Part shown: positions 1 through 64,000 of the stretch, piece after piece
How positions within the stretch are numbered: position 1 is the first letter of the stretch
Layout of the letters: every line of letters begins with the position of its first letter
DNA from: Aureispira sp. CCB-QB1
GTDB lineage: Bacteria > Bacteroidota > Bacteroidia > Chitinophagales > Saprospiraceae
DNA length: 64,000 nucleotides
NCBI RefSeq assembly: GCF_000724545.1
Contig: NZ_JHBV01000041.1
Location: 310,001 to 374,000 of the forward strand
Direction of reading: 5' to 3'
The notes under the pieces: generated by a model
What the model was told of the DNA's origin: nothing
Databases searched by the model: none
What the model saw: the letters and a program-made list of their open reading frames with translations, nothing else
Position numbers and translations under genes: made by a program

Positions 1-243
1 GGGCAATAAAACACCATCCACGCTATAAATATGGTCTAAGCGAACAATAGTTTCACTTTTCAACAGCATAAATTCCTCCCCATTTTTGGTGTAAACATCT
101 TTTATGATGTCCTTGCAAGTTTCTTTTTCTCCATCTTTTGTATAATAAACAATTTCTACTTGCTTTCTAAACGTCGCTTTTTCTAGTAAAACATCGTGAA
201 AAGAACAGTTAATTGGTTCGTATTTTTTTTTATAATCTGACAT
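1..243 (-). CDS. rof: Rof-like Rho-binding antiterminator (3' end outside window)
   Basis: The 81 visible codons begin at ATG 243 and run off the left edge. The N-terminus reads YEPINCSFHD, close to the conserved start of the Rof/YaeO family (YxPINCDDYD in E. coli). It is followed by a strand-rich pattern with a KDGE turn, a D-I-I-K-D segment and a VRLDHIYSVDGV end that matches the family's RLDKI stretch. Rof binds the Rho hexamer and blocks termination in gammaproteobacteria; that role here is inferred from similarity only. The gene begins 13 bp after the stop of the small gene at 256-603, so the two may be co-transcribed. Family assignment is likely but rests on memory of one sequence pattern. 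Confidence 0.55.
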   Translation of the reverse strand, partial: MSDYKKKYEPINCSFHDVLLEKATFRKQVEIVYYTKDGEKETCKDIIKDVYTKNGEEFMLLKSETIVRLDHIYSVDGVLLP

Positions 244-255
244 ATTGATACTTTA

Positions 256-603
256 TTAATTTATTGCATGAGTGCTGCGCAGTTGATAATCAACAAATTG
301 AAAACTCATTGCGTTTTGCGTTAAAATTTTGATTATCAACTGCGCAGCACTCACAGCTGATTTGTTGTGTCTACTTTCTAATAACAACTCTTTCTGCTCT
401 TTGTTGTAAATAAAATTATGGACTCCTTTGGTATACACTTTAGCACCTTTGTTAGCAATTCGGAGATGATTGGGACTAACTACTTTTTCTAAATAAAATT
501 CTTCCGACCAAACATCTCCTCGTTCAGTATAGTTTGCACATACACACAAGTTATTTGATTTCAAATCAATATCTAGCCTTACTACTCGATCAAATAATTT
601 CAT
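256..603 (-). CDS. Small hypothetical protein with a repeat-derived C-terminus
   Basis: A 115-residue protein I do not recognise. Residues 1-83 look like ordinary coding sequence (beta-rich, with a YTERGDVWSEEF stretch). Residues 84-115 are translated from the palindromic repeat at 269-353, so the original C-terminus has been replaced or extended by repeat DNA. The start ATG at 603 lies inside the first bases of another repeat copy (599-774), so both ends of the gene touch repeats. It lies 13 bp upstream of the Rof-like gene. It may be a working small gene or a decaying one. Confidence 0.45.
   Translation of the reverse strand: MKLFDRVVRLDIDLKSNNLCVCANYTERGDVWSEEFYLEKVVSPNHLRIANKGAKVYTKGVHNFIYNKEQKELLLESRHNKSAVSAAQLIIKILTQNAMSFQFVDYQLRSTHAIN
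269..353. repeat. Palindromic repeat with perfect 25-bp arms
   Basis: The arms at 269-293 (TGAGTGCTGCGCAGTTGATA...) and 329-353 are perfect reverse complements, separated by 35 bases. The module CTGCGCAGCACTCA also occurs inside the MITE-like element at 28429-28654 and, slightly changed, in the one at 19090-19278. The flanking ACTTTATTAATTT at about 250-263 also matches the 28.4-kb element, so this is a partial or rearranged member of the same family. It is transcribed and translated as part of the gene at 256-603. Confidence 0.85.
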
Positions 604-774
604 AAAAATTTATAGGCAAAATAGAATTCTTTTTACACTATTCTTCATCAAAAAATCTCGTTTTAACCCACTACCACGAAGTAACACCACAGGTAAAACT
701 TCAATTCTTTTCTTTGAACAGCACTAAAAACAATTGCATTTTTAGTGATACTTTTTTTCTGTCCACTTACTTAA
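599..774. repeat. Dispersed repeat family 2, copy 1, carrying the 22-bp cassette
   Basis: Nearly identical to 12287-12439, from TTCATAAAAATTTATAGG to TCTGTCCACTTACTTAA. The length difference of 23 bases is explained by a 22-bp insertion at 673-694 (ACCACGAAGTAA...CACAGGT) plus one extra T in a T-run. There is no reading frame inside it. It begins at the start codon of the gene at 256-603. Confidence 0.85.
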
Positions 775-1138
775 GTTTTATTTTTTACCATTAAATACAA
801 GCACTTTGGCATAAAAAATGTTTTATTAGAATTAAAGCGACTCAATAAAAAACGATTTTGTTCGTTTGATTAAAAAGAAAGATTCCAAACAACTAAATAT
901 TAATAGGGCAACTAAGCATTTTTTGAAGATACTAATGATTTCATGAAAATAGTTGCGCTTCATATCTACATCCCAACTTTATGGCATAGTTTTTACATTT
1001 TTTATACAACCACACTTCTAGACAACAGGATTCCACCTAACGAGGGATACTGTCTTAAGTCAGTTATTTATAAGCCTAGAATATTTTTACAATTAGACTC
1101 TTTCTAAAAGTAGGTAATATTCTCCAAAACGAAGTATT
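775..1138. other. Non-coding stretch upstream of the outer-membrane protein gene
   Basis: AT-rich DNA after the repeat. I see no convincing reading frame, RNA gene or full TTTG/TAnnTTTG promoter pair. It presumably holds the promoter of the gene at 1139. Confidence 0.4.
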
Positions 1139-1720
1139 ATGGGTATTCAAAAATTGTTTGTAAGCGTTGCTGTATGTGCTTTATTATTGATAGGAACAAA
1201 CCAAAGTCAAGCACAGTTTTTTAAAATGGGGATTAAAGGTGGACTGACCACTTCCAATTTATTCACACAAGGTACTCCTACCATGGGTATGACAGGAGGT
1301 TTGATGGGCGAATTTAAATTCGTCAACTGGCTGCGTTTACGAACAGAAGCCAATGTTTTGTGGCACGGAACCGACAAGCATTTTTGGGAGCAAGATGACG
1401 TTGATTATTTTGCAGTTGGATTGCCCGCTATGTTAGAATTTATGCCTGTTAAAAACTTTTTTATTGGTGCGGGTGCTGAACTAGATTACCTAGTCCATGC
1501 ACAAGGTGCGGATATGCCCAACAATCGATTCAACTTTGGCTTGGTAGGTCATATTGAGTATCGTTTTTTCAGCAAATTGGGCTTAGGAATTCGCTATGTA
1601 CACAATCTTGGCAACTTTAATAAAATTGGACAAATTGGCGATTCTGTTAGCAATCCAAACCAACCTACAGCTGCTTTTCCTAGCTCTTCTGTACAAGTAT
1701 CTTTATCTTATCTTTTTTAA
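1139..1720 (+). CDS. Outer-membrane beta-barrel protein (PorT/OmpW-like size class)
   Basis: A 193-residue protein with a signal peptide at residues 1-25 ending in QSQAQ. Alternating hydrophobic and glycine-rich strands follow (GIKGGLTTSNLF, MGMTGGLMGEF, FFIGAGAELDYLV, FGLVGHIEYRF), and it ends in SVQVSLSYLF with the C-terminal aromatic residue typical of BAM-inserted barrels. This fits the 8-strand outer-membrane beta-barrel domain common in Bacteroidota. Substrate and role are unknown. It stands alone, followed by a rho-independent terminator at 1913-1947. Confidence 0.75.
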   Translation: MGIQKLFVSVAVCALLLIGTNQSQAQFFKMGIKGGLTTSNLFTQGTPTMGMTGGLMGEFKFVNWLRLRTEANVLWHGTDKHFWEQDDVDYFAVGLPAMLEFMPVKNFFIGAGAELDYLVHAQGADMPNNRFNFGLVGHIEYRFFSKLGLGIRYVHNLGNFNKIGQIGDSVSNPNQPTAAFPSSSVQVSLSYLF

Positions 1721-1912
1721 TAGAAATTAGCATTCCTTCAAACCAAATAGGAGCCATTTTCATCTCAAGAACAGGAATTAAATAGACGACTAAAAGAATC
1801 TTTTCTTAAAACAACGTTGTGGGTAAGGCTTTTTTTAGGAACCATTATTTAAACAGTAAGTAAGTAGACTAATTCTGTTCTTAGTTGTTTATACATAGTA
1901 AGTAAGTTTTGT

Positions 1913-1947
1913 AAATGCTTAGCACTTGTTGCTAAGCATTTTTTATT
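1913..1947 (+). terminator. Rho-independent terminator
   Basis: A 12-bp perfect stem (1913-1924 with 1930-1941), a 5-base loop and a following T-rich tract. It lies about 190 bp after the beta-barrel gene, in the gap at 1721-2065. I see nothing else in that gap. Confidence 0.75.
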
Positions 1948-2065
1948 TAAATTTAGAAATGAAACGCTGCTATAGCCTTACTTTTACACGTTTAAATTAG
2001 ACTATAATGCCATTAGGGTTAATTAGGCACTCAAAGCTATCTTATTGATTGCTTGAATAGTACAT

Positions 2066-3169
2066 TTAGTGCTTAATTGTAAACTGTTTGACCAAATTAA
2101 TAACATGTCCATTTTGTTCCAAACTAAGACGATAAGCATACACTCCACTTGCCCAATCTGTGCAGACAATATTTTTTTGAAAAAGACCAGCGTCTTGCTC
2201 CCCCAACGACAGCGTTTTTAAACACTGCCCTGTCGAATTATAAATACTAATTTGAACCATCGTAGGACGACTTAACTCGTATTGAATGGTCGTGCTTGTA
2301 GTTGCAGGATTAGGAAAATTGGCATATAATTCTGCCCCAAAATCAGCCAAAGTATTATAACTAGTAAAACAGCTGTTGGCAGGCAAATATGGGCAATAGG
2401 TTCTGTATGGCAAGCTACAATCTAAGACAAAAGGATTTGCCTTTCCTTCTTGATAATGTGCTATAATCTGTGTGCGTTCCCACTCTAAACTGTCAACAGG
2501 ATCATCCAAGTGCCATTGGCAAATAGTAGGCAACTGCTTTGCAAAAAAAGTAGGATCAGCGGCATCTGCTTCCGCTTTGTACATCGTATAAAAGTAAAAA
2601 ATTGCACGGGCAGCATTGCCCTTATGCGCTTCCTTGGGTTCGAAAACTTCGGCATTAAAATCTAATTCACTATACCATGTTGCTTCTTTGGTTGGATAAC
2701 TTTCTGTCACTGCGTTGTAGAACCAAGCAGTTGTTTTTTCATCTGCTATTTCTGCATAGGGAAAATTATTTCGAGCAGAATTAACAGCTGCACGAACAGG
2801 AAATAAATGATGCAAATCGCTACGAGCATTTCCTTGACCCGCTCCTTTACTTTGAGGATACGTATGTTCTGTATTAATTCCGTTAGCACTACCTCCATTA
2901 TACAAATTGGTAGAAGGATCTACTTGAGTATTCAAATGCAAGGCATGCCCTGTGTATACACAACGTACACTATCCTCCAATGCATATACCTTAGCAAAAA
3001 GTGTATCTCTCGCATCATCATAATCTAAAACAAAACTAGGTTTATACAAATCCACTAATTCATCTAGTAATTCTTGACCATTTTGGTTTAATAATAGTTG
3101 TTGCTGATCGTATTGGGCTTGTACAATTGGAGCGATAAAAATTAATAAAAAACATAATTTTTGTCGCAT
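2066..3169 (-). CDS. Secreted endonuclease I family nuclease with T9SS sorting domain
   Basis: A 367-residue protein. The signal peptide is residues 1-18. The catalytic region has EHTYPQS at 101-107 (the family's E-H-x-x-P-x-S metal/histidine motif), DLHHLFP at 118-124 and an N-x-x-R-x-N-x-P-Y run at 130-138, all typical of the EndA/NucM/endonuclease I family that cuts DNA and RNA outside the cell. Residues from about 285 to the end form a Por secretion-system sorting domain (NFPNPATTSTTI, then VQISIYNSTGQ, ending LVKQFTIKH). It is therefore likely exported by the type IX system, as an extracellular or surface nuclease for nutrient DNA. Confidence 0.85.
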   Translation of the reverse strand: MRQKLCFLLIFIAPIVQAQYDQQQLLLNQNGQELLDELVDLYKPSFVLDYDDARDTLFAKVYALEDSVRCVYTGHALHLNTQVDPSTNLYNGGSANGINTEHTYPQSKGAGQGNARSDLHHLFPVRAAVNSARNNFPYAEIADEKTTAWFYNAVTESYPTKEATWYSELDFNAEVFEPKEAHKGNAARAIFYFYTMYKAEADAADPTFFAKQLPTICQWHLDDPVDSLEWERTQIIAHYQEGKANPFVLDCSLPYRTYCPYLPANSCFTSYNTLADFGAELYANFPNPATTSTTIQYELSRPTMVQISIYNSTGQCLKTLSLGEQDAGLFQKNIVCTDWASGVYAYRLSLEQNGHVINLVKQFTIKH

Positions 3170-3564
3170 AAAATCTAATTTTACAATAAAGCCATTATTA
3201 AAACTGTTTTGGCTATATGATTGGACAAGATTGTTACTGAATTAGTGGCAGTTATATTAAAACTTCAACAATATTAATTTAGCATCTATACATACAATAT
3301 CCAAGCGTCCTATCAATGTTAGCACAGTCGATTAAAGGCGTTCTTAGGTGGAATAAAATAATTAATTAAGGCATTTTAAAAATACTCTTTTTTATTGCTT
3401 TTTTCAAATTTATGGTAGGTTTGGTCTAAAAGTTTTTATTTTTTCTGTTAAATAATGAACCTTATCATGTTTTTTACTTAAAGTTTTATTATATTAATAA
3501 GCAGACACTTACATATTATTTTAAAATATCATTTTATTATAAGCGTTTCCCAAACACCTTTTAA
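3170..3564. other. Divergent non-coding region
   Basis: Very AT-rich DNA between two divergent genes; it must carry both promoters. I found no full promoter pair, RNA gene or repeat. Confidence 0.4.
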
Positions 3565-4455
3565 ATGACTACACATTTACATGCTACAATTTACATTTGC
3601 ATATATTTATTTATCATAACACTAAGTAGTTGTGAGACTTCTTCTGCCCCATCCCAGAATGAGCACTCGCTGGTGCCTACTACTCCTAAGCCCCCTCTTG
3701 CAACACCCAATTTGATCGTCATTGATAGTCTTGGGCACTTAGACAGTATTACCAATAAACACAGCAATGCTTACAAACGTATTCAATTTAGGTCTTTAGA
3801 CAGCTTACTGATTGATGCCAATTATTACTATAGCAGCGACAGTGCTCCCAACATCTTACTTTGTCATCAAGCAAGGTGGAACAAATATGAATACGACTCT
3901 ATAGCTGTTGTCTTACAACATAATGGTTACAATTGTTTGGCTATTGACCAACGTTCTGGTGGCACGATGGACGTAGATGGGATTCATCCCATTAATGCAA
4001 CTCATCAAAGAGCAATGGCAGCAGGTTTGCCTACCGAGTATCTTGATGCTGAACAAGATATCGTTGCAGCTATTGATTATTTTTATAAACAAGCCAAACA
4101 TCCAATTATTATTTGGGGTTCTTCTTATTCTTCTACACTAGCACTCTATAATGGATTGAACAATAATAAAGTTTTTGCTGTTGTGTCATTCAGTCCTGGT
4201 AATTACTTTAGCAGTCAGAAAGGATCTCTAATTCCATTAATCACAACAAGTGCACAACCTTTTTTTATTACTTCTTCAAAAAAAGAAGCAGAAGGAATTA
4301 AAAATTTAATTCAAAAGACAAAACAAAACAACCAACAAATACAATTTATACCTAAAGGAGATGGTTATCATGGTTCTAGAGTTTTATGGGCTAGCAAAGA
4401 AGGTCACGAAGAATATTGGGCGGCTATTTTTAGTTTCTTAGAAAGCCTAAATTAG
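3565..4455 (+). CDS. Alpha/beta-hydrolase lipoprotein
   Basis: A 296-residue protein beginning at ATG 3565. The N-terminal membrane segment ends in the lipobox LSSC, so it is probably lipidated. It has a nucleophile elbow IIWGSSYSST (G-x-S-x-S), an earlier AIDQRSGG strand-turn, an LIPLITTSAQPFFITSSKKE strand and a late GYHGSR segment that offers the catalytic histidine. This matches the alpha/beta-hydrolase fold (dienelactone-hydrolase-like or esterase). The substrate is unknown; the protein would sit in the periplasm or at the cell surface. Confidence 0.7.
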   Translation: MTTHLHATIYICIYLFIITLSSCETSSAPSQNEHSLVPTTPKPPLATPNLIVIDSLGHLDSITNKHSNAYKRIQFRSLDSLLIDANYYYSSDSAPNILLCHQARWNKYEYDSIAVVLQHNGYNCLAIDQRSGGTMDVDGIHPINATHQRAMAAGLPTEYLDAEQDIVAAIDYFYKQAKHPIIIWGSSYSSTLALYNGLNNNKVFAVVSFSPGNYFSSQKGSLIPLITTSAQPFFITSSKKEAEGIKNLIQKTKQNNQQIQFIPKGDGYHGSRVLWASKEGHEEYWAAIFSFLESLN

Positions 4456-4606
4456 GCTTCTCAAAGTTCAAATAAATCTTTTTTTTTGTTAATTTTATCA
4501 ATATGGCTTTGATCCCCACATCAATTAAAGCCATCGTTCAATCCATATCAACTATCTTCTTAAAATTATATTCTTTTTAGTATGTTTGCTTGAATTTAGA
4601 TTCCCT

Positions 4607-5308
4607 ATGAAATATTTTAACTATACCATACTCTTATTGCTCATTTTAAGCGCTTGCAAAGATCCAAGCAAGGAGAAGATTACTTTTGAAGATATCAAAG
4701 ACTCTAGTCATCGAGCTGCTCCTACCAAAATAGAAGAGAACATTACTTTTTTTGATACTCAAAACAAAATAATTTCAACCGATAAATTCAATCAGTTGCT
4801 AGCAGAAGGGCTTTATCTTTCAGAACAAAAACAGAAGATAGATGGTTCTGAAGAAGTGCATTTAGTTTCTATAAAAGAACACGCCAAGAAACTCGAAGCT
4901 CAGCCTTTACCTGATTTTGAATTGTCTAATCTAAGAGGGGATCGATATACCAAACAAAGCCTTGCTGGCAAAGTTACTATCTTAAGTTTTTGGTTTACTG
5001 CTTCTCATATCTGCACCAAAGATATTCAAGACTTAAACGCTTTGGCTAAAAAATATGCTAATAATAAGAACTGCATTTGGATTGCTCCTGCATTGGATAG
5101 TCCTGCCAATTTATCCCGTTTCTTAAGAGGCAAGAGTTGGAATTTTGACTTTGCTGCTGATCAAGAATTATTGGCTTTAAAATTTGGTATTATTACCTAT
5201 CCAACTCATCTTATTATCGACAAACAAGGCAATATTTCCAAAGCTGTTATTCGCCATCCAAAAACGAATGAAGTAGTAGAACAAACCATTCAAAACCTAC
5301 TCAGTTGA
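4607..5308 (+). CDS. Thioredoxin-fold lipoprotein lacking the first active-site cysteine
   Basis: The start is placed at ATG 4607, giving MKYFNYTILLLLILSAC and a clean lipobox (LSAC); the longer frame begins at TTG 4586. The C-terminal half has the TlpA/ResA fold: LPDFELSNLRGDRY, KVTILSFWFTASHIC, a Tyr-Pro-Thr cis-proline segment (ITYPTHLIID) and DKQGNI. Family members usually read FWFTACPPC; here it is FWFTASHIC, so the nucleophilic cysteine is serine and only the resolving one remains. It may be a redox-inactive or single-cysteine thioredoxin-like protein. The role is unknown. Confidence 0.75.
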   Translation: MKYFNYTILLLLILSACKDPSKEKITFEDIKDSSHRAAPTKIEENITFFDTQNKIISTDKFNQLLAEGLYLSEQKQKIDGSEEVHLVSIKEHAKKLEAQPLPDFELSNLRGDRYTKQSLAGKVTILSFWFTASHICTKDIQDLNALAKKYANNKNCIWIAPALDSPANLSRFLRGKSWNFDFAADQELLALKFGIITYPTHLIIDKQGNISKAVIRHPKTNEVVEQTIQNLLS

Positions 5309-5399
5309 GCCAATTATTGACAGACTTATTGCTCTCTCAAATCGTCATCCATACAACATACTTGAACAAGTCATCTTATTATCCATATCGTAATTTTTG

Positions 5400-5435
5400 T
5401 AGTGCTGATTTCAACAAACAGCACTATTTTTTTTT
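5400..5435 (+). terminator. Rho-independent terminator
   Basis: An 8-bp stem TAGTGCTG/CAGCACTA (5400-5407 with 5419-5426) followed by nine T residues, about 90 bp after the thioredoxin-like gene. The rest of the gap at 5309-5686 shows nothing else that I can name. Confidence 0.75.
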
Positions 5436-5686
5436 GATACACACAACCATATCCACACAAAGTGCATCTCTATTTTTAAGTACGCAACCAATATTTAATA
5501 AAACAAAAATAATTTATTGATTTGCCCAAGTAAGTTGATACTCATAATATTTAATGAGTAGAGCAACGCTATTTCGGATATTTCAAAAACAGTTAGTCAT
5601 AAAATTATCACTTGAGCTGGTTGCTCTTTATTGTCAACAAATACCTCGTTGTTGATTACCTCTTAAACCAACAAACAAAACAAATC

Positions 5687-7960
5687 ATGCAAAAAATAAT
5701 TTTATTAGTAACAACCACCTTGTTGTTTAATATTGCTGCAAGCTACGCAGGAGGATTCATTATTGTTATGCCTGATAAGCACAGTAACCCCAACGCTATT
5801 ATTCCTGGTCAACCCAATCCTGCTTTATTTCCCCTAGAATCTAGATCCACACAAGTTAATACGTCTATCAGTGGTCAAACAGCAACAACTACGATAAAGC
5901 AAGTTTTTTTCAATCCAACCAATCGCCAATTAGAAGGTTACTTCTTGTTCCCTGTTCCTAAAGATGTTGTTATTTCCAAATTTACAATGGATATTAATGG
6001 CGTTAAGCATGAAGCAGAGTTATTGGACGCAACCAAAGCTCGAAAAATTTACGAAGAAATTGTCCGTCGTTCCAAAGACCCTGCTTTATTGGAGTATTAT
6101 GGAAAAGGGATGTTCAGAGTGCGTATTTTTCCAATTCTAGCTAAAAAAGAACAAAAGATACAACTAACATACACAGAAACCCTTTCTAAAAATAATGGTA
6201 CCATCGAGTATAGTTTTCCTATGAATACCGAAAAATATTCTGCCAAACCTATCCAGCAAATTAGTTTTAAAATTGATATTGATGGAAAAGAAAAAATTAA
6301 AACAGTTTACTGTCCCACACATCCTGTCGAAATCATCCGCAAAGGAGCAGAAAAAGCAACCGTTGGTTTTGAAGCAAGCAATGTAAAATCAGATCGAGAT
6401 TTCAAATTATACTTTAATTTAGACAACAGTAAACTAGGGCTTTCTTTGCTCAACTACAAAATGCCCAACGAAGATGGCTATTTCTTTCTCAACCTAAGCC
6501 CTGGCTTTGGGAATGAACATGAAATCGTTGCCAAAGATATTGTTTTTGTCATGGATAAATCTGGCTCTATGGCCAGTGACAAACTAGATCAAGCAAAAAA
6601 AGCTTTGCGTTTTTGCGTAGAGAATCTAAATAAAAACGACCGTTTTGAAATTATCCCTTTCTCTACAGAAGCTACCTCTTTATTTGGAAAAGTCGAACAG
6701 TTGAATACATCCAACAAACAGAAAGCCATTGACTTTATAGACGACATTAACCCTATTGGAGGAACAAACATTGAAGAGGCACTAGATTTGGCACTTTCTG
6801 CACAAGAAACCAATAGCAAAAGACCTTTCTTTGTCGTCTTTATGACAGATGGAAAACCTACCATTGGTGAAACGGAAGAAGATCCATTATTAAAGAAAGT
6901 AGCGGCAATGAACAAGAAAAATGTACGTATTTTTACTTTTGGAATTGGCACAAATCTCAATACTCATTTACTAGATAAAATTACAGCAAGCACCAACGCT
7001 TATCGAACTTATGTCTTGCCTGATGAAGATATTGAACTTAAAGTCTCTGACTTTTATAGCAAGGCTTCCTCTCCTGTGCTTACTGATATAAGCATAGAGT
7101 TTGATAAAAATGTGCGCATATCGGATGTTTACGACAAAAAATTGCCTGACTTATTTAAAGGTGGTTCGATCAGCTTAATGGGACGCTATAAAGGATCTGG
7201 AAAATCAACGATTACCGTAAGTGGTAATATCAATGGTGCTCGCAAAACATTTCAATATTCTGTTGATTTGTCCAACGAAAATACCGAGCTGGATTTTATT
7301 CCCAATCTCTGGGCTTCTAGGGCAGTAGGATATCTCTTGGATCAAATTCGTTTGCATGGTGAGAACGAAGAATTGGTCAAAGAAGTAACTCGCTTAGCAA
7401 AAAAGCATGGAATTATCACGCCTTATACTTCCTATCTTATTTTAGAAGATGAAGCAGTTGCTTCTAGAAATCAAGCAATTCAAGAACAGGATTTGATTTT
7501 AAGACCTCGTGCTTTAGATGCCCCACAACTGTCCGATGATATAGATTTTGAAGAAGAAGTAGAAACTATTGCTGGTTTTGGTGCTAATGCCAAAAAGAAA
7601 GATGGAAAGTCCTCTGTCCGTGCTAGTAAAGAAAGTCAAACCATGAACAAAGCTTCTAACTTAGCTGAAATTAAACAAGGTGTCGAACGATTGGCTTACA
7701 AAGATAGTTCTGGCAAGCATCGCAACCTATCTGAGGGAATTGTCAACATACAAGGACGTGCGATGTACAATAACAACAACGAATGGTTGGACGCTAATAT
7801 CTCTCTCAATCAGAATAAAAATATTAAAACCAATCGAATTAAATTTAATTCTGAAGCTTATTTCAAACTAATGGAAAATCAAGAAGCCGTTGCGTTTTTA
7901 GCACTAGGCAAAAATGTACGCTTTATGATGAATAATGAGGTATACGAAATTCATGAATAA
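5687..7960 (+). CDS. VIT and VWA domain protein
   Basis: The start is set at ATG 5687, giving a signal peptide (MQKIILLVTTTLLFNIAASYA); a longer in-frame start at 5612 would hide it. The mature protein has a VIT (inter-alpha-trypsin inhibitor N-terminal) domain at about residues 45-180 and a von Willebrand A domain from about 283, with an intact MIDAS motif DKSGS at 290-294 and a later MTDGKPT. The C-terminal 200 residues are low-similarity and charged. Family members are secreted or membrane-bound adhesion-type proteins that bind ligands through a divalent metal. The gene is followed by a strong terminator. Confidence 0.85.
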   Translation: MQKIILLVTTTLLFNIAASYAGGFIIVMPDKHSNPNAIIPGQPNPALFPLESRSTQVNTSISGQTATTTIKQVFFNPTNRQLEGYFLFPVPKDVVISKFTMDINGVKHEAELLDATKARKIYEEIVRRSKDPALLEYYGKGMFRVRIFPILAKKEQKIQLTYTETLSKNNGTIEYSFPMNTEKYSAKPIQQISFKIDIDGKEKIKTVYCPTHPVEIIRKGAEKATVGFEASNVKSDRDFKLYFNLDNSKLGLSLLNYKMPNEDGYFFLNLSPGFGNEHEIVAKDIVFVMDKSGSMASDKLDQAKKALRFCVENLNKNDRFEIIPFSTEATSLFGKVEQLNTSNKQKAIDFIDDINPIGGTNIEEALDLALSAQETNSKRPFFVVFMTDGKPTIGETEEDPLLKKVAAMNKKNVRIFTFGIGTNLNTHLLDKITASTNAYRTYVLPDEDIELKVSDFYSKASSPVLTDISIEFDKNVRISDVYDKKLPDLFKGGSISLMGRYKGSGKSTITVSGNINGARKTFQYSVDLSNENTELDFIPNLWASRAVGYLLDQIRLHGENEELVKEVTRLAKKHGIITPYTSYLILEDEAVASRNQAIQEQDLILRPRALDAPQLSDDIDFEEEVETIAGFGANAKKKDGKSSVRASKESQTMNKASNLAEIKQGVERLAYKDSSGKHRNLSEGIVNIQGRAMYNNNNEWLDANISLNQNKNIKTNRIKFNSEAYFKLMENQEAVAFLALGKNVRFMMNNEVYEIHE

Positions 7961-8013
7961 AAAAACTTAATCAATTGCTCTGTCTCGTGGTGGAGGCAGA
8001 TTAAATGGTGTGT

Positions 8014-8050
8014 GACCAAAGTAGCGTGGTGGCTGCTTTGGTCCTTTTTT
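8014..8050 (+). terminator. Rho-independent terminator of the VIT/VWA gene
   Basis: A 12-bp stem with one G-T pair (8014-8025 with 8032-8043), a 6-base loop and a run of six T residues. Confidence 0.8.
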
Positions 8051-8054
8051 ATAA

Positions 8055-8089
8055 CAAAAAAGCACAACCACTCTAACAACGGCTGTGCT
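8055..8089 (-). terminator. Rho-independent terminator of the GldN-like gene
   Basis: On the minus strand, AGCACAGCC (8089-8081) pairs with GGTTGTGCT (8069-8061), followed by T residues. It is back to back with the plus-strand terminator at 8014-8050. Confidence 0.7.
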
Positions 8090-8116
8090 CTTATCTTTTT
8101 AGGTCTAATTGAAGGC

Positions 8117-9289
8117 TTAAATATCTTCGACTTTACGAACAAACATTGGTCCTGAATTTAAAAAATTTCCCATAGCGTCAACTCGATTAATAATAGGCGC
8201 AAAACCAACGTAACGAATGCTCAATGACTTTGTTTTATCGTTCCATACCCAGTCCTGTAACAACCGCAAATTTTTAATATCGCTGCCATTCATCTTAGAT
8301 TTTACCACTTGATTGGTTTCTTTAAAAGTCTTAGGATCAAAGGTAATAATAGTATCAATAGACGCTCCTAAATGCTTTGTCTCTTCAGCCTTTAAGTATT
8401 CTGTGCCATCAGCATCAAAAGTATAGCCCAATTTAGTGGTTGCAGCATTTTCTCTAAACCCTTTCATCATCATTTCAATAACCACACTAATATCTTGTTC
8501 TTGCTTTATCATTTTAACTGTAGATAAATCAAAGTTTCGATACATACGTTTTGCCCAAGTAACCGTTGAGGATGATAAATCTGGTGCTGCTGTCAATGCT
8601 TCTGGCTTCATCCAAAAAAGAGGTTTTAAATCTGCTGGACTAGCAGGAGTATTGGAAGTTTTTTCGTATGCCAATGGAGCGATAGCCAAGGCAATGGATT
8701 TAAAAGTCATCTCTTTTTGGCTATAATAAATTACTTGACGCAGTCTAAATGCTCTGACTGTTTCTGGGTCTAATGCGTTTACTACTACTTGCTGTTGCTC
8801 TTTCATCGTCTTCGGATCAAATGTAAAAATAGTATCGACTCGACCAATCAAACGCTCTACTTCTTTTGAAGCATATTTGTCCTTTAAAGTGGCATCTTTG
8901 TAAAATGTCATTTCACGACGATTTTTGAGCACCTTTTCAAATAAATCATGGTCGTCATTGTGAGAAGCATTCAAATCCGTTACTTGATACTTCAATATTT
9001 TGAAACTGTTTCGACTCTTAAAGCCTAAATTCTCCATCAGTAATCTTTCGGGATCTTCCTTATCATAATCCCATCGGTTGTAGTTGAGCGCATAATCTAC
9101 TTCAGCTTCTCCCAACCAAATAATATCCGCATTTTGTTCCAATTCGCTCAAAGTGGGAATTGCTTCTTTTTTAGGCTTTTTAGTTTCTAGATTCGTTGTT
9201 GTAACATGATCTGTAGAGCCTGTTTCGGTAGACGTACAGCTTGTCATCAACAATGCAGACAAACTCATTGTCTGTATTAAATAAGTCAT
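8117..9289 (-). CDS. Lipoprotein with two tandem GldN-like domains
   Basis: The start is set at ATG 9289 (the longer frame begins with GTG 9295). The signal ends in a lipobox (LLMTSC). The rest splits into two related halves of about 170 residues. Each has a charged start with an aromatic (ADIIWLGEAEVDYAL; VTWAKRMYRNFDL), a D-T-I-x-T-F-D-P-K-T segment, a V-R/K-x-x-R-L-x-Q strand and a terminal strand with I-A-P or F-A-P. The first half ends LFWMKP and the second PMFVRK. This pattern resembles GldN, a periplasmic component of the Bacteroidota gliding/type IX secretion machinery. Canonical GldN has one such domain, so a duplicated paralogue is inferred. Confidence 0.55.
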   Translation of the reverse strand: MTYLIQTMSLSALLMTSCTSTETGSTDHVTTTNLETKKPKKEAIPTLSELEQNADIIWLGEAEVDYALNYNRWDYDKEDPERLLMENLGFKSRNSFKILKYQVTDLNASHNDDHDLFEKVLKNRREMTFYKDATLKDKYASKEVERLIGRVDTIFTFDPKTMKEQQQVVVNALDPETVRAFRLRQVIYYSQKEMTFKSIALAIAPLAYEKTSNTPASPADLKPLFWMKPEALTAAPDLSSSTVTWAKRMYRNFDLSTVKMIKQEQDISVVIEMMMKGFRENAATTKLGYTFDADGTEYLKAEETKHLGASIDTIITFDPKTFKETNQVVKSKMNGSDIKNLRLLQDWVWNDKTKSLSIRYVGFAPIINRVDAMGNFLNSGPMFVRKVEDI

Positions 9290-9636
9290 TTTCACAGTGA
9301 GGTTGATTTTGTAAGAGAGTATTCTCTTCTTAGTTTAAACTATTTATTTATATAATATATAATACACCAAGGAGAATAGGTTACAGAAATATTGTACTAG
9401 AAAATGCTAAAATTTTATTGCATGGGAACTTTTCTTAAAAAGATGCCGTTAAGGGGGTTATAATGATAACCTAGTGTATTTTCTCAAAAATCACTACATC
9501 CACTTTTTTGCCGTTATGAAAGTCTAAAACTAGATACTTACTCTTTTTTATAAGCCTTTGACAAATTGCTTACTATTTGTACAACATGAATGCCCATTCA
9601 TGTACATAGGCTATTGATAACGCAAAAAATAATAAC
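9290..9636. other. Divergent non-coding region
   Basis: Separates the GldN-like gene from the LRR gene. I see no RNA, repeat or complete promoter. Confidence 0.4.
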
Positions 9637-10482
9637 ATGATAACTACAGATATAGATTTTGATAGAGTAAAAGCTCTATTAGCAAGCCCCCTTGAGCAAA
9701 ATCAACGGGTTAGTTTAGCCTTACTCAATAGTATTAAAATACCCCAAGATGAAACATTAGCAGAATTGATGACCAATAGCAATGATAAGTTATTGTGGTG
9801 CATCGAGTTTGATCTAACAGAAAAAGTAACAATCATCAAACTCGAACAGGGATTTAGCCGCCGTAATATTTCTTTAGCTCCTTTTGTAAATCTCGAAAAG
9901 CTATACTTTAATCAACAAAATTGGAACAGAGGACAAATTCCGTTTGCTACTTTGAAGGGAATTAAAACCGTTAGTCTTACAGGGCATCAATTGCATGAGT
10001 TTCCTAAAAATATTCGAGTACTAAACCAATTAGAAACGCTCTATCTAGGAAAAAATAGATTCATAAAAATTCCTGCGGAAATCGGTCAATTAAAGATGTT
10101 GAGAGTGCTCATTCTTTCTAGAAATAGATTAAAAAGCCTTCCAACGCACCTTTTCAGATTAAGCCATTTAAACAATTTAAATCTTAGTAACAATCATTTG
10201 ACAACAATACCTAGAGATATTGGTTTGTTGCAGAATTTAGAGATATTAAATGTAGCATCTAATAAACTAAGGGATTTACCAACGAGTATTGGCGAACTTC
10301 GTCAGTTAAAAATTCTAAACCTAAATGGCAATCACTTGGAAACCTTGCCCAATCAAATTCGTAATTTGACGCAATTGGAAACACTCCATCTAAGAGGAAA
10401 CCCTATTGCTAAAAATAAAGGACTCCTCAATCACTTACAAAGATTGCTGCCCAACACAAGCCTACTTTTTAACAAAAAATAA
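9637..10482 (+). CDS. Cytoplasmic leucine-rich repeat protein
   Basis: A 281-residue protein with no signal peptide. Residues from about 85 to 270 carry six to seven 23-residue leucine-rich repeats of the pattern LxxLxLxxNxLxxLPxxIxxL (for example LETLYLGKNRFIKIPAEI, LEILNVASNKLRDLP, LKILNLNGNHLETLP). The first 80 residues are a helical N-terminal cap without clear family. LRR solenoids bind proteins; the partner is unknown. The gene is monocistronic, with a terminator at 10591-10620. Confidence 0.8.
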   Translation: MITTDIDFDRVKALLASPLEQNQRVSLALLNSIKIPQDETLAELMTNSNDKLLWCIEFDLTEKVTIIKLEQGFSRRNISLAPFVNLEKLYFNQQNWNRGQIPFATLKGIKTVSLTGHQLHEFPKNIRVLNQLETLYLGKNRFIKIPAEIGQLKMLRVLILSRNRLKSLPTHLFRLSHLNNLNLSNNHLTTIPRDIGLLQNLEILNVASNKLRDLPTSIGELRQLKILNLNGNHLETLPNQIRNLTQLETLHLRGNPIAKNKGLLNHLQRLLPNTSLLFNKK

Positions 10483-10590
10483 GCACACACAACAATAATA
10501 ACAATTTATAAAAATAAATATTTCAAAAAATCGACATTTGCGTGAACTATTTTAGTCACTTTGCTGTTATAGTGTTCGTACGATTGTTCT

Positions 10591-10620
10591 AAAGAAGGCT
10601 TCCAAAGTCTTCTTTTTTTA
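10591..10620 (+). terminator. Rho-independent terminator of the LRR gene
   Basis: A 10-bp stem with one G-T pair (10592-10601 with 10605-10614), a 3-base loop, then seven T residues. Confidence 0.7.
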
Positions 10621-10718
10621 TGCCCTTTTTTATGGTTGGTTTGACCAAAGACAAAACAACTCCTCATTCGTTCACCCATCTACCAGACCCCAGACACTCC
10701 TTCTATTAGTTAGTACAA

Positions 10719-12221
10719 TTACTTTTTATAAAAAAAAGTCAACTTACTATTTTCACTATCTAGTACTACGTTTTTAAGACCTCTTTTTTGGAGCGTTTTT
10801 ACCAATTTGCTGACGACTACTTCCAACTTATTATTTCTATTATCCTGAACTATTACAATTGAATTCATATTCAATTGTCCAGTATTTTCTTTCGAAGGCA
10901 AATCAATAGAGCCAGTTAGAACTTTATTATTTAATAGAACATTGTACGCATCTAATTCAATAATATGCTCCTCAAACGGTAATTCAAGATTTGCAGCAGC
11001 AATTTTCAGCCCTGAAAACTCCGTAAGAAGAGGCGAGTACTCATAAATAGTTGTTCCTTTTTTTCGAATGGAGTCTACCAGACATTGAGTGTATAATTTG
11101 TAATTTAGATTAGGTTTCCCTCCTTTTTGATTGGTCACAATATCTGCTTCAATTATATCCATAAGAATGCCTGTTCCTGTGATTTCAGAAGTTGGCATAC
11201 AGATTTCATAGGAGTAAGCATTCAGCCCTTTAATACTTGAATAATGTAGGTTTGAAACTTCACAAAGTATTGTACTACCAATAGGCACATTAGAACTATC
11301 AAGCTTGGGTCTATTTTCCACAGAGTTCCATTCTCGAATCATATCTGGCGAGAGCTTGATGCTAACATAATTTGCCCTTATATCAGCTTCTACCGTGGGA
11401 TTGATAATATGCCGTTGAATCGAAGCATACGAAATGTTCCCTAACCAACGACCAAATAAATAACGCAACCGTTTTTCAATTTTATCATCAGCCTTTCTTA
11501 ATTTTTTCCCATATAGAACAAAATGCTCCAAGGCAATTTTTGTAAGGTCAACGTTTTGTTTACGAAACTGGAGTAAGTATTGTCGAATGCTATCTTGGTA
11601 GGTCTTTGCTTTGAATTCTGAAAGCTGGATTTTATTTCTTTTTATTACTTTACGAATGAACTTCTTCATAGATAACTCTTTGCCTTTACCTTTCCACTGT
11701 AGTGGACCTGTTTCTATAGCTATTTTAAGAAACTTCATGTCATCTATACGAGCACGAGCTTTTAGAATTCGGTAATAAGACTCTGGAGAATAATCAAAAC
11801 TGGTAAAGTCAAACTCTGGTAAGTATGTTTTTATATCGTGTCGATACGATACTTCTAGAGGTAATAGATAAAAGATTTTATCCTTTGTGCAAGGTAGCAA
11901 GTCAATAGTGTAATATTTTGAAGGATGTTTTAGACGAATCTTATCGTATGAAACTGCCTTGAGTTCGTAATTAGACACTATTCGGTTATCGCCTCCTATT
12001 AAATCTCTATAAAAAATAAATTCGTATAGTTCCTTTCCATTTTCTAACTCCCAACCCAAAACATTATTGAATTCGTCAAAGCTTATAAAATCTTTTAGCA
12101 AATTAGAGAATTTTGCCTCTATATCGTCTCCAATACAAACGCATTTGCTTGTGTCATTTTGCGCAAACACAACCTGACTGCTCATCAACAGGAAAAACAA
12201 CAATGATTTTATTGAATTCAT
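10719..12221 (-). CDS. Secreted hypothetical protein
   Basis: The start is placed at ATG 12221, which gives a signal peptide MNSIKSLLFFLLMSSQVVFA; an upstream in-frame start (12275) adds 18 residues with no such logic. The mature protein of about 480 residues is mixed alpha/beta, begins with CVCIGDD and has a long, basic helical middle (FIRKVIKRNKIQL). I recognise no family. The C-terminus has no T9SS signature. It lies between the LRR gene and a copy of repeat family 2. Confidence 0.6.
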   Translation of the reverse strand: MNSIKSLLFFLLMSSQVVFAQNDTSKCVCIGDDIEAKFSNLLKDFISFDEFNNVLGWELENGKELYEFIFYRDLIGGDNRIVSNYELKAVSYDKIRLKHPSKYYTIDLLPCTKDKIFYLLPLEVSYRHDIKTYLPEFDFTSFDYSPESYYRILKARARIDDMKFLKIAIETGPLQWKGKGKELSMKKFIRKVIKRNKIQLSEFKAKTYQDSIRQYLLQFRKQNVDLTKIALEHFVLYGKKLRKADDKIEKRLRYLFGRWLGNISYASIQRHIINPTVEADIRANYVSIKLSPDMIREWNSVENRPKLDSSNVPIGSTILCEVSNLHYSSIKGLNAYSYEICMPTSEITGTGILMDIIEADIVTNQKGGKPNLNYKLYTQCLVDSIRKKGTTIYEYSPLLTEFSGLKIAAANLELPFEEHIIELDAYNVLLNNKVLTGSIDLPSKENTGQLNMNSIVIVQDNRNNKLEVVVSKLVKTLQKRGLKNVVLDSENSKLTFFYKK

Positions 12222-12286
12222 CTTTAGGCATTTATATTTTGATGGTAGTTTATTGATTCCTATAAGAATACACAATTAAGTAATCG

Positions 12287-12439
12287 TTCATAAAAATTTA
12301 TAGGCAAAATAGAATTCTTTTTGCACTGTTCTTCATCAAAAAATCTCGTTTTAGCCCGCTAAAACTTCAATTCTTTTCTTTGAACAGCACTAAAAACAAT
12401 TACATTTTTAACTATACTTTTTTCTGTCCACTTACTTAA
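12287..12439. repeat. Dispersed repeat family 2, copy 2, without the cassette
   Basis: Matches 599-774 over its whole length with few substitutions but lacks the 22-bp insertion: here CCCGCT runs straight into AAAACTTC. It is intergenic, between two minus-strand genes. Confidence 0.85.
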
Positions 12440-12460
12440 AAGAAGATAAGTAGTATCTTA

Positions 12461-13324
12461 TTAAAAAATGAAGATACGTTTTGTTATTTTAGGAATCCAA
12501 CAACCTACCTTCCCTCTATAATTTTTATAATCTAATCCAAACCTTAATTCCATATCTTTTTCTTCTATGGGCTTGACAACAAGCTCCCAAAGGACTGCCC
12601 CCAAAAGGGCATACAACAAGATAGGAATTGAACTAAAAATAATGCTTATAGCAACAACTTGCCCGACTCCTGCTATTGCCATAGGATTTCTCACATATTT
12701 ATAAGGACCTGCTACAACTAACTTTTGAGTTTGATCCAATGGCAAAGGTGTTCCCTCTCCTTTTTTGACCATAAAATACGCACTGCAAATCCCCAACATA
12801 CTACATATCAAAAAGAACGAGAGTCCTATCAATTTATTGGTTTCTTTTACGAAAGGTATTCCTTCAGATGATTCCATGATCAATATTGGAAACAGCATTA
12901 AAGTTATTAGCCAAATGCTAATCATTTGAACTATTGTTTTCAGCCAATTCTTAGTAAAACTCTTTGTATTTGACTCTCTAAACATTAATTTTTCAAATAC
13001 CAAGAAACAATTATAACATAAGCCTAGTATCATAATAGTTGTTCCTAAAAAGCCTCCCTGTGTCAATATAGAAGCATTAATACAATACAATGTTGCAAAT
13101 GCAAAGCCGCCCAAAATAACAAATTCTATTTCTTGCTTGCCCCAATACGCTCTTGCTATAGATAGTATGGCAATAATTAAGATATCTGGCAATAAAAATG
13201 AATTAAATGCTATGCTATGTATTCCTGGAAATTGAAAAGCGTCGTAGAAATTTTGATTGGTTAACAATCCTATCCACCAAAAAGAAATTAATGCTGCTTG
13301 TAATAAATATGCTGTTCCTTTCAT
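12461..13324 (-). CDS. Membrane methyltransferase of the ICMT/phospholipid methyltransferase class
   Basis: A 287-residue protein with six to seven hydrophobic segments. The C-terminal third carries the class signature: GPYKYVRNPMA at about 208-218, a long hydrophobic segment, then a glutamate-rich turn with FGLDYKNYRGKV. In this superfamily (isoprenylcysteine carboxyl methyltransferase, PEMT, NnrU-like) the region binds S-adenosylmethionine and methylates lipid-like substrates in the membrane. The substrate is unknown. It lies 27 bp after the gene at 13352-13885, in the same direction, so the two could be an operon. Confidence 0.75.
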   Translation of the reverse strand: MKGTAYLLQAALISFWWIGLLTNQNFYDAFQFPGIHSIAFNSFLLPDILIIAILSIARAYWGKQEIEFVILGGFAFATLYCINASILTQGGFLGTTIMILGLCYNCFLVFEKLMFRESNTKSFTKNWLKTIVQMISIWLITLMLFPILIMESSEGIPFVKETNKLIGLSFFLICSMLGICSAYFMVKKGEGTPLPLDQTQKLVVAGPYKYVRNPMAIAGVGQVVAISIIFSSIPILLYALLGAVLWELVVKPIEEKDMELRFGLDYKNYRGKVGCWIPKITKRIFIF

Positions 13325-13351
13325 GAATAATATTTTTGTAAGACTTTTCTT

Positions 13352-13885
13352 TTAGCTCTCTTTTTTTTGCTCTAGTAATTCTTTTGCCGCTCTTTTAGCA
13401 GCTTCAACAAGGCTCGGATTGGCAATTATTTCGAGTAGTTCGTCTGTAGATTTATTTTTAAATCTTTTTTTGAAAAACTCCATATTAGAGGAGGGCTTAA
13501 CAAGTTTGGACTCTAGGCTTCTTTTTTCCTCCAAATAATCTAAGAAAATCTTTTCATTGGTCAACACATAAGAACCCAAAAAGATAAGTACGCTAATAAT
13601 ATCTACTGTGATAAAAACAATCAGGTCAAAAAGTAGAAAATCTACTCGATTTAAACTGGCAGCAATTGCTATAAGACCCAAAAAAATAATCCCTTTTCTT
13701 CGATCAAAATAAAGCAAAAAACCATTTATTAGCAAAAGACTAGCGCCTATAAATGCATTCAACCAATCTGTCTCGCCAAAAATAAGCGTTATAAATAAAC
13801 CAATAACAAGCATAACAAATGTAAAGACACTACCTTCCTTATTAGGATTCATTTCACCATCGTCATCCAAGACTAAATTATTCAT
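13352..13885 (-). CDS. Hypothetical membrane protein
   Basis: I take ATG 13885 as the start. The longer frame begins with a TTG inside the etf terminator hairpin (13939-13979), which is unlikely as coding sequence. The 177-residue product has four hydrophobic segments, then a charged C-terminal tail (FFKKRFKNKSTDELLEIIANP, followed by an alanine-rich helix) that could be cytoplasmic. No family recognised. It is probably co-transcribed with the methyltransferase downstream. Confidence 0.6.
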   Translation of the reverse strand: MNNLVLDDDGEMNPNKEGSVFTFVMLVIGLFITLIFGETDWLNAFIGASLLLINGFLLYFDRRKGIIFLGLIAIAASLNRVDFLLFDLIVFITVDIISVLIFLGSYVLTNEKIFLDYLEEKRSLESKLVKPSSNMEFFKKRFKNKSTDELLEIIANPSLVEAAKRAAKELLEQKKES

Positions 13886-13938
13886 TGCAATTGGGTTAAA
13901 AGAGTCATTAAAAATAATAACAACGCTGCTAACGATTG

Positions 13939-13979
13939 TAAAAAATAAAAAGCGCAATACTCAACAAAGAGCACTGCGC
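13939..13979 (-). terminator. Rho-independent terminator of the etfBA operon
   Basis: An 11-bp stem with two G-T pairs on the minus strand (13979-13969 with 13962-13952), a loop of 6, then TTTTTATTTTTTA. Confidence 0.75.
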
Positions 13980-14060
13980 CAAGTAATTACAGGTTGTTAT
14001 ATCTATATAGTCATAAAAACACTCCATTTAGTGTTCTTACAACCTTCTATTTTACCTTAA

Positions 14061-15014
14061 TTAGTTTTGAGATTTGAACTTTTTCAAAGCCTCATTCAAA
14101 CGAGGAACAACCTCGAATAAATCGCCAACAACACCATAATCTGCCGCCTTGAAGAAAGGAGCCTCAGGATCTTTGTTGATTACAACAATCACTTTAGATT
14201 GATTGACACCCGCCAAATGTTGGATAGCACCAGAAATACCTACTGCAATGTACAACGTTGGACGAATCGCAACACCTGTTTGACCAACGTGCTCGTGGTG
14301 AGGACGCCAGTGTACATCTGCTACAGGACGAGAACAAGCTGTTGTTGCGCCCAAGATATCAGCCATTTCTTCAATCATACCCCAGTTTTCAGGACCTTTC
14401 ATACCACGACCAGCAGAAACTACTAATTCAGCCTCTGGCAATGGCACAATACCTTCTACAGTAGATTGTTCTTTCACTTTTACACGTGCCGCAGGAGCGT
14501 CAATAGCCAATGTTTCTACTGCTACATCGCTTCCACTTGCCTCTGGACGGAAAGTATTCGGAGCAATAGTCAATACTTTGTTAGTTGACTTGATTTCGTA
14601 AGTAGCAAAACCTTTACCAGAGAATACTCCTTTTTGAACAGAGAAGTTTCCAGCAGTAGGTACGCTAATAACAGCAGATGCCATCCCTGCTTCCATGCGA
14701 ACTGCCACACGACCAGCCAACGATTTACCAGAAGAAGAATGTGCAAAAACAACACAATCTGCACCTAGTTGCTCAGCAGCTTTGCTGATAATAGCAGCAT
14801 ATACTTGAGAATCAAAATCATCTGAAGCAGCAACATTGTATACTTTTGATGCGCCATATTGTCCCAACTTGTCAGCACCTTCAGCTGTTCCGATTGTCAA
14901 AGCGATACATTCTGTACCCAACGCTTGTGCCGCCAAATTGCCATAAGTTACTGCCTCTAAAGCAGCTTTTTTGATAGAGCCCGTTAAGCTCTCTGCAAAT
15001 ACTAAAACAGCCAT
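14061..15014 (-). CDS. etfA: Electron transfer flavoprotein alpha subunit
   Basis: A 317-residue protein of the usual EtfA length. The N-terminal adenine-nucleotide-hydrolase-like domain starts MAVLVFAE. The C-terminal FAD-binding half has VVSAGRGMKGPENWGMIEEMADILGA-type sequence, ACSRPVADVHW, the QTGVAIRPTLYIAVGISGAIQHLAGV segment and INKDPEAPFFKAADYGVVGD. With EtfB it forms a soluble heterodimer that passes electrons from acyl-CoA dehydrogenases to the ETF:quinone oxidoreductase. It lies 4 bp after etfB. Confidence 0.95.
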   Translation of the reverse strand: MAVLVFAESLTGSIKKAALEAVTYGNLAAQALGTECIALTIGTAEGADKLGQYGASKVYNVAASDDFDSQVYAAIISKAAEQLGADCVVFAHSSSGKSLAGRVAVRMEAGMASAVISVPTAGNFSVQKGVFSGKGFATYEIKSTNKVLTIAPNTFRPEASGSDVAVETLAIDAPAARVKVKEQSTVEGIVPLPEAELVVSAGRGMKGPENWGMIEEMADILGATTACSRPVADVHWRPHHEHVGQTGVAIRPTLYIAVGISGAIQHLAGVNQSKVIVVINKDPEAPFFKAADYGVVGDLFEVVPRLNEALKKFKSQN

Positions 15015-15018
15015 ATTA

Positions 15019-15759
15019 TTAAATCACTTTTGCTTCGTTATGTAATAAATTCACTAACTCCTCCATGTTCTCTGGATCAATTAGTTTCACCCCAGTTTTC
15101 TCTGCTGGGTAGTCGTATTTAACTACAGTAGCCAAATCAGCCGCTTCAACAGCTGGGATTACTGTAATTGGCTTACGCTTTGCCATCATAATGCCACGCA
15201 TGTTTGGAATACGTTGCTCTGCCATACCTTTAGCACAACTCAATACAAAAGGAGCTTCTACTTCAACCGTTTCTTCTCCTCCTTCTATATCACGATTAAT
15301 AGTTGCAGTTGTTCCTGCCACATCCATCTTGGTACCATAAGAGATAAATGGCATATCCAAAAGCTCTGCTACCATAGCTCCTACTTCAGAACCATTGTAG
15401 TCGATGGTTTCTTTACCTAACAAAACCATATCAAAACCTTCTGCTTTTGCATACTCAGCTATTTGCTTAGCTGTAAATAGAGCACTACTTGCTTCTGCGT
15501 CTACACGTACAGCACTATCTGCACCAATTGCCAATCCTTTACGAATAACTGTTTCATTGGCTTTTGGTCCTACGTGAAACAAGGTCACAGAACCACCTAC
15601 TTGCTCTTTCAACTCCAAAGCACGTACCAATGCATACCACTCATCGTATGGGTTCATTATAAACTGAACACCATTTGTATCAAATTCTGTATCACCATTG
15701 GTGAACTTGATCTTAGTAGTTGTATCTGGCGTCTGGCTTACACAAACTAATAATTTCAT
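15019..15759 (-). CDS. etfB: Electron transfer flavoprotein beta subunit
   Basis: ATG 15759 gives the standard EtfB start MKLLVCVSQTPDT; the longer frame to 15849 adds 30 residues that do not belong to the family. Of 246 residues, NPYDEWYALVRALELKE and the ADSAVRVD and GKETIDYNGSEVGAMVAELL segments are hallmark AMP/FAD-domain motifs. It is the first gene of the etfBA operon. A TATATTTG box at 15807-15814 (minus) lies in a suitable place for the -7 element, though I see no matching -33 TTTG. No acyl-CoA dehydrogenase gene is adjacent. Confidence 0.95.
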   Translation of the reverse strand: MKLLVCVSQTPDTTTKIKFTNGDTEFDTNGVQFIMNPYDEWYALVRALELKEQVGGSVTLFHVGPKANETVIRKGLAIGADSAVRVDAEASSALFTAKQIAEYAKAEGFDMVLLGKETIDYNGSEVGAMVAELLDMPFISYGTKMDVAGTTATINRDIEGGEETVEVEAPFVLSCAKGMAEQRIPNMRGIMMAKRKPITVIPAVEAADLATVVKYDYPAEKTGVKLIDPENMEELVNLLHNEAKVI

Positions 15760-16077
15760 AAAATTGTATTTATTTTTAAAACTTTCAATATTTTTTGAAA
15801 CAACGCCAAATATAGATAAGTCTAAGTGATTTTTATAATGAATTTGCACTTTATTTCAACAATTCCACTTCAGTACTCTAAAATTCAGTAGTAAGATCAA
15901 TTTTTAATACTTATTTGTGTTGATTCTCACCCTTACAACAACAATTTGAGTGGATGGTTGAGGCTTTTTTTATCTAAATTGATAGTTTAATATTCAAATT
16001 TGAAGTTGTATATTCGGAATACTTTAGGATCTTTGATTCCCAACTTAATTAAGAATGCTTACCAAAATCTACGAATT
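15760..16077. other. Divergent region between etfB and the MbnP-like gene
   Basis: Contains the putative -7 box TATATTTG for etfB at 15807-15814 (minus strand). I see no repeat or RNA gene. Confidence 0.4.
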
Positions 16078-16875
16078 ATGTTCCTTCAAAAACGTTTCTT
16101 TTTTTATGCATTATGTGCTATTCTAAGTTTACAAAGTTGTGCAGAGCGCGTTGGATGTATTGATCCCAAAGCCGTTAACTATGATTCTAATGCGCAGTTA
16201 GCTAGCAATGATTGTGTTTACCCTACCTTGGCCATCGAATTTGATTTTAAAATGGGCAATCTTCCTTTTGAAATCAATCGAATTTATACCATAAATGGTC
16301 ATAAAACTGCCTTTAAGGAGCTTCAATTCTATATTTCTCAAATCAAATTAGTACGATCTGATCAAACGTCTATAGAGGTTAATAATTTATATCCACTGGT
16401 AAAAAAGACGAATACTCACATCCCCATAGGAACTGCTTTTTTAGAAACGTATGAACAACTTCAGTTCAACGTAGGAGTTGATCCCGCTGCCAATGCTCTG
16501 ATAACAAACTACTTGACAGATGCTTCCCATCCTCTTGCCTTACAGTCTCCTGATACCATGCATCTAAGTTTAAACGAAGGTTATATTTTTCTAAAAATGG
16601 TTGGGAAAGTAGATCGAAATGGGGATGGTATTCCCAATGAAAATGAATCTTTTGACTTTCGAATCGGTAGCAATACTTTATTACAAAGCATTGATTTACC
16701 TATCCAAAAAACGTTAACAGAATCAGCAGAAGTCATAGCACTAGAAATAGATGTAGCAACGTTATTTGATAGTGTCAATTTGCAGATAGAGAAAAAAACA
16801 CATACTTCAGATAACTTTGCTTTAGCTCAAAAAATAGCCCATAATGTTCCTCAAGCGATAACCGTTCAATATTAA
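16078..16875 (+). CDS. MbnP-family lipoprotein
   Basis: The start is set at ATG 16078, giving MFLQKRFFFYALCAILSLQSC with the lipidation cysteine at 21; the longer frame starts with TTG at 16000. Directly after is a GCIDPKAVNYDSNAQ...CVY module, the short cysteine-paired repeat common in secreted marine Bacteroidota proteins. The remainder has the MbnP-like pattern: IEFDFKMGN, LQFYISQIKLV, FNVGVDPAANAL and GYIFLKMVGKVD. MbnP-like proteins are periplasmic and often sit beside a dihaem MbnH protein in copper handling; no such partner is here. The gene is followed by a MITE-like repeat. Confidence 0.75.
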   Translation: MFLQKRFFFYALCAILSLQSCAERVGCIDPKAVNYDSNAQLASNDCVYPTLAIEFDFKMGNLPFEINRIYTINGHKTAFKELQFYISQIKLVRSDQTSIEVNNLYPLVKKTNTHIPIGTAFLETYEQLQFNVGVDPAANALITNYLTDASHPLALQSPDTMHLSLNEGYIFLKMVGKVDRNGDGIPNENESFDFRIGSNTLLQSIDLPIQKTLTESAEVIALEIDVATLFDSVNLQIEKKTHTSDNFALAQKIAHNVPQAITVQY

Positions 16876-16923
16876 AACATAGGAGTTATCCATGAAGTAA
16901 CAACATAACTGATTACTATATCA

Positions 16924-17069
16924 CAATAGTTCGTTGAAAAACTTTATTAGTTTGATAATTAATAAGTTATGATTTTATCGCATTTTGTGTTAAAATTTTG
17001 ATTATCAAACTAATATAAATGTGCTTTTTTATCTTTTTGGTAAAAAAGTAAAAAATCAACGAACTACTA
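16924..17069 (+). repeat. MITE-like element, copy A (simple form)
   Basis: About 146 bp with terminal inverted repeats CAATAGTTCGTTGA and TCAACGAACTACTA, flanked by the 6-bp direct repeat ATATCA (16918-16923 and 17070-17075). An inner inverted repeat (TTTGATAAT...GATTATCAAA) lies at 16951 to about 17004. It has no GC-rich cassettes and no reading frame. Confidence 0.75.
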
Positions 17070-17079
17070 ATATCAATTA

Positions 17080-18942
17080 CTAGTCTTTTTTAGATTGGAC
17101 GTATTCCTCAACCAGATCTTGCAGAATATCCAATGGCACCTTTCCATTTGTCAATAAAACTTCGTGAAATTCTCGTATATCAAATTGATCTCCTAACGCT
17201 GTCTCTGCATATTTCCTCAATTCCAAAATAGTAATCATTCCTACTTTGTAAGTTACCGCTTGCCCAGGCAAAACAACATGTCGTTCCACCATTTTTTCAC
17301 AAGTAGATACCTGATTAGGAGTATTCTCTTTATAATAATCAATCGCTTGATTTCTTGTCCATTTTTTGTGATGAATCCCTACATCTACTACCAATCGGCA
17401 AGCCCTCCACAACTCCCAAACCAATCGACCAAAATCCGAGTAAGCATCTTGATAGGCTCCCATTTCTTTGGGTAAGTATTCTGCATACATGCCCCACCCC
17501 TCAATATATGCGGTATAAGAATCCTCTAAACGACGAAATTGTGGCAAATCAGATAAAGACTCCTCTATAGAAATTTGCAAATGATGTCCAGGTATAGCTT
17601 CATGGTAGACACTAACATCCATTTCATATTTAGGCAAATCCCCCATATCTCTAGTATTTACGTAACAAACTCCAGGTGCATTACTTCCCAATACAGAGGT
17701 CTTATAAAAAGTTGTAAATGTCGACTCTCTAAAGGATTCTATAGACCGAACAACAACATCTTTGTTTGGCTTAGAAATAAACCAAGTATCCAATTGCACA
17801 ATCATTGAATCAATAATTTTTCTTACATTTTTTAAGTAGTCATTTCTTCCTTTGTCTGTATTAGGGTAATAAAATTGGGGATCACTACGTAAAAAGCTGA
17901 AAAACGCTTGCAAATCGCCTTTGTAATTTAGTTTTTTGATAATCGCCCGCATCTCTTCATGAATTCGAGCGACTTCTTCTATCCCTAAGTTATAAATCTC
18001 ATCTGCCGTTAAAGAAGTTGTGGTTTGCTCTCTTAACTTGAAGGCATAATACAGTTCTCCTGCCTCCCATTGCCAAACACCTATACCATCACTTGCCTTG
18101 GTTTCCAAAACTTTTAAATGGTGATATAATTTTTGATAAGAAATAATAAACTTTTGATTAAAAGCATCCAACAAACGCTGTTTTAGAGTTGTCTTTTGCT
18201 CATTTTTTAAATCAAGTAAAGCTATTTTTTGCTCAAATTTTTTAATAATTAAATTGGGCGCATCAGGTGTCGTCTTGATAATCTCGTTAATAGAAGCCAA
18301 TACCGTAGGAAACAAAAACTTGGGTAAAATAATGCCCTTTTTTTCACGTATAATCAAACCCGCTATTAATTCATCAATCTTCTTTGGAACATTTCCAACC
18401 CTACTAATATACGCTTCAGCATCTCTTAAGTCATTAATTTCATGCTGATTAATTAACAAAGCAGGAATCCTTAGATGCACACCATTCATTGCATTAATAG
18501 GATAATTATGATAACGATAACGATAGGCTTCTATTTCTGTTTTGAGTTTATCTTTTAACAACCTCGCACTCAACAAAGTTGCCTCGTCCAAGCAAGCTTC
18601 TCTTAGAATACTATCTTCTAAATAACTGAGTATAGCTTGGTTGTAAGAATGCTCAATTTTAAGATGTTCTGTACTCAAGGATGTCCACTGGTTGTTACTA
18701 TCTTTTCTGCCCAACCTACTTTGCCATTCGGGATCTCGAAGTATTCGTTCTTCAAAGTAACGTTCAAATAACAAATTAGCCTTAGTTGTTCCTGCTTCTA
18801 TTTCTGCGGTAGTACAATCCCTAGTTAACTCAAATGAATCTGGAGTTTGCTCCTTAAAGAGATACAGATAGCTTACATAAAACAATACCGCCAACAATAC
18901 CGCAATAACAAACTTAACTTTTATATTAAAATATCCTTCCAT
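17080..18942 (-). CDS. DUF885 peptidase-like protein, membrane-anchored
   Basis: I choose ATG 18942, which puts a single hydrophobic anchor (KFVIAVLLAVLFYVSYLYLF) right at the N-terminus; ATG 19005 is also possible. The 620-residue protein matches DUF885: an HEAIPGHH motif at 447-454 that looks like a zinc-metallopeptidase HExxH-type site, an SYTAYIEGWGMYAEYL segment, and the late EKMVERHVVLPGQAVTYKVG. Members are thought to be metal-dependent peptidases in the periplasm, but few are characterised. It is monocistronic, between two MITE-like copies. Confidence 0.8.
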   Translation of the reverse strand: MEGYFNIKVKFVIAVLLAVLFYVSYLYLFKEQTPDSFELTRDCTTAEIEAGTTKANLLFERYFEERILRDPEWQSRLGRKDSNNQWTSLSTEHLKIEHSYNQAILSYLEDSILREACLDEATLLSARLLKDKLKTEIEAYRYRYHNYPINAMNGVHLRIPALLINQHEINDLRDAEAYISRVGNVPKKIDELIAGLIIREKKGIILPKFLFPTVLASINEIIKTTPDAPNLIIKKFEQKIALLDLKNEQKTTLKQRLLDAFNQKFIISYQKLYHHLKVLETKASDGIGVWQWEAGELYYAFKLREQTTTSLTADEIYNLGIEEVARIHEEMRAIIKKLNYKGDLQAFFSFLRSDPQFYYPNTDKGRNDYLKNVRKIIDSMIVQLDTWFISKPNKDVVVRSIESFRESTFTTFYKTSVLGSNAPGVCYVNTRDMGDLPKYEMDVSVYHEAIPGHHLQISIEESLSDLPQFRRLEDSYTAYIEGWGMYAEYLPKEMGAYQDAYSDFGRLVWELWRACRLVVDVGIHHKKWTRNQAIDYYKENTPNQVSTCEKMVERHVVLPGQAVTYKVGMITILELRKYAETALGDQFDIREFHEVLLTNGKVPLDILQDLVEEYVQSKKD

Positions 18943-19089
18943 TTTAGATCCCAATAGACTATCAAGTGTCAATCTCTTAGACAGAGTGTAGCACTCAACA
19001 AACATCAAAAATTCAATTCTATCTTTCTTATTCTACCTTGACATTTACCAATAGTGGTTTGCTAATTTTTTAGCAGATTACTATTAGAA

Positions 19090-19278
19090 TAATACTCCGT
19101 TGCTTTTTTAGTTTCCCTACGAACCCGCAGGCTCACGAAGTAAAAACATAAAAAATCATCTTGTATTAGCTTGATTATCACCCTTTTAACACAAAAGCCA
19201 ACAAAAGTACATCTTACTAATAATCAACTGCGAAGCACTCATGCAATAAACTAATACGATTTTTCAACGGAGTAATGG
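19090..19278 (-). repeat. MITE-like element, copy B (reversed, with cassettes)
   Basis: About 189 bp. Its ends TAATACTCCGTTG and CAACGGAGTAATG are variants of the family ends. It is flanked by the direct repeat TTAGAA (19084-19089 and 19279-19284). Inside are a TGATTATCA-type inner repeat, a GCGAAGCACTCATGCA module and a CGCAGGCTCACGAAG module. It occupies most of the gap between the DUF885 gene and ccmB. Confidence 0.75.
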
Positions 19279-19322
19279 TTAGAATAAATCCGTCATCTTA
19301 TTACAAAATTAATAAATAATGC

Positions 19323-19330
19323 TAATTTTG
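19323..19330 (+). promoter_or_regulatory. Possible -7 box for ccmB
   Basis: TAATTTTG matches the Bacteroidota TAnnTTTG box and ends 7 bp before the ATG of ccmB. No TTTG is visible at the -33 distance. If real, the mRNA would be leaderless or nearly so. Confidence 0.35.
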
Positions 19331-19337
19331 CGCTAAT

Positions 19338-20000
19338 ATGAATATACTAACTGAAACGAGGCATTTATTACTAAAAGAAATTCGTTTGGAATTTCGCCAA
19401 AAATATGCGATTAGCGGCATTTTATTGTATGTTATATCGACTGTTTTTGTCGTTTACATCACATTAGGGCAAGAAGTAGGTGGAGCAGTTTGGGCTGCTT
19501 TATTTTGGATTATTGTACTATTTGCCTCTGTCAATGCTATTGCAAAAAGTTTTGTTCAAGAAAGTCCACGTCGGCAACTCTATTATTATGCTCTATCCAA
19601 TCCTGCTTCTGTTATTTTGTCCAAAATGCTCTACAACGGATTGTTACTTTTAGTTATTTCCTTTCTTGCTTTTGCTGTTTTTTCAGTCGTGGTTGGTAAC
19701 CCTGTTAAGTATCCAAGTTTATTTTATCAAACTCTTGCACTTGGAGCAATTGGTTTTTCCATTACCTTTACATTCATTTCGGCTATTTCTGCCAAAGCCA
19801 ATCAGAGTGCCACACTCATGGCTATACTAAGCTTTCCTGTCATTATACCGATGTTAATGACCTTAATGCGCCTAACAAAAATAGCGATAGGTTTGATGAC
19901 CGATACGGCGTATTATCAAGATATGCTCATTTTGCTTTGCATTGATGTTATCTTAGGTGCCTTGGCATTTATTTTGTTTCCTTATTTGTGGCGGGACTAA
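19338..20000 (+). CDS. ccmB: Haem exporter/cytochrome c maturation protein CcmB
   Basis: A 220-residue protein with six membrane helices. The start EIRLEFRQKYAISGILLYV, the central FVQESPRRQLYYYALSNP and the later LSFPVIIPMLMTLMRLTK are typical of CcmB, the permease partner of the CcmA ATPase, which works with CcmC/D/E to deliver haem for cytochrome c. Here it is alone; the usual neighbour ccmC is not found downstream. An unrelated lipoprotein gene follows after 288 bp. Confidence 0.9.
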   Translation: MNILTETRHLLLKEIRLEFRQKYAISGILLYVISTVFVVYITLGQEVGGAVWAALFWIIVLFASVNAIAKSFVQESPRRQLYYYALSNPASVILSKMLYNGLLLLVISFLAFAVFSVVVGNPVKYPSLFYQTLALGAIGFSITFTFISAISAKANQSATLMAILSFPVIIPMLMTLMRLTKIAIGLMTDTAYYQDMLILLCIDVILGALAFILFPYLWRD

Positions 20001-20288
20001 CTTGTATATTCTGAAATATACTTTCTTATTGATCTAATACAGCAAATTATGAATACCTAATTTGCGCTCTTCTCTTTAGCTTTTCATGTTTTGGGCAAAT
20101 CGCTCTCTTTCCTTACATTCTTAAAAACGAGCTACTTACTAATCCTTTAACGCTTGTTATTTATCTTCTATAATTTGCAAATTTCACCATTATTGTATAA
20201 CTTCATACATATTCGCTGGTTGGCTATATCTCATCTTAACATATAGCAGATTGTTTGGTCTCAAAATATTATCCCCAAAAAAACACTT

Positions 20289-21092
20289 ATGCAAACACTA
20301 TTCAACTTTAGTCCTTTTATATTACTATTATTAGCGGTAGCATGTAATACATCTAATAATTCTAATCCTATAAATATTACCGTTTCAGAAACTAGTATTG
20401 AAAAAATGGGATTAGCTGACAATTCTATTATCATGCAAGTGGAAGTTACGAACGGAACGAACCAAGCAGCGACCATCCATTGGGATCGTATTGAGCAACA
20501 AACCGTTCTAGGATGGACGTACGAGTTAAATGGGAGCACCTCCAATTCAGGCACTTTAAATATTCCTGCGAATACATCTATTGGTGTCACTTTGACTGTC
20601 ATACCTAATGGAAACATCGGTGTTGGCATGGGAAGTATAGAGTTTTACGACCCCATGCATCAACAACTCACCTCAAAAACAGTTCATTACAAATCAACAG
20701 CACTCAAGGAATATTTTAGATTGAACTTAGCCAATCCTTCCAATGCTACGAGCTATATCAGCAACTCTACTCCAACAGAGTCATACATTCATCATGTTTG
20801 GGTTATCAATGATAATACAACTCCTATCGCAGTTCACTGGAAAAGAACAGAAGAAAGTCGCATACCTTCTAACTGGGTACTGGCAGCGAAAACACATGAA
20901 ATTTGTTATACTCCCCCCATTTTATCCGACGTATTCACCTCTATCCCGCCAATGGATTCCGTGCCTTTTAAGTTAATTTTTGGTCACCATAACCAGACAG
21001 GCTATGGAGAAGCAACACCCATTTTTTGGGTCAACACAGATAGTTCAAATAGTGTTAAATCTCAACTATTTACTTACAAGGTTTTGCCTTAA
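20289..21092 (+). CDS. Hypothetical lipoprotein with an internal duplication
   Basis: A 267-residue protein with a lipobox (LLAVAC). The mature part contains two similar beta-rich halves: one with VEVTNGTNQAATIHWDRIEQ followed by a Trp, the other with VWVINDNTTPIAVHWKRTEE followed by NW. The shared core is V-x-N-x-T-x-x-A/I-x-I/V-H-W-x-R-x-E, and each half ends in a long antiparallel region, suggesting two immunoglobulin-like domains. No named family. It is likely an exported surface or periplasmic protein, convergent with the TrmH gene. Confidence 0.6.
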   Translation: MQTLFNFSPFILLLLAVACNTSNNSNPINITVSETSIEKMGLADNSIIMQVEVTNGTNQAATIHWDRIEQQTVLGWTYELNGSTSNSGTLNIPANTSIGVTLTVIPNGNIGVGMGSIEFYDPMHQQLTSKTVHYKSTALKEYFRLNLANPSNATSYISNSTPTESYIHHVWVINDNTTPIAVHWKRTEESRIPSNWVLAAKTHEICYTPPILSDVFTSIPPMDSVPFKLIFGHHNQTGYGEATPIFWVNTDSSNSVKSQLFTYKVLP

Positions 21093-21128
21093 CTTTAATC
21101 TATGTTTAGATTATGATTCATTGATAAT

Positions 21129-21881
21129 CTACCGTTTTTTTCGTCGCATTATTTCAGAAGCAACTACTGTTGCAGCGCAAGCAACGTTCAAAGATTCAAC
21201 ATCATTCGCCATGGGAATAAACAAGTGCTTGTTGGTTAATGCTTCTGTCTGTGGAGACACACCATCCGTTTCATTCCCCAACACAAAAATACCCTTGGTC
21301 TCTAATGATTCTTTATAAATATTTGTTCCTTTTTCTCCCGACAAACCATAAATAGAATAACCAAAACTTTTTGCTTTTTTCAACACAGGTGTCAAGCGTT
21401 CGCATTTTAGAATACGACTCTTAAATACGACCCCTGCGGAGGCTTTGATGACCAATGAATTGAGCTTTGCACAACCCTTTCTTGGCAATATGATGCCATC
21501 TACACCTAAAGCCGTACAAGAACGAATAATCATGCCTACATTGCCTGGAGTTGTAATGCCATCTAAAGCAATGAGTGTCAAATCTGCTCCTTGGTGTGCT
21601 TCCAAGAACTGAATCGCATCGTCCATTTGTGGCGTATGAACATCTGCTGCAACTCCTTGATCCTGTTTGGGATGCTTAGACATTCTAGAAACTTGATCTG
21701 CTTCCAAACGCAAAACTTCAATTCCTCTTCGCTCACAAGCTGCTATAATTTTTTTGATAATATCAGCTTTTGCTTTTCTAGCAATAAAAACCTTAGCGAT
21801 ATCTAAGGCCTCATTCTCTAGAATTTCTAAGACAGGCTTGCGCCCATAAATGGTCAAAAATTGATCTCTTGGATGTTTCAT
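21129..21881 (-). CDS. TrmH/SpoU-family RNA 2'-O-methyltransferase
   Basis: ATG 21881 gives MKHPRDQFLTIYGRKPVLE, the typical substrate-binding N-terminal domain; the longer frame (21947) is unlikely. All three SPOUT motifs are visible: NVGMIIRSCTALG (N-x-G-x-x-x-R), GIFVLGNETDGVS, and IPMANDVESLNVACAATV. The length (250) and the N-terminal domain fit RlmB-type enzymes that methylate a ribose in 23S rRNA, but a tRNA target cannot be excluded. It is monocistronic. Confidence 0.9.
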   Translation of the reverse strand: MKHPRDQFLTIYGRKPVLEILENEALDIAKVFIARKAKADIIKKIIAACERRGIEVLRLEADQVSRMSKHPKQDQGVAADVHTPQMDDAIQFLEAHQGADLTLIALDGITTPGNVGMIIRSCTALGVDGIILPRKGCAKLNSLVIKASAGVVFKSRILKCERLTPVLKKAKSFGYSIYGLSGEKGTNIYKESLETKGIFVLGNETDGVSPQTEALTNKHLFIPMANDVESLNVACAATVVASEIMRRKKR

Positions 21882-21958
21882 GATTTTTATACTAACACAA
21901 TCTAATTGGAGGAACAAAGAACTGTTAATAAAAATGAACTTTGCCAACTAAAAACGAG

Positions 21959-21993
21959 AAAAAAAGCTGCCCCAATTACTTAGAGCAGCTTTT
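21959..21993 (-). terminator. Rho-independent terminator of the CFA synthase gene
   Basis: On the minus strand AAAAGCTGC pairs with GCAGCTTTT (21993-21985 and 21970-21962), followed by a T-run. Confidence 0.75.
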
Positions 21994-22080
21994 CTATTTA
22001 TTACGGTATTATTGAAAGAATTCAACAGTATGCTTTTATTTCTAAAAGCTCATTCTTTCCGAAAAGTGAATCTTAACAGA

Positions 22081-23316
22081 TTATTTCACCATCGTTTTTT
22101 TCTTTCTAGTTTTGTACTCTTCCATGATTTTTTCAGAAGTAGAGTCAGAAGCAACAGAAGAAGTATTCTCAAATTGTTGAGTTTCGCCCAAAGCTACTTT
22201 ACCAATGTATCTATTTCTAGGTACGTGGTTAACGTTTTTGTGGCAAATGATTTGATAAGCAGAAGAACCACCAATAGCTGCAATTCTAGTAGACCAACCC
22301 AAGAATACTTGATACATTCTAAATTGCATTCTTCCGTATTTCTCGATTACTTGGTCTTTGTTGCTCATCCAGTTGTCATACCATGCAGCAATTGTTTTGC
22401 TGTAGTGGATACCAACATTCTCCACAGATTGGATTTCAAATCCTGCTTTTTCGATTCTTCTAAGATCCCAACTTACAGGCATACTTGCATCTGCACCTGG
22501 GAAAATATATTCATTCATGAACAATCCCCAAACAATTGTTTCTTGGTCTGGTCCACGCAACAAAGATTTTCTTTCTCTCAAAGCAGCAATTTGCAAGTAG
22601 AAAATACCATCGTCTTCCAACAAATCATAAATTTGCTCCATAAATTTTTGGAAGTACTTGATACCTACGTGCTCAGCCATTTCCAAACAAGTAATTTTAT
22701 CATATTTTCTTCTAGGGATGTCTCTATAGTCCATCAAAAGGATTCTAGATTGATCTTCCATACCATTTTCTTTGATCAATTTTGTTCCCCATTCAGCTTG
22801 TTGAGGTGTAATCGTTACACCCGTTGTATCCATATTGTAGTTCTTAGCCATGTGAGCAACCAATGTTCCCCATCCACAACCAATATCTAAAAGGCTTTCA
22901 CCTTCTTTTAATTGCATTTTTTGTGCAATCAAGTCCAGCTTGTTATCTTGAGCTTGCTCTAGTGTTTCGTCTTCAGTTTTGTAGTATCCAGAAGTATAAA
23001 CCATACGTGGCCCTAAGAACCATCTGAAAATATCGTTTTGATCATCATAGTGGCTCAAAATAGTCTCTTCGTCCATTTTTTGTGAATGGCTCATGATTTC
23101 TGGTAGAAACTCTGTAACAAAGAATTTGTAGTGGTGACCTACAAAGTTAAAATCACACAATTCTTTAATGTTATCGATGAATTCCATGAAATCACCTTTC
23201 ATATCTATATCACCTTTTAGATAATCTTCTATCCAGTGTCCAGCCTCTACTTTATTGCCAGAGTATCTCTTCTTTAATTTTCTGTTTCTTACTTCAACAA
23301 AATCTGAAATTCTCAT
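22081..23316 (-). CDS. Cyclopropane-fatty-acyl-phospholipid synthase family methyltransferase
   Basis: A 411-residue protein. SAM-binding motif I LLDIGCGWGTLV is at 142-153, then GVTITPQQAEWG, CLEMAEHVGIKYF and a C-terminal lipid-headgroup region (MSNKDQVIEKYG, MYQVFLGWS). This is the CFA synthase fold that transfers a methylene from SAM to membrane unsaturated acyl chains; some relatives make other modified fatty acids. A perfect Bacteroidota-type promoter lies at 23440-23470, about 120 bp upstream, and a terminator directly after. It appears to be a single-gene unit. Confidence 0.88.
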   Translation of the reverse strand: MRISDFVEVRNRKLKKRYSGNKVEAGHWIEDYLKGDIDMKGDFMEFIDNIKELCDFNFVGHHYKFFVTEFLPEIMSHSQKMDEETILSHYDDQNDIFRWFLGPRMVYTSGYYKTEDETLEQAQDNKLDLIAQKMQLKEGESLLDIGCGWGTLVAHMAKNYNMDTTGVTITPQQAEWGTKLIKENGMEDQSRILLMDYRDIPRRKYDKITCLEMAEHVGIKYFQKFMEQIYDLLEDDGIFYLQIAALRERKSLLRGPDQETIVWGLFMNEYIFPGADASMPVSWDLRRIEKAGFEIQSVENVGIHYSKTIAAWYDNWMSNKDQVIEKYGRMQFRMYQVFLGWSTRIAAIGGSSAYQIICHKNVNHVPRNRYIGKVALGETQQFENTSSVASDSTSEKIMEEYKTRKKKTMVK

Positions 23317-23685
23317 TATTAATAATGATTTTTTAGTGAATAAAAATTAGGAGTTTTGATTGTAATTATTCTAATGATGCAAGAAAATCAAGTTCCCCCT
23401 ATTTTAGATTTAAAGTTTGTATATTGGGAGTGTGTAAATCAAAAGTACGATTCATCTTACCACACCCAAACAACGACTAATAATCAAAGGGTTAGCAAAC
23501 ACTAGTACCTTTATAATTATTGTCATGACTTATCTCATCAATTAAATTTAGTCGGTATTGGGTATCGTCTAGTCTAATTTTGCACAAATTTATGTCAATA
23601 AATCTTATTATTGTAATAATTCCTAAATTTTATTCGCTCTTAGTGCTTGATAAGCAGATAAACAAACTACACATTCAATTAATTT
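23317..23685. other. Divergent region between the CFA and LytS genes
   Basis: Holds the CFA promoter (23440-23470, minus) and a TAATTTTG box at 23575-23582 that may be the -7 element of the sensor gene. Nothing else is apparent. Confidence 0.45.
23440..23470 (-). promoter_or_regulatory. Primary-sigma promoter for the CFA synthase gene
   Basis: On the minus strand TTTG (23470-23467), 19 bp, then TACTTTTG (23447-23440). This is a full match to the TTTG-N19-TAnnTTTG consensus of Bacteroidota. Confidence 0.7.
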
Positions 23686-24744
23686 ATGTCACTACTTGCT
23701 GCACAAAATAGTATAAAAAAAAGCTATGAATTCATCTCTAACCGAGTTGTTTACCATGCTCTTATTTGGTTCTGTTATATGCTAGCACTGTTATTTTTAG
23801 ATAGTGGAGAAGAAAGCTTCCTTACCATTCTTAGGAATACAGTTATCCATGTTTTTTTTCTAATGCTTATTGTCTATACGAATTACCTCTATTTGATTCC
23901 TAATTACCTATCCAAAAAGCGGTTTATCTCGTACCTTTTGCTCTTGCTTTTTACAGCAGCTGTCGTCATGCCCATTGAGATGGTTTTTCTATATTGGAAT
24001 ATTGCTGAGAAAGAAAATATTGAAGCACAGCTTGAGTTGCTAAAAAAACAATACGGTCACTTTATATTCCTATTTTTAACCTTAATCATTAGTACCATTC
24101 TAAAAATCACCAAAGAATGGTTGTTGCAACAAGCGGTACAAAAAGACTTAGAAAACAAAAACTTGCAGTCAGAGTTAAGTTTTTTAAAATCTCAAATCAA
24201 CCCACACTTTCTTTTTAATACGCTCAATAGCCTCTATGCACTAACGTTAAAAAAATCAGACAAAGCGCCAGAAATAGTGCTTCGCCTGTCTGAAATGATG
24301 CGGTACATGCTTTATAAAAGTAATGAAAAAAAAGTACCTTTAGAGCAAGAGATTAATTACATTCAGAATTACTTAACCTTAGAACGAACTCGTTACGGAG
24401 ACAAAGCTAGAATCGAATTTGAATGTGCAGGAGATTCTCCAAGCAACTACAGCATTGCCCCCCTCTTGTTTATTACTTTTTTCGAGAACAGTTTTAAACA
24501 TGGTTTGAGTCAAAGTATTACCGAAGGATTTGTAGAATGCTTAATTTACATAGAAGACAATACGGTTGATTTCACCATTCAAAATAGTAAAACGAAAGAA
24601 AAAGACGAACGCTATTTTCAAGGAGGCATTGGCTTGGTTAATGTCAAGCGACGATTAGAACTAATTTACCCTGACAAATACATTTTGGATATACACGAAA
24701 CAGATGACATTTATTTGGTCAATCTAAAAATTGATTTAAATTAA
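23686..24744 (+). CDS. LytS/YehU-type sensor histidine kinase
   Basis: A 352-residue protein with four membrane helices in residues 25-145, a coiled linker, then the His_kinase domain with phospho-acceptor H174 in SQINPHFLFNTLN. The ATP-binding region includes PLLFITFFENSFKHG and GGIGLVNVKRRLEL. Such kinases phosphorylate a LytTR regulator, here encoded 76 bp downstream. The signal is unknown; there is no extracytoplasmic domain, so sensing is probably within the membrane. Confidence 0.9.
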   Translation: MSLLAAQNSIKKSYEFISNRVVYHALIWFCYMLALLFLDSGEESFLTILRNTVIHVFFLMLIVYTNYLYLIPNYLSKKRFISYLLLLLFTAAVVMPIEMVFLYWNIAEKENIEAQLELLKKQYGHFIFLFLTLIISTILKITKEWLLQQAVQKDLENKNLQSELSFLKSQINPHFLFNTLNSLYALTLKKSDKAPEIVLRLSEMMRYMLYKSNEKKVPLEQEINYIQNYLTLERTRYGDKARIEFECAGDSPSNYSIAPLLFITFFENSFKHGLSQSITEGFVECLIYIEDNTVDFTIQNSKTKEKDERYFQGGIGLVNVKRRLELIYPDKYILDIHETDDIYLVNLKIDLN

Positions 24745-24820
24745 TCTCTTAATTTCTTAGATAATCCATTGCTTTTATACCCCAATACCAATTTTCTATA
24801 AACCATAAAAAACTTTTAAA

Positions 24821-25534
24821 ATGAATGTTATAATTGTTGATGATGAGCCATTAGCACAAGAAGTTATAGAGACTTATATCAGTAAGTTTCCTGCCCTAAA
24901 TTTGATTGCCAAATGCAGCAATGCTGTAGAAGCTTTCGATGTTTTGAATAGCAATAATATTGACTTGATGTTTTTAGACATACAGATGCCTCAAATATCG
25001 GGCATTGATTTCTTAAAAACACTTCCCAACCCTCCACAAGTAATTTTCACAACGGCCTATTCAGAATACGCTATGGATGGTTACGAATTAAATGTTGTTG
25101 ATTACTTACTCAAACCAATTTCTCTAGATCGCTTTGCAAAAGCTGTTAATAAGGCGGTGGCCAAAGAACAGCAAATTCAAGAAAATGAGCCTAATTTACC
25201 AACCAATACAGAACCCGCAGACTATATTTTTGTCAAAGCAGATAAAAAGCTTATAAAAATTCGATTTGACCAAATCAATTACATTGAAGGTCTAAAAGAT
25301 TATGTTATCTTACATACTCCAAATGGTCGTGTAGTTACTTTACAAACTATGAAAAGTTTAGAAATTAAACTTCCTTCGGATATTTTTATGCGTGTCCATC
25401 GATCATTCATTGTTAATTTGGCAAATATTTCTGTTATTGAAGGAAATACGGTTCAAATTGAGAAAAAAATTATTCCTATTGGAAAAAACTACAAAGATGT
25501 TTTGTTGAATATTATCAACAAAAATAGATTATAA
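24821..25534 (+). CDS. LytTR-family response regulator
   Basis: A 237-residue protein. Receiver domain at 1-120 with the acidic pocket D7, D8 and phospho-acceptor D53 (FLDIQMP), and the KP switch loop (LLKPIS). A LytTR DNA-binding domain fills residues about 140-237 (YIFVKADKKLIKIRFDQINYIEG, RVHRSFIVN). It pairs with the upstream sensor kinase. About 100 bp separate it from the next gene, so the transcript may continue. Confidence 0.92.
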   Translation: MNVIIVDDEPLAQEVIETYISKFPALNLIAKCSNAVEAFDVLNSNNIDLMFLDIQMPQISGIDFLKTLPNPPQVIFTTAYSEYAMDGYELNVVDYLLKPISLDRFAKAVNKAVAKEQQIQENEPNLPTNTEPADYIFVKADKKLIKIRFDQINYIEGLKDYVILHTPNGRVVTLQTMKSLEIKLPSDIFMRVHRSFIVNLANISVIEGNTVQIEKKIIPIGKNYKDVLLNIINKNRL

Positions 25535-25630
25535 AGCCATCGTCACCCCGATCTATTTGCCCCAAGAACTTTTTCATCATCTTTTTCTTGAACGTCCTAA
25601 TCAAACGTTTGAGATTAAATCAAAGAATCA

Positions 25631-27187
25631 ATGGAGCAAAATCAGAAGTTATATTTATTTCAACTTATCAAATCATTGTCTGTATCAGAAAAGGGATATG
25701 TCAAAAAATTCTGTGCAAAAAATGGTGCCAACCCCTCTTATTTAAAATTGTTTGATGCTATAGACTTACAAACAACATACAATGAGGAAAGTATTAAAAA
25801 GAAGTTCAAAAATCAAAAGTTTGTCAAACAACTATCTGTTGCTAAAAATTATCTGATCAAATCAATTCTAAGAAGTCTTAGAGCTTACCATTCTGAATCT
25901 ACCAACAACATTCAGGTGCATGAGTTACTCTTAGAAATAGAAATCCTCTATAACAAACGCTTGATAGGTCTTTGCCAAAAATTGATCAAAAAAACTAGAC
26001 GAATTATTGAAGAAGCTCAACTCTATCACCATGCCGAAGAATTGGCTTTTTGGGATTTTCGGTTGGCGTTATTACTACCCTCTAGCCATCAAATTGATGC
26101 TCATATGGAAGCCAATAAGGCTTTTGCCAATAAAGGATTGCAAGCAACAAGTGTCTTATCTGAATATAGACACCTTGCCTATGATGTATTTAAATTTGGT
26201 ATCAAAGAAGGATACTCTAGAGAGGAAAAAGCCAAGACAATGGCGCAGGAGTTTAGCGAGCACCACCTGCTAAAAAATTTGCCTGATTCCAACAATGCCA
26301 AAGCAGTAGCTCGATACCACAATATTTGGAATAAAATCCATGAAATAAATACAGATTTTGAACAAGGTTATGAATCTAGCAAGGGATTTGTAAAAGTGAT
26401 CCAAGAAAACCCGAAGGTCTTTGAGGACTACCTAATGTCTACTGTTGTTCCAGCACATTATAATTTATTGGGTTGTTGTATTTTGCTGAATAAGGAAGCC
26501 ACTTTTTATCCCAATTTGCAATATTTAAAAGACATTCCTAAAACGTATAAGTCAAAGAATGAAACTATTCACCGTCTTACACACTACTATGCGGTTTCTT
26601 TGGAGTTACAGTTTTATACTCAAAATGCCTATTTTGACAAAACACCTGCTTTGCTCCCCGAAGCCGTCAAGATTGTTGAAGAAGGAAATTTGATTGCTTT
26701 TGGTTTAATTCTTTTTCATATCGAACTGTGTTACAGTATTGCTTACGCCTATTTTGCACTGGGAGATTATGAAGCATCCGAAACATGGGTTAACAGAACA
26801 TTGGAACATCAAAAAGACAATCTACGAGAAGACATCATGTGCATGGCACACCTACTTCATTTGGTTAACCATGCAGAAATGGGAAGCATCCAATACTTAG
26901 ATTATAAATTGCGTTCGACTTACAACTTCATCAAACGAATGGAAAAAATTCACAAGTTCGAGAAAGTAACCTTACAGTTTTTAAAAAAACTTATTAATGT
27001 CAAAAACAGTACAGAATTTATTACCTTGATAAAAGTTTATAAAGAAAAGTTTGAAGCTATAGAGCACCTGCCTTTTGAACGCATAATTATCAAGAACTTT
27101 GATATTATTAGTTGGATGGAAAGCAAACTTCAACATAAAAAATTCCTTACGGTAGCAGCTTCGAGGCGTTCTAAAAATTCAATGTAA
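25631..27187 (+). CDS. Hypothetical helical protein
   Basis: A 518-residue, all-helical, lysine-rich cytoplasmic protein that starts MEQNQKLYLFQLIKSLSVSEKGYVKKF. Pairs of helices such as AFWDFRLALLLPSSHQID and CYSIAYAYFALGDYEASETW suggest a TPR-like solenoid in the C-terminal half. I recognise no named family. It is 96 bp after the response regulator and 33 bp before the LOG gene, all on the same strand, so it could belong to one transcript with them. Confidence 0.6.
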   Translation: MEQNQKLYLFQLIKSLSVSEKGYVKKFCAKNGANPSYLKLFDAIDLQTTYNEESIKKKFKNQKFVKQLSVAKNYLIKSILRSLRAYHSESTNNIQVHELLLEIEILYNKRLIGLCQKLIKKTRRIIEEAQLYHHAEELAFWDFRLALLLPSSHQIDAHMEANKAFANKGLQATSVLSEYRHLAYDVFKFGIKEGYSREEKAKTMAQEFSEHHLLKNLPDSNNAKAVARYHNIWNKIHEINTDFEQGYESSKGFVKVIQENPKVFEDYLMSTVVPAHYNLLGCCILLNKEATFYPNLQYLKDIPKTYKSKNETIHRLTHYYAVSLELQFYTQNAYFDKTPALLPEAVKIVEEGNLIAFGLILFHIELCYSIAYAYFALGDYEASETWVNRTLEHQKDNLREDIMCMAHLLHLVNHAEMGSIQYLDYKLRSTYNFIKRMEKIHKFEKVTLQFLKKLINVKNSTEFITLIKVYKEKFEAIEHLPFERIIIKNFDIISWMESKLQHKKFLTVAASRRSKNSM

Positions 27188-27220
27188 CAATCCCTCCCCT
27201 TCGGATTTATACCAAATATC

Positions 27221-28411
27221 ATGAAAGAAATTGACCATAAAAAAGCGTTTAAGGCTTGGATAGAAACACCAAATGCTATCCTTCCCAAAGTAGCGATTCA
27301 AAGCCTTGACTTAAAAGACTTTGAAGCATTAATGATGCAAAAATCATATCCCGACACCCTGTTTTTAGGTTGCCAATTATCCGATGCTGTTGCAGGGCAT
27401 ATTGTTCAAACTGGTGGTACGGTTATACCAAGTTCCAAAGAAGTTTTGTTTAAATCTCACTTAGCGCATCTTTATACCTGTGAAGAATTGTTTGAAGGGT
27501 TTGATCCTAATGATAAAATGGGGTATCACAAAACATTGGATTATAAAATTTATGAACAATATGTAGAGCAAGGTAAAGATTTTCCAAAATCTATTCATGT
27601 CAGTCTAATGCGTCGTCTGCACGACCACAGTATCACAGAAGCCTTAATGGAAGCCATTGCTGGTCAAAAAGTCGTTGCTATTATGGGAGGACATGGAATT
27701 GAAAGAAGTTCTCCTTTTTACCAAAAAGTAGCTCGTATTTCTTGGGAATTAACACAAAAAGGTTTTCTGCTTGTTAGTGGTGGTGGTCCTGGTATTATGG
27801 AGGCAACTCATGTAGGGGCTTATTTTGCAACTAGAAGCCTTGACGAAATGAACGACGGTATACAAATGATGTCCGTTAGACCTTCCAATGCCATACCAGG
27901 CAAGGAATACAGCGACTGGGATTGGTTGCATCGAGCCATGAAAGTTATAAAAGCCTACCCACTTACAAGTGATTGGATGAAGGCAAAAAGTATGAGTATC
28001 GGAATTCCTACATGGCTCTATGGCCATGAACCTCCTGCTCCTTTTGCCACACATATCGCAAAATATTTTGCCAACTCTGTACGTGAAGATGGTTTGTTGG
28101 CAATCGCCAAACACGGTGTTATTTTTGCTCCAGGAAGTGCAGGAACTACACAAGAAATTTTTCAGGACGCTTGCCAAAATCATTATGCTGCTTACAATAC
28201 AGACTCTCGTGTCAAACGCTTTGTTTCTCCTATGATTTTGTTTGGCATTGAGCATTGGACTAAAGTGCGACCTGTTTGGAATTTAATGCAAACCGTTACG
28301 CAAAATCAACGCTATCAAGAGCTTCTCAGTCTCACGGATGATGCTGATGAGATTATTAATAAAATTGTAGCATATAATCCTGCCGAATACCAATATCCTT
28401 CTTCAATCTAA
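27221..28411 (+). CDS. LOG-family nucleotide 5'-monophosphate nucleosidase (PpnN-like)
   Basis: A 396-residue protein. The Rossmann-like LOG domain shows VAIMGGHG, VSGGGPGIMEATH (about 185-197) and the catalytic-loop variant FAPGSAGTTQEIF (about 301-313) in place of the usual PGGxGTxxE. The size and N-terminal extension fit PpnN/YgdH-type enzymes that cleave purine and pyrimidine nucleoside monophosphates to the base and ribose 5-phosphate. This is distinct from short LOG cytokinin enzymes. It follows the helical protein closely. Confidence 0.8.
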   Translation: MKEIDHKKAFKAWIETPNAILPKVAIQSLDLKDFEALMMQKSYPDTLFLGCQLSDAVAGHIVQTGGTVIPSSKEVLFKSHLAHLYTCEELFEGFDPNDKMGYHKTLDYKIYEQYVEQGKDFPKSIHVSLMRRLHDHSITEALMEAIAGQKVVAIMGGHGIERSSPFYQKVARISWELTQKGFLLVSGGGPGIMEATHVGAYFATRSLDEMNDGIQMMSVRPSNAIPGKEYSDWDWLHRAMKVIKAYPLTSDWMKAKSMSIGIPTWLYGHEPPAPFATHIAKYFANSVREDGLLAIAKHGVIFAPGSAGTTQEIFQDACQNHYAAYNTDSRVKRFVSPMILFGIEHWTKVRPVWNLMQTVTQNQRYQELLSLTDDADEIINKIVAYNPAEYQYPSSI

Positions 28412-28428
28412 GCAAAGAAACTACACAA

Positions 28429-28654
28429 CAATAGTTCGTTGAAAAACTTTATTAATTTGATAATCAGCAAGTTATACTTTTACTACATTTTGTGTTAAAA
28501 TTTTAATTATCAACTGCGCAGCACTCATGAAGTACCACGAAGTAGCAGCGCAGCTAAACTAATATAAATGTGCTTTTTTATCTTTTTGGTAAAAAAGTAA
28601 ACAACTAAGCGATAGCGATCTCACGAGCGCAGCGAGCTAATCAACGAACTACTA
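28429..28654 (+). repeat. MITE-like element, copy C (largest, with cassettes)
   Basis: A 226-bp element with ends CAATAGTTCGTTGA and TCAACGAACTACTA, flanked by the 6-bp direct repeat ACACAA (28423-28428 and 28655-28660). Compared with copy A it has a 44-bp insertion at about 28511-28556, which includes the 22-bp cassette at 28534-28555 and a GCGCAGCACTCATG module, and a further insertion with GATCTCACGAGCGCAGCG near 28620. It fills most of the gap between the LOG gene and the gene at 28689. Confidence 0.8.
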
Positions 28655-28688
28655 ACACAAAGTAATGCCCTCAAAATAACAAGTCTTG

Positions 28689-29099
28689 CTAAGCCCTATT
28701 TACGTAAATAATTTCAGGGTGTTGACCATCCTCATCCCTTTTGTTTCTACCAAATAACCCAATCACATAGTCTTGTGCTTCTGGATCTTCGACTTCAGAC
28801 GGATGGACATAAGTGTACATGCCGTAACCATGTCCTGCAATCACCCAACCTTCGGTTTTATTGAGTGTGATGGTGTTAAAGTCACCTGCGGGAGAGCCAA
28901 CGTGTACAGGACCAAACTCTTTCATTTTTTGCATGGCAAGTGCTTCAATAGTTTCTCCTTTTTCCAAGTTTTCGATAATAATATACGTTCCATTCTTAAA
29001 CAGTACCCAATCCTTAAAATGTGGATTGATGGCTAATTTAACATGTTCTATCAAAGCTTCTTTAGTAAGGTTGTTATTTTTCATATCTGACTTTTTCAT
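28689..29099 (-). CDS. Hypothetical small cytoplasmic protein
   Basis: I choose ATG 29099 (MKKSDMKNN) and not the TTG upstream; ATG 29084 is equally possible. A 136-residue soluble protein: an N-terminal helix (LTKEALIEHVKLAI), then a beta-rich domain with NGTYIIIENL, a G-P-V-H-V-G-S-P-A-G-D turn and a Tyr-rich strand GYGMYTYVHPSEVEDP. I recognise no family. No close partner: the chitinase gene ends 92 bp upstream. Confidence 0.6.
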   Translation of the reverse strand: MKKSDMKNNNLTKEALIEHVKLAINPHFKDWVLFKNGTYIIIENLEKGETIEALAMQKMKEFGPVHVGSPAGDFNTITLNKTEGWVIAGHGYGMYTYVHPSEVEDPEAQDYVIGLFGRNKRDEDGQHPEIIYVNRA

Positions 29100-29191
29100 C
29101 AGCAACAATCTATTAGAACATTTGGTTCAATAGAAGCAACTAAAAGGCAACTCTTAGTTGCTTCTCTCATAAATATCAGTCTTAAATCACT

Positions 29192-30829
29192 TTACTGGCA
29201 AACAACTATTTTGGTATAAAAACATTGGTTATCCATTTGTATTTTTAAGCTATAAATACCTGCTGCTTGTTCTTGAAGGTTGATTAAATCATACTTGCCA
29301 TTCAGCCTCTGTTCTTTTACCTTTCTACCAACAGCATCAAATACTTCAACCATACCAAACTCTTGCAATTCTCCTTTCAAATCTATATAAAAAACGCCTT
29401 TATTGGGATTCGGATAGATTTTGTAACCAGTACTTTGCAAACAATAAACCGTACTAATCTTGCTATAACTCGCCTCGTTATTTGCCGCTATAACTTTTAG
29501 ACGATAATAATTTTGTCCATTTATAGGATTCAAATCCTTGAAATTATAGATTTCAGCTTCATTGATGCCAATTACTTGTCCTATAACCTCCCAATCTATA
29601 CCATTAGAACTGCGTTGAATTTCAAAAAATCGACTATTTTTTTCTACTTTGATTTTCCAGTGCAACAAAATAGTTTGATTAGAAATAGATTGTGCTTCGA
29701 AATCCAAAAAATGATTATCTAGAATAATAGGTTCGTAATAACAATTGATATAATCCTCCATTGCATCTGTAGTAGATTCATAGCATAAGGTAGAATAGCC
29801 ATTGGCATCCTCCGCTGCTATTTGAGCATTTGTCAATCCCATTATACCTAAATAATACTTATAGAGTTCTGATCGTAAAACTACTTTCTGTGTAAAAGCT
29901 GCGGAGGAACTGCTCCTACATTCTAACCCTCCATTAATAATATTGTTGGTATGGGCAAAACCTTTTGTATACATTTTATTAGCCGAATAGTCTCCAACGT
30001 CTGCCCTCCATAAATCATGCATTACTTGATGAGCAGAGGGTTTGGGACATTGAGGCATCATCCAAAACCAAATAGCAGATTTAAAAGCTAATACCCCATC
30101 TTGCTGGATAGAATCGGGATTATTCAATAAAATGGTGGCATCATTGAATAAAAATTTACTAAATTGACCATAATTATAATTCCACGACAATTGAATAGGT
30201 CCTCGACCATAATACCCCACCAAAGGATTCGGTGGGTAGTCCGCATGAGCTTGCGAGTATGCTCCTGCCCCGTTCGTACTATTGTAGCCTAGTTCATGTA
30301 CAAAATATAGTCCCCAATCTGCATAATCTCCCGACGCACCACCACCAACAGGCAATTGCCAACCTCCAGTAGTTTCTTTAGATATGTTTGCCAAAAAAGC
30401 CCCCAATTCTCTTTTGTTATCTAAACTAGATGTCCTATTGATAAAATCTTCAAAATCGACATTGATAATATTCTCAGGGCTTGGGTTCGTATGCCACCAC
30501 GGGTCAACATTGGAGTAAATATAGGTGAACTGTGTTGATTTCTTTGTAATGGTTATTAATTGCCCCCAAACACCTGGCTTAATTCTGATTTCTACTAAAT
30601 AGTCTGACATTTCTAAAGCCGCCTGCATCAAGTTATTGTACGAATAAAAGTCTGCTGTGTACCCTTGAGGATGTACACCAAATGTCCCTGCTCGTTTGGG
30701 GAATAAGGCATCCCACTGCGTTTGAGTTAGTAAACTACTCAAGTTACTATTTTGGGAATATGACTTGAATATACATAACACCAATCCTATTGCTAGAACT
30801 ATTCTAAATCTTGAGTTTTTTTTGTTCAT
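29192..30829 (-). CDS. T9SS-exported glycoside hydrolase family 19 chitinase
   Basis: A 545-residue protein. Signal peptide at 1-26. GH19 domain at about 35-340: the acid ISKETTGGW gives catalytic E152, FVHELGYN gives the second acid E179, and YYGRGPIQLSWNYNYGQFS at 207-224 is the GH19 signature. Residues about 380-450 form a fibronectin-like linker, and the last 80 residues (YKIYPNPNKGVFYIDL, YDLINLQEQAAGIYSLKI) are a T9SS sorting domain. It would hydrolyse chitin outside the cell. A candidate promoter lies at 31093-31124. Confidence 0.9.
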   Translation of the reverse strand: MNKKNSRFRIVLAIGLVLCIFKSYSQNSNLSSLLTQTQWDALFPKRAGTFGVHPQGYTADFYSYNNLMQAALEMSDYLVEIRIKPGVWGQLITITKKSTQFTYIYSNVDPWWHTNPSPENIINVDFEDFINRTSSLDNKRELGAFLANISKETTGGWQLPVGGGASGDYADWGLYFVHELGYNSTNGAGAYSQAHADYPPNPLVGYYGRGPIQLSWNYNYGQFSKFLFNDATILLNNPDSIQQDGVLAFKSAIWFWMMPQCPKPSAHQVMHDLWRADVGDYSANKMYTKGFAHTNNIINGGLECRSSSSAAFTQKVVLRSELYKYYLGIMGLTNAQIAAEDANGYSTLCYESTTDAMEDYINCYYEPIILDNHFLDFEAQSISNQTILLHWKIKVEKNSRFFEIQRSSNGIDWEVIGQVIGINEAEIYNFKDLNPINGQNYYRLKVIAANNEASYSKISTVYCLQSTGYKIYPNPNKGVFYIDLKGELQEFGMVEVFDAVGRKVKEQRLNGKYDLINLQEQAAGIYSLKIQMDNQCFYTKIVVCQ

Positions 30830-31219
30830 GATTTTCTTCTTTATTCTTTTATAATCTTAATTGATCTTCCCCTATACAATTCTCCAAATCATTGCTTTAG
30901 AAAAGGAATTACTTGTTCATTTTTATGAGAATTCAGTACCTTCAAAAAAATAGTACGTTAGTCCCTTTTAAGAGAAAAAAATAAAAAAAATACTTCTTCT
31001 TATTTTAGTTAAATAAGATTTACTGTTTGAACTTTGTCTAACCGTTGCCATAATTTATATTATTTCTATTTTTAAAAATCACTAATACAAGACAAATGTA
31101 CCCTAGAAATAGAAATCAAGCAAAAAAAAACACAATCAACTGGTTAACAAGCACATTCAATTGGTCAATCGACTACCTATTTGTTCAATTCGGCAAAAAG
31201 ATAGTCTTTTGCATATCAC
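30830..31219. other. Intergenic region upstream of the chitinase gene
   Basis: AT-rich; it includes the candidate promoter at 31093-31124 (minus). No RNA or repeat seen. Confidence 0.4.
31093..31124 (-). promoter_or_regulatory. Candidate promoter upstream of the chitinase gene
   Basis: On the minus strand TTTG (31124-31121), 20 bp, TACATTTG (31100-31093). This matches the Bacteroidota consensus, though it would leave a leader of about 255 bases before the chitinase start. Confidence 0.4.
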
Positions 31220-32782
31220 TTAAATAGGTGTAGAGCGATTTTTTCTGAAATAGGAAGGGGTTAGCCCCGTAATCTTTTTGAAATTGGCATTAAAGGTAGA
31301 TATAGAAGCAAAGCCTACCTCTTTAGCAATTCCTTCTATGCTGTAATGGTCAAAATCCGATGAAGCTAACATTTTCTTAGATTCCAAAACACGAAGTTCA
31401 TTAATCCATTGACTAAAAGTTTTTTGATAATGAGAGTTGATAGCATCTGAAAGATAGGTTCTATTGGTGTTTATTTTTTTGGCTAACTTTTCTAATGTTA
31501 GACCTCTATCTTTATGTATTTCGTTTTTATCAATTACTTCTTCAAGCGTCTCTATTATTTGAGAATAATCCATTGTCTTCGAAATTATCCGCTTTGAATG
31601 AACAGGCTCTTTTTCTATCTGTATTGATTTCAGTTGCTCTTTTAGCAAAAATTTATTTTTCTCTCTAAGCAAAACCAATTGTCTAGACAAAATTAGGCAC
31701 CCTATAACTAGTAAAATGCAAAAGAAGAAGAGTACCTTCTTTTTTTCTGCTTCTAATTTTAATAATTTGGCATTCATTTCTTTTTCCAACTCCTCTCGCT
31801 GAATCTTATGAAAGAGATCCATTTCTACAATTTTTTCAGATACGATATTGGTATTATAATGATTGCGGATACTATCTGCTAATTTAAGGTGTATATAAGC
31901 ACTATCCAGTTGCTTGTTTTTGTAATAAAGATCACTCAACGCATATTGAAACCGAAACACATCCAACTTAAAGCCATTTTGCGCTGCTTTAATTAAACCT
32001 TGATAGTAGAATTTTTTAGCGAGCTCAAACGAATCCTGTTTCAAATAAATATCTGCAATATTTCCATACGTTCTTAATTCTGCAAAATTGTCTTTATTTT
32101 TTTTTATTATCCCCAAAGCATCTAATAGATAACTTTTTGCTACTTCATTTTTTCCCAAATAGCTATTCGTTAGTGCCATATTCAATTTTAGATACAGCGA
32201 ATTTCTATTCTGCCCCAATAGCTGTTCATACACCTTAGCTCTTTCAAAAGTTATTTTAGCCGCTTGGTGTTTTAAAGAGGCATTCAAACCAACCCCTATT
32301 CTAATAATTTTATCTTGAATAATTTCTTTAGGTACATTACTCGAATCAATAATCAAATCCAAACTCTTTCGATATTGCTTGGTAGCAAATTCGGGATGCA
32401 TAGAGCGCAAAGCGATGCTTCCCATAGTACAAAAGTATTCAGATTGAACAATAGCAGGATATAAATCTAATTTAGAATTTATAGCAACTAATAGATCCAA
32501 TGCTCTGTCATGATTTCCTAACTTATCAATAGCTCTTGCATAAGCAATCGTATTAATTATCTTTAAATTTTCTTGTTCTATCTCATTGTTAAGCTGCTGA
32601 TAGATAGAATCTACTTCATAAAGCTTTTGCCCCGTTTTGTACAATTGAGTGTACAGATAAACATCTAAAATTTCATTTTTTGAAGCAGCCTCAAAAAGGC
32701 TTATTTTTTTTATTGAATCTTGCCCTTTCAAAGCAACCACACATAATAAAGTAAAAGTAATTATTAGATTAATTATATTCAT
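31220..32782 (-). CDS. TPR-membrane-AraC regulator
   Basis: A 520-residue protein. Signal/anchor at 1-20, tetratricopeptide-like helices from about 40 to 310, one membrane helix at about 345-365 (KKVLFFFCILLVIGCLIL), then a cytoplasmic linker and a C-terminal AraC helix-turn-helix pair (TLEKLAKKINTNRTYLSDAIN, SIEGIAKEVGFASISTFNANFKKITGLTPSYFRK). It reads a periplasmic signal and binds DNA directly from the membrane, a layout common in Bacteroidota. It is not in an operon, and its targets are unknown. Confidence 0.88.
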   Translation of the reverse strand: MNIINLIITFTLLCVVALKGQDSIKKISLFEAASKNEILDVYLYTQLYKTGQKLYEVDSIYQQLNNEIEQENLKIINTIAYARAIDKLGNHDRALDLLVAINSKLDLYPAIVQSEYFCTMGSIALRSMHPEFATKQYRKSLDLIIDSSNVPKEIIQDKIIRIGVGLNASLKHQAAKITFERAKVYEQLLGQNRNSLYLKLNMALTNSYLGKNEVAKSYLLDALGIIKKNKDNFAELRTYGNIADIYLKQDSFELAKKFYYQGLIKAAQNGFKLDVFRFQYALSDLYYKNKQLDSAYIHLKLADSIRNHYNTNIVSEKIVEMDLFHKIQREELEKEMNAKLLKLEAEKKKVLFFFCILLVIGCLILSRQLVLLREKNKFLLKEQLKSIQIEKEPVHSKRIISKTMDYSQIIETLEEVIDKNEIHKDRGLTLEKLAKKINTNRTYLSDAINSHYQKTFSQWINELRVLESKKMLASSDFDHYSIEGIAKEVGFASISTFNANFKKITGLTPSYFRKNRSTPI

Positions 32783-32944
32783 AATGCATTATTTAAGAGC
32801 CTTTATTCTGTAAATCTATACCTTCTATTAAGGAAAAATGTTGGTATAATAGGCTATTCCAAAGCCCCGAAAAGGAATTCAAAAACTTAAAGCGACATCT
32901 AAATATTGCTCTTTATCAATAGATAAAGATGAAGTGTAAAATCA

Positions 32945-32982
32945 TAAAAAAGAGCTAAGAGTAAAATTATTACTCTTAGCTC
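32945..32982 (-). terminator. Rho-independent terminator of the OmpA-family gene
   Basis: A 13-bp perfect stem GAGCTAAGAGTAA/TTACTCTTAGCTC (32952-32964 with 32970-32982), then a run of T residues on the minus strand. Confidence 0.8.
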
Positions 32983-33019
32983 CTATCTATTTATAAGACG
33001 TTGATAATGTCTCTATATC

Positions 33020-34192
33020 CTATTGCTCAGCAGTATCTGGTTTGACTGCTTCTAATGTAGTATTTTTTACTTTACCAGAACACAGTACTTCTGCTTCAAC
33101 TCGGCGATTCATTTCGCCACCATTTTTATATTGAATCAATGGTTGCGCCCCTCCATGATGAATTGTAATGATACGATTGGCATCAATTCCTTTGCTCATT
33201 ATAGTGCGCTTTACCGTAAATACACGCTTTTGAGAAAGTTCTAAATTTTTGAAAGCATTTCCAAAAATATCTGTGTGACCATGTAATACAATTTTTGCTT
33301 TGGGATGAAAAGTCAAATAATCAACAATCATGTTAATTGTTTTCATCGCTTTTATACGTCCCACAAATTCAGCTTTATTATCATGAAAATAGATATTGGA
33401 AAGAATCACACGCTCATTGCAAGCTAAATCTTCTATAGAAGCCATTTTTTTAGGCATATAATCAATCGGTTCTAGCGATTTTGCCAAAGGATTTTCAACT
33501 ACTTGTTCCGTTTTATTTTTTTTGTCAAAAGTAGATTCTTCGGCTAACGTTGTTGCATTATTAATATCTGGATAATTAACCTTTTCTTGTTGACTGTAAA
33601 AACGTTGGATAACTGCTTCCATTTGCGTTTCTGTCCCTAAAATTTTGCTATCCTTGGTCTTTAGAAGAATATCATTGCAATTGAATCGTTGTGTCCCATC
33701 TTCATCCAAATCACCTCCTATCAAATGCACTGTTCGTACAGAACGAGGCATCATTTCAAAGTGCACTTCACAAGTAATTACATCTCCCTTTTGAGCATTT
33801 ACTTTTTGGCTTTCGTTAGCTGCCAGCTCTACAACTTTCGCCTCGTCGTTTAATCGAATATTTTTAACTGTTGCAGCTCTAGTAATTGTATAAGCTGAAG
33901 AGGTTTCTGAACGTGTCGAAGTTGTTAATTTCCAAGATTGGTCTTTGCCCGCACCATAAAAGCCGACTATGTCATTGTCCGCATTGGCTACATATCGAAA
34001 AAAAACCACCATATTGTTTTCAGTGTAATCTATTTTGGAGATGAGAAAATCATCTGATAAAGTTCGGTATTTAGGCAGATAGTCGGTATAATCTGCTTCT
34101 GATGTTTGAGGAGCGGCATTTGCTTGGGACAGGCTACATAACAACAAGCCTAAAAAGCAAAAAACTGTTGCAAATCTGCTATGATTTCTCAT
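33020..34192 (-). CDS. OmpA-family peptidoglycan-associated protein
   Basis: A 390-residue protein. Signal peptide at 1-26 (ending ANAAPQ). The C-terminal OmpA domain shows the core LHGHTDIFGNAFKNLELSQKRV followed by SKGIDANRI and NRRVEAEVL, which binds diaminopimelate in peptidoglycan. The N-terminal 250 residues are beta-rich without a named family and lack a recognisable barrel. It probably links envelope layers. It has its own terminator and no operon partner. Confidence 0.85.
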   Translation of the reverse strand: MRNHSRFATVFCFLGLLLCSLSQANAAPQTSEADYTDYLPKYRTLSDDFLISKIDYTENNMVVFFRYVANADNDIVGFYGAGKDQSWKLTTSTRSETSSAYTITRAATVKNIRLNDEAKVVELAANESQKVNAQKGDVITCEVHFEMMPRSVRTVHLIGGDLDEDGTQRFNCNDILLKTKDSKILGTETQMEAVIQRFYSQQEKVNYPDINNATTLAEESTFDKKNKTEQVVENPLAKSLEPIDYMPKKMASIEDLACNERVILSNIYFHDNKAEFVGRIKAMKTINMIVDYLTFHPKAKIVLHGHTDIFGNAFKNLELSQKRVFTVKRTIMSKGIDANRIITIHHGGAQPLIQYKNGGEMNRRVEAEVLCSGKVKNTTLEAVKPDTAEQ

Positions 34193-34897
34193 TTTAATTA
34201 CAAAGTTTTAAAACTATAAGGGGAAGTAATAATATCTTTAATGCTCTTTTCTATGTCCAAGATACACTTTTTTTTAAAAACTTGTTAATACTTTGACAAT
34301 TAGTTAAAACATACTTAAATTTTATATCCTTAAAAATCAAGGTTTTTTGCCCCATTATATTGTTTAGTTAGTCAGGTATAGAGGTGATTTATATGACATA
34401 TAACATTTTGTTATAGCAAAAAGTTTTCATTTAGTTGACACAACAGGTTTTGGAACTTAAGATACAAACTTATTTCGGCGATTTAGCTCGTATAAAATTA
34501 ACTTTTGTAGACACATTTCTCAATATGTGGACTATTGGGGTAGCGTTTTGAGCTTATCTCCGATTGCAACTATAAATAATAAAAAACTTTGTTATATGTC
34601 ATATTTACCCTCATGAACTCAGCACATAAACCAATAACAATCAATTAAAAACCAACCCATTGACAACTAAATTTCAAAAAGCATATTAAGAAACAAATAA
34701 ACCTAGCACTAGTGGTTATTATTAAATTTATCATTTATTAACATTTGTTTAAGTTCAAAGTTTTTCCTAATTTTATCCGTCCGCTTTCAATATCTCACCA
34801 TCCCCTCACCAATACTAACCATATTCCTACTTTCAATATCTATCCTTTTTTTTCCTAACGAAGGAGAAAGGGGAATTTTTTAATCAAAAAAAAGAAG
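34193..34897. other. Long divergent non-coding region
   Basis: 705 bp of AT-rich DNA between divergent genes. It contains the MITE-like unit at 34391-34604. The rest has no frame, RNA or clear promoter. Confidence 0.45.
34391..34604. repeat. Possible MITE with 15-bp terminal inverted repeats
   Basis: ATATGACATATAACA (34391-34405) and its exact reverse complement (34590-34604) bracket 184 bp of non-coding DNA. A TA dinucleotide sits at both outer edges of a shorter 12-bp TIR reading (TGACATATAACA), which would fit a TA target duplication. Only one copy is in the window, so mobility is inferred. Confidence 0.45.
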
Positions 34898-35944
34898 ATG
34901 GCAACAGTACAGGCGAAGATGGCAACTTTTTTCTTGCGAAAGTTAAAAAGTCGTGCGTTTAAATTAATGGACAATCACACCGTTTTCAGGGCAGAAAAAG
35001 AAAAAATTTTCAGCCGTGTTCCTTGTCCTAAATCAGTCAAAGTCAAATACTTCAATATAGAGGGAGTAGAAGCCGCACGATTTATTCCAAGAAAATCAAA
35101 ATATGCCCATAAAATCGTTTTGTATTTACACGGAGGTGGATATACTTCTGGTTCTATCAAAAGTCATGCTGGTTTAATTGGCAAAATCGCTTCTGAGACA
35201 GGTATTCCACACATTGCCATCAATTATCGTTTAGCTCCTGAACACACCTATCCAGCAGCATTGAATGATGCCATAAAAGCTTACTTATGGTTGATAGAAA
35301 AGGAGCATTTTAATCCCAAAGACATTATCTTGATGGGAGACTCAGCAGGTGGTGGTCTAACATTGTCAACATTGCTAAAAATAAAAAAAATGGGTTTAGA
35401 AAATCCTCTAGCTGCTGTTGTTATATCTCCTTGGACTGACTTAACTGTTTCTGGCGATTCTGCCCTTTCTAACCCAGAAAAAGATCCTATTTTAGACGTT
35501 GCCAAAGCAAGAGAATGGGGACAATGGTATGCAGGAAATACGCCTTTAGAGCACCCTTTTGTCTCTCCTTTATTTGGTGATTTGTCTGATTTGCCTCCCA
35601 TATTAATACAGGTAGGGACAGAGGAAATTTTATTAAGTGATGCAGTGCGTTTTGCCGCATTTGCTGCCATGAAAGATTCCGATGTGACCTTAATGATAGA
35701 AGACGGGATGTCTCATGTATGGCATTTTTTCTGGCAATATATTCCTGAAGCTAAAACTGCAATTCAAAATATTGCTCAGTATTTAGATAAAAAAATCACA
35801 CAACAGGAACCCATCAACGAATGGCAAATGATGCGCACAGAAAGTTCTAATTCTATAGGTCGTAGAACAGCAACTGTTGCCAAACTTTCTTATGAGGCTT
35901 TTAAATTGGGCAAAAATGTTTTGAGAAAGAAAATTTCTAACTAA
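34898..35944 (+). CDS. Hormone-sensitive-lipase-type alpha/beta-hydrolase (esterase)
   Basis: A 348-residue protein without a signal peptide. The oxyanion motif HGGGYTSG starts at residue 78, the nucleophile elbow GDSAGGG gives S149, DPILD near 195 carries the acid, and H273 lies in HVWHFF. These are the four landmarks of the HSL/BD-FAE family, which hydrolyses short- to medium-chain acyl esters. A C-terminal basic tail follows. It ends in a bidirectional terminator shared with the uridine phosphorylase gene. Confidence 0.9.
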   Translation: MATVQAKMATFFLRKLKSRAFKLMDNHTVFRAEKEKIFSRVPCPKSVKVKYFNIEGVEAARFIPRKSKYAHKIVLYLHGGGYTSGSIKSHAGLIGKIASETGIPHIAINYRLAPEHTYPAALNDAIKAYLWLIEKEHFNPKDIILMGDSAGGGLTLSTLLKIKKMGLENPLAAVVISPWTDLTVSGDSALSNPEKDPILDVAKAREWGQWYAGNTPLEHPFVSPLFGDLSDLPPILIQVGTEEILLSDAVRFAAFAAMKDSDVTLMIEDGMSHVWHFFWQYIPEAKTAIQNIAQYLDKKITQQEPINEWQMMRTESSNSIGRRTATVAKLSYEAFKLGKNVLRKKISN

Positions 35945-35986
35945 TCCGACCAAATTAGCCATACCGCTAACTATTTGCGTGATATA

Positions 35987-36046
35987 TCAAAAATATAGCC
36001 GAATGACCATAATTATTTGATCATTCGGCTATAAGTTTTTTGTCTT
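35987..36046. terminator. Bidirectional rho-independent terminator
   Basis: A 13-bp stem TATAGCCGAATGA/TCATTCGGCTATA (35994-36006 with 36021-36033), with a T-run on the plus side (36036-36041) and an A-run before it that serves the minus strand. Confidence 0.8.
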
Positions 36047-36082
36047 AATATTTTGTTTATTATGTATGGGTAGTAAGCTCAA

Positions 36083-36967
36083 CTACGCTCCTAAATATAC
36101 TTCAAAGAACGAACGAATCAGTTTCTTTTCCAATTCCTTTGGTGCTGTTGCAAAAGCTCCTGTTGGGCGGTTGGCAAGGATAACATTCAAAGCCAATGCT
36201 TTGTGCCCCAAGACACTTGCTAGACCATAAATTGCAGATGTTTCCATCTCCAAATTTGTTACATTTAAGTTATCATAAGAAAATGGTTCCAGCAAATCAA
36301 ACAATTCAGGCACAATACTCTCCGCTCTAATGGTTCTATTTTGTGGCGCATAAAATCCAGTTGCAGTCGCCGTAATTCCATGTTTCCATTCTGGTGCTTG
36401 AAACAAATCAATCAATGATTGAGAAGCACTACTGTAAGTTGGAGGAATTGGAAAGTCGAAATTTAAGTTATCTAAAAAAGCATTAAAATCTCGCTTCAAT
36501 CCCTTCGTTCTCTCATTGAGATACTGTTTATAAAAGAGCATCAAACCATCAAATCCTATCCCATAATCCGCTACAACGAAACTTTCTACAGGAATATCTT
36601 TTCGGATAGCTCCAGAAGTTCCTAGGCGAATCAACTTCAAAGCCGTGTGTTCTTCTTTAAAAGTCCTAGTTTTGAAATCGACATTTACCAACGCATCCAA
36701 TTCATTGACTACAATGTCAATATTATCCACTCCTATCCCACTAGCCAAACAGGTAATTCTTTGATTACCAATTCGTCCTGTTGTGGTAATAAATTCTCGT
36801 TTCTGCTTTGTCAATTCAATAGAATCAAAATGCGCAGCTACTTTTTTTACTCGCTGCGGGTCTCCAACGAGGATAATTGTTTCTGCAATATCTTCTGGAC
36901 GAATTCCCAAGTGGTAAATACTTCCATCAGGGTTTATAATCAAATTGGCGTCTTTTAATGCTTCCAT
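36083..36967 (-). CDS. udp: Uridine phosphorylase-type nucleoside phosphorylase
   Basis: A 294-residue protein. IILVGDPQRVKKVA (phosphate-binding G-D-P-x-R), LIRLGTSGAIRKD (substrate glycine loop), FVVADYGIGFDGLM and NLEMETSAIYGLASVLGHKA (the E-M-E ribose-binding motif) identify the PNP/UDP phosphorylase family, and the FD loop suits uridine-type enzymes. It splits nucleosides with phosphate into base and ribose 1-phosphate. It is monocistronic, though thematically related to the LOG nucleosidase and the purine cluster elsewhere in the window. Confidence 0.85.
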   Translation of the reverse strand: MEALKDANLIINPDGSIYHLGIRPEDIAETIILVGDPQRVKKVAAHFDSIELTKQKREFITTTGRIGNQRITCLASGIGVDNIDIVVNELDALVNVDFKTRTFKEEHTALKLIRLGTSGAIRKDIPVESFVVADYGIGFDGLMLFYKQYLNERTKGLKRDFNAFLDNLNFDFPIPPTYSSASQSLIDLFQAPEWKHGITATATGFYAPQNRTIRAESIVPELFDLLEPFSYDNLNVTNLEMETSAIYGLASVLGHKALALNVILANRPTGAFATAPKELEKKLIRSFFEVYLGA

Positions 36968-37116
36968 AGTTGTCTATTTCTATCTATTTTATATTCTCTA
37001 CAAGGAGAAAAATTAATATTTAGGTCGTCTAAAAACCTAAACCTCTAAAGATAGTAAAGAAAAAACGTTGCGACAAGAAAAAATGAACATAGATAGTCCT
37101 GTACTATTGAAATGCC

Positions 37117-37962
37117 TTAAATCTGTGGCGGAGACTTTTTCTGCTCCTCCAACAAGGTTAAAATGCGATCTACTTTATTTTCTAGTTTTTTTACATCTTC
37201 TTTAATCATCCCTACCTGCTCTTCCAATTCATCGTTATTATCACTAACCATCGCGTCAACAAAAATAGAATTGACAATTGACAACCCGATAACACCTCCA
37301 AAAACTAGTATTACAATAAAGTACAACTTGGTAAAAAATGCCTGTAATAGATTTACTTTCCCACCTTCAGCAATAGCTTCAGGAATCGCATTCCAACCTT
37401 CTATTGTAAACACTTTGAACATACTATAGTAGGAAACAATAGGGTCACCAAAATATTCAGGTGCAATATTTTGATACATATAGCACGATAAGATGGACAT
37501 GATAAACACAAAAAGAAAAAAACCTATCAAGACCATAAAAGAAGCACGCATTGCTTCTCGTATGGAATTAAAAATATGCTCTACCTGTGGAAAGAATTGT
37601 ATAAATCGGAAGAATTTGAAGACTCGAAAAACTCTAAACACCAGTAAGAAACCAATGTTTGCCGTTTCATAATCAATAAACATTCGTGCAACTAAAGGAG
37701 GCAACGATAATAAAATTAAGGCAACATCAAATTTATTCCAAGTAGGTTTTAAATACTCTCTTAACCCAAAATGGCGCCCTTTAACAAGCACCTCTACCAA
37801 AAAACAAAAAGAGATAATATCATCAATCAACATAAACAGATGATGCGCCTCTACTCCTATTGTTTTAATTGGAAAACCTTGTAGAAAAATAATCACAGCA
37901 TTGATAGAAATCAAGGCAAGAATTATCTTGTCATTTAGAAAGATTTTTTTTAGTAGATTCAT
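37117..37962 (-). CDS. Voltage-gated cation channel of the BacNav class
   Basis: A 281-residue protein with six membrane helices in the one-repeat Ion_trans layout. S4 carries regularly spaced basic residues R110, R113, K116 and R119. The pore loop has the selectivity filter FTIEGWN at 185-191, compared with TLESW in NaChBac. S6 is at about 212-236, followed by a charged coiled coil at 243-274, which in this family holds the tetramer together. It should form a homotetrameric sodium- or calcium-selective channel in the inner membrane. It is monocistronic. Confidence 0.88.
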   Translation of the reverse strand: MNLLKKIFLNDKIILALISINAVIIFLQGFPIKTIGVEAHHLFMLIDDIISFCFLVEVLVKGRHFGLREYLKPTWNKFDVALILLSLPPLVARMFIDYETANIGFLLVFRVFRVFKFFRFIQFFPQVEHIFNSIREAMRASFMVLIGFFLFVFIMSILSCYMYQNIAPEYFGDPIVSYYSMFKVFTIEGWNAIPEAIAEGGKVNLLQAFFTKLYFIVILVFGGVIGLSIVNSIFVDAMVSDNNDELEEQVGMIKEDVKKLENKVDRILTLLEEQKKSPPQI

Positions 37963-37989
37963 AAACGGATTATAAGGATATTATAAATG

Positions 37990-38025
37990 CTGATGGTGAA
38001 CTATTTACAAATAGTTCACCATCAG
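37990..38025 (-). terminator. Long intergenic hairpin, probable terminator of the carboxylase gene
   Basis: A perfect 17-bp stem (37990-38006 with 38009-38025) just after the carboxylase stop on the minus strand. Only a modest T stretch follows (CATTTATAAT), so it may also act as an attenuator or an RNA 3' end stabiliser. Confidence 0.55.
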
Positions 38026-38052
38026 AAATTTAAAGTGCTGTACTTTCAAAAT

Positions 38053-39696
38053 CTAAGTCTGAATAATACCTGGATTAAATTTCTCTACAGGTGCATTATT
38101 AGCAGCTTCGATTCCTTGAGAGATCACAAAACGTGTTTCTGTAGGGTCAATAATAGCATCTACCCACAAACGAGCAGCCGCATAATACGGTGTTGTTTGC
38201 TTGTCGTAACGATCTGTGATTTGATCCAACAATTTCTTTTTCTCTTCTGGTGTTACTTCTTCTCCTTTTGCTTTTTGAGAAGCAGTTTGTATTTGGAGCA
38301 AAACCTTGGCGGCTTGCGAACCACCCATAACGGCAACTTTAGCTGTTGGCCAAGCAACAATCAAACGAGGATCATAAGCTTTGCCACACATGGCATAATT
38401 TCCTGCACCATAAGAATTTCCCATGATAACAGAGAACTTTGGTACCGTAGAATTAGATACAGCAGATACCATTTTTGCCCCATCTTTAATGATTCCACCA
38501 TGTTCTGAACGAGTACCAACCATAAATCCAGTTACATCGTGCAAGAAAACTAAAGGAATTTTCTTTTGGTTACAGTTCATAATAAAACGAGCTGCTTTAT
38601 CAGCAGAGTCAGAATAAATCACTCCACCAAACTGTACCTCGCCTTTTGCGCTTTTCACGACTTGGCGATTATTAGCAACAATCCCAACAGCCCAACCATC
38701 AATTCGAGCATAAGCACAGATGATTGTTTTTCCATACCCTTCTTTGTATTCTGTAAATTCAGAATTATCCACCAAACGCTTTATTATTTCTTTACTATTG
38801 TATGGTTTAGAACGCTCTGCAGGTAAGATACCAAAAATCTCTTTAGGATCTTCTTTAGGCAATTGTGGTGTTTCTCTAGAAAAACCAGCTGTTTCAAATG
38901 TTCCAAACTTATCGACTAAATCTTTGATGGTATCCAAGCAAGTCTTATCATCTGGCATTTTATAATCTGTTACACCAGAAATTTCGCTTTGAGTCGTAGC
39001 CCCCCCCAATGTTTCTTGATCAACCGTTTCTCCAATAGCAGCTTTTACCAAATAAGGTCCTGCCAAGAAAATAGAGCCTGTACCTTCTACAATCAACGCC
39101 TCATCCGACATAATTGGCAAATATGCCCCTCCAGCTACACAACTCCCCATAATAGCAGCAATTTGAGGAATACCTTGGCTTGACATTTGAGCATTGTTGC
39201 GAAAAATACGCCCAAAGTGCTCTTTATCGGCAAAAATCTCATCTTGCATAGGCAAGAAAACACCTGCTGAATCCACTAAATAAATAGTTGGCAAGCGGTT
39301 TTCCATCGCAATCTCTTGAAAACGCAAATTTTTCTTTCCTGTAATAGGAAACCATGCCCCTGCTTTTACGGTAGCATCATTCGCAATAATCATACATTGG
39401 CGTCCACGAATATATCCAATACCACCAACAACACCCCCTGCTGGACAACCACCATAATCTGCATACATCTCATGCCCAGCAAAAGCACCTATTTCTAGAA
39501 ATTCTGTATCATCGTCAATCAAATAATTGATGCGCTCACGGGCTGTCATTTTACCCTTTTTGTGTAATTTATCAATTCGCATTTGACCTCCGCCCAAACC
39601 AATGGTTTTAAGCATACGACGCATTTTAGCAACCTCTAGTTTGTTTGTATCTTCGTTTCTATTAAATTCTAAGTCAATCTTTGTAGGTGTTTCCAT
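38053..39696 (-). CDS. Acyl-CoA carboxylase carboxyltransferase beta subunit
   Basis: A 547-residue protein with two crotonase-like halves. The acyl-CoA-binding half has LVDSAGVFLPMQDEIF, HFGRIFRNNAQMSSQGIPQI, MGSCVAGGAYLPIMSDE and GPYLVKAAIGE; the biotin-side half has HDVTGFMVGTRSEHGGIIKDGAKM and GNSYGAGNYAMCGKAYDP. This pattern is closer to methylcrotonyl-CoA carboxylase beta than to propionyl-CoA carboxylase beta. It transfers carboxyl from carboxybiotin to the acyl-CoA. No alpha/biotin carboxylase subunit is in the window; the true substrate is inferred. Confidence 0.85.
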   Translation of the reverse strand: METPTKIDLEFNRNEDTNKLEVAKMRRMLKTIGLGGGQMRIDKLHKKGKMTARERINYLIDDDTEFLEIGAFAGHEMYADYGGCPAGGVVGGIGYIRGRQCMIIANDATVKAGAWFPITGKKNLRFQEIAMENRLPTIYLVDSAGVFLPMQDEIFADKEHFGRIFRNNAQMSSQGIPQIAAIMGSCVAGGAYLPIMSDEALIVEGTGSIFLAGPYLVKAAIGETVDQETLGGATTQSEISGVTDYKMPDDKTCLDTIKDLVDKFGTFETAGFSRETPQLPKEDPKEIFGILPAERSKPYNSKEIIKRLVDNSEFTEYKEGYGKTIICAYARIDGWAVGIVANNRQVVKSAKGEVQFGGVIYSDSADKAARFIMNCNQKKIPLVFLHDVTGFMVGTRSEHGGIIKDGAKMVSAVSNSTVPKFSVIMGNSYGAGNYAMCGKAYDPRLIVAWPTAKVAVMGGSQAAKVLLQIQTASQKAKGEEVTPEEKKKLLDQITDRYDKQTTPYYAAARLWVDAIIDPTETRFVISQGIEAANNAPVEKFNPGIIQT

Positions 39697-40133
39697 ATTG
39701 TATGATTATAATTGATAGTGTTTTGTCATTTAATGATTTATCTTATCTTGACCGATAATTCTATCATTTTATTTTTGTACAAACCTCCAATAGTTCTAAA
39801 CAAACATACGAAACTGACTATCAAACCAGTTTAAGATGCTTTTGGTATTTTTCATCTATCAAATGAATACTTTTATTTATTGAATAAATAAAAAACAAAG
39901 AACTATTAAATTTCAATACAACTTAATTTTTATGGTTGACAAAGATAGAATTTTTTGTGAAAAAATGAACAGCTACACGGTATAATTTCTAGAGCTTACT
40001 TTGCTCTTAAAAGGAACCTTTTTAATGGTTTTCGAGTTATTTCATCCAAATATTAGCAATTCTTTGCATTTAATACTGCGCTACTACTGCGTGGTCGCTC
40101 GGATTATTACAAACAATAAAACAATACCCTATC
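39697..40133. other. Divergent region with a cassette copy
   Basis: Contains a TATCTTTG box on the minus strand (39947-39940) and the GC-rich cassette at 40075-40095. No RNA or frame seen. Confidence 0.4.
40075..40095 (-). repeat. GC-rich cassette, stand-alone copy
   Basis: On the minus strand ACCACGCAGTAG...AGCGCAGT, one base shorter than the 22-bp form. It lies about 40 bp before the DUF434 gene and stands out against the AT-rich surroundings. Confidence 0.6.
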
Positions 40134-40865
40134 ATGAAACATAGAGGCAAACATTCTCAAGACAATACTAATTTTGCTCCCAAATGGCATCCTATTTTTG
40201 CAGCGGCAGCAGGAGATTTGTCTTTTTTACTTGGCAAGCAGTATGGCGAAAAGTCCGCCTTGGCTTTGGTTGGCAACCGTTATCAACTGAATAAACGCCA
40301 ACAAAGAGCCTTGAGTTTGATTACTTGCCCTTCTGACAAACTCTATACTCGCTCTCAAAAAGCTCTTCTTCCGCAAGCTTTAAACAACCAATCTGTAGCT
40401 ATTGATGGGTATAATTTATTGATTACAATAGAAGCGGCTTTATCAAAAGGATATATTTTGGTTGGTCAAGATGGCTGCTATCGAGATATCGCAAGTGTAC
40501 ACAGCACCTACAAAAAAGTCAATGAGACCATTCCTGCTTTGCTGTTAATTGACAAAGCACTCAAAGAACTCGATGTAAAACACGTTCAGTGGTATTTTGA
40601 TGCGCCCGTTTCTAATAGTGGTCGATTAAAAGTATTACTCTATGAATTAGCAGAGAAAAATAAATCTAATTGGGATGTTGACTTAGTCTTTAACCCAGAC
40701 TCTACACTTATTGAGAAAGAAAAAATTTGCATTACAGCAGATAGTTGGATTTTAGATGAAGTAGGAGCTTATTTTGATTTGGCTAAATACATTATCACAA
40801 AAGAAATAACGGATGCACTTGTCTTAGATTTCTTCTCCTCCACTACGTCTCTCAAACCTGATTAA
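40134..40865 (+). CDS. DUF434 domain protein
   Basis: A 243-residue protein. The N-terminal DUF434 part reads WHPIFAAAAGDLSFLLGKQYG, then a helical region with QQRAL. The C-terminal region (about 85-240) has AIDGYNLLITIEAALS, LLIDKALKELDV, WYFDAPVSNSGRL and ITADSWILDEV, an acid-rich pattern like a PIN-type nuclease fold, which would make it a metal-dependent nuclease-like protein; that step is inference. It lies about 180 bp before tRNA-Ser on the same strand. Confidence 0.7.
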   Translation: MKHRGKHSQDNTNFAPKWHPIFAAAAGDLSFLLGKQYGEKSALALVGNRYQLNKRQQRALSLITCPSDKLYTRSQKALLPQALNNQSVAIDGYNLLITIEAALSKGYILVGQDGCYRDIASVHSTYKKVNETIPALLLIDKALKELDVKHVQWYFDAPVSNSGRLKVLLYELAEKNKSNWDVDLVFNPDSTLIEKEKICITADSWILDEVGAYFDLAKYIITKEITDALVLDFFSSTTSLKPD

Positions 40866-40979
40866 AAAAACTTAAAAAAAATCAAAAAAAAATTCAGGAT
40901 CTATCTAACTGATTCTGAACAATCAACAAGCAACCTCAAAAAAAAACTTAAAAAAAAGACACATTTTTTCTTCTAAAAA

Positions 40980-41010
40980 TTTGCAAATAAAGAAAACTGC
41001 CGTATATTTG
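40980..41010 (+). promoter_or_regulatory. Primary-sigma promoter of tRNA-Ser
   Basis: TTTG (40980-40983), 19 bp, TATATTTG (41003-41010). A perfect match to the Bacteroidota consensus, placed so that transcription begins about 25 bases before the tRNA. Confidence 0.85.
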
Positions 41011-41043
41011 CATCGCAGTCAACGAAACGGCTACTAAAAAAAA

Positions 41044-41131
41044 GGAAGTTTGGCAGAGCGGTTGAATGCACCAGTCTTGAAAACTGGCGTGGGTTAATAG
41101 CCTACCGGGGGTTCGAATCCCTCAACTTCCG
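41044..41131 (+). tRNA. tRNA-Ser (anticodon TGA)
   Basis: 88 nt. Acceptor stem GGAAGTT/AACTTCC with discriminator G, D-arm GCAGAGCGGTTGAATGC, anticodon stem CCAGT/ACTGG around loop CTTGAAA (anticodon TGA), a long class II variable arm and a T-arm GGGGGTTCGAATCCCTC. CCA is not encoded. It is preceded by a consensus promoter and followed by a strong terminator, so it is a single-tRNA transcript. Confidence 0.97.
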
Positions 41132-41137
41132 CACGAT

Positions 41138-41187
41138 AAAACCGTAAGTAATTCACTCGAATTATTTGCGGTTTTTCTTTTTATTTC
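41138..41187 (+). terminator. Rho-independent terminator of tRNA-Ser
   Basis: A 16-bp stem with two G-T pairs (41138-41153 with 41160-41175), a 6-base loop and a long T-rich tail. Confidence 0.85.
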
Positions 41188-41860
41188 CCAGTCTATTTTC
41201 TAGCATCGTCTATCTTTTTAGCTTTCTTATTCTATTCAAGAATAAACGACTTACACCCCTCCCTAAAAGAATTTTTCTTTTTCAATTATTTCTACTATCC
41301 TTTATGAACAAAATCCTCCCTAAAACAGTTACAATAAATAACTGCACCTTAAAGTAGATGCTAAAAAATAAGGCTATATTTTATCTTTCTGGACGATTAC
41401 TAAAACAAACACATTGGTTTTAACCTACATGATTATTCTTATCAATACATTTTACTGATTGTTGCTAATACGAATTGAGTTTAAAACATTTCAATAAATT
41501 CTAATTTAGTTTTTACTTTAACAACAATAAAATCATCATGTTTACTGAGTATAAAAAGGTGGGAAGCCATGTATTCCAAACACACATTCGTCCCCCCAGT
41601 CTAAGCGTATTATCTCCTGTCAGTTATGCTGTTATCAAACGGGAAAGTTCCCCCAAAAAGGTATTAACCAATTCAGCAACTTATTCTACTAAAAAATACC
41701 TATCAATCGTGTCTTTTATCTTAAAAAGAGCCAGATCCTATCCGTCACAAAAAAATAAGTTAGCGTTAAACTTTTATTTATTACTTTCTACTCTGCCCTA
41801 TTTTTCGGAAATTTAGTCGACCAATTCTTCAATCCTTTTTCATTTAAGTCTTTAAAATTT
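41188..41860. other. Non-coding region after tRNA-Ser
   Basis: About 670 bp of AT-rich DNA. The one open frame with an ATG (41538-41816) lacks any family, signal or convincing composition. No repeats or RNAs seen. Confidence 0.4.
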
Positions 41861-42979
41861 ATGAATTTAAAACACATTTTTAATAGCTTTCTTTTTACGC
41901 TCCTGTCTATTATTTGTATGAACACCCTACAAGGTCAAAGTATAAAGCCCTATAATAAAGCTTTAATATGGCGAGGCTTTGAGCATCAATGGACCTACAA
42001 CCATCGAATTAATAGAATTGGCAGCCTAGTTTCGATGCAACAAGATAGTGGATACTGTGTACATTATAGCGCAACAGGCTTGGGCTCTGATAGTACCTTT
42101 GCGACAACCCATTATACTTATGTAGAATCACCAAATGTTTTTTTTAAAGAAACTGAGATCAAAATATTGGTTAATGGACATGAAGGAGACTTATTAACAA
42201 AAACGGAAAACATTTATTTGGATTTAGATAAATGGATGCAAGGCAAATCGCATTATGATGTACTTGTCAATGGTTTTGAAGTAAAATCAATGACCAAAGC
42301 AGACCAACTTCAACTCCTCCATTTTTTGGTAGAAGACCCCCTGTACATAAAGGAAACAAAACAAATTTATCTAACAGCTAATTTTAATTTGGTTACCAAC
42401 TGTAGAACACTTGAATGCGAGCTTTTTAAAGATCAAACAGCCTATGAACTTACGCTACATTTGCTGGTTATTGGTTTTGAAGAAGATGCAGGAGAAATTA
42501 GAAATTCATATACTACTAGAAATTATGCTTGGGATATTGCTGTAGAGGTAGAAGACGTTAGCAAAGAACTCACTATTCAAGGGCAAAAAGATGAATATCC
42601 TACTGCTTGTGTCGGCATCAAAGGATTGGGGATTGTATTAAATGAGGAACATTGGCTCTTGCAGTTGGATAATTACATCACTCCTCTAGATTACAACGAA
42701 GAAAATGGACAAATGCGCAGCCATGTCAATATGAAAGTTATTGCATGGAACAATGGAATGGAAAATTTTTCTGTAGCTCCCTTTAAAGCTGAATTTGCAA
42801 AACGAAAAAGTGGCTATGCTATGCTAGATACGAATCCTAGTTTAATTCAGTTTTCTGATGCTAAAATCAAGCATGGGCAAAGCAAAACATCCTTGTATTG
42901 GCGTGGTAGAAACAAAAGCTCTGAGGCTCCTGAGGCCGAAAGCATCAAAAACATTACTAAACATTTAAATTTCGATTAA
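41861..42979 (+). CDS. Secreted hypothetical protein
   Basis: A 372-residue protein with a signal peptide at 1-25 (ending LQGQ). The mature part is beta-rich with two cysteines (NCRTLECELF) and repeated aromatic strands (ALIWRGFEHQWTYNHRIN, ending SLYWRGRNKSS). I recognise no family. The stop is 2 bp before the ATG of the beta-barrel gene, so the two are translated from one mRNA and probably act together in the outer envelope. Confidence 0.65.
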   Translation: MNLKHIFNSFLFTLLSIICMNTLQGQSIKPYNKALIWRGFEHQWTYNHRINRIGSLVSMQQDSGYCVHYSATGLGSDSTFATTHYTYVESPNVFFKETEIKILVNGHEGDLLTKTENIYLDLDKWMQGKSHYDVLVNGFEVKSMTKADQLQLLHFLVEDPLYIKETKQIYLTANFNLVTNCRTLECELFKDQTAYELTLHLLVIGFEEDAGEIRNSYTTRNYAWDIAVEVEDVSKELTIQGQKDEYPTACVGIKGLGIVLNEEHWLLQLDNYITPLDYNEENGQMRSHVNMKVIAWNNGMENFSVAPFKAEFAKRKSGYAMLDTNPSLIQFSDAKIKHGQSKTSLYWRGRNKSSEAPEAESIKNITKHLNFD

Positions 42980-42981
42980 AT

Positions 42982-43662
42982 ATGAAAATCATTCTATCCA
43001 ATTCTCTAATGCTGCTCTTGCTTTTTTTCATAAGTACTTCTAGCATTTTCGCGCAAAAAAATGGTGTGAGTGGTTATGGACATACTGAAATTTTGTATGT
43101 CGGTTCTGAATTATCTGGAGATGTCTATCTTGGTGCTGGTGGTGGTATTGTTGTTAACGACAACTTCCAATTTGGAGTATACCTGAGAGCTCTTAACAAA
43201 CCTTATAAGTACGATTTATTTGAATCAAATCCCGATAGTTTGTTTGGCAAAAACAATCATCCCTTTTCTCGAAATGATTTTGCAATTTCTAGTAGTGCTA
43301 GTAATATCGAAACAGGTGTTAATGTTGGTTTTAATGTGATGCCTGACAAACCTTTTCAAATTACATTTAATGGAATGTTAGGTCTTAACACGGTATCTTT
43401 CAGTGAACTTACTGCCATCGAAGACCCTAATAATTCTATAGGGGTCATTTTTGAAGATGATTTGTATACTATGTTTGGACTCAATAGCTCCTTGGAAATA
43501 AACTTACAAGTAAAAATTGGTGGATTTCTTAAACTTGGAGCCAAAGGAGGATATCATTTTGCAATTATAAATGGGGAAACACGCAATGGCAATCTGCTCA
43601 AAAGTCCTGCCATGTTTTCAGGTCCTTATGTGGGCGCTAGCGTTGTATTTGGTAGTTTTTAG
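42982..43662 (+). CDS. Outer-membrane beta-barrel protein
   Basis: A 226-residue protein. Signal peptide at 1-24 (ending IFAQ). Amphipathic strands with glycine turns follow (GYGHTEILYVGSELSGDVYLGAGGG, FGVYLRAL, VGFNVMPDKPFQITFNGMLG), ending in GPYVGASVVFGSF with a C-terminal Phe. This fits an 8- to 10-strand outer-membrane barrel of unknown role. It is the second gene of a two-gene operon with the secreted protein upstream. Confidence 0.65.
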   Translation: MKIILSNSLMLLLLFFISTSSIFAQKNGVSGYGHTEILYVGSELSGDVYLGAGGGIVVNDNFQFGVYLRALNKPYKYDLFESNPDSLFGKNNHPFSRNDFAISSSASNIETGVNVGFNVMPDKPFQITFNGMLGLNTVSFSELTAIEDPNNSIGVIFEDDLYTMFGLNSSLEINLQVKIGGFLKLGAKGGYHFAIINGETRNGNLLKSPAMFSGPYVGASVVFGSF

Positions 43663-43766
43663 GCTGAGTCTCTTTCTGCAAATCGTAGAAAAAGTAAGGA
43701 TACAATCAAGATTTTTCAGCAGAAAAATACTTGTAGTTTAGTATATCTACGGCTTCTTTAGTCGGC

Positions 43767-43804
43767 AAGGAATTAATTATTTTAATTCCTTTTGGCTTTT
43801 TTTT
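43767..43804 (+). terminator. Rho-independent terminator of the secreted/barrel pair
   Basis: Stem AAGGAATTAA/TTAATTCCTT (43767-43776 with 43782-43791) followed shortly by eight T residues. Confidence 0.6.
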
Positions 43805-43892
43805 GCATAGCTGTTGAGAGTTCTTAAATTTGCCTCGTCTAATGGAACGCTTTGTCAACTTACAATACTTTGTGACAAAATCGTATCCGTTA

Positions 43893-43914
43893 AACTACAC
43901 TACTACTCGGTGGT
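43893..43914 (-). repeat. GC-rich 22-bp cassette, diverged copy
   Basis: On the minus strand ACCACCGAGTAG...GTGTAGTT, length 22, matching the cassette consensus at most positions. Confidence 0.45.
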
Positions 43915-44067
43915 ATTTCAAGTTGATTACCATCAAAATCCTTTTAAACGCCCAAAACATAAAACATTTATAATCAACACCAATACAAAGATACTTTTTT
44001 GTTTTTGCAACAGCAAAGCGAAAAATCTATGCAGTACTAAACTTACACATTACTATAATAAACAATC

Positions 44068-44604
44068 ATGATATTATCAGATAAGGAAATACTAAAAGCA
44101 ATTGAAAATAAAGAAATTGTAATCGAACCTTTTGACCCAAATTGCTTAGGTACTAATTCTTATGATGTACACTTGGGAAAATATCTAGCCACGTACAAAA
44201 ATCGTGTTCTAGATGCCAAAAAGCATAATGAAATTGAATCTTTTGAAATTCCAGACGAAGGTTTTGTCCTTCAATCAGGAATGCTTTACTTGGGGGTTAC
44301 CGAAGAATACACAGAAACACATAATTCTGTTCCTTTTTTAGAAGGAAAATCTAGTGTTGGACGTCTGGGGATTGATATTCATGCCACTGCTGGAAAAGGT
44401 GATGTTGGTTTTTGCAACACTTGGACATTAGAGATTTCATGTACTCACCCTGTTCGTGTATACAAAGGTATGCCTATTGGGCAATTAATTTATTTTATGG
44501 TACATGGCGACATAAAAACGTATTATAACAAAAAGCAAAACGCAAAATACAACGAACGTACCATCCGTCCTGTGGAGTCCATGATGTGGAAGAACAAGTT
44601 CTAA
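44068..44604 (+). CDS. dcd: dCTP deaminase
   Basis: A 178-residue trimeric-dUTPase-fold protein. It starts MILSDKEILKAIE. EGKSSVGRLGIDIHATAGKG (91-110) supplies the phosphate-binding S-x-x-R, and GFCNTWTLEI gives catalytic E122. It deaminates dCTP to dUTP for dTTP synthesis; the length suits this family. It lies 40 bp before the membrane-coiled-coil gene on the same strand. Confidence 0.93.
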   Translation: MILSDKEILKAIENKEIVIEPFDPNCLGTNSYDVHLGKYLATYKNRVLDAKKHNEIESFEIPDEGFVLQSGMLYLGVTEEYTETHNSVPFLEGKSSVGRLGIDIHATAGKGDVGFCNTWTLEISCTHPVRVYKGMPIGQLIYFMVHGDIKTYYNKKQNAKYNERTIRPVESMMWKNKF

Positions 44605-44644
44605 TAGGAACTCCTTTTGCTTTATTCTTAATTAATATGCGTCC

Positions 44645-45637
44645 ATGACCACTTTTCTTGTTATTGTTGGTACTTTTCTTCCTTTTTTGATAATTTTTGG
44701 AATTGTCATTCGAAAAAGTGCACGCATTCAAGAAAAGTTGCAACGCTTGGAAGAGGAACGCAACGAGTTGCAAGACCTCAACTCATTGCTAAAAATAGAA
44801 AAAGCAGAACTCCTAAAAAAACAAGCTCAACTAGATCAAGAACTTAGCTTAGCGATACAAAATAATAGCCAACAACAAGAAGCACTAGAGTTGTATGCTA
44901 CTCGACAAACGGAATTTCATATTATTAAATTTGGGCGAATTCCAGCTTGGGGTAGTCCTTCTTATAGTATTTCGGTAGATGCCTTGGGCAATGTCCTTTT
45001 TCATGGAAAAGAAGCGGTTCGGCTAATTGGCTTTTTTCAGTGGAAAATTTATAGGAAACGTATTCATAACCTTAATAACATTATCAAAAAATCAGGCTTT
45101 TTCGATATCAAAGAGCCTTCTTTTAAAAGTTCTATTGATAATATTTCGGGTGTTGTCATTGAAATTTATCTCAAAAATGGGTTTCACAAAAAAATTACTT
45201 ACGATCATGCTGCCAACTATCCTATAGACTTAGGTTTTTTGGAACGAAAGTTAGATATTATCTTAGGCACTCAAAAGCTTTGGCTTTATTGGGATCAAAA
45301 TGTTGTACAATTCTCTATTAAAAGAGGGCTTAACTACAAAGTTTCTTTTATTCTAAATCAAGGCTTGCTCTATACCATTTTAGGGGAAGAGTACTTTAGT
45401 GATGCGTATCAAGATGGCTGGGAAAGCCTCAATAAATTGGTGGTAGAATATGAGCACTTATTCTCAGAAGCAACCAACTATTCTTACCAAAGACACCCTC
45501 GTGACACGATCTGGGTAGAACTAGAAACTGGTTTTCGCTTTTTAATTCTCCCTGACAAACACAAAGAGCTTTACCATCGCTTTGCTAAAATTGTTGAAGA
45601 TTACGGCAATGAATTGCAAAGCAAGACCGAAAAGTAG
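44645..45637 (+). CDS. Membrane-anchored coiled-coil protein of unknown function
   Basis: A 330-residue protein. One N-terminal helix (FLVIVGTFLPFLIIFGIVI), then a coiled coil at about 25-85 (KLQRLEEERNELQDL...), then a soluble domain. Residues 95-215 resemble the DUF6438-type fold (ISVDALGNVLFHGKE, KSGFFDIKEP, an L-x-x-L-x-x-x-L-D-I-I-L segment), though I hold this loosely. The last 110 residues form another mixed domain. It may be co-transcribed with dcd. Confidence 0.55.
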   Translation: MTTFLVIVGTFLPFLIIFGIVIRKSARIQEKLQRLEEERNELQDLNSLLKIEKAELLKKQAQLDQELSLAIQNNSQQQEALELYATRQTEFHIIKFGRIPAWGSPSYSISVDALGNVLFHGKEAVRLIGFFQWKIYRKRIHNLNNIIKKSGFFDIKEPSFKSSIDNISGVVIEIYLKNGFHKKITYDHAANYPIDLGFLERKLDIILGTQKLWLYWDQNVVQFSIKRGLNYKVSFILNQGLLYTILGEEYFSDAYQDGWESLNKLVVEYEHLFSEATNYSYQRHPRDTIWVELETGFRFLILPDKHKELYHRFAKIVEDYGNELQSKTEK

Positions 45638-45775
45638 GCTAAAGGGAGGAACTTTTTTGTAAAGATGTCTGTTCCCAATCTTAGTTATTGCTAATCATAG
45701 TCATAACACCCCGTTCCATAAATCCTTATTTACATCCCCTAAGTAACATTTTAAACACTTCTACAAATCTATCCC

Positions 45776-46723
45776 ATGGAATCTATAGAAATAAATTTGG
45801 ACCTTCCTCCCAAAGAAAGGTGGCATTTTGCAGCTAACTATCGTACAGAAATCAACGAAATTATCGCTTGTTATTGGGTAGATTTAGCAGATTATGTAGC
45901 ACTTATAGAAAGCGTCTTAGATAACTACAAAGCATTATTTATTCCCTCGAGTTATCTCGAAGAGATTGAGTGCATTGCCAATTATTGTGATTATACTGCC
46001 GATCAAATACTGATTGCTAATTTATATTACGACATTGTCAAGTTTGCTTTTGCTTGTACTGCCTTTGCTTTTGAAAAAGACGGTAGCATATGGCATGCCC
46101 GTAATCTAGATTGGTGGACAGAAAATGACGTTTTAAAGAAATACACCAAAATTTTTACGTTTACCAAAGGTGGTCAGACTGTTTTTCAATCCATTGGTTG
46201 GGTTGGTTTCGTTGGTGTTCTTTCAGGCATTAAACCTCACCGATTTTCAATTACCTTAAATGCAATCGTGAGCGATGAACCTCCTATGATGGCAAAGCCT
46301 GTTAGCTTCTTACTTAGAGAAGTTCTTGAAGGAGATTATCACTTTCAACAAGCGCAAAACATGCTTGAACAAACCACTATTGTTTGCGATTGTTTATTAC
46401 TACTATCTGGAACAACTGCTGGGCAAATGCTCGTTATTGAACGAACACCTCAATCAAGTAAAACTAGACAAGCTGCCAATGGTTTTATTATTGTTACCAA
46501 TGATTATAAAAAAATCAACTACAAAAGCAATAACCAAAGTGCTCTCAAAGACACGTCATGTGGTCGGTATAATCGCACACAGTTGTTGCTAGAGCGAGAA
46601 CTTCCTTCCAATCCAATGGATTGCTTTTCCATCTTAAATGACAAAGCTGTTAAAATGCAAATCACAGTGCAACAAATGGTTTTTAATCCCCAGCAAGGAC
46701 TCCTTGAAATTAAAGTTCCTTAA
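45776..46723 (+). CDS. NAAA/acid-ceramidase-like N-terminal-nucleophile hydrolase
   Basis: A 315-residue protein. The first 90 residues match the NAAA beta-chain region (IEINLDLPPKERW, then ILIANLYYDIVKFAFAC). C94 in ACTAFAF would be the nucleophile exposed by self-cleavage, followed by HARNLDWW with R109 and D112, the remaining active-site residues, then the SIGWVGFVGVLSGIKPHRFSITLNA strand region. Mammalian relatives hydrolyse N-acylethanolamines and ceramides. There is no signal peptide here, so it would act in the cytoplasm. The substrate is not known. Confidence 0.75.
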   Translation: MESIEINLDLPPKERWHFAANYRTEINEIIACYWVDLADYVALIESVLDNYKALFIPSSYLEEIECIANYCDYTADQILIANLYYDIVKFAFACTAFAFEKDGSIWHARNLDWWTENDVLKKYTKIFTFTKGGQTVFQSIGWVGFVGVLSGIKPHRFSITLNAIVSDEPPMMAKPVSFLLREVLEGDYHFQQAQNMLEQTTIVCDCLLLLSGTTAGQMLVIERTPQSSKTRQAANGFIIVTNDYKKINYKSNNQSALKDTSCGRYNRTQLLLERELPSNPMDCFSILNDKAVKMQITVQQMVFNPQQGLLEIKVP

Positions 46724-46766
46724 AATACAAGGCAACTAGGGCAATTACAATTAAATCCCATTAATT

Positions 46767-48410
46767 CTAATGCAACACTAAGAACAAGACTTGTGCAATA
46801 ACAATCTTCATAATCAATGCCAACGGAAACATCATGGCATAACCAAATACAGGAATTCTATTTTTTGTTCTTGAGGCTGCAAAATCCAGAATAGCAGGCT
46901 GATTGGATACCATACCCATCAGAAAACTAAATGGTAATTTTATAATTTTATAACCTACAAATAAAATAGATAATGCTGTCAGTAGGCTGATAACAGCACT
47001 TGCTCCAAACACATAAATGCCTTCCATAGAAAAGCTATCAATAAAAGAATTGCCAGAACGAACCCCAATGGCAGTCAATAACAAAATCAATCCTATCTGT
47101 TCTAAAGTAACATTGGCAGAATATGGCAGCGACCAGACAATTGGTCCCGTTCTTCGCAAGGCTCCTAAAATTAGTCCTACAATTAAAGGACCTCCCGCAT
47201 AGCCTAGCTTAAAGCTAAAGCTTGATCCTAGGTTTAATTCAATAGTTCCTAAAATTAATCCCAAACCAATTCCTAGTCCAAAAGAAAATAGATTTACTTT
47301 ACTAGATGCTTGATAAGAGTCCCCAAAAAGTTTAGACAATTTTTTAATATCGTCCCTTTGTGCAACAAATCGAATTCGATCTCCCAACTCTAAAATCGTA
47401 TCCCCATTTGCCAGCATATCAACATCTCCCCTTCTAATTCGTGTGATTTTAGCATAATATTTTTCCTCTAAATTTAGGGATGCAATAGAACGTCCAGCCA
47501 CTTCTGGATTTGATACAAAAATTCTAGTGGTATCAAAATTAGAACGATCGTAAACCATAAGAGAGTCGGTTTCTTTTCCTAAGACTTGTTTCAACCTAGT
47601 CAACTCTTCTTGATTCCCAACTACAGTCAAAATATCCCCCAACAAAAAATGGGTATCTCGGCTAATTAAGTCCATCTTTTCATCTCGTATAATCCGACAA
47701 AAGGCAACTTTCCATTGATGTTTTTTTAACAACTCTCTAAGTTTGATATGCGTTGCCTCCACCTCACTTACTTCTATAGATATGCGCTTCAGTTCTTGTT
47801 CCAAAGGATAATGATCCTGCAAGTTTAGTTTTTCTTTTTCATAATTAATCCGAAATACTTTTTCCATAACAATAATGGCAATAATACCTCCTAAAACGCC
47901 CATTGGATAAGAAAAAGAGTAGCCTACGACTAGCTCTTGCGTTAATTCTGCAGCTTGCTCCTTCGGAAAAGTATTGCTCATATAATCAATTACTCCTGCT
48001 AAAGCAGCTGTATTGGTGGTACTTCCTGCATACGCTCCTGTAATCGTAGCAGCAGAAAAGCCAAATAAATACCATAAGGTAGCTGCTATACATCCCGATA
48101 AAATGAGCATGGATATAATAAACAGAAAATCTCGAATGCCATTTTTGCGATAAGATTCAAAAAAAGCTGGTCCCGAACTCAAGCCTATAGAATAGACATA
48201 AATCGACAACCCAAGCAATAAAACAATTTCTGGAATTTGTAATTGAGCATCTATAGCACCAAAAAACAATCCTGTAAACAAAATGGCAGCAACGCCTAAA
48301 GAATTTCCTTTGATGGATATATTACCAATTAAATACCCTAAAGAAGCAACAACAAAAAGCAACAACAAGGGATATTCTGCGAGGATTTGAATCATTGTTA
48401 ATCGTATCAT
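46767..48410 (-). CDS. AspT/YidE-family membrane transporter
   Basis: A 547-residue protein. Two blocks of five to six membrane helices (about 10-180 and 375-545) flank a cytoplasmic pair of RCK_C/TrkA_C domains (ISRDTHFLLGDILTVVGNQEEL; MLANGDTILELGDRIRFVAQRDDI). This is the arrangement of aspartate:alanine exchangers and YidE/YbjL. The transported ion or solute cannot be told from sequence. ATG 48395 is an alternative start. A MITE-like copy touches its start. Confidence 0.85.
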   Translation of the reverse strand: MIRLTMIQILAEYPLLLLFVVASLGYLIGNISIKGNSLGVAAILFTGLFFGAIDAQLQIPEIVLLLGLSIYVYSIGLSSGPAFFESYRKNGIRDFLFIISMLILSGCIAATLWYLFGFSAATITGAYAGSTTNTAALAGVIDYMSNTFPKEQAAELTQELVVGYSFSYPMGVLGGIIAIIVMEKVFRINYEKEKLNLQDHYPLEQELKRISIEVSEVEATHIKLRELLKKHQWKVAFCRIIRDEKMDLISRDTHFLLGDILTVVGNQEELTRLKQVLGKETDSLMVYDRSNFDTTRIFVSNPEVAGRSIASLNLEEKYYAKITRIRRGDVDMLANGDTILELGDRIRFVAQRDDIKKLSKLFGDSYQASSKVNLFSFGLGIGLGLILGTIELNLGSSFSFKLGYAGGPLIVGLILGALRRTGPIVWSLPYSANVTLEQIGLILLLTAIGVRSGNSFIDSFSMEGIYVFGASAVISLLTALSILFVGYKIIKLPFSFLMGMVSNQPAILDFAASRTKNRIPVFGYAMMFPLALIMKIVIAQVLFLVLH

Positions 48411-48503
48411 TAGTTCGCTTGAACTACACAGTAGCAGCTAACTAAGCTTGCGAGCTCACGAAGCAAAACAAGTTAAAAACTAAAAATTAGTCAACTATTA
48501 TTG
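48411..48503 (-). repeat. MITE-like element, copy D (degenerate)
   Basis: A TTAGTTCGCTTGA-like end at 48411 and a TAGTCAACTATTATTG end on the right. Inside are a shortened cassette (CACAGTAGCAGCTAACT) and a GCGAGCTCACGAAGC module. No clear target duplication. It abuts the start codon of the transporter gene. Confidence 0.5.
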
Positions 48504-48553
48504 TTATTGTATAATAGCTATTTTATCTTTCTAAAGAAGTTAAATTCAAAGAT

Positions 48554-48585
48554 GGGAAAAATTCCCAATAATAAGCAATTATTGG
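48554..48585 (-). terminator. Probable terminator after moaA
   Basis: On the minus strand CCAATAAT/ATTATTGG with a 5-base loop, then GAATTTTTCCC. Only a short T-run follows. Confidence 0.45.
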
Positions 48586-48594
48586 ATTCAATGT

Positions 48595-49584
48595 TTAGCC
48601 ACCAATCAAAATCATAGAGCGATTTTGTCCATGATTTTCTGGTTTAGAAAATGCTTCTAAACTCTCCCAACCACCTCTAGCAGGTGCTTTTGACTGAATA
48701 CTTTTCAGAATAATTGGTCGAATATCTTCCCCTGCTCGAAATGGCGTTAATAAATCTGTTTCGCTGGTTGAAAACAAGCAGTTTTTAATTCGTCCATTCG
48801 CTGTTAAACGGATTCGATTGCACGTACCACAAAACGGATTTGTAATTGTACTAATAATAGCAAACGATCCTTGATACCCTCGTACTTTATAGTTAACAGC
48901 AGTATCGTTGGGTTTATCTGCTATCCGAAGGATATTGTTTTCATTGTAATAATTAGTTGCTTTCTCTACAATTTCTGCTAACGAGATACCTTTTTTCCAA
49001 TCCCATTGATTTCCATCAAAGGGCATAAACTCTATAAATTGAATTTGTAAATTTTGAGCCTTGGTCAATTCTATAAAATCAATAATTTCGTCAAAATTAA
49101 TGGCACGCATCAAAACAACATTAATCTTTACATGAAAGCCTTCTGCTAATAATAAATCAATATTTTGGCGTACTTTCTGAAAATCATCTCGCTTGGTGAC
49201 CAAAGCAAATTTATCCCGATCCAATGTATCCAAACTAATGTTAACAGCCTTTAGTCCTGCTTTTTTAAATGCCGCAACAAACCGATCTACAATAATTCCG
49301 TTTGTTGTAATTGCTAATTCTACAGGGAGTGCTCCGAGTGCTTCTATAATAATAGTGGCATCTTTGCGGACTAATGGTTCTCCACCTGTTAGGCGAATTT
49401 TTTTCACGCCCATTTCGACAAATGTGGTAGCAATTGACAAAATTTCCTCATAAGTCATCAAGTGCGACTTAGGAGCCAACTCTACTCCTTCCTCAGGCAT
49501 GCAATAAAAACAGCGTAAATTACAACGCTCTGTCAAAGAAATGCGTAGATAATCATGTATTCTATTATGTTGGTCCTTAATCAT
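48595..49584 (-). CDS. moaA: GTP 3',8-cyclase MoaA
   Basis: A 329-residue radical-SAM enzyme. The first cluster motif is CNLRCFYC at 21-28, SAM-binding TGGEP lies near 66-70, the second 4Fe-4S cluster is FCGTCNRIRLTANG with a third Cys in IKNCLF, and the protein ends in GG as functional MoaA does. It converts GTP to 3',8-cyclo-7,8-dihydro-GTP, the first step of molybdopterin synthesis. The gene begins 34 bp after xdhC, in the same direction; the pair suggests cofactor supply for a molybdenum hydroxylase such as xanthine dehydrogenase, not encoded here. Confidence 0.95.
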   Translation of the reverse strand: MIKDQHNRIHDYLRISLTERCNLRCFYCMPEEGVELAPKSHLMTYEEILSIATTFVEMGVKKIRLTGGEPLVRKDATIIIEALGALPVELAITTNGIIVDRFVAAFKKAGLKAVNISLDTLDRDKFALVTKRDDFQKVRQNIDLLLAEGFHVKINVVLMRAINFDEIIDFIELTKAQNLQIQFIEFMPFDGNQWDWKKGISLAEIVEKATNYYNENNILRIADKPNDTAVNYKVRGYQGSFAIISTITNPFCGTCNRIRLTANGRIKNCLFSTSETDLLTPFRAGEDIRPIILKSIQSKAPARGGWESLEAFSKPENHGQNRSMILIGG

Positions 49585-49618
49585 TAATCCCTATTTTCCT
49601 TCTAAGATTTTTTTTTCT

Positions 49619-50587
49619 CTAATTGATTCGATTTCTAATGTCTATCATTTCTGCCGCTACGCTCACGGCAATTTCTGCTGGGCTTTTGCATTTGATAGGA
49701 ATGCCTATTGGCGTTTTGACCCGCTCAAAATCTGCTTCTGAATAACCTTTTTCTAGCAATATAGTTCGAATTCGATTGACTTTAACTTGGCTTGCCATCA
49801 TTCCAATATAACAAGCCTCTTTTCGAATTAACTGACTCAATATCAATGTATCTAAAGCACTAGAAAAGCTCATAATGACAATATAATCTCGTTTTGTACT
49901 TGGAACAAAATTAGCTACTTTTTTATAGTTGGTTATAATTTTTTTAGAAATAAATTCGTCATATTCCTCTGTTGGCAAATCGGCTCGGTTGTCAATTAAG
50001 ACCACCTTAAAATTAAGCCACGCAAGTTGGCGGCACAATGCTAAGCCCACATGCCCTCCTCCGATTAAATAGACTCGATCTTGATTGTTTATTATAAAAC
50101 GATAGGTCCAATTTTCAATAGAACTAAAAGTATATTCAAACTTAGGCATTGCCCCATTCGCTTCCTCTACAACTAGCGTATTATCAGCAGCCAACACCAA
50201 ATGATAATCTTTTTCATCTGTACAAGCCCATACTATTTTCTCAACGAATGCCTTGTGTTCTCTATTCAAAAAGAAAGTCAGGACTGTCTGTTCACCAGAA
50301 CAAGACAGACCCGACCATTTACTTCTATCACTTTTATCATGGACTAGTTGCTGCCGAGTACAAGTATTGGTTGTAGTTTTTAATAATTTTTTGCATACTT
50401 CTACTTGTTTGTATTCCATAGCACCACCGCCTATTGTTCCGTACATACTAGCATCTTCACTCACCGCCATATAATGTCCTTGTCGCCCAGGGCTACTCCC
50501 TATACTTTCGGCAACAAACATTAGAGCAACCCGTTGATTGGCATTGATTTTTTGAGCAACAAATTTCCATAATTGTACTTCTTTCAT
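49619..50587 (-). CDS. xdhC: XdhC-family molybdenum cofactor insertion chaperone
   Basis: A 322-residue protein. The N-terminal XdhC_CoxI domain reads VALMFVAESIGSSPGRQGHYMAV, GTIGGGAMEY and a SGLSCSGEQTVLTFF segment. The C-terminal Rossmann domain has YLIGGGHVGLALCRQLAWL and KVVLIDNRADLPTEEYD. Such proteins receive molybdenum cofactor, promote its sulfuration and insert it into xanthine dehydrogenase. Co-direction with moaA and closeness to urate-degradation genes supports a role in purine breakdown. Confidence 0.9.
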   Translation of the reverse strand: MKEVQLWKFVAQKINANQRVALMFVAESIGSSPGRQGHYMAVSEDASMYGTIGGGAMEYKQVEVCKKLLKTTTNTCTRQQLVHDKSDRSKWSGLSCSGEQTVLTFFLNREHKAFVEKIVWACTDEKDYHLVLAADNTLVVEEANGAMPKFEYTFSSIENWTYRFIINNQDRVYLIGGGHVGLALCRQLAWLNFKVVLIDNRADLPTEEYDEFISKKIITNYKKVANFVPSTKRDYIVIMSFSSALDTLILSQLIRKEACYIGMMASQVKVNRIRTILLEKGYSEADFERVKTPIGIPIKCKSPAEIAVSVAAEMIDIRNRIN

Positions 50588-50655
50588 TCAATAATTGTTT
50601 GAATTTGTGAGGTGCTTTTTTCCCTTTAGTTAGATTAGCAATTATTTATTAGCAC

Positions 50656-50677
50656 TTCTGCGGTGCTACTGCATGGT
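50656..50677 (-). repeat. GC-rich 22-bp cassette, stand-alone copy
   Basis: On the minus strand ACCATGCAGTAG...CCGCAGAA, length 22. It lies in the gap between the DUF6986 and xdhC genes. Confidence 0.6.
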
Positions 50678-50711
50678 TCTAACAAACTATTGGCTTCTTA
50701 TAATGATTTGA

Positions 50712-52142
50712 TTATTGTGCACGGCGACCTTTTAATATTGCTAAAAAAGAACGACTTCGAATCTCTTCTAGTGTCAATCCTGTTGCCATTGCTTCCTCTT
50801 CTGAAATTGCACCACTATTCATTCCTTTCAAGAAATAATTCAACAAGCCTTGCCCCGTTGCCGCATCATCAAAAATATCTGTTGTCAAGGTTGCTCTAGC
50901 TGCCTTATCAATAAAATTTTTCAACCGCAAAGCTGCATCGCTATAACTTTCCAAGAAAAAGGCATAAACAGCCGCATAACGAGCAATAAATTGCGCAGGG
51001 TGTAAATCCCATCCTTGATAAAATCCATTCCAAAGAGAATGACGGACATGGTCATAGCCCATTTTCCAAGCACGATGTACAATCTCTGTATTTTCTTTTA
51101 ATTGAGCATAACTTAGCTCCTCTCCTCGATGAGGCCCTACAGGCATTACATTTGTTGCTCCATCCGACAACCAAATTCCAGTATGTGCCAAGGCTACTTT
51201 TGTCATATGGTGCGCAAAATCACAAACAGGATGATCCATTGTTTGGTACTTAGCAGTGATACTACAAGAAGCCGTATAATCATAAGTTCCAAAATGGCAG
51301 GCAATTAAACGCCCTTTGCTAGCACGGATAAAACGCATTAAAGGATTTCGACCTTCCTCTCCCATAATAGATTGCGTTGTCTCAACCATCATTTCCATTT
51401 TTAAAGTCCCTTTAGCAATGCCATTAGCAGCCTCCAACCATTCAAACAACTGCACTAATGCTTCTACTTGCCCTTCAATGGTTACTTTTGGGAGCATTAC
51501 AACAAAATTTTCAGGCAATTGCCCGCCCGTTGCTGCGCAAAGTGTGCTAATAAAAATATCTAGGGTGCGAATTCCTCTCTCTTTTAAATCTTCACTAAAA
51601 GGCTTGATTCGTATACCAATAAAAGGCGGCAAGGTTCCTTCTTGCATCCCTTTAGCAACTTCTTCCGCCGCTCTAGCTGCTGTTGCATCTTCCTCTTCGT
51701 CACTTCTATTACCAAAACCATCCTCAAAATCAATTCTAAAATCTTCTAAAGGCTCATGCTCTAATTTTGCAACTAACTTATTGTAGACGGTATAAGCCAA
51801 CCAATGAGGTTCTTTTTTCCGTTCCACCTCTGGCAAATTATCCAATCGTTCTTGAAGAATTTGAATTTCATTAGTACTCGTAGGCAAATGTTCCCAACCT
51901 TCCAGTTTTAACACACGACCCAATACACAAAAATTAGGTGCATAATATTTTAAACTACTGATAGCTTTGGTTTGTAATTTGGTAACAATTGTTGCATCAA
52001 AAAGATTAGCACCACCATATACAGTATGTACTGGTTGTCGGTCTGCTCGATCGCCTTTATAAATTTGTTGAAAAGCAAGGTTATGTTTGCTTAACTCGTT
52101 GGTAACAGCACTTTTTTGTACTGGGGTTATTGATAATTTCAT
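50712..52142 (-). CDS. DUF6986 family, CitE/HpcH-like aldolase
   Basis: A 476-residue TIM-barrel-type protein. DFEDGFGNR at 138-146, RIKPF at about 178-182, VMLPKV, MMVETTQSIM at 251-260 and HFGTYDYTAS at 283-291 resemble the metal-binding and acyl-CoA-site motifs of the HpcH/HpaI/citrate-lyase-beta superfamily. Its position between xdhC and the uraH-uraD-alc genes matches the DUF6986 family's frequent association with allantoin breakdown. It could act on glyoxylate or ureidoglycolate; this is inference, as the family has no established reaction that I can name. Confidence 0.7.
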   Translation of the reverse strand: MKLSITPVQKSAVTNELSKHNLAFQQIYKGDRADRQPVHTVYGGANLFDATIVTKLQTKAISSLKYYAPNFCVLGRVLKLEGWEHLPTSTNEIQILQERLDNLPEVERKKEPHWLAYTVYNKLVAKLEHEPLEDFRIDFEDGFGNRSDEEEDATAARAAEEVAKGMQEGTLPPFIGIRIKPFSEDLKERGIRTLDIFISTLCAATGGQLPENFVVMLPKVTIEGQVEALVQLFEWLEAANGIAKGTLKMEMMVETTQSIMGEEGRNPLMRFIRASKGRLIACHFGTYDYTASCSITAKYQTMDHPVCDFAHHMTKVALAHTGIWLSDGATNVMPVGPHRGEELSYAQLKENTEIVHRAWKMGYDHVRHSLWNGFYQGWDLHPAQFIARYAAVYAFFLESYSDAALRLKNFIDKAARATLTTDIFDDAATGQGLLNYFLKGMNSGAISEEEAMATGLTLEEIRSRSFLAILKGRRAQ

Positions 52143-52361
52143 ATATTACTGTATCGTTAGTTTAACAATGGAGAATTCTACTTAGACATTAAAAAAAGCA
52201 AACACTGCCCCCTTCAGTCTAAACTTTATTCCAAGATAAAAATAAAAAGATAGGACTTTTAAAGCTAAAAAAAAATACCTTCTGTATATTTTCGGCAAAA
52301 AAGGAATTTCTTGTTTTTGAACGATTACTTTTTTTGTTTGACCATAATTTTTTTTAGATCT

Positions 52362-53222
52362 ATGCAATTCTTAGTCTGGCTCCAAAAGCCTTATCCTGTT
52401 TTAGAGACCTTCTTTCAAAAAGAAGTTTTAGCCTGTAGCTTTGGGCTATTTATTTATCTATTTTTAACACTTTTTCAACCATTCAATATACAAGATATTG
52501 CTAGCCAAGAATCTAGATACATTTTAGGTTTTGGAATTGTTACAACAGTTTTCATGAGTATCAATTACTCCTTCTTTCCCCTTCTTTTCCCTGTTTGGTT
52601 TCACAAAGAATCTTGGACAGTTGGCAAAGCACTATTGTTTATTATTTTTAATATTCTATGTATCGCATTCGGCAATTATTATTACCATATTTTCAGCACT
52701 GGAAATGACCTTTATATTTTTGATTTAAGCAGCTTCCTATTCATGACGACTATGGTTGGTATTTTTCCTGTACTTTTTTTTCTTTTCACAACCGAACTCT
52801 TATTATCCAAACAATTAATAAAAGAAGCCAATACTATCAACAAGCAACTTGTAATCGAACAAAAAAATAATTCAGCAACCTCCGTCATTCATTCAATCCA
52901 ATTGCAAGGAAAAGCATCTACTGATTGCCTAAACTTAGACTTGCAACAGTTTCTATTTGCTCAATCCGAAGGCAATTACTCTAAAATACACTATTTTAAA
53001 AATGATTTTCTACAAACCAAACTACTTAGAGTATCCTTAAAAGAATTAGAAATACAATTCAAACAATACACTGAAATTATCCGATGTCATCGCTCTTTTA
53101 TTGTTAACAAAAATCATATTGCCTCTCTATCTGGCAATGCTCGTTCATGCAATATTCATTTTATCAATAGTAACCTAACCGTTCCTGTTTCTAGAAGCTT
53201 CTCCAAAGAGAAATTGATTTAA
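52362..53222 (+). CDS. Membrane LytTR transcription regulator
   Basis: ATG 52362 gives MQFLVWLQKPYPVLE; an in-frame upstream start (52311) would add 17 hydrophobic residues. Of 286 residues, four membrane helices fill about 25-150, then a LytTR DNA-binding domain occupies the last 100 (LNLDLQQFLFAQSEGNYSKIHYF, EIIRCHRSFIVNKNHI). There is no receiver domain, so it is a one-component membrane regulator. It lies divergent from the DUF6986 gene and upstream of the CxxCH lipoprotein. Confidence 0.85.
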   Translation: MQFLVWLQKPYPVLETFFQKEVLACSFGLFIYLFLTLFQPFNIQDIASQESRYILGFGIVTTVFMSINYSFFPLLFPVWFHKESWTVGKALLFIIFNILCIAFGNYYYHIFSTGNDLYIFDLSSFLFMTTMVGIFPVLFFLFTTELLLSKQLIKEANTINKQLVIEQKNNSATSVIHSIQLQGKASTDCLNLDLQQFLFAQSEGNYSKIHYFKNDFLQTKLLRVSLKELEIQFKQYTEIIRCHRSFIVNKNHIASLSGNARSCNIHFINSNLTVPVSRSFSKEKLI

Positions 53223-53395
53223 TGAAAAACGCTCCATAAATGCTAACCTATTAAAAATGTACTTTCTAAACGCATTCTTAGAACAGAGATTCCCATTTAT
53301 CCCTTTCATTTCCCATCTATCACAAAGACTTGATTGTAACGTATTTTAGTTTTTATATTGGAGCTTTATTCTTCAACCACAAAATTTAATCTACG

Positions 53396-54424
53396 ATGAA
53401 AAAATTAGGCGTCTTTCTAGTTTATTCTCTTTGTCTTATTAGCTGTTCTACTATTATTCCAATATTTACAAAAAAGAAGCTCGCCAGCCAATCATTTAGC
53501 TCGTTGGCAACTTCTGCTGATCATTATTTTTGGAAACACTTTCACGAAGGTAATTATGACAGTATCCCACAAATACTACACCTCCTAAAAGCAGCATATA
53601 TAGAGAACCCTAATAATGCTACGCTTGCTGCACATATTGGTTTTACGCATGCCTGGGCACTATCAGAACGCATTCGATTGCCTAAGCCCTCCGCTAATGT
53701 CATTGACCATGCCACATTAGCAAACAAGTATTTTAAAGAAGCCATGCAATTAGACCCCAGTGATATACGGCTAAAAGGGTTTCATGGTGATTTTTTAATG
53801 TCAGAAGGAAGCATTGACCAAGATCAAAAGAAGATCGTCAAAGGGTACCTTGAGACTAAAAAAGTCGCTAGACAATGGCCAGAATGGGGAGATTTCACCT
53901 TGAGTTATCCATTAAGTTTATCTAACAAAACAGACAAACGATTTCAAGAGTCCATAGATTTAATGTGGCACAATGCCGATGCTTGTGCCTGTGAAAAAGT
54001 AGATCGAGAACATCTAGATTGGAAAAAATATTATCCTCTATTAAATACAGATTTAACAGAAAAAAATAGGCGAGCTTGCTGGAATACTTGGATTGCTCCT
54101 CATAATTTGGAAGGTTTTTTCATTCACTTTGGCGATATTTTAATCAAATCAGGTGACTTAAAAAAAGGACTTATGATGTACCAGAACGCTAAGTCTGTTC
54201 CCGAATATGAAAGTTATCCATATAAAGAAGTTGTCGAGCTTCGAATAAAAAATGCTCAAGAAAATCTCCAACGTTTTAATCAAGCTATTGAAATTTCAAA
54301 TGGCAATAGCAACAATGTCCTAATGATTAATAGCAAGATTTCATGCATGGGATGTCATCAGAAGACAAAATATATTGCTCCTGATACTTCAAGGTCTTAT
54401 GTTGCGCCACATCTAAAAAGATAA
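53396..54424 (+). CDS. Lipoprotein with a single C-terminal CxxCH haem motif
   Basis: A 342-residue protein. The signal ends in a lipobox (CLISCS). The middle is helical and TPR-like (ANKYFKEAMQLDPSDIRL; GLMMYQNAKSVPEYESYPY). Near the end CMGCH at 317-321 is a perfect c-type haem-binding pentapeptide, with a nearby methionine and KTKYIAPDTSR. It may be a monohaem lipoprotein cytochrome, or the motif may be accidental. No other cytochrome gene is close. It ends 9 bp before the convergent small membrane gene. Confidence 0.6.
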   Translation: MKKLGVFLVYSLCLISCSTIIPIFTKKKLASQSFSSLATSADHYFWKHFHEGNYDSIPQILHLLKAAYIENPNNATLAAHIGFTHAWALSERIRLPKPSANVIDHATLANKYFKEAMQLDPSDIRLKGFHGDFLMSEGSIDQDQKKIVKGYLETKKVARQWPEWGDFTLSYPLSLSNKTDKRFQESIDLMWHNADACACEKVDREHLDWKKYYPLLNTDLTEKNRRACWNTWIAPHNLEGFFIHFGDILIKSGDLKKGLMMYQNAKSVPEYESYPYKEVVELRIKNAQENLQRFNQAIEISNGNSNNVLMINSKISCMGCHQKTKYIAPDTSRSYVAPHLKR

Positions 54425-54433
54425 TCATTAAAC

Positions 54434-54670
54434 CTATGGCTCAATATCCTCTGATACAGGGGAAGAAGTCGTAATAATAAGCCTAAGAAAAGAAATAATT
54501 AAAGCAAACATGGAGGTGTACATAATTAAAGCAATCAAATTAGCACCAGAGTCTCCCACAAAAAGCTGCGTAAAACTTTCTGTTTGTGCATCTAATAAAC
54601 CTAAAATAATAGCTAAAATTACTGCAATAATTAAAATAAAGGGGGTGGATTGATTGGAGTGCATTTTCAT
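54434..54670 (-). CDS. Small membrane protein
   Basis: A 78-residue protein with two hydrophobic segments (FILIIAVILAIILGLLDA; LIALIMYTSMFALIISFLRLII) and a short acidic tail. I recognise no family. It is convergent with the lipoprotein gene and followed on its upstream side by a long inverted repeat (54698-54744). Coding is likely from its clean two-helix pattern. Confidence 0.5.
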   Translation of the reverse strand: MKMHSNQSTPFILIIAVILAIILGLLDAQTESFTQLFVGDSGANLIALIMYTSMFALIISFLRLIITTSSPVSEDIEP

Positions 54671-54697
54671 AATAAAAATCGATTAGAACAACGAGTA

Positions 54698-54744
54698 TCT
54701 CAAAATAGCGTTTATGTAGTCATTCTATAAACGCTATTTTGAGA
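54698..54744. repeat. Perfect 18-bp intergenic inverted repeat
   Basis: TCTCAAAATAGCGTTTAT (54698-54715) and its exact complement (54727-54744) with an 11-base loop. No T-run follows on either strand, so it is not a standard terminator. It lies between uraH and the small membrane gene. Confidence 0.6.
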
Positions 54745-54891
54745 CCAACATTAATTTAACAGTGGAGCAATATCTTTGGTAATTGTTTAAAAACTTAGCA
54801 AACAATTCCTTCTTATAATAAAGACGTTGTCCAACTCATATTGGTTGGTATTTTTACTATGCAAATATATAAAAAAAACATATCAACTTAA

Positions 54892-55230
54892 TCAACTCCC
54901 TCTATAAGTTGAAAATCCAAAAGGATTTAGTAACAATGGCACGTGATAATGTTCCATATTAAAAGTTTCAAATACAATTCCTATCTCAGGGTAAAATGTC
55001 TTTACATTCAGTTTTTCATAATAACTTCCCGTTTCAAAAAACATCCTATAAATTCCAGGGCTAATCGTTGTTCCTTCTTTCAATAGATCTCCAACACGTC
55101 CATCTAAATTCGTTATCCCCGTAGCGATAGTTTCCCATTCTTTTCCATCTTTTCTTTGCAAACGAACCTGCACTCCTGCTGCTGGTTTGCCCAGACTTGT
55201 ATCTAATATATGCGTTGTAATTTGACTCAT
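54892..55230 (-). CDS. uraH: 5-hydroxyisourate hydrolase
   Basis: A 112-residue transthyretin-like protein. It begins SQITTHILDTSLGKPAAGV (with the family's early histidine) and ends in the signature tetrapeptide YRGS; HYHVPLLLNPFGFSTY precedes it. It converts 5-hydroxyisourate to OHCU in the urate pathway. Its ATG overlaps the uraD stop in an ATGA, so the two genes are translationally coupled. Confidence 0.95.
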   Translation of the reverse strand: MSQITTHILDTSLGKPAAGVQVRLQRKDGKEWETIATGITNLDGRVGDLLKEGTTISPGIYRMFFETGSYYEKLNVKTFYPEIGIVFETFNMEHYHVPLLLNPFGFSTYRGS

Positions 55231-55730
55231 GCTAATAGTTTTTGAATTCTCAAAGTGGTAATTTTATGCTGTTCTCCTGCTGCAATTTTCAACTCTGTGG
55301 CTCGATCATTGGGCAATCGCTCCAATAACAAATCCAACATTTGCTGCGCTGTTTTCCCTGTTGCAAAAACAATAAAAATAAATCCAAAGCGAGCTTCATA
55401 AGCAGCATTTCCCTCAGCCAAAGCTTCAATCACCTCCATAGAGGCTTGTTGTACTAATTTTTGCTCATTACCAGCCCAATCTTTAGTTGCTTGGAATTTT
55501 TTTGCCAGACTATTAACATCGCCAATTTTAGGGTGTCCTTCAAAAGCCTCTAAGTAATCTAACTCTGAGCATGTATTCCAAATACGGTCAGAGGCTTCCT
55601 TCAAATCATGGATTGTTTCAAAAGGAAACTCGGCAGCCAATTCCTTGTACCATTTCTTAGCAGCACAACAATACTCTAATTTTTGTTCCAAATCACCCAA
55701 ATTGAGTTCGTTTAATTCTTCCAAAGTCAT
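55227..55730 (-). CDS. uraD: OHCU decarboxylase
   Basis: A 167-residue helical protein. H66-P67 in FEGHPKIGD is the catalytic His-Pro pair, followed by DWAGNEQ and the C-terminal FIFIVFATGKTAQQMLDLL...R segment, all typical of UraD, which turns OHCU into S-allantoin. It is upstream of and overlapping with uraH. A promoter with TTTG-N18-TACATTTG lies at 55899-55928. Confidence 0.93.
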   Translation of the reverse strand: MTLEELNELNLGDLEQKLEYCCAAKKWYKELAAEFPFETIHDLKEASDRIWNTCSELDYLEAFEGHPKIGDVNSLAKKFQATKDWAGNEQKLVQQASMEVIEALAEGNAAYEARFGFIFIVFATGKTAQQMLDLLLERLPNDRATELKIAAGEQHKITTLRIQKLLA

Positions 55731-55898
55731 ACGTCTTTTTTTAACTTCACATTCAACATTACTTCGTCCAAAATCAGATTCACTTAATTATCAAGGATGC
55801 TTTTTATGTTTTTCATAGCCTCTAAACCGACCATAACAAACTGATGACCATAAAGAGCGAACTAAATCACTGCACAACGAGCTATCACACAACAGCAC

Positions 55899-55928
55899 CA
55901 AATGTAATCAACGGAGTATTCATTCAAA
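55899..55928 (-). promoter_or_regulatory. Candidate promoter for uraD-uraH
   Basis: On the minus strand TTTG (55928-55925), 18 bp, TACATTTG (55906-55899). This is close to consensus and about 170 bp before uraD. Confidence 0.5.
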
Positions 55929-55959
55929 CAACAAGACAATATAGAACCAATCAATAGTC

Positions 55960-56961
55960 CTAAACAAAATTACCAAACAATCGCATTCTGCTCACCCCCC
56001 CATCTGGATAAATATTCAAACGAACATGAGTAAACACTTCTTCTGTTGGTATATTATTATAATAGTGTTCTTGATCTGCTTGCAACTTCTGCTTGGACAA
56101 AATTTCTTTCCAAGGCAACTCATCTACATTCTCTGCTGTTACAGCGCTATGATTGGGCAAGTTAATTCCATCTAAAGAAAAAGTATCTGGATAATTACCT
56201 TTAAAATGACAGGTGTCAATTAATGCTTGATTAATTTTGCCAGGTCTAGCCAATTTTACAACTACCCAATCACGATTATGCAAAGTTCTATTTCGTTTAG
56301 TTTCCCATCCATCACCCATATTTAGCCCTCTATTAGGCATAATTAAATTATCCATATGGCTAAAGAACATATCATTGCAAAGAATAGCCTTCGCGCCCAT
56401 ATTAGCCGCAGCTAAATCAATCGTGCTATTTTCATCATACATTGACCAATCTACATGCACGTGACCATACACTTTAAATCTGGCAATACCTCCATCTGGA
56501 TAAATACGGAGTTTTAGATGTGTATAAATGTAATCTGAATACATATCAATAAAATGCTGTGACCCAGGTTTCAAGGCAATTTTCTTAACCAAATCATCCC
56601 AATCATCATGATTCAATACAGTGTCTACATCTGCATCCAAAGGCAAGCAACAAGCTTCTACAGAAGCATAAGGAGGATGATTTCCTAAGAAATGATTGGT
56701 ATCAATATCTAATCCTCTTAGGCGTCCCATTGCCCCTAACTTTATAATACAAAAATCATGACCTTCTGTCCTCTTTCTTCTAGACTCCCATCCGTCCATC
56801 CACTTGCCTCGATCTGTATATTTGTCTTCTATAAAAATACCTCTACCAGGTTTCAATAAATTCTCCACTGGAGCAAAGAAATCATCTGTACAATACAATG
56901 CTTTTGCACCAAAACGTTCTGCGGCTAAGTTCTGTAAAGCTGTAAAATCTGGTTCTTTCAT
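55960..56961 (-). CDS. alc: Allantoicase
   Basis: ATG 56961 is taken as start (the longer frame begins at TTG 56970). The 333 residues form two related jelly-roll halves: GAKALYCTDDFFAPVENLL...WMDGWESRRKR and GAKAILCNDMFFSHMDNLI...MGDGWETKRNR, each followed by IIKLG or VVKLA and ending in RIYPDGGIARF and NIYPDGGVSRM. This is the duplicated allantoicase fold that splits allantoate into ureidoglycolate and urea. It lies 230 bp upstream of uraD, same strand, so one pathway cluster. Confidence 0.95.
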   Translation of the reverse strand: MKEPDFTALQNLAAERFGAKALYCTDDFFAPVENLLKPGRGIFIEDKYTDRGKWMDGWESRRKRTEGHDFCIIKLGAMGRLRGLDIDTNHFLGNHPPYASVEACCLPLDADVDTVLNHDDWDDLVKKIALKPGSQHFIDMYSDYIYTHLKLRIYPDGGIARFKVYGHVHVDWSMYDENSTIDLAAANMGAKAILCNDMFFSHMDNLIMPNRGLNMGDGWETKRNRTLHNRDWVVVKLARPGKINQALIDTCHFKGNYPDTFSLDGINLPNHSAVTAENVDELPWKEILSKQKLQADQEHYYNNIPTEEVFTHVRLNIYPDGGVSRMRLFGNFV

Positions 56962-57712
56962 TTTACTCAATTTGATATTTTAACAATAGAACAATTCTCT
57001 TCAAAAAAGCACACGCTGCTATGACTACTTGTTCTACATTTAGGTTAACGATTATGGATTACATATGACAATAAATTGTCAAGAATTGCTAAGATAAGAA
57101 TACTTCATAGAATATAGAACTTGTATAGAATTCGCTTCTCTTTTTGCATTAATTTCCCCTATTACTATTCAATTCAAAACTACAAAATAATGACTACTAT
57201 GTCAGCTATTTTTTGATTAGACCTCTACAAGGTATAAATTTGTTTTTTCATCTTTTATTCCAATTTCTACTATAAAAATTCAACAAATACGATTATAATT
57301 GAGTCTAGCTCCTAAACTAAAAGTCAAAATGGGAAAATATTAAATTTTTTAAAATTTATAATCGACAGATAATCAATAGAGTTAAAAACGGCATTAATTT
57401 AGGATTTTATAAAGAAACAGAATGCAGAGCTCTGTTACTCGAATTTTTTTAAAAAAAATATTCTTTTTATGCTCATAATCAACAAAATAGAGCTCTGTTC
57501 TTTTTCCTAACTCATGATTATAAAATAAAAGAAACAACTTTTATTTTTTGTTTATTCAAAAATGGTATAACTTTAATCATTACTTTATTTGATGCCAAAT
57601 AATCTCCATTTTTTTGAATATTTAGAAATAGATAAAAAATGCTTGCAAATAATCTTTTTTTAAGGTTTTTTAACTTTTTTTTGTTATTTTTAGTGGCAAT
57701 AACTTTCTCTGC
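56962..57712. other. Long divergent non-coding region
   Basis: About 750 bp, very AT-rich. An 11-bp direct repeat AGAGCTCTGTT occurs at 57426-57436 and 57489-57499; its core is self-complementary. No RNA or convincing frame. Near the right end TTTG (57680-57683) and TAACTTTC (57700-57707) form only a weak promoter. Confidence 0.4.
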
Positions 57713-58582
57713 ATGCAAAACATACTCAATATGAATCTAAAATTTGTACTTATCCTTAGTTTGATTTGCTTTTTTGGGGGCAAAACACAAGCACAGGACA
57801 ACTTAGAATCTCTTTTGAGCATAGTTGAAACTGGCAAAACTTACGCTTTGTACAAAGCAAAAGCTGGAGATACTAAAATAATCAAAGAAACTAAGACACA
57901 CTACTTGAAACTTGTTCCAGCAAAATATGAAACGGTATTAGATACAATCGAGCTTGCACCTGCGTTGAACGGTAATTTAGATACTAGTAATTACTTCATT
58001 CAGACCGAAGTTTTGGTTCTAAAAGAACCTGGTGCGGAATGGAAAACAGCCAAGGTTTCTCCTTTGTGTAGAAAAGATGATGGTGTGCCTCACCTTGCAC
58101 TTTGCTTATTAAAAACAACGCCAGATTATAAAATTGTACATCGCAAGTTTTTTCCTTTTAAAAACATCATTGATACTACCACAACAGACTATGTTATTCC
58201 TGCTGAAACGATTATCGTTAAGCGCAAAGTATTAGTGCAAAAAGCACGTATTTACTATGTCACTGCTGAAAAGAAAAATGAGCTAGGTCCAGGAGAGAAA
58301 ATAATTGAAATTCCTGCGGGTTCTTGGAGACAATGGGCAGAAATAGTTTGTCCTTTTGGAGACTTTAATGACCCTTCTATAGAAGAAATCCAAAAAGCTC
58401 TCAAAAAACAACAATACGACGTTCGAATCACAGGGAAATTTGACGAGCAGACAAAAAGACATTTGATGATGTTTCAAAAAGATAATATGCTCACAGATGA
58501 TGGAGGAAATGTCACCCCCGAAACTTTAGATCGGTTGGGAGTCAAAAGAGAAAAGTTAATTCAAATTGATTTCTTAAACTAA
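57713..58582 (+). CDS. Secreted peptidoglycan-binding-domain protein
   Basis: A 289-residue protein. ATG 57731 (MNLKFVLILSLICFFGG) would give an even tidier signal peptide than 57713; both are possible. The mature part is beta-rich with a repeated KxxYALYK/LVPAKYETV theme, and residues about 220-285 form a PG_binding_1 helical domain (IEEIQKALKKQQYDVRITGKFDEQTKRHLMMFQKDN). It probably sits on the cell wall. It is monocistronic with a strong terminator. Confidence 0.75.
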   Translation: MQNILNMNLKFVLILSLICFFGGKTQAQDNLESLLSIVETGKTYALYKAKAGDTKIIKETKTHYLKLVPAKYETVLDTIELAPALNGNLDTSNYFIQTEVLVLKEPGAEWKTAKVSPLCRKDDGVPHLALCLLKTTPDYKIVHRKFFPFKNIIDTTTTDYVIPAETIIVKRKVLVQKARIYYVTAEKKNELGPGEKIIEIPAGSWRQWAEIVCPFGDFNDPSIEEIQKALKKQQYDVRITGKFDEQTKRHLMMFQKDNMLTDDGGNVTPETLDRLGVKREKLIQIDFLN

Positions 58583-58607
58583 GCTTCATTTTTTACCTTT
58601 AAAGTAG

Positions 58608-58645
58608 CAAACGTCATTCTAGTCTATAGAATGACGTTTGTTTTT
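58608..58645 (+). terminator. Rho-independent terminator
   Basis: A 14-bp perfect stem (58608-58621 with 58627-58640), a 5-base loop, then five T residues. Confidence 0.85.
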
Positions 58646-58719
58646 GTTATTTACGTTGTCTAAAAACAACCAACATAGTACTATCATTTCACGACCATTC
58701 TTAATTTATTATCTGAAGC

Positions 58720-60267
58720 ATGAATGCCTGGCAAGAATTAGTAAGACAAGCTTTGATTGGAAATATTTCTAGTAATAAAATTTCTCCACTCCTTCTGGAG
58801 CAGTTTCGCAAATATGGTTTAAGTATAGCTTCCAACCAAACTCCCGAAACTATCTTGTTGAAAGCCGCTGCCATACAAAATAAATTGTATAGCGTTGCAC
58901 AGGTTCCCCGCTCTACGCCATCTGAAACGGAGCAGGTTGCGCCTAAAGAGACATGCAATTATTATCACCCTCAACGCAGGTATCAACTTCAATACATTTT
59001 GAAGCATCGATATGACGAAATGCTAATAGAATTTTTGGAATTGTTAAAAGATCAGTGTCAAATCATTTCTCCCGAACTTTTACCCGAACTGCTAGATTAT
59101 GGCATGAAGCGCCCTCATCTGCAGGAGTTTATCATTGCTTGTATAGGTAATAGAGGAAAATGGTTAGCTCAATTTTCAGAACAATGGACTTACGCACACC
59201 CTTTGATAGAAACAGATGATGTATTCTTTTATGGAAAATACGAAGAACGTCTACATTTTTTACAGAAAGTTCGTGCGACAAATCCTACTCGTGCAATTGA
59301 GTTGCTTGAACAAGTTTGGGAGAGTGAAGGATTCAATACAAAAGTTGGCTTTTTAAAATTACTCCAACAAAATTTAAGTTCAGGCGATGCCTCATTCTTA
59401 AATACAGCTCATCAAGACAATCGTCAAGAAGTTCGAAACCAAGCAGCTATTTTATTGGCTTTGATTCCTGATAGTCCGTTAGTTCAAAGAATGCAACACT
59501 TAGCAACAACACTTGTTAGATACAATCTCAAGAAAAAAAGTATTGACATAGAACTGCCGAGTTCTTGTACGGCACAAATGAAACTTGATGGGATTGCTCC
59601 TCGACAAATTTTTATAAAGGACCATGGTCCCAAAGCCAATCAATTGGCTCAAATCATCTCTAAAATTCCACCGCAATGGTGGGAAAAAACATTTTGCCAA
59701 AACCCTCAACAGCTTTTTTTATTGGCTGCCAAAACCGAATGGAAAAATATATTTGTTTGGGGCTGGGCTATGGCTGCTAAGAATTTTAATTCTAAAGATT
59801 GGATTATTGCTTGTCATCGCTTTTATCTAGATACTTTTTTCAAACACAATTGGTCCAATATTTCTATTGATTTTTTATATCAAGACTTGCCCAACGATTT
59901 ATTTAATGCTCTAGCAGGAGAATATTTAAAAACAGACAATCGCCTAACATTGTCCGATGACCATCCTATTATTTCATTCTTACTGGCAGAAGGGCAAGCT
60001 TGGAATGACGTTATTACTAAAAAAATTATCCAACGCATTAAAAATACAATAGAACAGGATACTTATGTATTTCAATGGAGCATTAAAGCGGTTATCAAAA
60101 GAGCAGCTTTTTCTATACCTCCCAAACTTTATGATACAGTAAGTGAAGGTTGGCCAACAGCTTCCCAAGCATGGCATTCATGGCAAAAAGAAGTAGATGC
60201 TATGCTATCGATTCTAAAAATACGACAGGAAATGTACGATTTAGAAGATTTTACCATTCATCAATAA
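58720..60267 (+). CDS. DUF5691 family protein
   Basis: A 515-residue cytoplasmic, helical protein. It starts with an N-terminal W-x-x-L-V-x-x-A-L-I-G segment, and its centre has PELLPELLDYGMKR and GNRGKWLAQFSEQW, which match my memory of DUF5691. That family often accompanies a SWIM zinc-finger protein, a MoxR ATPase and a VWA protein; none of these follow here. HEAT-like helix pairs recur through the body. Role unknown. Confidence 0.7.
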   Translation: MNAWQELVRQALIGNISSNKISPLLLEQFRKYGLSIASNQTPETILLKAAAIQNKLYSVAQVPRSTPSETEQVAPKETCNYYHPQRRYQLQYILKHRYDEMLIEFLELLKDQCQIISPELLPELLDYGMKRPHLQEFIIACIGNRGKWLAQFSEQWTYAHPLIETDDVFFYGKYEERLHFLQKVRATNPTRAIELLEQVWESEGFNTKVGFLKLLQQNLSSGDASFLNTAHQDNRQEVRNQAAILLALIPDSPLVQRMQHLATTLVRYNLKKKSIDIELPSSCTAQMKLDGIAPRQIFIKDHGPKANQLAQIISKIPPQWWEKTFCQNPQQLFLLAAKTEWKNIFVWGWAMAAKNFNSKDWIIACHRFYLDTFFKHNWSNISIDFLYQDLPNDLFNALAGEYLKTDNRLTLSDDHPIISFLLAEGQAWNDVITKKIIQRIKNTIEQDTYVFQWSIKAVIKRAAFSIPPKLYDTVSEGWPTASQAWHSWQKEVDAMLSILKIRQEMYDLEDFTIHQ

Positions 60268-60307
60268 TGTGATGATCGCATCAAAAAGCATTTTATTCGC
60301 CAATTGA

Positions 60308-60883
60308 TTAATCCCAAAATAACATCGAAAATTTCCTCAAAGTTAGCAGATTCTCGTTGCCTTCTCCCTCAACAAGAGGGTATACATCGACATACCGTAC
60401 TTGTGTCATGGTATTGTACTCTCCTATGCTATGATCCAAATAGATGAGTGCTGCGATTCCATAACGGCGATCTTCTTTTATATAATTTTTGCAATAAATT
60501 TTCACATCAAATAGCCCCGTTTCTGGTACAATAGAATATTGTACGAGTATTTCGTCCTCTTCAAACTGAATGCCATCAACGATTGCTGGTAAAAAGCCTA
60601 TGGGCTGACGATATTTGCAGGTTTTCCAACCTTTGATAACAGGAAAAGCATCACACAACTCTTCCACCCAAGGAATTCCTTCCTTGCGACCATCACAACT
60701 AATAATTAAGACATGATCCCCATTTTCTTCTATGGTCAATTCAGGTATTAACAAATCACAATAGCTTTCAAGCTCTGCACAAAGGGCTTCATAAGGTTGA
60801 GGGTTTGTAAAATCACTTTTTAAGAATTCCTCTAGTTCTAGTTTGTGATTGGCTAACCAAATCCAAAAATCAATTGCTTCCAT
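60308..60883 (-). CDS. Hypothetical protein following obg
   Basis: A 191-residue soluble, acidic protein. It starts with FWIWLANHKLELEEFL, then beta strands with VLIISCDGRKEGIPWVEELCDAFPVIKGWKTCKYRQP and RYGIAALIYLDHSIGEY. Similar proteins are frequent in Bacteroidota genomes, but I know no function. It begins 12 bp after the obg stop, so it is probably in the obg operon. Confidence 0.65.
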   Translation of the reverse strand: MEAIDFWIWLANHKLELEEFLKSDFTNPQPYEALCAELESYCDLLIPELTIEENGDHVLIISCDGRKEGIPWVEELCDAFPVIKGWKTCKYRQPIGFLPAIVDGIQFEEDEILVQYSIVPETGLFDVKIYCKNYIKEDRRYGIAALIYLDHSIGEYNTMTQVRYVDVYPLVEGEGNENLLTLRKFSMLFWD

Positions 60884-60895
60884 TCACTATTTCGC

Positions 60896-61897
60896 TTAAA
60901 TTTCTGAATTAATAGATTCCCACAACATATCTTTTAACTCAGCTATTCCTATTTGTGCAACAGATGAAATAAATACAGTAGGAACATTTTTAGGCAACTC
61001 CTCTTTCAACATTTCTTTTAGTTCTTCGTCTAAGATATCAGCTTTTGTAATTGCCAAAATGTGGGGTTTGTCCAATAGTTCCTCGTTGTATTGCTTCAAC
61101 TCATTGACCAAAATCTTATATTCTTTGGCTATATCATCACTGTCCGCAGGAACCATATACAACAAAGTGGCATTTCGTTCTATATGCCTCAAAAATCGGT
61201 GTCCTAGCCCTTTACCCTTGTGCGCATCTTCTATAATTCCAGGAATATCTGCCATTACAAAAGAACGATTATTACGATAACTAACCATTCCCAAATTAGG
61301 CACTAAGGTAGTAAATGGATAATCGGCTACTTTTGGTTTGGCCGCAGATAGTACCGACAACAAAGTAGATTTACCTGCATTAGGAAAACCAACCAAACCT
61401 ACATCTGCCAAAACTTTTAATTCAAAAATCTTCCATTCTCTGCGTCCTGCCCCAGCAGGAGAAGTATAAGTTGGAATTTGATTGGTTGGCGATTTGAAAT
61501 GCCAGTTTCCCTTTCCTCCACGACCCCCAGGTGTGACAATGACCGTTTGACCATCTTCTGTGATTTCGTGTTCTATTTCACCTGTTTCAGCATCTTTTAT
61601 CAAAGTCCCCAAAGGCACATCTAAAATAACATCTTTTCCTTCTGCTCCTGAAGAACGACTTGACCCACCATTCTCACCTTTTGTTGCAATCACGTGTTTT
61701 TTATATTTCAAATGCAATAAGGTCCACATTTGGCTATTTCCTCTGGCAATAATATGCCCCCCACGACCTCCGTCTCCTCCATCAGGTCCCCCAGTACTCG
61801 TCCACTTATCTCTAAAGAAATGTGCTGATCCAGATCCTCCTTCACCAGAGCGACAACAAATCTTTACATAATCTATAAAATTTGAATTATCCGCCAT
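60896..61897 (-). CDS. obg: GTPase Obg/CgtA
   Basis: A 333-residue protein. The glycine-rich Obg domain occupies 1-160 ([26 protein letters not shown]). G1 GFPNAGKST is at 170-178, G3 DIPG at 217-220 and G4 TKAD at 284-287. There is no C-terminal OCT domain, as in many short Obg proteins. It binds the 50S subunit and links GTP/ppGpp level to ribosome assembly and stress. The first gene of a two-gene unit. Confidence 0.95.
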
Positions 61898-62314
61898 AAA
61901 CTATCTTTATTATACGTCTAATGAGTTTTTTAACGCTTCAGATTTAATTGACTGTTAGTCATTTTTTTTAATAATGCTCAAACACAAACAAGAACCACAA
62001 AAAACTGATTAACAAAATCTTAAAAACTAAAACAAACTAAAATGTATTCTTCTAACAATCTATTGTAATAAACTATTGTTCAAACAAAACGACAAAGTTA
62101 CGTTTAAAGTTTCAAAGTATAAAATGTAGGGAAAGTATCTTTAATTTTAATCTTTAGTTGACTTAAAATAAGTAGGAAGTTTTTTCTCTATTTTTAATCA
62201 AAAAAAAATGATTATCACGAAACCATTAAACAGGTTCCATGATAATCATTACTTGTCTTATTTACTAAAAACTGTCCAGCCAAATGATGACCACTTTACG
62301 TTAGCACAGTATTA
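61898..62314. other. Non-coding region between obg and the AhpD-like gene
   Basis: AT-rich; it contains the terminator at 62200-62250 and the obg upstream region. No RNA or repeat seen. Confidence 0.4.
62200..62250 (-). terminator. Rho-independent terminator of the AhpD-like gene
   Basis: An 18-bp stem on the minus strand with two G-T pairs (62250-62233 with 62224-62207), then eight T residues. Confidence 0.85.
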
Positions 62315-62773
62315 TTAGACTGCACCTTCTACTTGATATTTCCCAGATTCAAACTGAAATGTCTTCATCAATTTATTCCAAGTATTGATTTGTGCCACAG
62401 CCAACGTCAAATAGCAAATTTCTTCTTTACTAAAAAATGATGTTAATGGATCGTATACTGCATCTGGAAGGTTTTTTCTAGTGCCTTTTGACAATGCTTC
62501 TGCAAACGTCAGAACAACCTGCTCTTTCTCTGAGAAAAGTGATGTTTCTCTCCATACACAAAGCATCGACAAGCGCAAATCGGATTCTCCTAAATGTTTC
62601 AATTCTTTGTGGTGCATATCGACACAATAGGCACATAAATTCAACTGAGATACCCGCAAACGCATTAGCTCCAACAATTGTTCAGATAAAGAGGATTGTG
62701 CTATAAATGTTTCCAAATCTCTCAACTTTTCAAACATTGCACTCGGTACATCTTGATAGGATATTCGTCCCAT
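62315..62773 (-). CDS. AhpD-like carboxymuconolactone decarboxylase family protein
   Basis: A 152-residue helical protein. RLRVSQLNLCAYCVDMHHKEL (38-57, with C47, C50 and H54) is the AhpD/CMD redox site with its CxxC and histidine. It is likely a thiol-dependent alkylhydroperoxidase partner. A TACTTTTG box (62810-62817, minus) lies about 40 bp upstream. It is separated from the Crp/Fnr gene by a MITE-like copy. Confidence 0.85.
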   Translation of the reverse strand: MGRISYQDVPSAMFEKLRDLETFIAQSSLSEQLLELMRLRVSQLNLCAYCVDMHHKELKHLGESDLRLSMLCVWRETSLFSEKEQVVLTFAEALSKGTRKNLPDAVYDPLTSFFSKEEICYLTLAVAQINTWNKLMKTFQFESGKYQVEGAV

Positions 62774-62872
62774 TTCTTTTAAGTTTTAATGATAAAAATT
62801 TTAATAACTCAAAAGTAAGCGACCTCAAGCGCAAAAAAATTAAGAAATCTTAAGAAAGAAATTTTGCCTTAA

Positions 62873-62917
62873 CAATAGTTCGTTGAAACCACGCAGTAGC
62901 AGCGCAGCTAACTACTA
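62873..62917 (+). repeat. MITE-like element, copy E (45-bp remnant)
   Basis: Left end CAATAGTTCGTTGA, then a full 22-bp cassette (62888-62909), then AACTACTA. It is flanked by CCTTAA (62867-62872) and TCTTAA (62918-62923), a probable 6-bp target duplication with one change. Confidence 0.65.
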
Positions 62918-62928
62918 TCTTAAAATAA

Positions 62929-63513
62929 TTATTGTTTTTTCCTCAACTCGCTCAAATACTCTGGTGTAATTTCTAGGTACGAAGCTAGCATATACTGAGG
63001 AACTCTTTGAGCAAAATTAGGAATTGTTTGCATCAAAAAATCATAGCGCTCCTTACTGCCTTTGCGCATATAAAAATCCGATCTTCGTTGAATGGCAATT
63101 AGGGTTCTTTCTGTTATGATTCGAAACAAACGTTCTAGTTTGGGAACCTTCTCGTACAGCATTTCCATATCTGAATGACTCAAGCGCAAAACACTTGTTG
63201 GTTCAATTGCCTGAATGGATACCATCGAAGGAGTTTGATGTTTAAAACTTTCTAAGTTGGTGATCCACCAATTTTCTATGCCAAATTGCGTAATGCATTC
63301 ATTACCTTTATCATCAATATAAAAAGTACGCACCAATCCTTGAAGGATGAAAAAATAATATCGACAAACTTGTCCTTCTTGTACCAACCAACCTCTTTTC
63401 TTAATCGTTTTTTGTTCTAGTTTTTGATAAATAAAATCTACCTCCGCAGTTTCGAATCTAAGATCGTAGCGATTCAAATAATTTTGCAGTTGAACTTTAA
63501 TAGAATCAGTCAT
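62929..63513 (-). CDS. Crp/Fnr-family transcription regulator
   Basis: A 194-residue protein. The cyclic-nucleotide-binding-like beta-roll at about 25-115 lacks the usual cAMP-contact residues (RTFYIDDKGNECITQFGIENWWI). The C-terminal short helix-turn-helix RVPQYMLASYLEITPEYLSELRKKQ is complete for this subgroup, which ends right after the recognition helix. The ligand is unknown. Its ATG overlaps the stop of the YD-repeat gene by 8 bp, so the two are translated from one message. Confidence 0.85.
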   Translation of the reverse strand: MTDSIKVQLQNYLNRYDLRFETAEVDFIYQKLEQKTIKKRGWLVQEGQVCRYYFFILQGLVRTFYIDDKGNECITQFGIENWWITNLESFKHQTPSMVSIQAIEPTSVLRLSHSDMEMLYEKVPKLERLFRIITERTLIAIQRRSDFYMRKGSKERYDFLMQTIPNFAQRVPQYMLASYLEITPEYLSELRKKQ

Positions 63514-64000
63514 AATACTCTATTATTCTACTTGTTTCTAAGATCAATTCTTCACCATCTTTGTGCCACTTTTTTAGCCAATTTCCATTTGCATCGTACT
63601 CATACTGATAGTGGACCACATACTTATCAGCGGGTGTCAAACCACTCTCAATTTCCACACAATTACCCTGCTGATCATAGGTATAGTGCATTTTTTCGAT
63701 CATAACGCCATTCTCATATTCTATAAGGCTAGTACACTGGCTTTTCTCATCAAAAATTTGCATTGTCTTTCGAATTACCGTTTTGGGTTTACCTAAGAGC
63801 TCGTCCAAGTTCTTACTTTCTTTAGTAGCTATTTTTTGGTAATAAACTTCATCCACCTCTACATTGGTTGCTTCTCGTACCGTATAAATCATCTGAATAG
63901 GATTAGCCGCAGCATCCATCGTGTATTTTTTAACAGCAACCTTTCGATTAGGCGTATAAAAAGTTTCTTTGACGACATTGCCAAATGCATCATTTTCATA
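63506..64000 (-). CDS. YD-repeat protein (5' end outside window)
   Basis: The frame is open to the right edge; 164 codons are seen. Repeats of the form Y-x-Y-D-x-x-G-N (YENDAFGNVVKE, YTYDQQGNCVE, YEYDANGNWLKKW) place it with YD-repeat, RHS-like proteins or simple wall-associated relatives. No signal peptide can be judged because the N-terminus is missing. It overlaps the Crp/Fnr start by 8 bp and is upstream of it. Confidence 0.7.
   Translation of the reverse strand, partial: YENDAFGNVVKETFYTPNRKVAVKKYTMDAAANPIQMIYTVREATNVEVDEVYYQKIATKESKNLDELLGKPKTVIRKTMQIFDEKSQCTSLIEYENGVMIEKMHYTYDQQGNCVEIESGLTPADKYVVHYQYEYDANGNWLKKWHKDGEELILETSRIIEYYD

Follow-up and report, generated by a model that had tools for sequence, protein, structure and literature searches.

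Module A, a 22-bp non-coding sequence dispersed through the genome of Aureispira sp. CCB-QB1, is present or absent as an exact block at numerous sites, which lie in larger repeats unrelated to one another and belong to more than one genus. An occupied site has precisely these 22 bp more than an empty one, shows no target duplication, and carries the block immediately 5' of an AA dinucleotide. Some of the differences are recent, as they separate two strains of one species and otherwise identical repeat copies. We lean, with slightly better than even confidence, towards a very small dispersed element whose folded strand is handled as a unit and which has spread together with two larger repeat families, F1 and F2. 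The window analysed here is a stretch of 64,000 nt (G000:C41:310001-374000, where G000 is the window's genome, of 7.37 Mb); the names F1 to F4 for repeat families and A to E for modules were coined in this analysis. A sequence-only reading of the window had proposed a very small mobile or copied unit, and this proposal is supported by the copy number, by the exact occupied and empty sites and by the strain differences described below.

A genome-wide count of the 22-mer with mismatches, which that reading had set as a check, showed that the unit is not rare: G000 carries 390 copies of module A (ACCACGNAGTAGCAGCGNAGCT) at up to 2 mismatches in the form with N positions, and 363 copies of the plain 22-mer at up to 3 mismatches, the reversed control giving 0 in both cases. 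At up to 2 mismatches, 376 copies are found in the same-species genome G030, and 193, 130 and 75 in G001, G006 and G003 of the same genus, respectively (reversed control 0); G030 and G003 are near-complete, in 2 and 3 contigs. At the same threshold no copy was found in G002, G004, G005 and G007, also of this genus, nor in another 22 genomes drawn from the family and order. An exact-match scan of a wide genome collection returned at least 74 stretches, with Aureispira, Neolewinella, Lewinella, Crocinitomicaceae, Flavobacteriales, Bacteroidales and Parapedobacter among the matches listed, and when 395 genomes were sampled evenly from the phylum, a single one, the window's own genome, gave an exact match. 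G000 has repeat contexts in common with Aureispira MAGs. The module is therefore patchy and not universal, with high copy numbers in some genomes of one genus and sparse occurrences beyond it. Viral carriage was rejected on a search of viral contigs, which gave 0 exact module matches. ORFs of at least 100 aa make up 79.6% of the 1.43 Mb of sampled stretches, window included, and 112 of the 116 module copies there are found outside them; between tandem genes, 34 copies have the same orientation as the genes and 31 the opposite one, i.e., there is no bias.

Within the window, the near-identical F2 copies reported at 599-774 and 12287-12439 are borne out in position, and their difference is, as had been claimed, 22 bp (673-694) plus one T, with scattered substitutions besides (the sequences flanking the 22-bp indel are 95% and 94% identical). 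The six units that had been listed occur on both strands and all fall between ORFs of at least 100 aa; their quality ranges from exact to 4 mismatches (Table 1). At up to 3 mismatches the window holds 3 module matches, versus 0 in 100 shuffles. Neither F2 copy toggles between strains G000 and G030, the copy at 599-774 being occupied and that at 12287-12439 empty in both, and the occupied copy shows some substitutions between the strains.

Table 1. Modules and repeat elements in the window (mismatches of the units at 62888-62909 and 28534-28555 are scored against the plain 22-mer, those of the units at 673-694, 43893-43914 and 50656-50677 against the N-consensus).
Feature	Position	Strand	Remarks
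F2 MITE-like element, occupied copy	599..774	+	left end degenerate
Module A, CACC/AGGT variant	673..694	+	the indel, inside F2 element; 4 mismatches to N-consensus; empty paralogue at 12287; same state in strain G030
F2 element, empty copy	12276..12439	+	161 columns identical to occupied L161, module left out
F1 element without module A	16924..17069	+	
F1 mosaic element	28429..28654	+	with modules D (CTGCGCAGCACTCATGAAGT), A and C
Module A	28534..28555	+	1 mismatch to plain 22-mer
Degenerate module A	40074..40095	-	3 mismatches
Degenerate module-like unit	43893..43914	-	4 mismatches
Degenerate module-like unit	50656..50677	-	4 mismatches
Minimal 44-bp F1 element	62873..62916	+	CAATAGTTCGTTGAA + module A + AACTACT
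Module A	62888..62909	+	exact

The comparison of occupied and empty sites that the sequence-only reading had called for yielded both kinds, between paralogues as well as between two strains of the same species. In 1.17 Mb of G000 (the window and L135-L194), anchored counts found both states at ten positions in three repeat families. Empty and occupied copies number 18/8 at F1a, 3/1 at F1b (7/3 with another right anchor), 20/2 at F1c, 5/2 at F1d and 19/2 at F1e (counted with anchor F1e2, the shorter F1e anchor having matched non-repeat DNA); 2/3 at F2a, 3/3 at F2b and 18/5 at F2c, in one subfamily (anchors F2c, F2c2 and F2c3 overlap at one position and are not summed); and 11/1 at F3a and 2/1 at F3b. 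Intermediate lengths, which would favour drift or slippage, are uncommon: site spacing is mostly 0, 22 or 48, the 48-bp inserts usually consisting of module A and the 26-bp module B (AACTAAAAGCGNAGCGCTCACGNAGT). Exceptional inserts at anchored sites measure 12, 14, 32 and 38 (one each) or 46 (two); the other exceptions are a 1-base difference in an A run (7 copies) and stretches of 84-118 made of other modules or unrelated DNA. The 12 and 38 inserts resemble the 22 and 48 ones shortened by 10, as would result from a deletion between two ACGAAGT copies. The 5' border of the inserts is sharp and this, together with the small number of shortened inserts, argues against target-primed reverse transcription and simple template switching. 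The same 0/22 alternatives exist in Neolewinella antarctica, at two unrelated sites (L074 versus L096, L107 and L088). A loose joined-flank search (E at most 0.01, at most 3 gaps) gave an empty paralogue for 61 of 109 modules, and for 40 of 92 in public loci, some of them weak; these searches tolerated a wrong second pair, which affects only the choice of borderline copies kept, and the toggling claim relies on the anchored counts and the named examples, not on the loose totals.

The strand given above as module A would form two adjacent mini-hairpins with GNA loops, CCAC-GNA-GTAG and then AGC-GNA-GCT, with stems of about 3 bp each as judged by covariation and, in most rows, a conserved C.A or C.C mismatch in the first. 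The set used for this purpose placed no constraint on the stem-pair columns (three pairs) or on the two loop centres and allowed one mismatch elsewhere; across 3.15 Mb of loci it comprises 260 distinct contexts (two-strain orthologues included) and 79 distinct 22-mers, and the reversed pattern has 0 matches in the same 3.15 Mb. Column pairs 15-21 and 4-10 show the highest mutual-information excess among all 231 pairs of the 79 distinct 22-mers (0/2000 shuffles as high), are Watson-Crick in 67/79 and 75/79 of them, and include 12 and 7 double-change Watson-Crick cases, respectively. The third stem pair, 2-12, is weak (Watson-Crick in 63/79; 22/2000 shuffles as high). For a chosen 55 of the 79 22-mers, a covariation tool counted 23 double-change cells versus 4.7 in shuffles, with a score of 0.255 versus 0.071; pairs showing a double change are, in these 55, no more numerous than in shuffles (3 versus 2.3, 210/500). 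Because bare 22-mers fold no better than shuffles in ViennaRNA (z of +0.3 to +0.6), the two-hairpin structure rests on covariation and on published data for GNA hairpins. DNA mini-hairpins with a GNA loop are described as very heat-stable and nuclease-resistant in one such study (PMC4686876). The 3' half of the module contains the GCGNAGC of the mini-hairpin d(GCGNAGC), which is a structural motif; the literature searched contains no report of it as a dispersed genomic unit. AA directly follows the module on its 3' side in 245 of the 260 distinct contexts and the upstream bases are variable. Empty sites already contain this AA, which is therefore target and not cargo.

A different account would make of the module a cis-acting functional site (protein-binding site, terminator or RNA element) that is under selection and not mobile, and the preserved stem and spacer positions, next to two loop N positions that vary, as well as the mostly intergenic location, would be in keeping with it. 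However, such a site would have to show no orientation preference between tandem genes, to be present or absent in otherwise identical repeats and to be missing from four other genomes of the genus; moreover, an Rfam search of the window gave 5 matches at E of at most 1, 0 of which overlap a module. We regard this account as highly improbable.

Further evidence for turnover comes from the F2 family, which has 42 matches in G000, with two length classes, around 152 and 174 bp, among the stronger ones. A tree of 30 distinct G000 copies, with the modules left out and identical copies counted once, contains 14 occupied, 10 empty and 6 unscored rows in which the states are mixed, and the occupied or empty state is unrelated to the tree: it changes 8 times, the mean being 7.9 in shuffles (344/500 as low). 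Supported branches force at least 4 changes, a tool estimate obtained on a tree whose bootstrap had, per the tool's warning, not settled. Both states coexist in four groupings, one strong (100/99), one fair (90/92) and two weakly supported, and a fifth (100/98) unites one empty and four unscored rows. In addition, two sets of identical rows hold both states, including the empty window copy at 12277 and the occupied L161, and the 70 joined flanking bases are 100% identical between occupied and empty copies in three F2 subfamilies (L161/L185, L187/L156 and L186/L193). These differences represent gain or loss, the two directions being indistinguishable. In the best F2 subfamily the copies share a module variant, as might be expected if a single exact loss or gain had then been amplified or propagated by conversion.

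The strain comparison covered 776,004 aligned bases, with 0.52% substitutions. Out of 82 modules on the G000 side of the alignment, 76 are shared with G030 and 6 are found in G000 only, five of them inside whole-element differences and one at L169, where a messy 26-bp difference with nearby substitutions (L169:2496) was not scored as clean; 3 more modules are present in G030 only, one inside a whole F2. Clean 22-bp differences in module A occur at L233, L256 and L139, each of which differs by two modules at once. By inspection, L139 has the 22-bp module D in G000 and, instead, A at site F1a in G030. At L256, the F4 copy of G030 equals its empty orthologue except for A, the 20-bp module E and one distant base, with another F4 copy carrying an identical module A. 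Variation between the strains also affects modules of 22 (D), 26 and 34 bp. Among indels of at least 8 bp between the strains, 22 bp is not a dominant length (n=3, one of which is module D) and 12 bp is the commonest (n=10), in a tally that includes short spurious gaps from the non-orthologous L142/L143 alignment.

Substitutions between the strains amount to 2.0% in F1/F3 elements (139 in 7046 bp) versus 0.5% outside them (3893 in 768886 bp). Because of this excess, and because two modules differ at once, which is usual at the clean loci, the data suggest conversion at L233, L139 and L256, and recombination among the larger repeats accounts for part of the turnover better than movement of the unit alone does. 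Recombination could even be the whole story: the module would have entered each repeat family once, long ago, and would now be redistributed by ectopic gene conversion or template switching between paralogues. Beyond the raised substitutions and the double changes, the flanks of two module sites are fused in the F2 copy L172:9950, the product that recombination between modules would give, and toggling inside one F2 subfamily could still be conversion. However, the three F2 subfamilies with identical-flank pairs differ near the site, so that separate events or very short tracts would be needed in each. At L233, moreover, the new module is only 8 bp of repeat away from the unique flank, and at L256 the occupied F4 paralogue has differences no farther than 9 bp left of the first module and 18 bp right of A, as well as one in a loop base of the other module. 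Recombination as the sole process thus strikes us as unlikely, if well worth considering.

Whole repeats are also strain-polymorphic, F2 with a TA target duplication and F1 with a 7-bp one in the two clearest cases (TCCTATT and ATGTTTT). At L234:1151 (G000:C41, around 131151), one of the two strains has a complete 44-bp transposable element that the other lacks: module A flanked by two short inverted ends and bordered by a target duplication of 7 bp. This element is equivalent to the minimal element of the window and could arise by recombination between modules at F1 sites a and e. F2 itself, of about 160 bp (about 182 bp with the module), is a recently mobile MITE with TA target duplication, as at L152, L168, L175, L177, L179, L182 and L268.

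In the element model that we favour, a folded single strand, on the lagging strand or in other exposed ssDNA, would be recognised or bypassed as a unit, its 3' hairpin contributing the very stable GCGNAGC core, and the module would be cut out or pasted in at the structural borders by a putative trans-acting or replication-linked activity. Inside F1 and F2, copies would be multiplied by transposition and reshuffled by recombination between repeats, steps that are visible in part. We put the chances that the folded strand is processed as a unit at about even.

Candidate enzymes for such movement were searched for in the same genomes. REP and REPIN sequences are intergenic hairpin repeats in hundreds of copies that are tied to single-strand DNA processing by Y1 enzymes (PMC6006769, PMC3116915). 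Module A shares with the REP/REPIN and RAYT systems the intergenic location, the hairpin and the hundreds of copies; it differs by its short stems, by not being a doublet in inverted orientation, and by having no longer imperfect hairpin with a GTAG-type foot, the GTAG of the module being the 3' side of its first mini-hairpin. Nor was a Y1 gene found in G000, G001 and G003 with the Pfam Y1_Tnp model, or in G000, G030, G003 and G001 with a profile of eight related Y1 proteins, G030 and G003 being near-complete. A REP-like element moved by a Y1 transposase (RAYT/TnpA-REP), since lost from most carriers, would agree with the hairpin, the lack of target duplication, the intergenic position and the high copy number, with the Y1 genes of related genomes that stand beside small-hairpin arrays, several with GAA loops (L129, L131), and with the one Y1 gene of G006, which has 130 modules. 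Yet G004 has a Y1 gene and no modules, and the recent strain differences suggest current activity, which together with the genomes in which no Y1 gene was found makes this origin very improbable; the REP/RAYT assignment was rejected on Y1 searches that were negative in four module-rich genomes and positive in G006 and the module-free G004.

A route through RNA, in which the module would be transcribed and re-inserted by a reverse transcriptase, appears more improbable still. It could draw on the favourable GNA loops being on one strand only and on RVT_1 matches in G030 (one) and G003 (two), but the RVT_1 profile found nothing in the module-rich G000, G001 and G006, there are hardly any of the shortened inserts that target-primed reverse transcription would leave, and orientation between tandem genes is unbiased. 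This route was set aside on the RVT_1 searches, which were also positive in the module-free G002.

The closest known kind seems to be the cyanobacterial 'small dispersed repeats' (SDRs), which module A resembles in its features. SDR1-SDR8 of Nostoc and relatives, reportedly described by Elhai et al. in Genome Res. in 2008, are said to be non-coding, about 21-27 nt long and present in high copy, to have a structure with compensatory changes, to lie inside mini-transposons, and to form precise insertions with no gene of their own; an RNA intermediate has reportedly been suggested for them. Module A is likewise short and dispersed, at 390 copies against 0 for the reversed control, with compensatory changes at pairs 4-10 and 15-21 (weak at 2-12); it has precise occupied and empty sites, and it lies inside the mini-transposons F1 and F2, which are strain-polymorphic as whole elements. 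In contrast to SDRs, it belongs to another phylum, Bacteroidota, in several groups of which the same 22-mer occurs, it has two GNA-loop mini-hairpins and inserts before AA, and it toggles among otherwise identical copies and differs at the strain level. MITEs, here F1 and F2, are non-autonomous, dispersed and strain-polymorphic like the module that they carry, but have terminal inverted repeats and target duplications (TA for F2, 7 bp in the two clearest F1 cases), and module A has neither. The SDR study is cited in PMC3116915, and the SDR kind is named in PMC2884548. A literature search of open-licence papers found no report of such a unit in Bacteroidota.

A bolder reading, tentative and in our view rather doubtful, is that of a protein-free 'DNA micro-intron' of several Bacteroidota, in which the 22-nt double GNA mini-hairpin would set its own borders and ordinary replication or repair would excise it and re-insert it exactly. 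If this were true, the sister modules of about 20, 26 and 34 bp would follow the same before-AA rule and form with it a modular cassette system in transposable repeats. For cyanobacteria, mobile units of some 20 bp that carry no gene have reportedly been proposed, and we know of no account of how such units move. Module A makes this mechanism testable: its copy unit is well defined, it shows a target rule and covariation, and two strains of one species differ by exact blocks; in addition, G030 and G003 are near-complete, module-rich genomes in which searches for the usual Y1 enzyme gave no match.

Several other observations were made in passing. The Y1 genes of related genomes (L129, L131 and L132) are of the Y..NQ..HH type and adjoin small hairpins, with arrays at L129 and L131, several GAA loops and a possible REP-like pairing. 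At orthologous F1 elements, the 34-36-bp module C, which stands just before AA, differs between strains, being present, missing, replaced or shifted by 12 bp (window 16924-17069 and 28429-28654; L262, L237 and L179): near 17044 of the window, the 34-bp module AACTAAGCTTGCGATCTCACGAGCGTAGCGAGCT is present in G030 and absent in G000, and in the mosaic F1 element module C is placed differently, as a variant, in G030. F4 (L276-L286) is a repeat of about 280 bp with ends AAAGGTTAT and ATAACCTTT and near-identical copies, in which two modules, partly complementary to each other in sequence, are gained or lost jointly; the F4 core, TTCTTTT-CTTGAT-AAAAGAA-ATCAAG, could form a pseudoknot. A sub-threshold Rfam match to wcaG RNA (34.7 bits, cut-off 42) lies at 58007-58094 of the window. 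Finally, a long inverted repeat at 269-353 of the window, GAGTGCTGCGCAGTTGATAATCAA...TTGATTATCAACTGCGCAGCACTC, resembles an F1 core without its ends.
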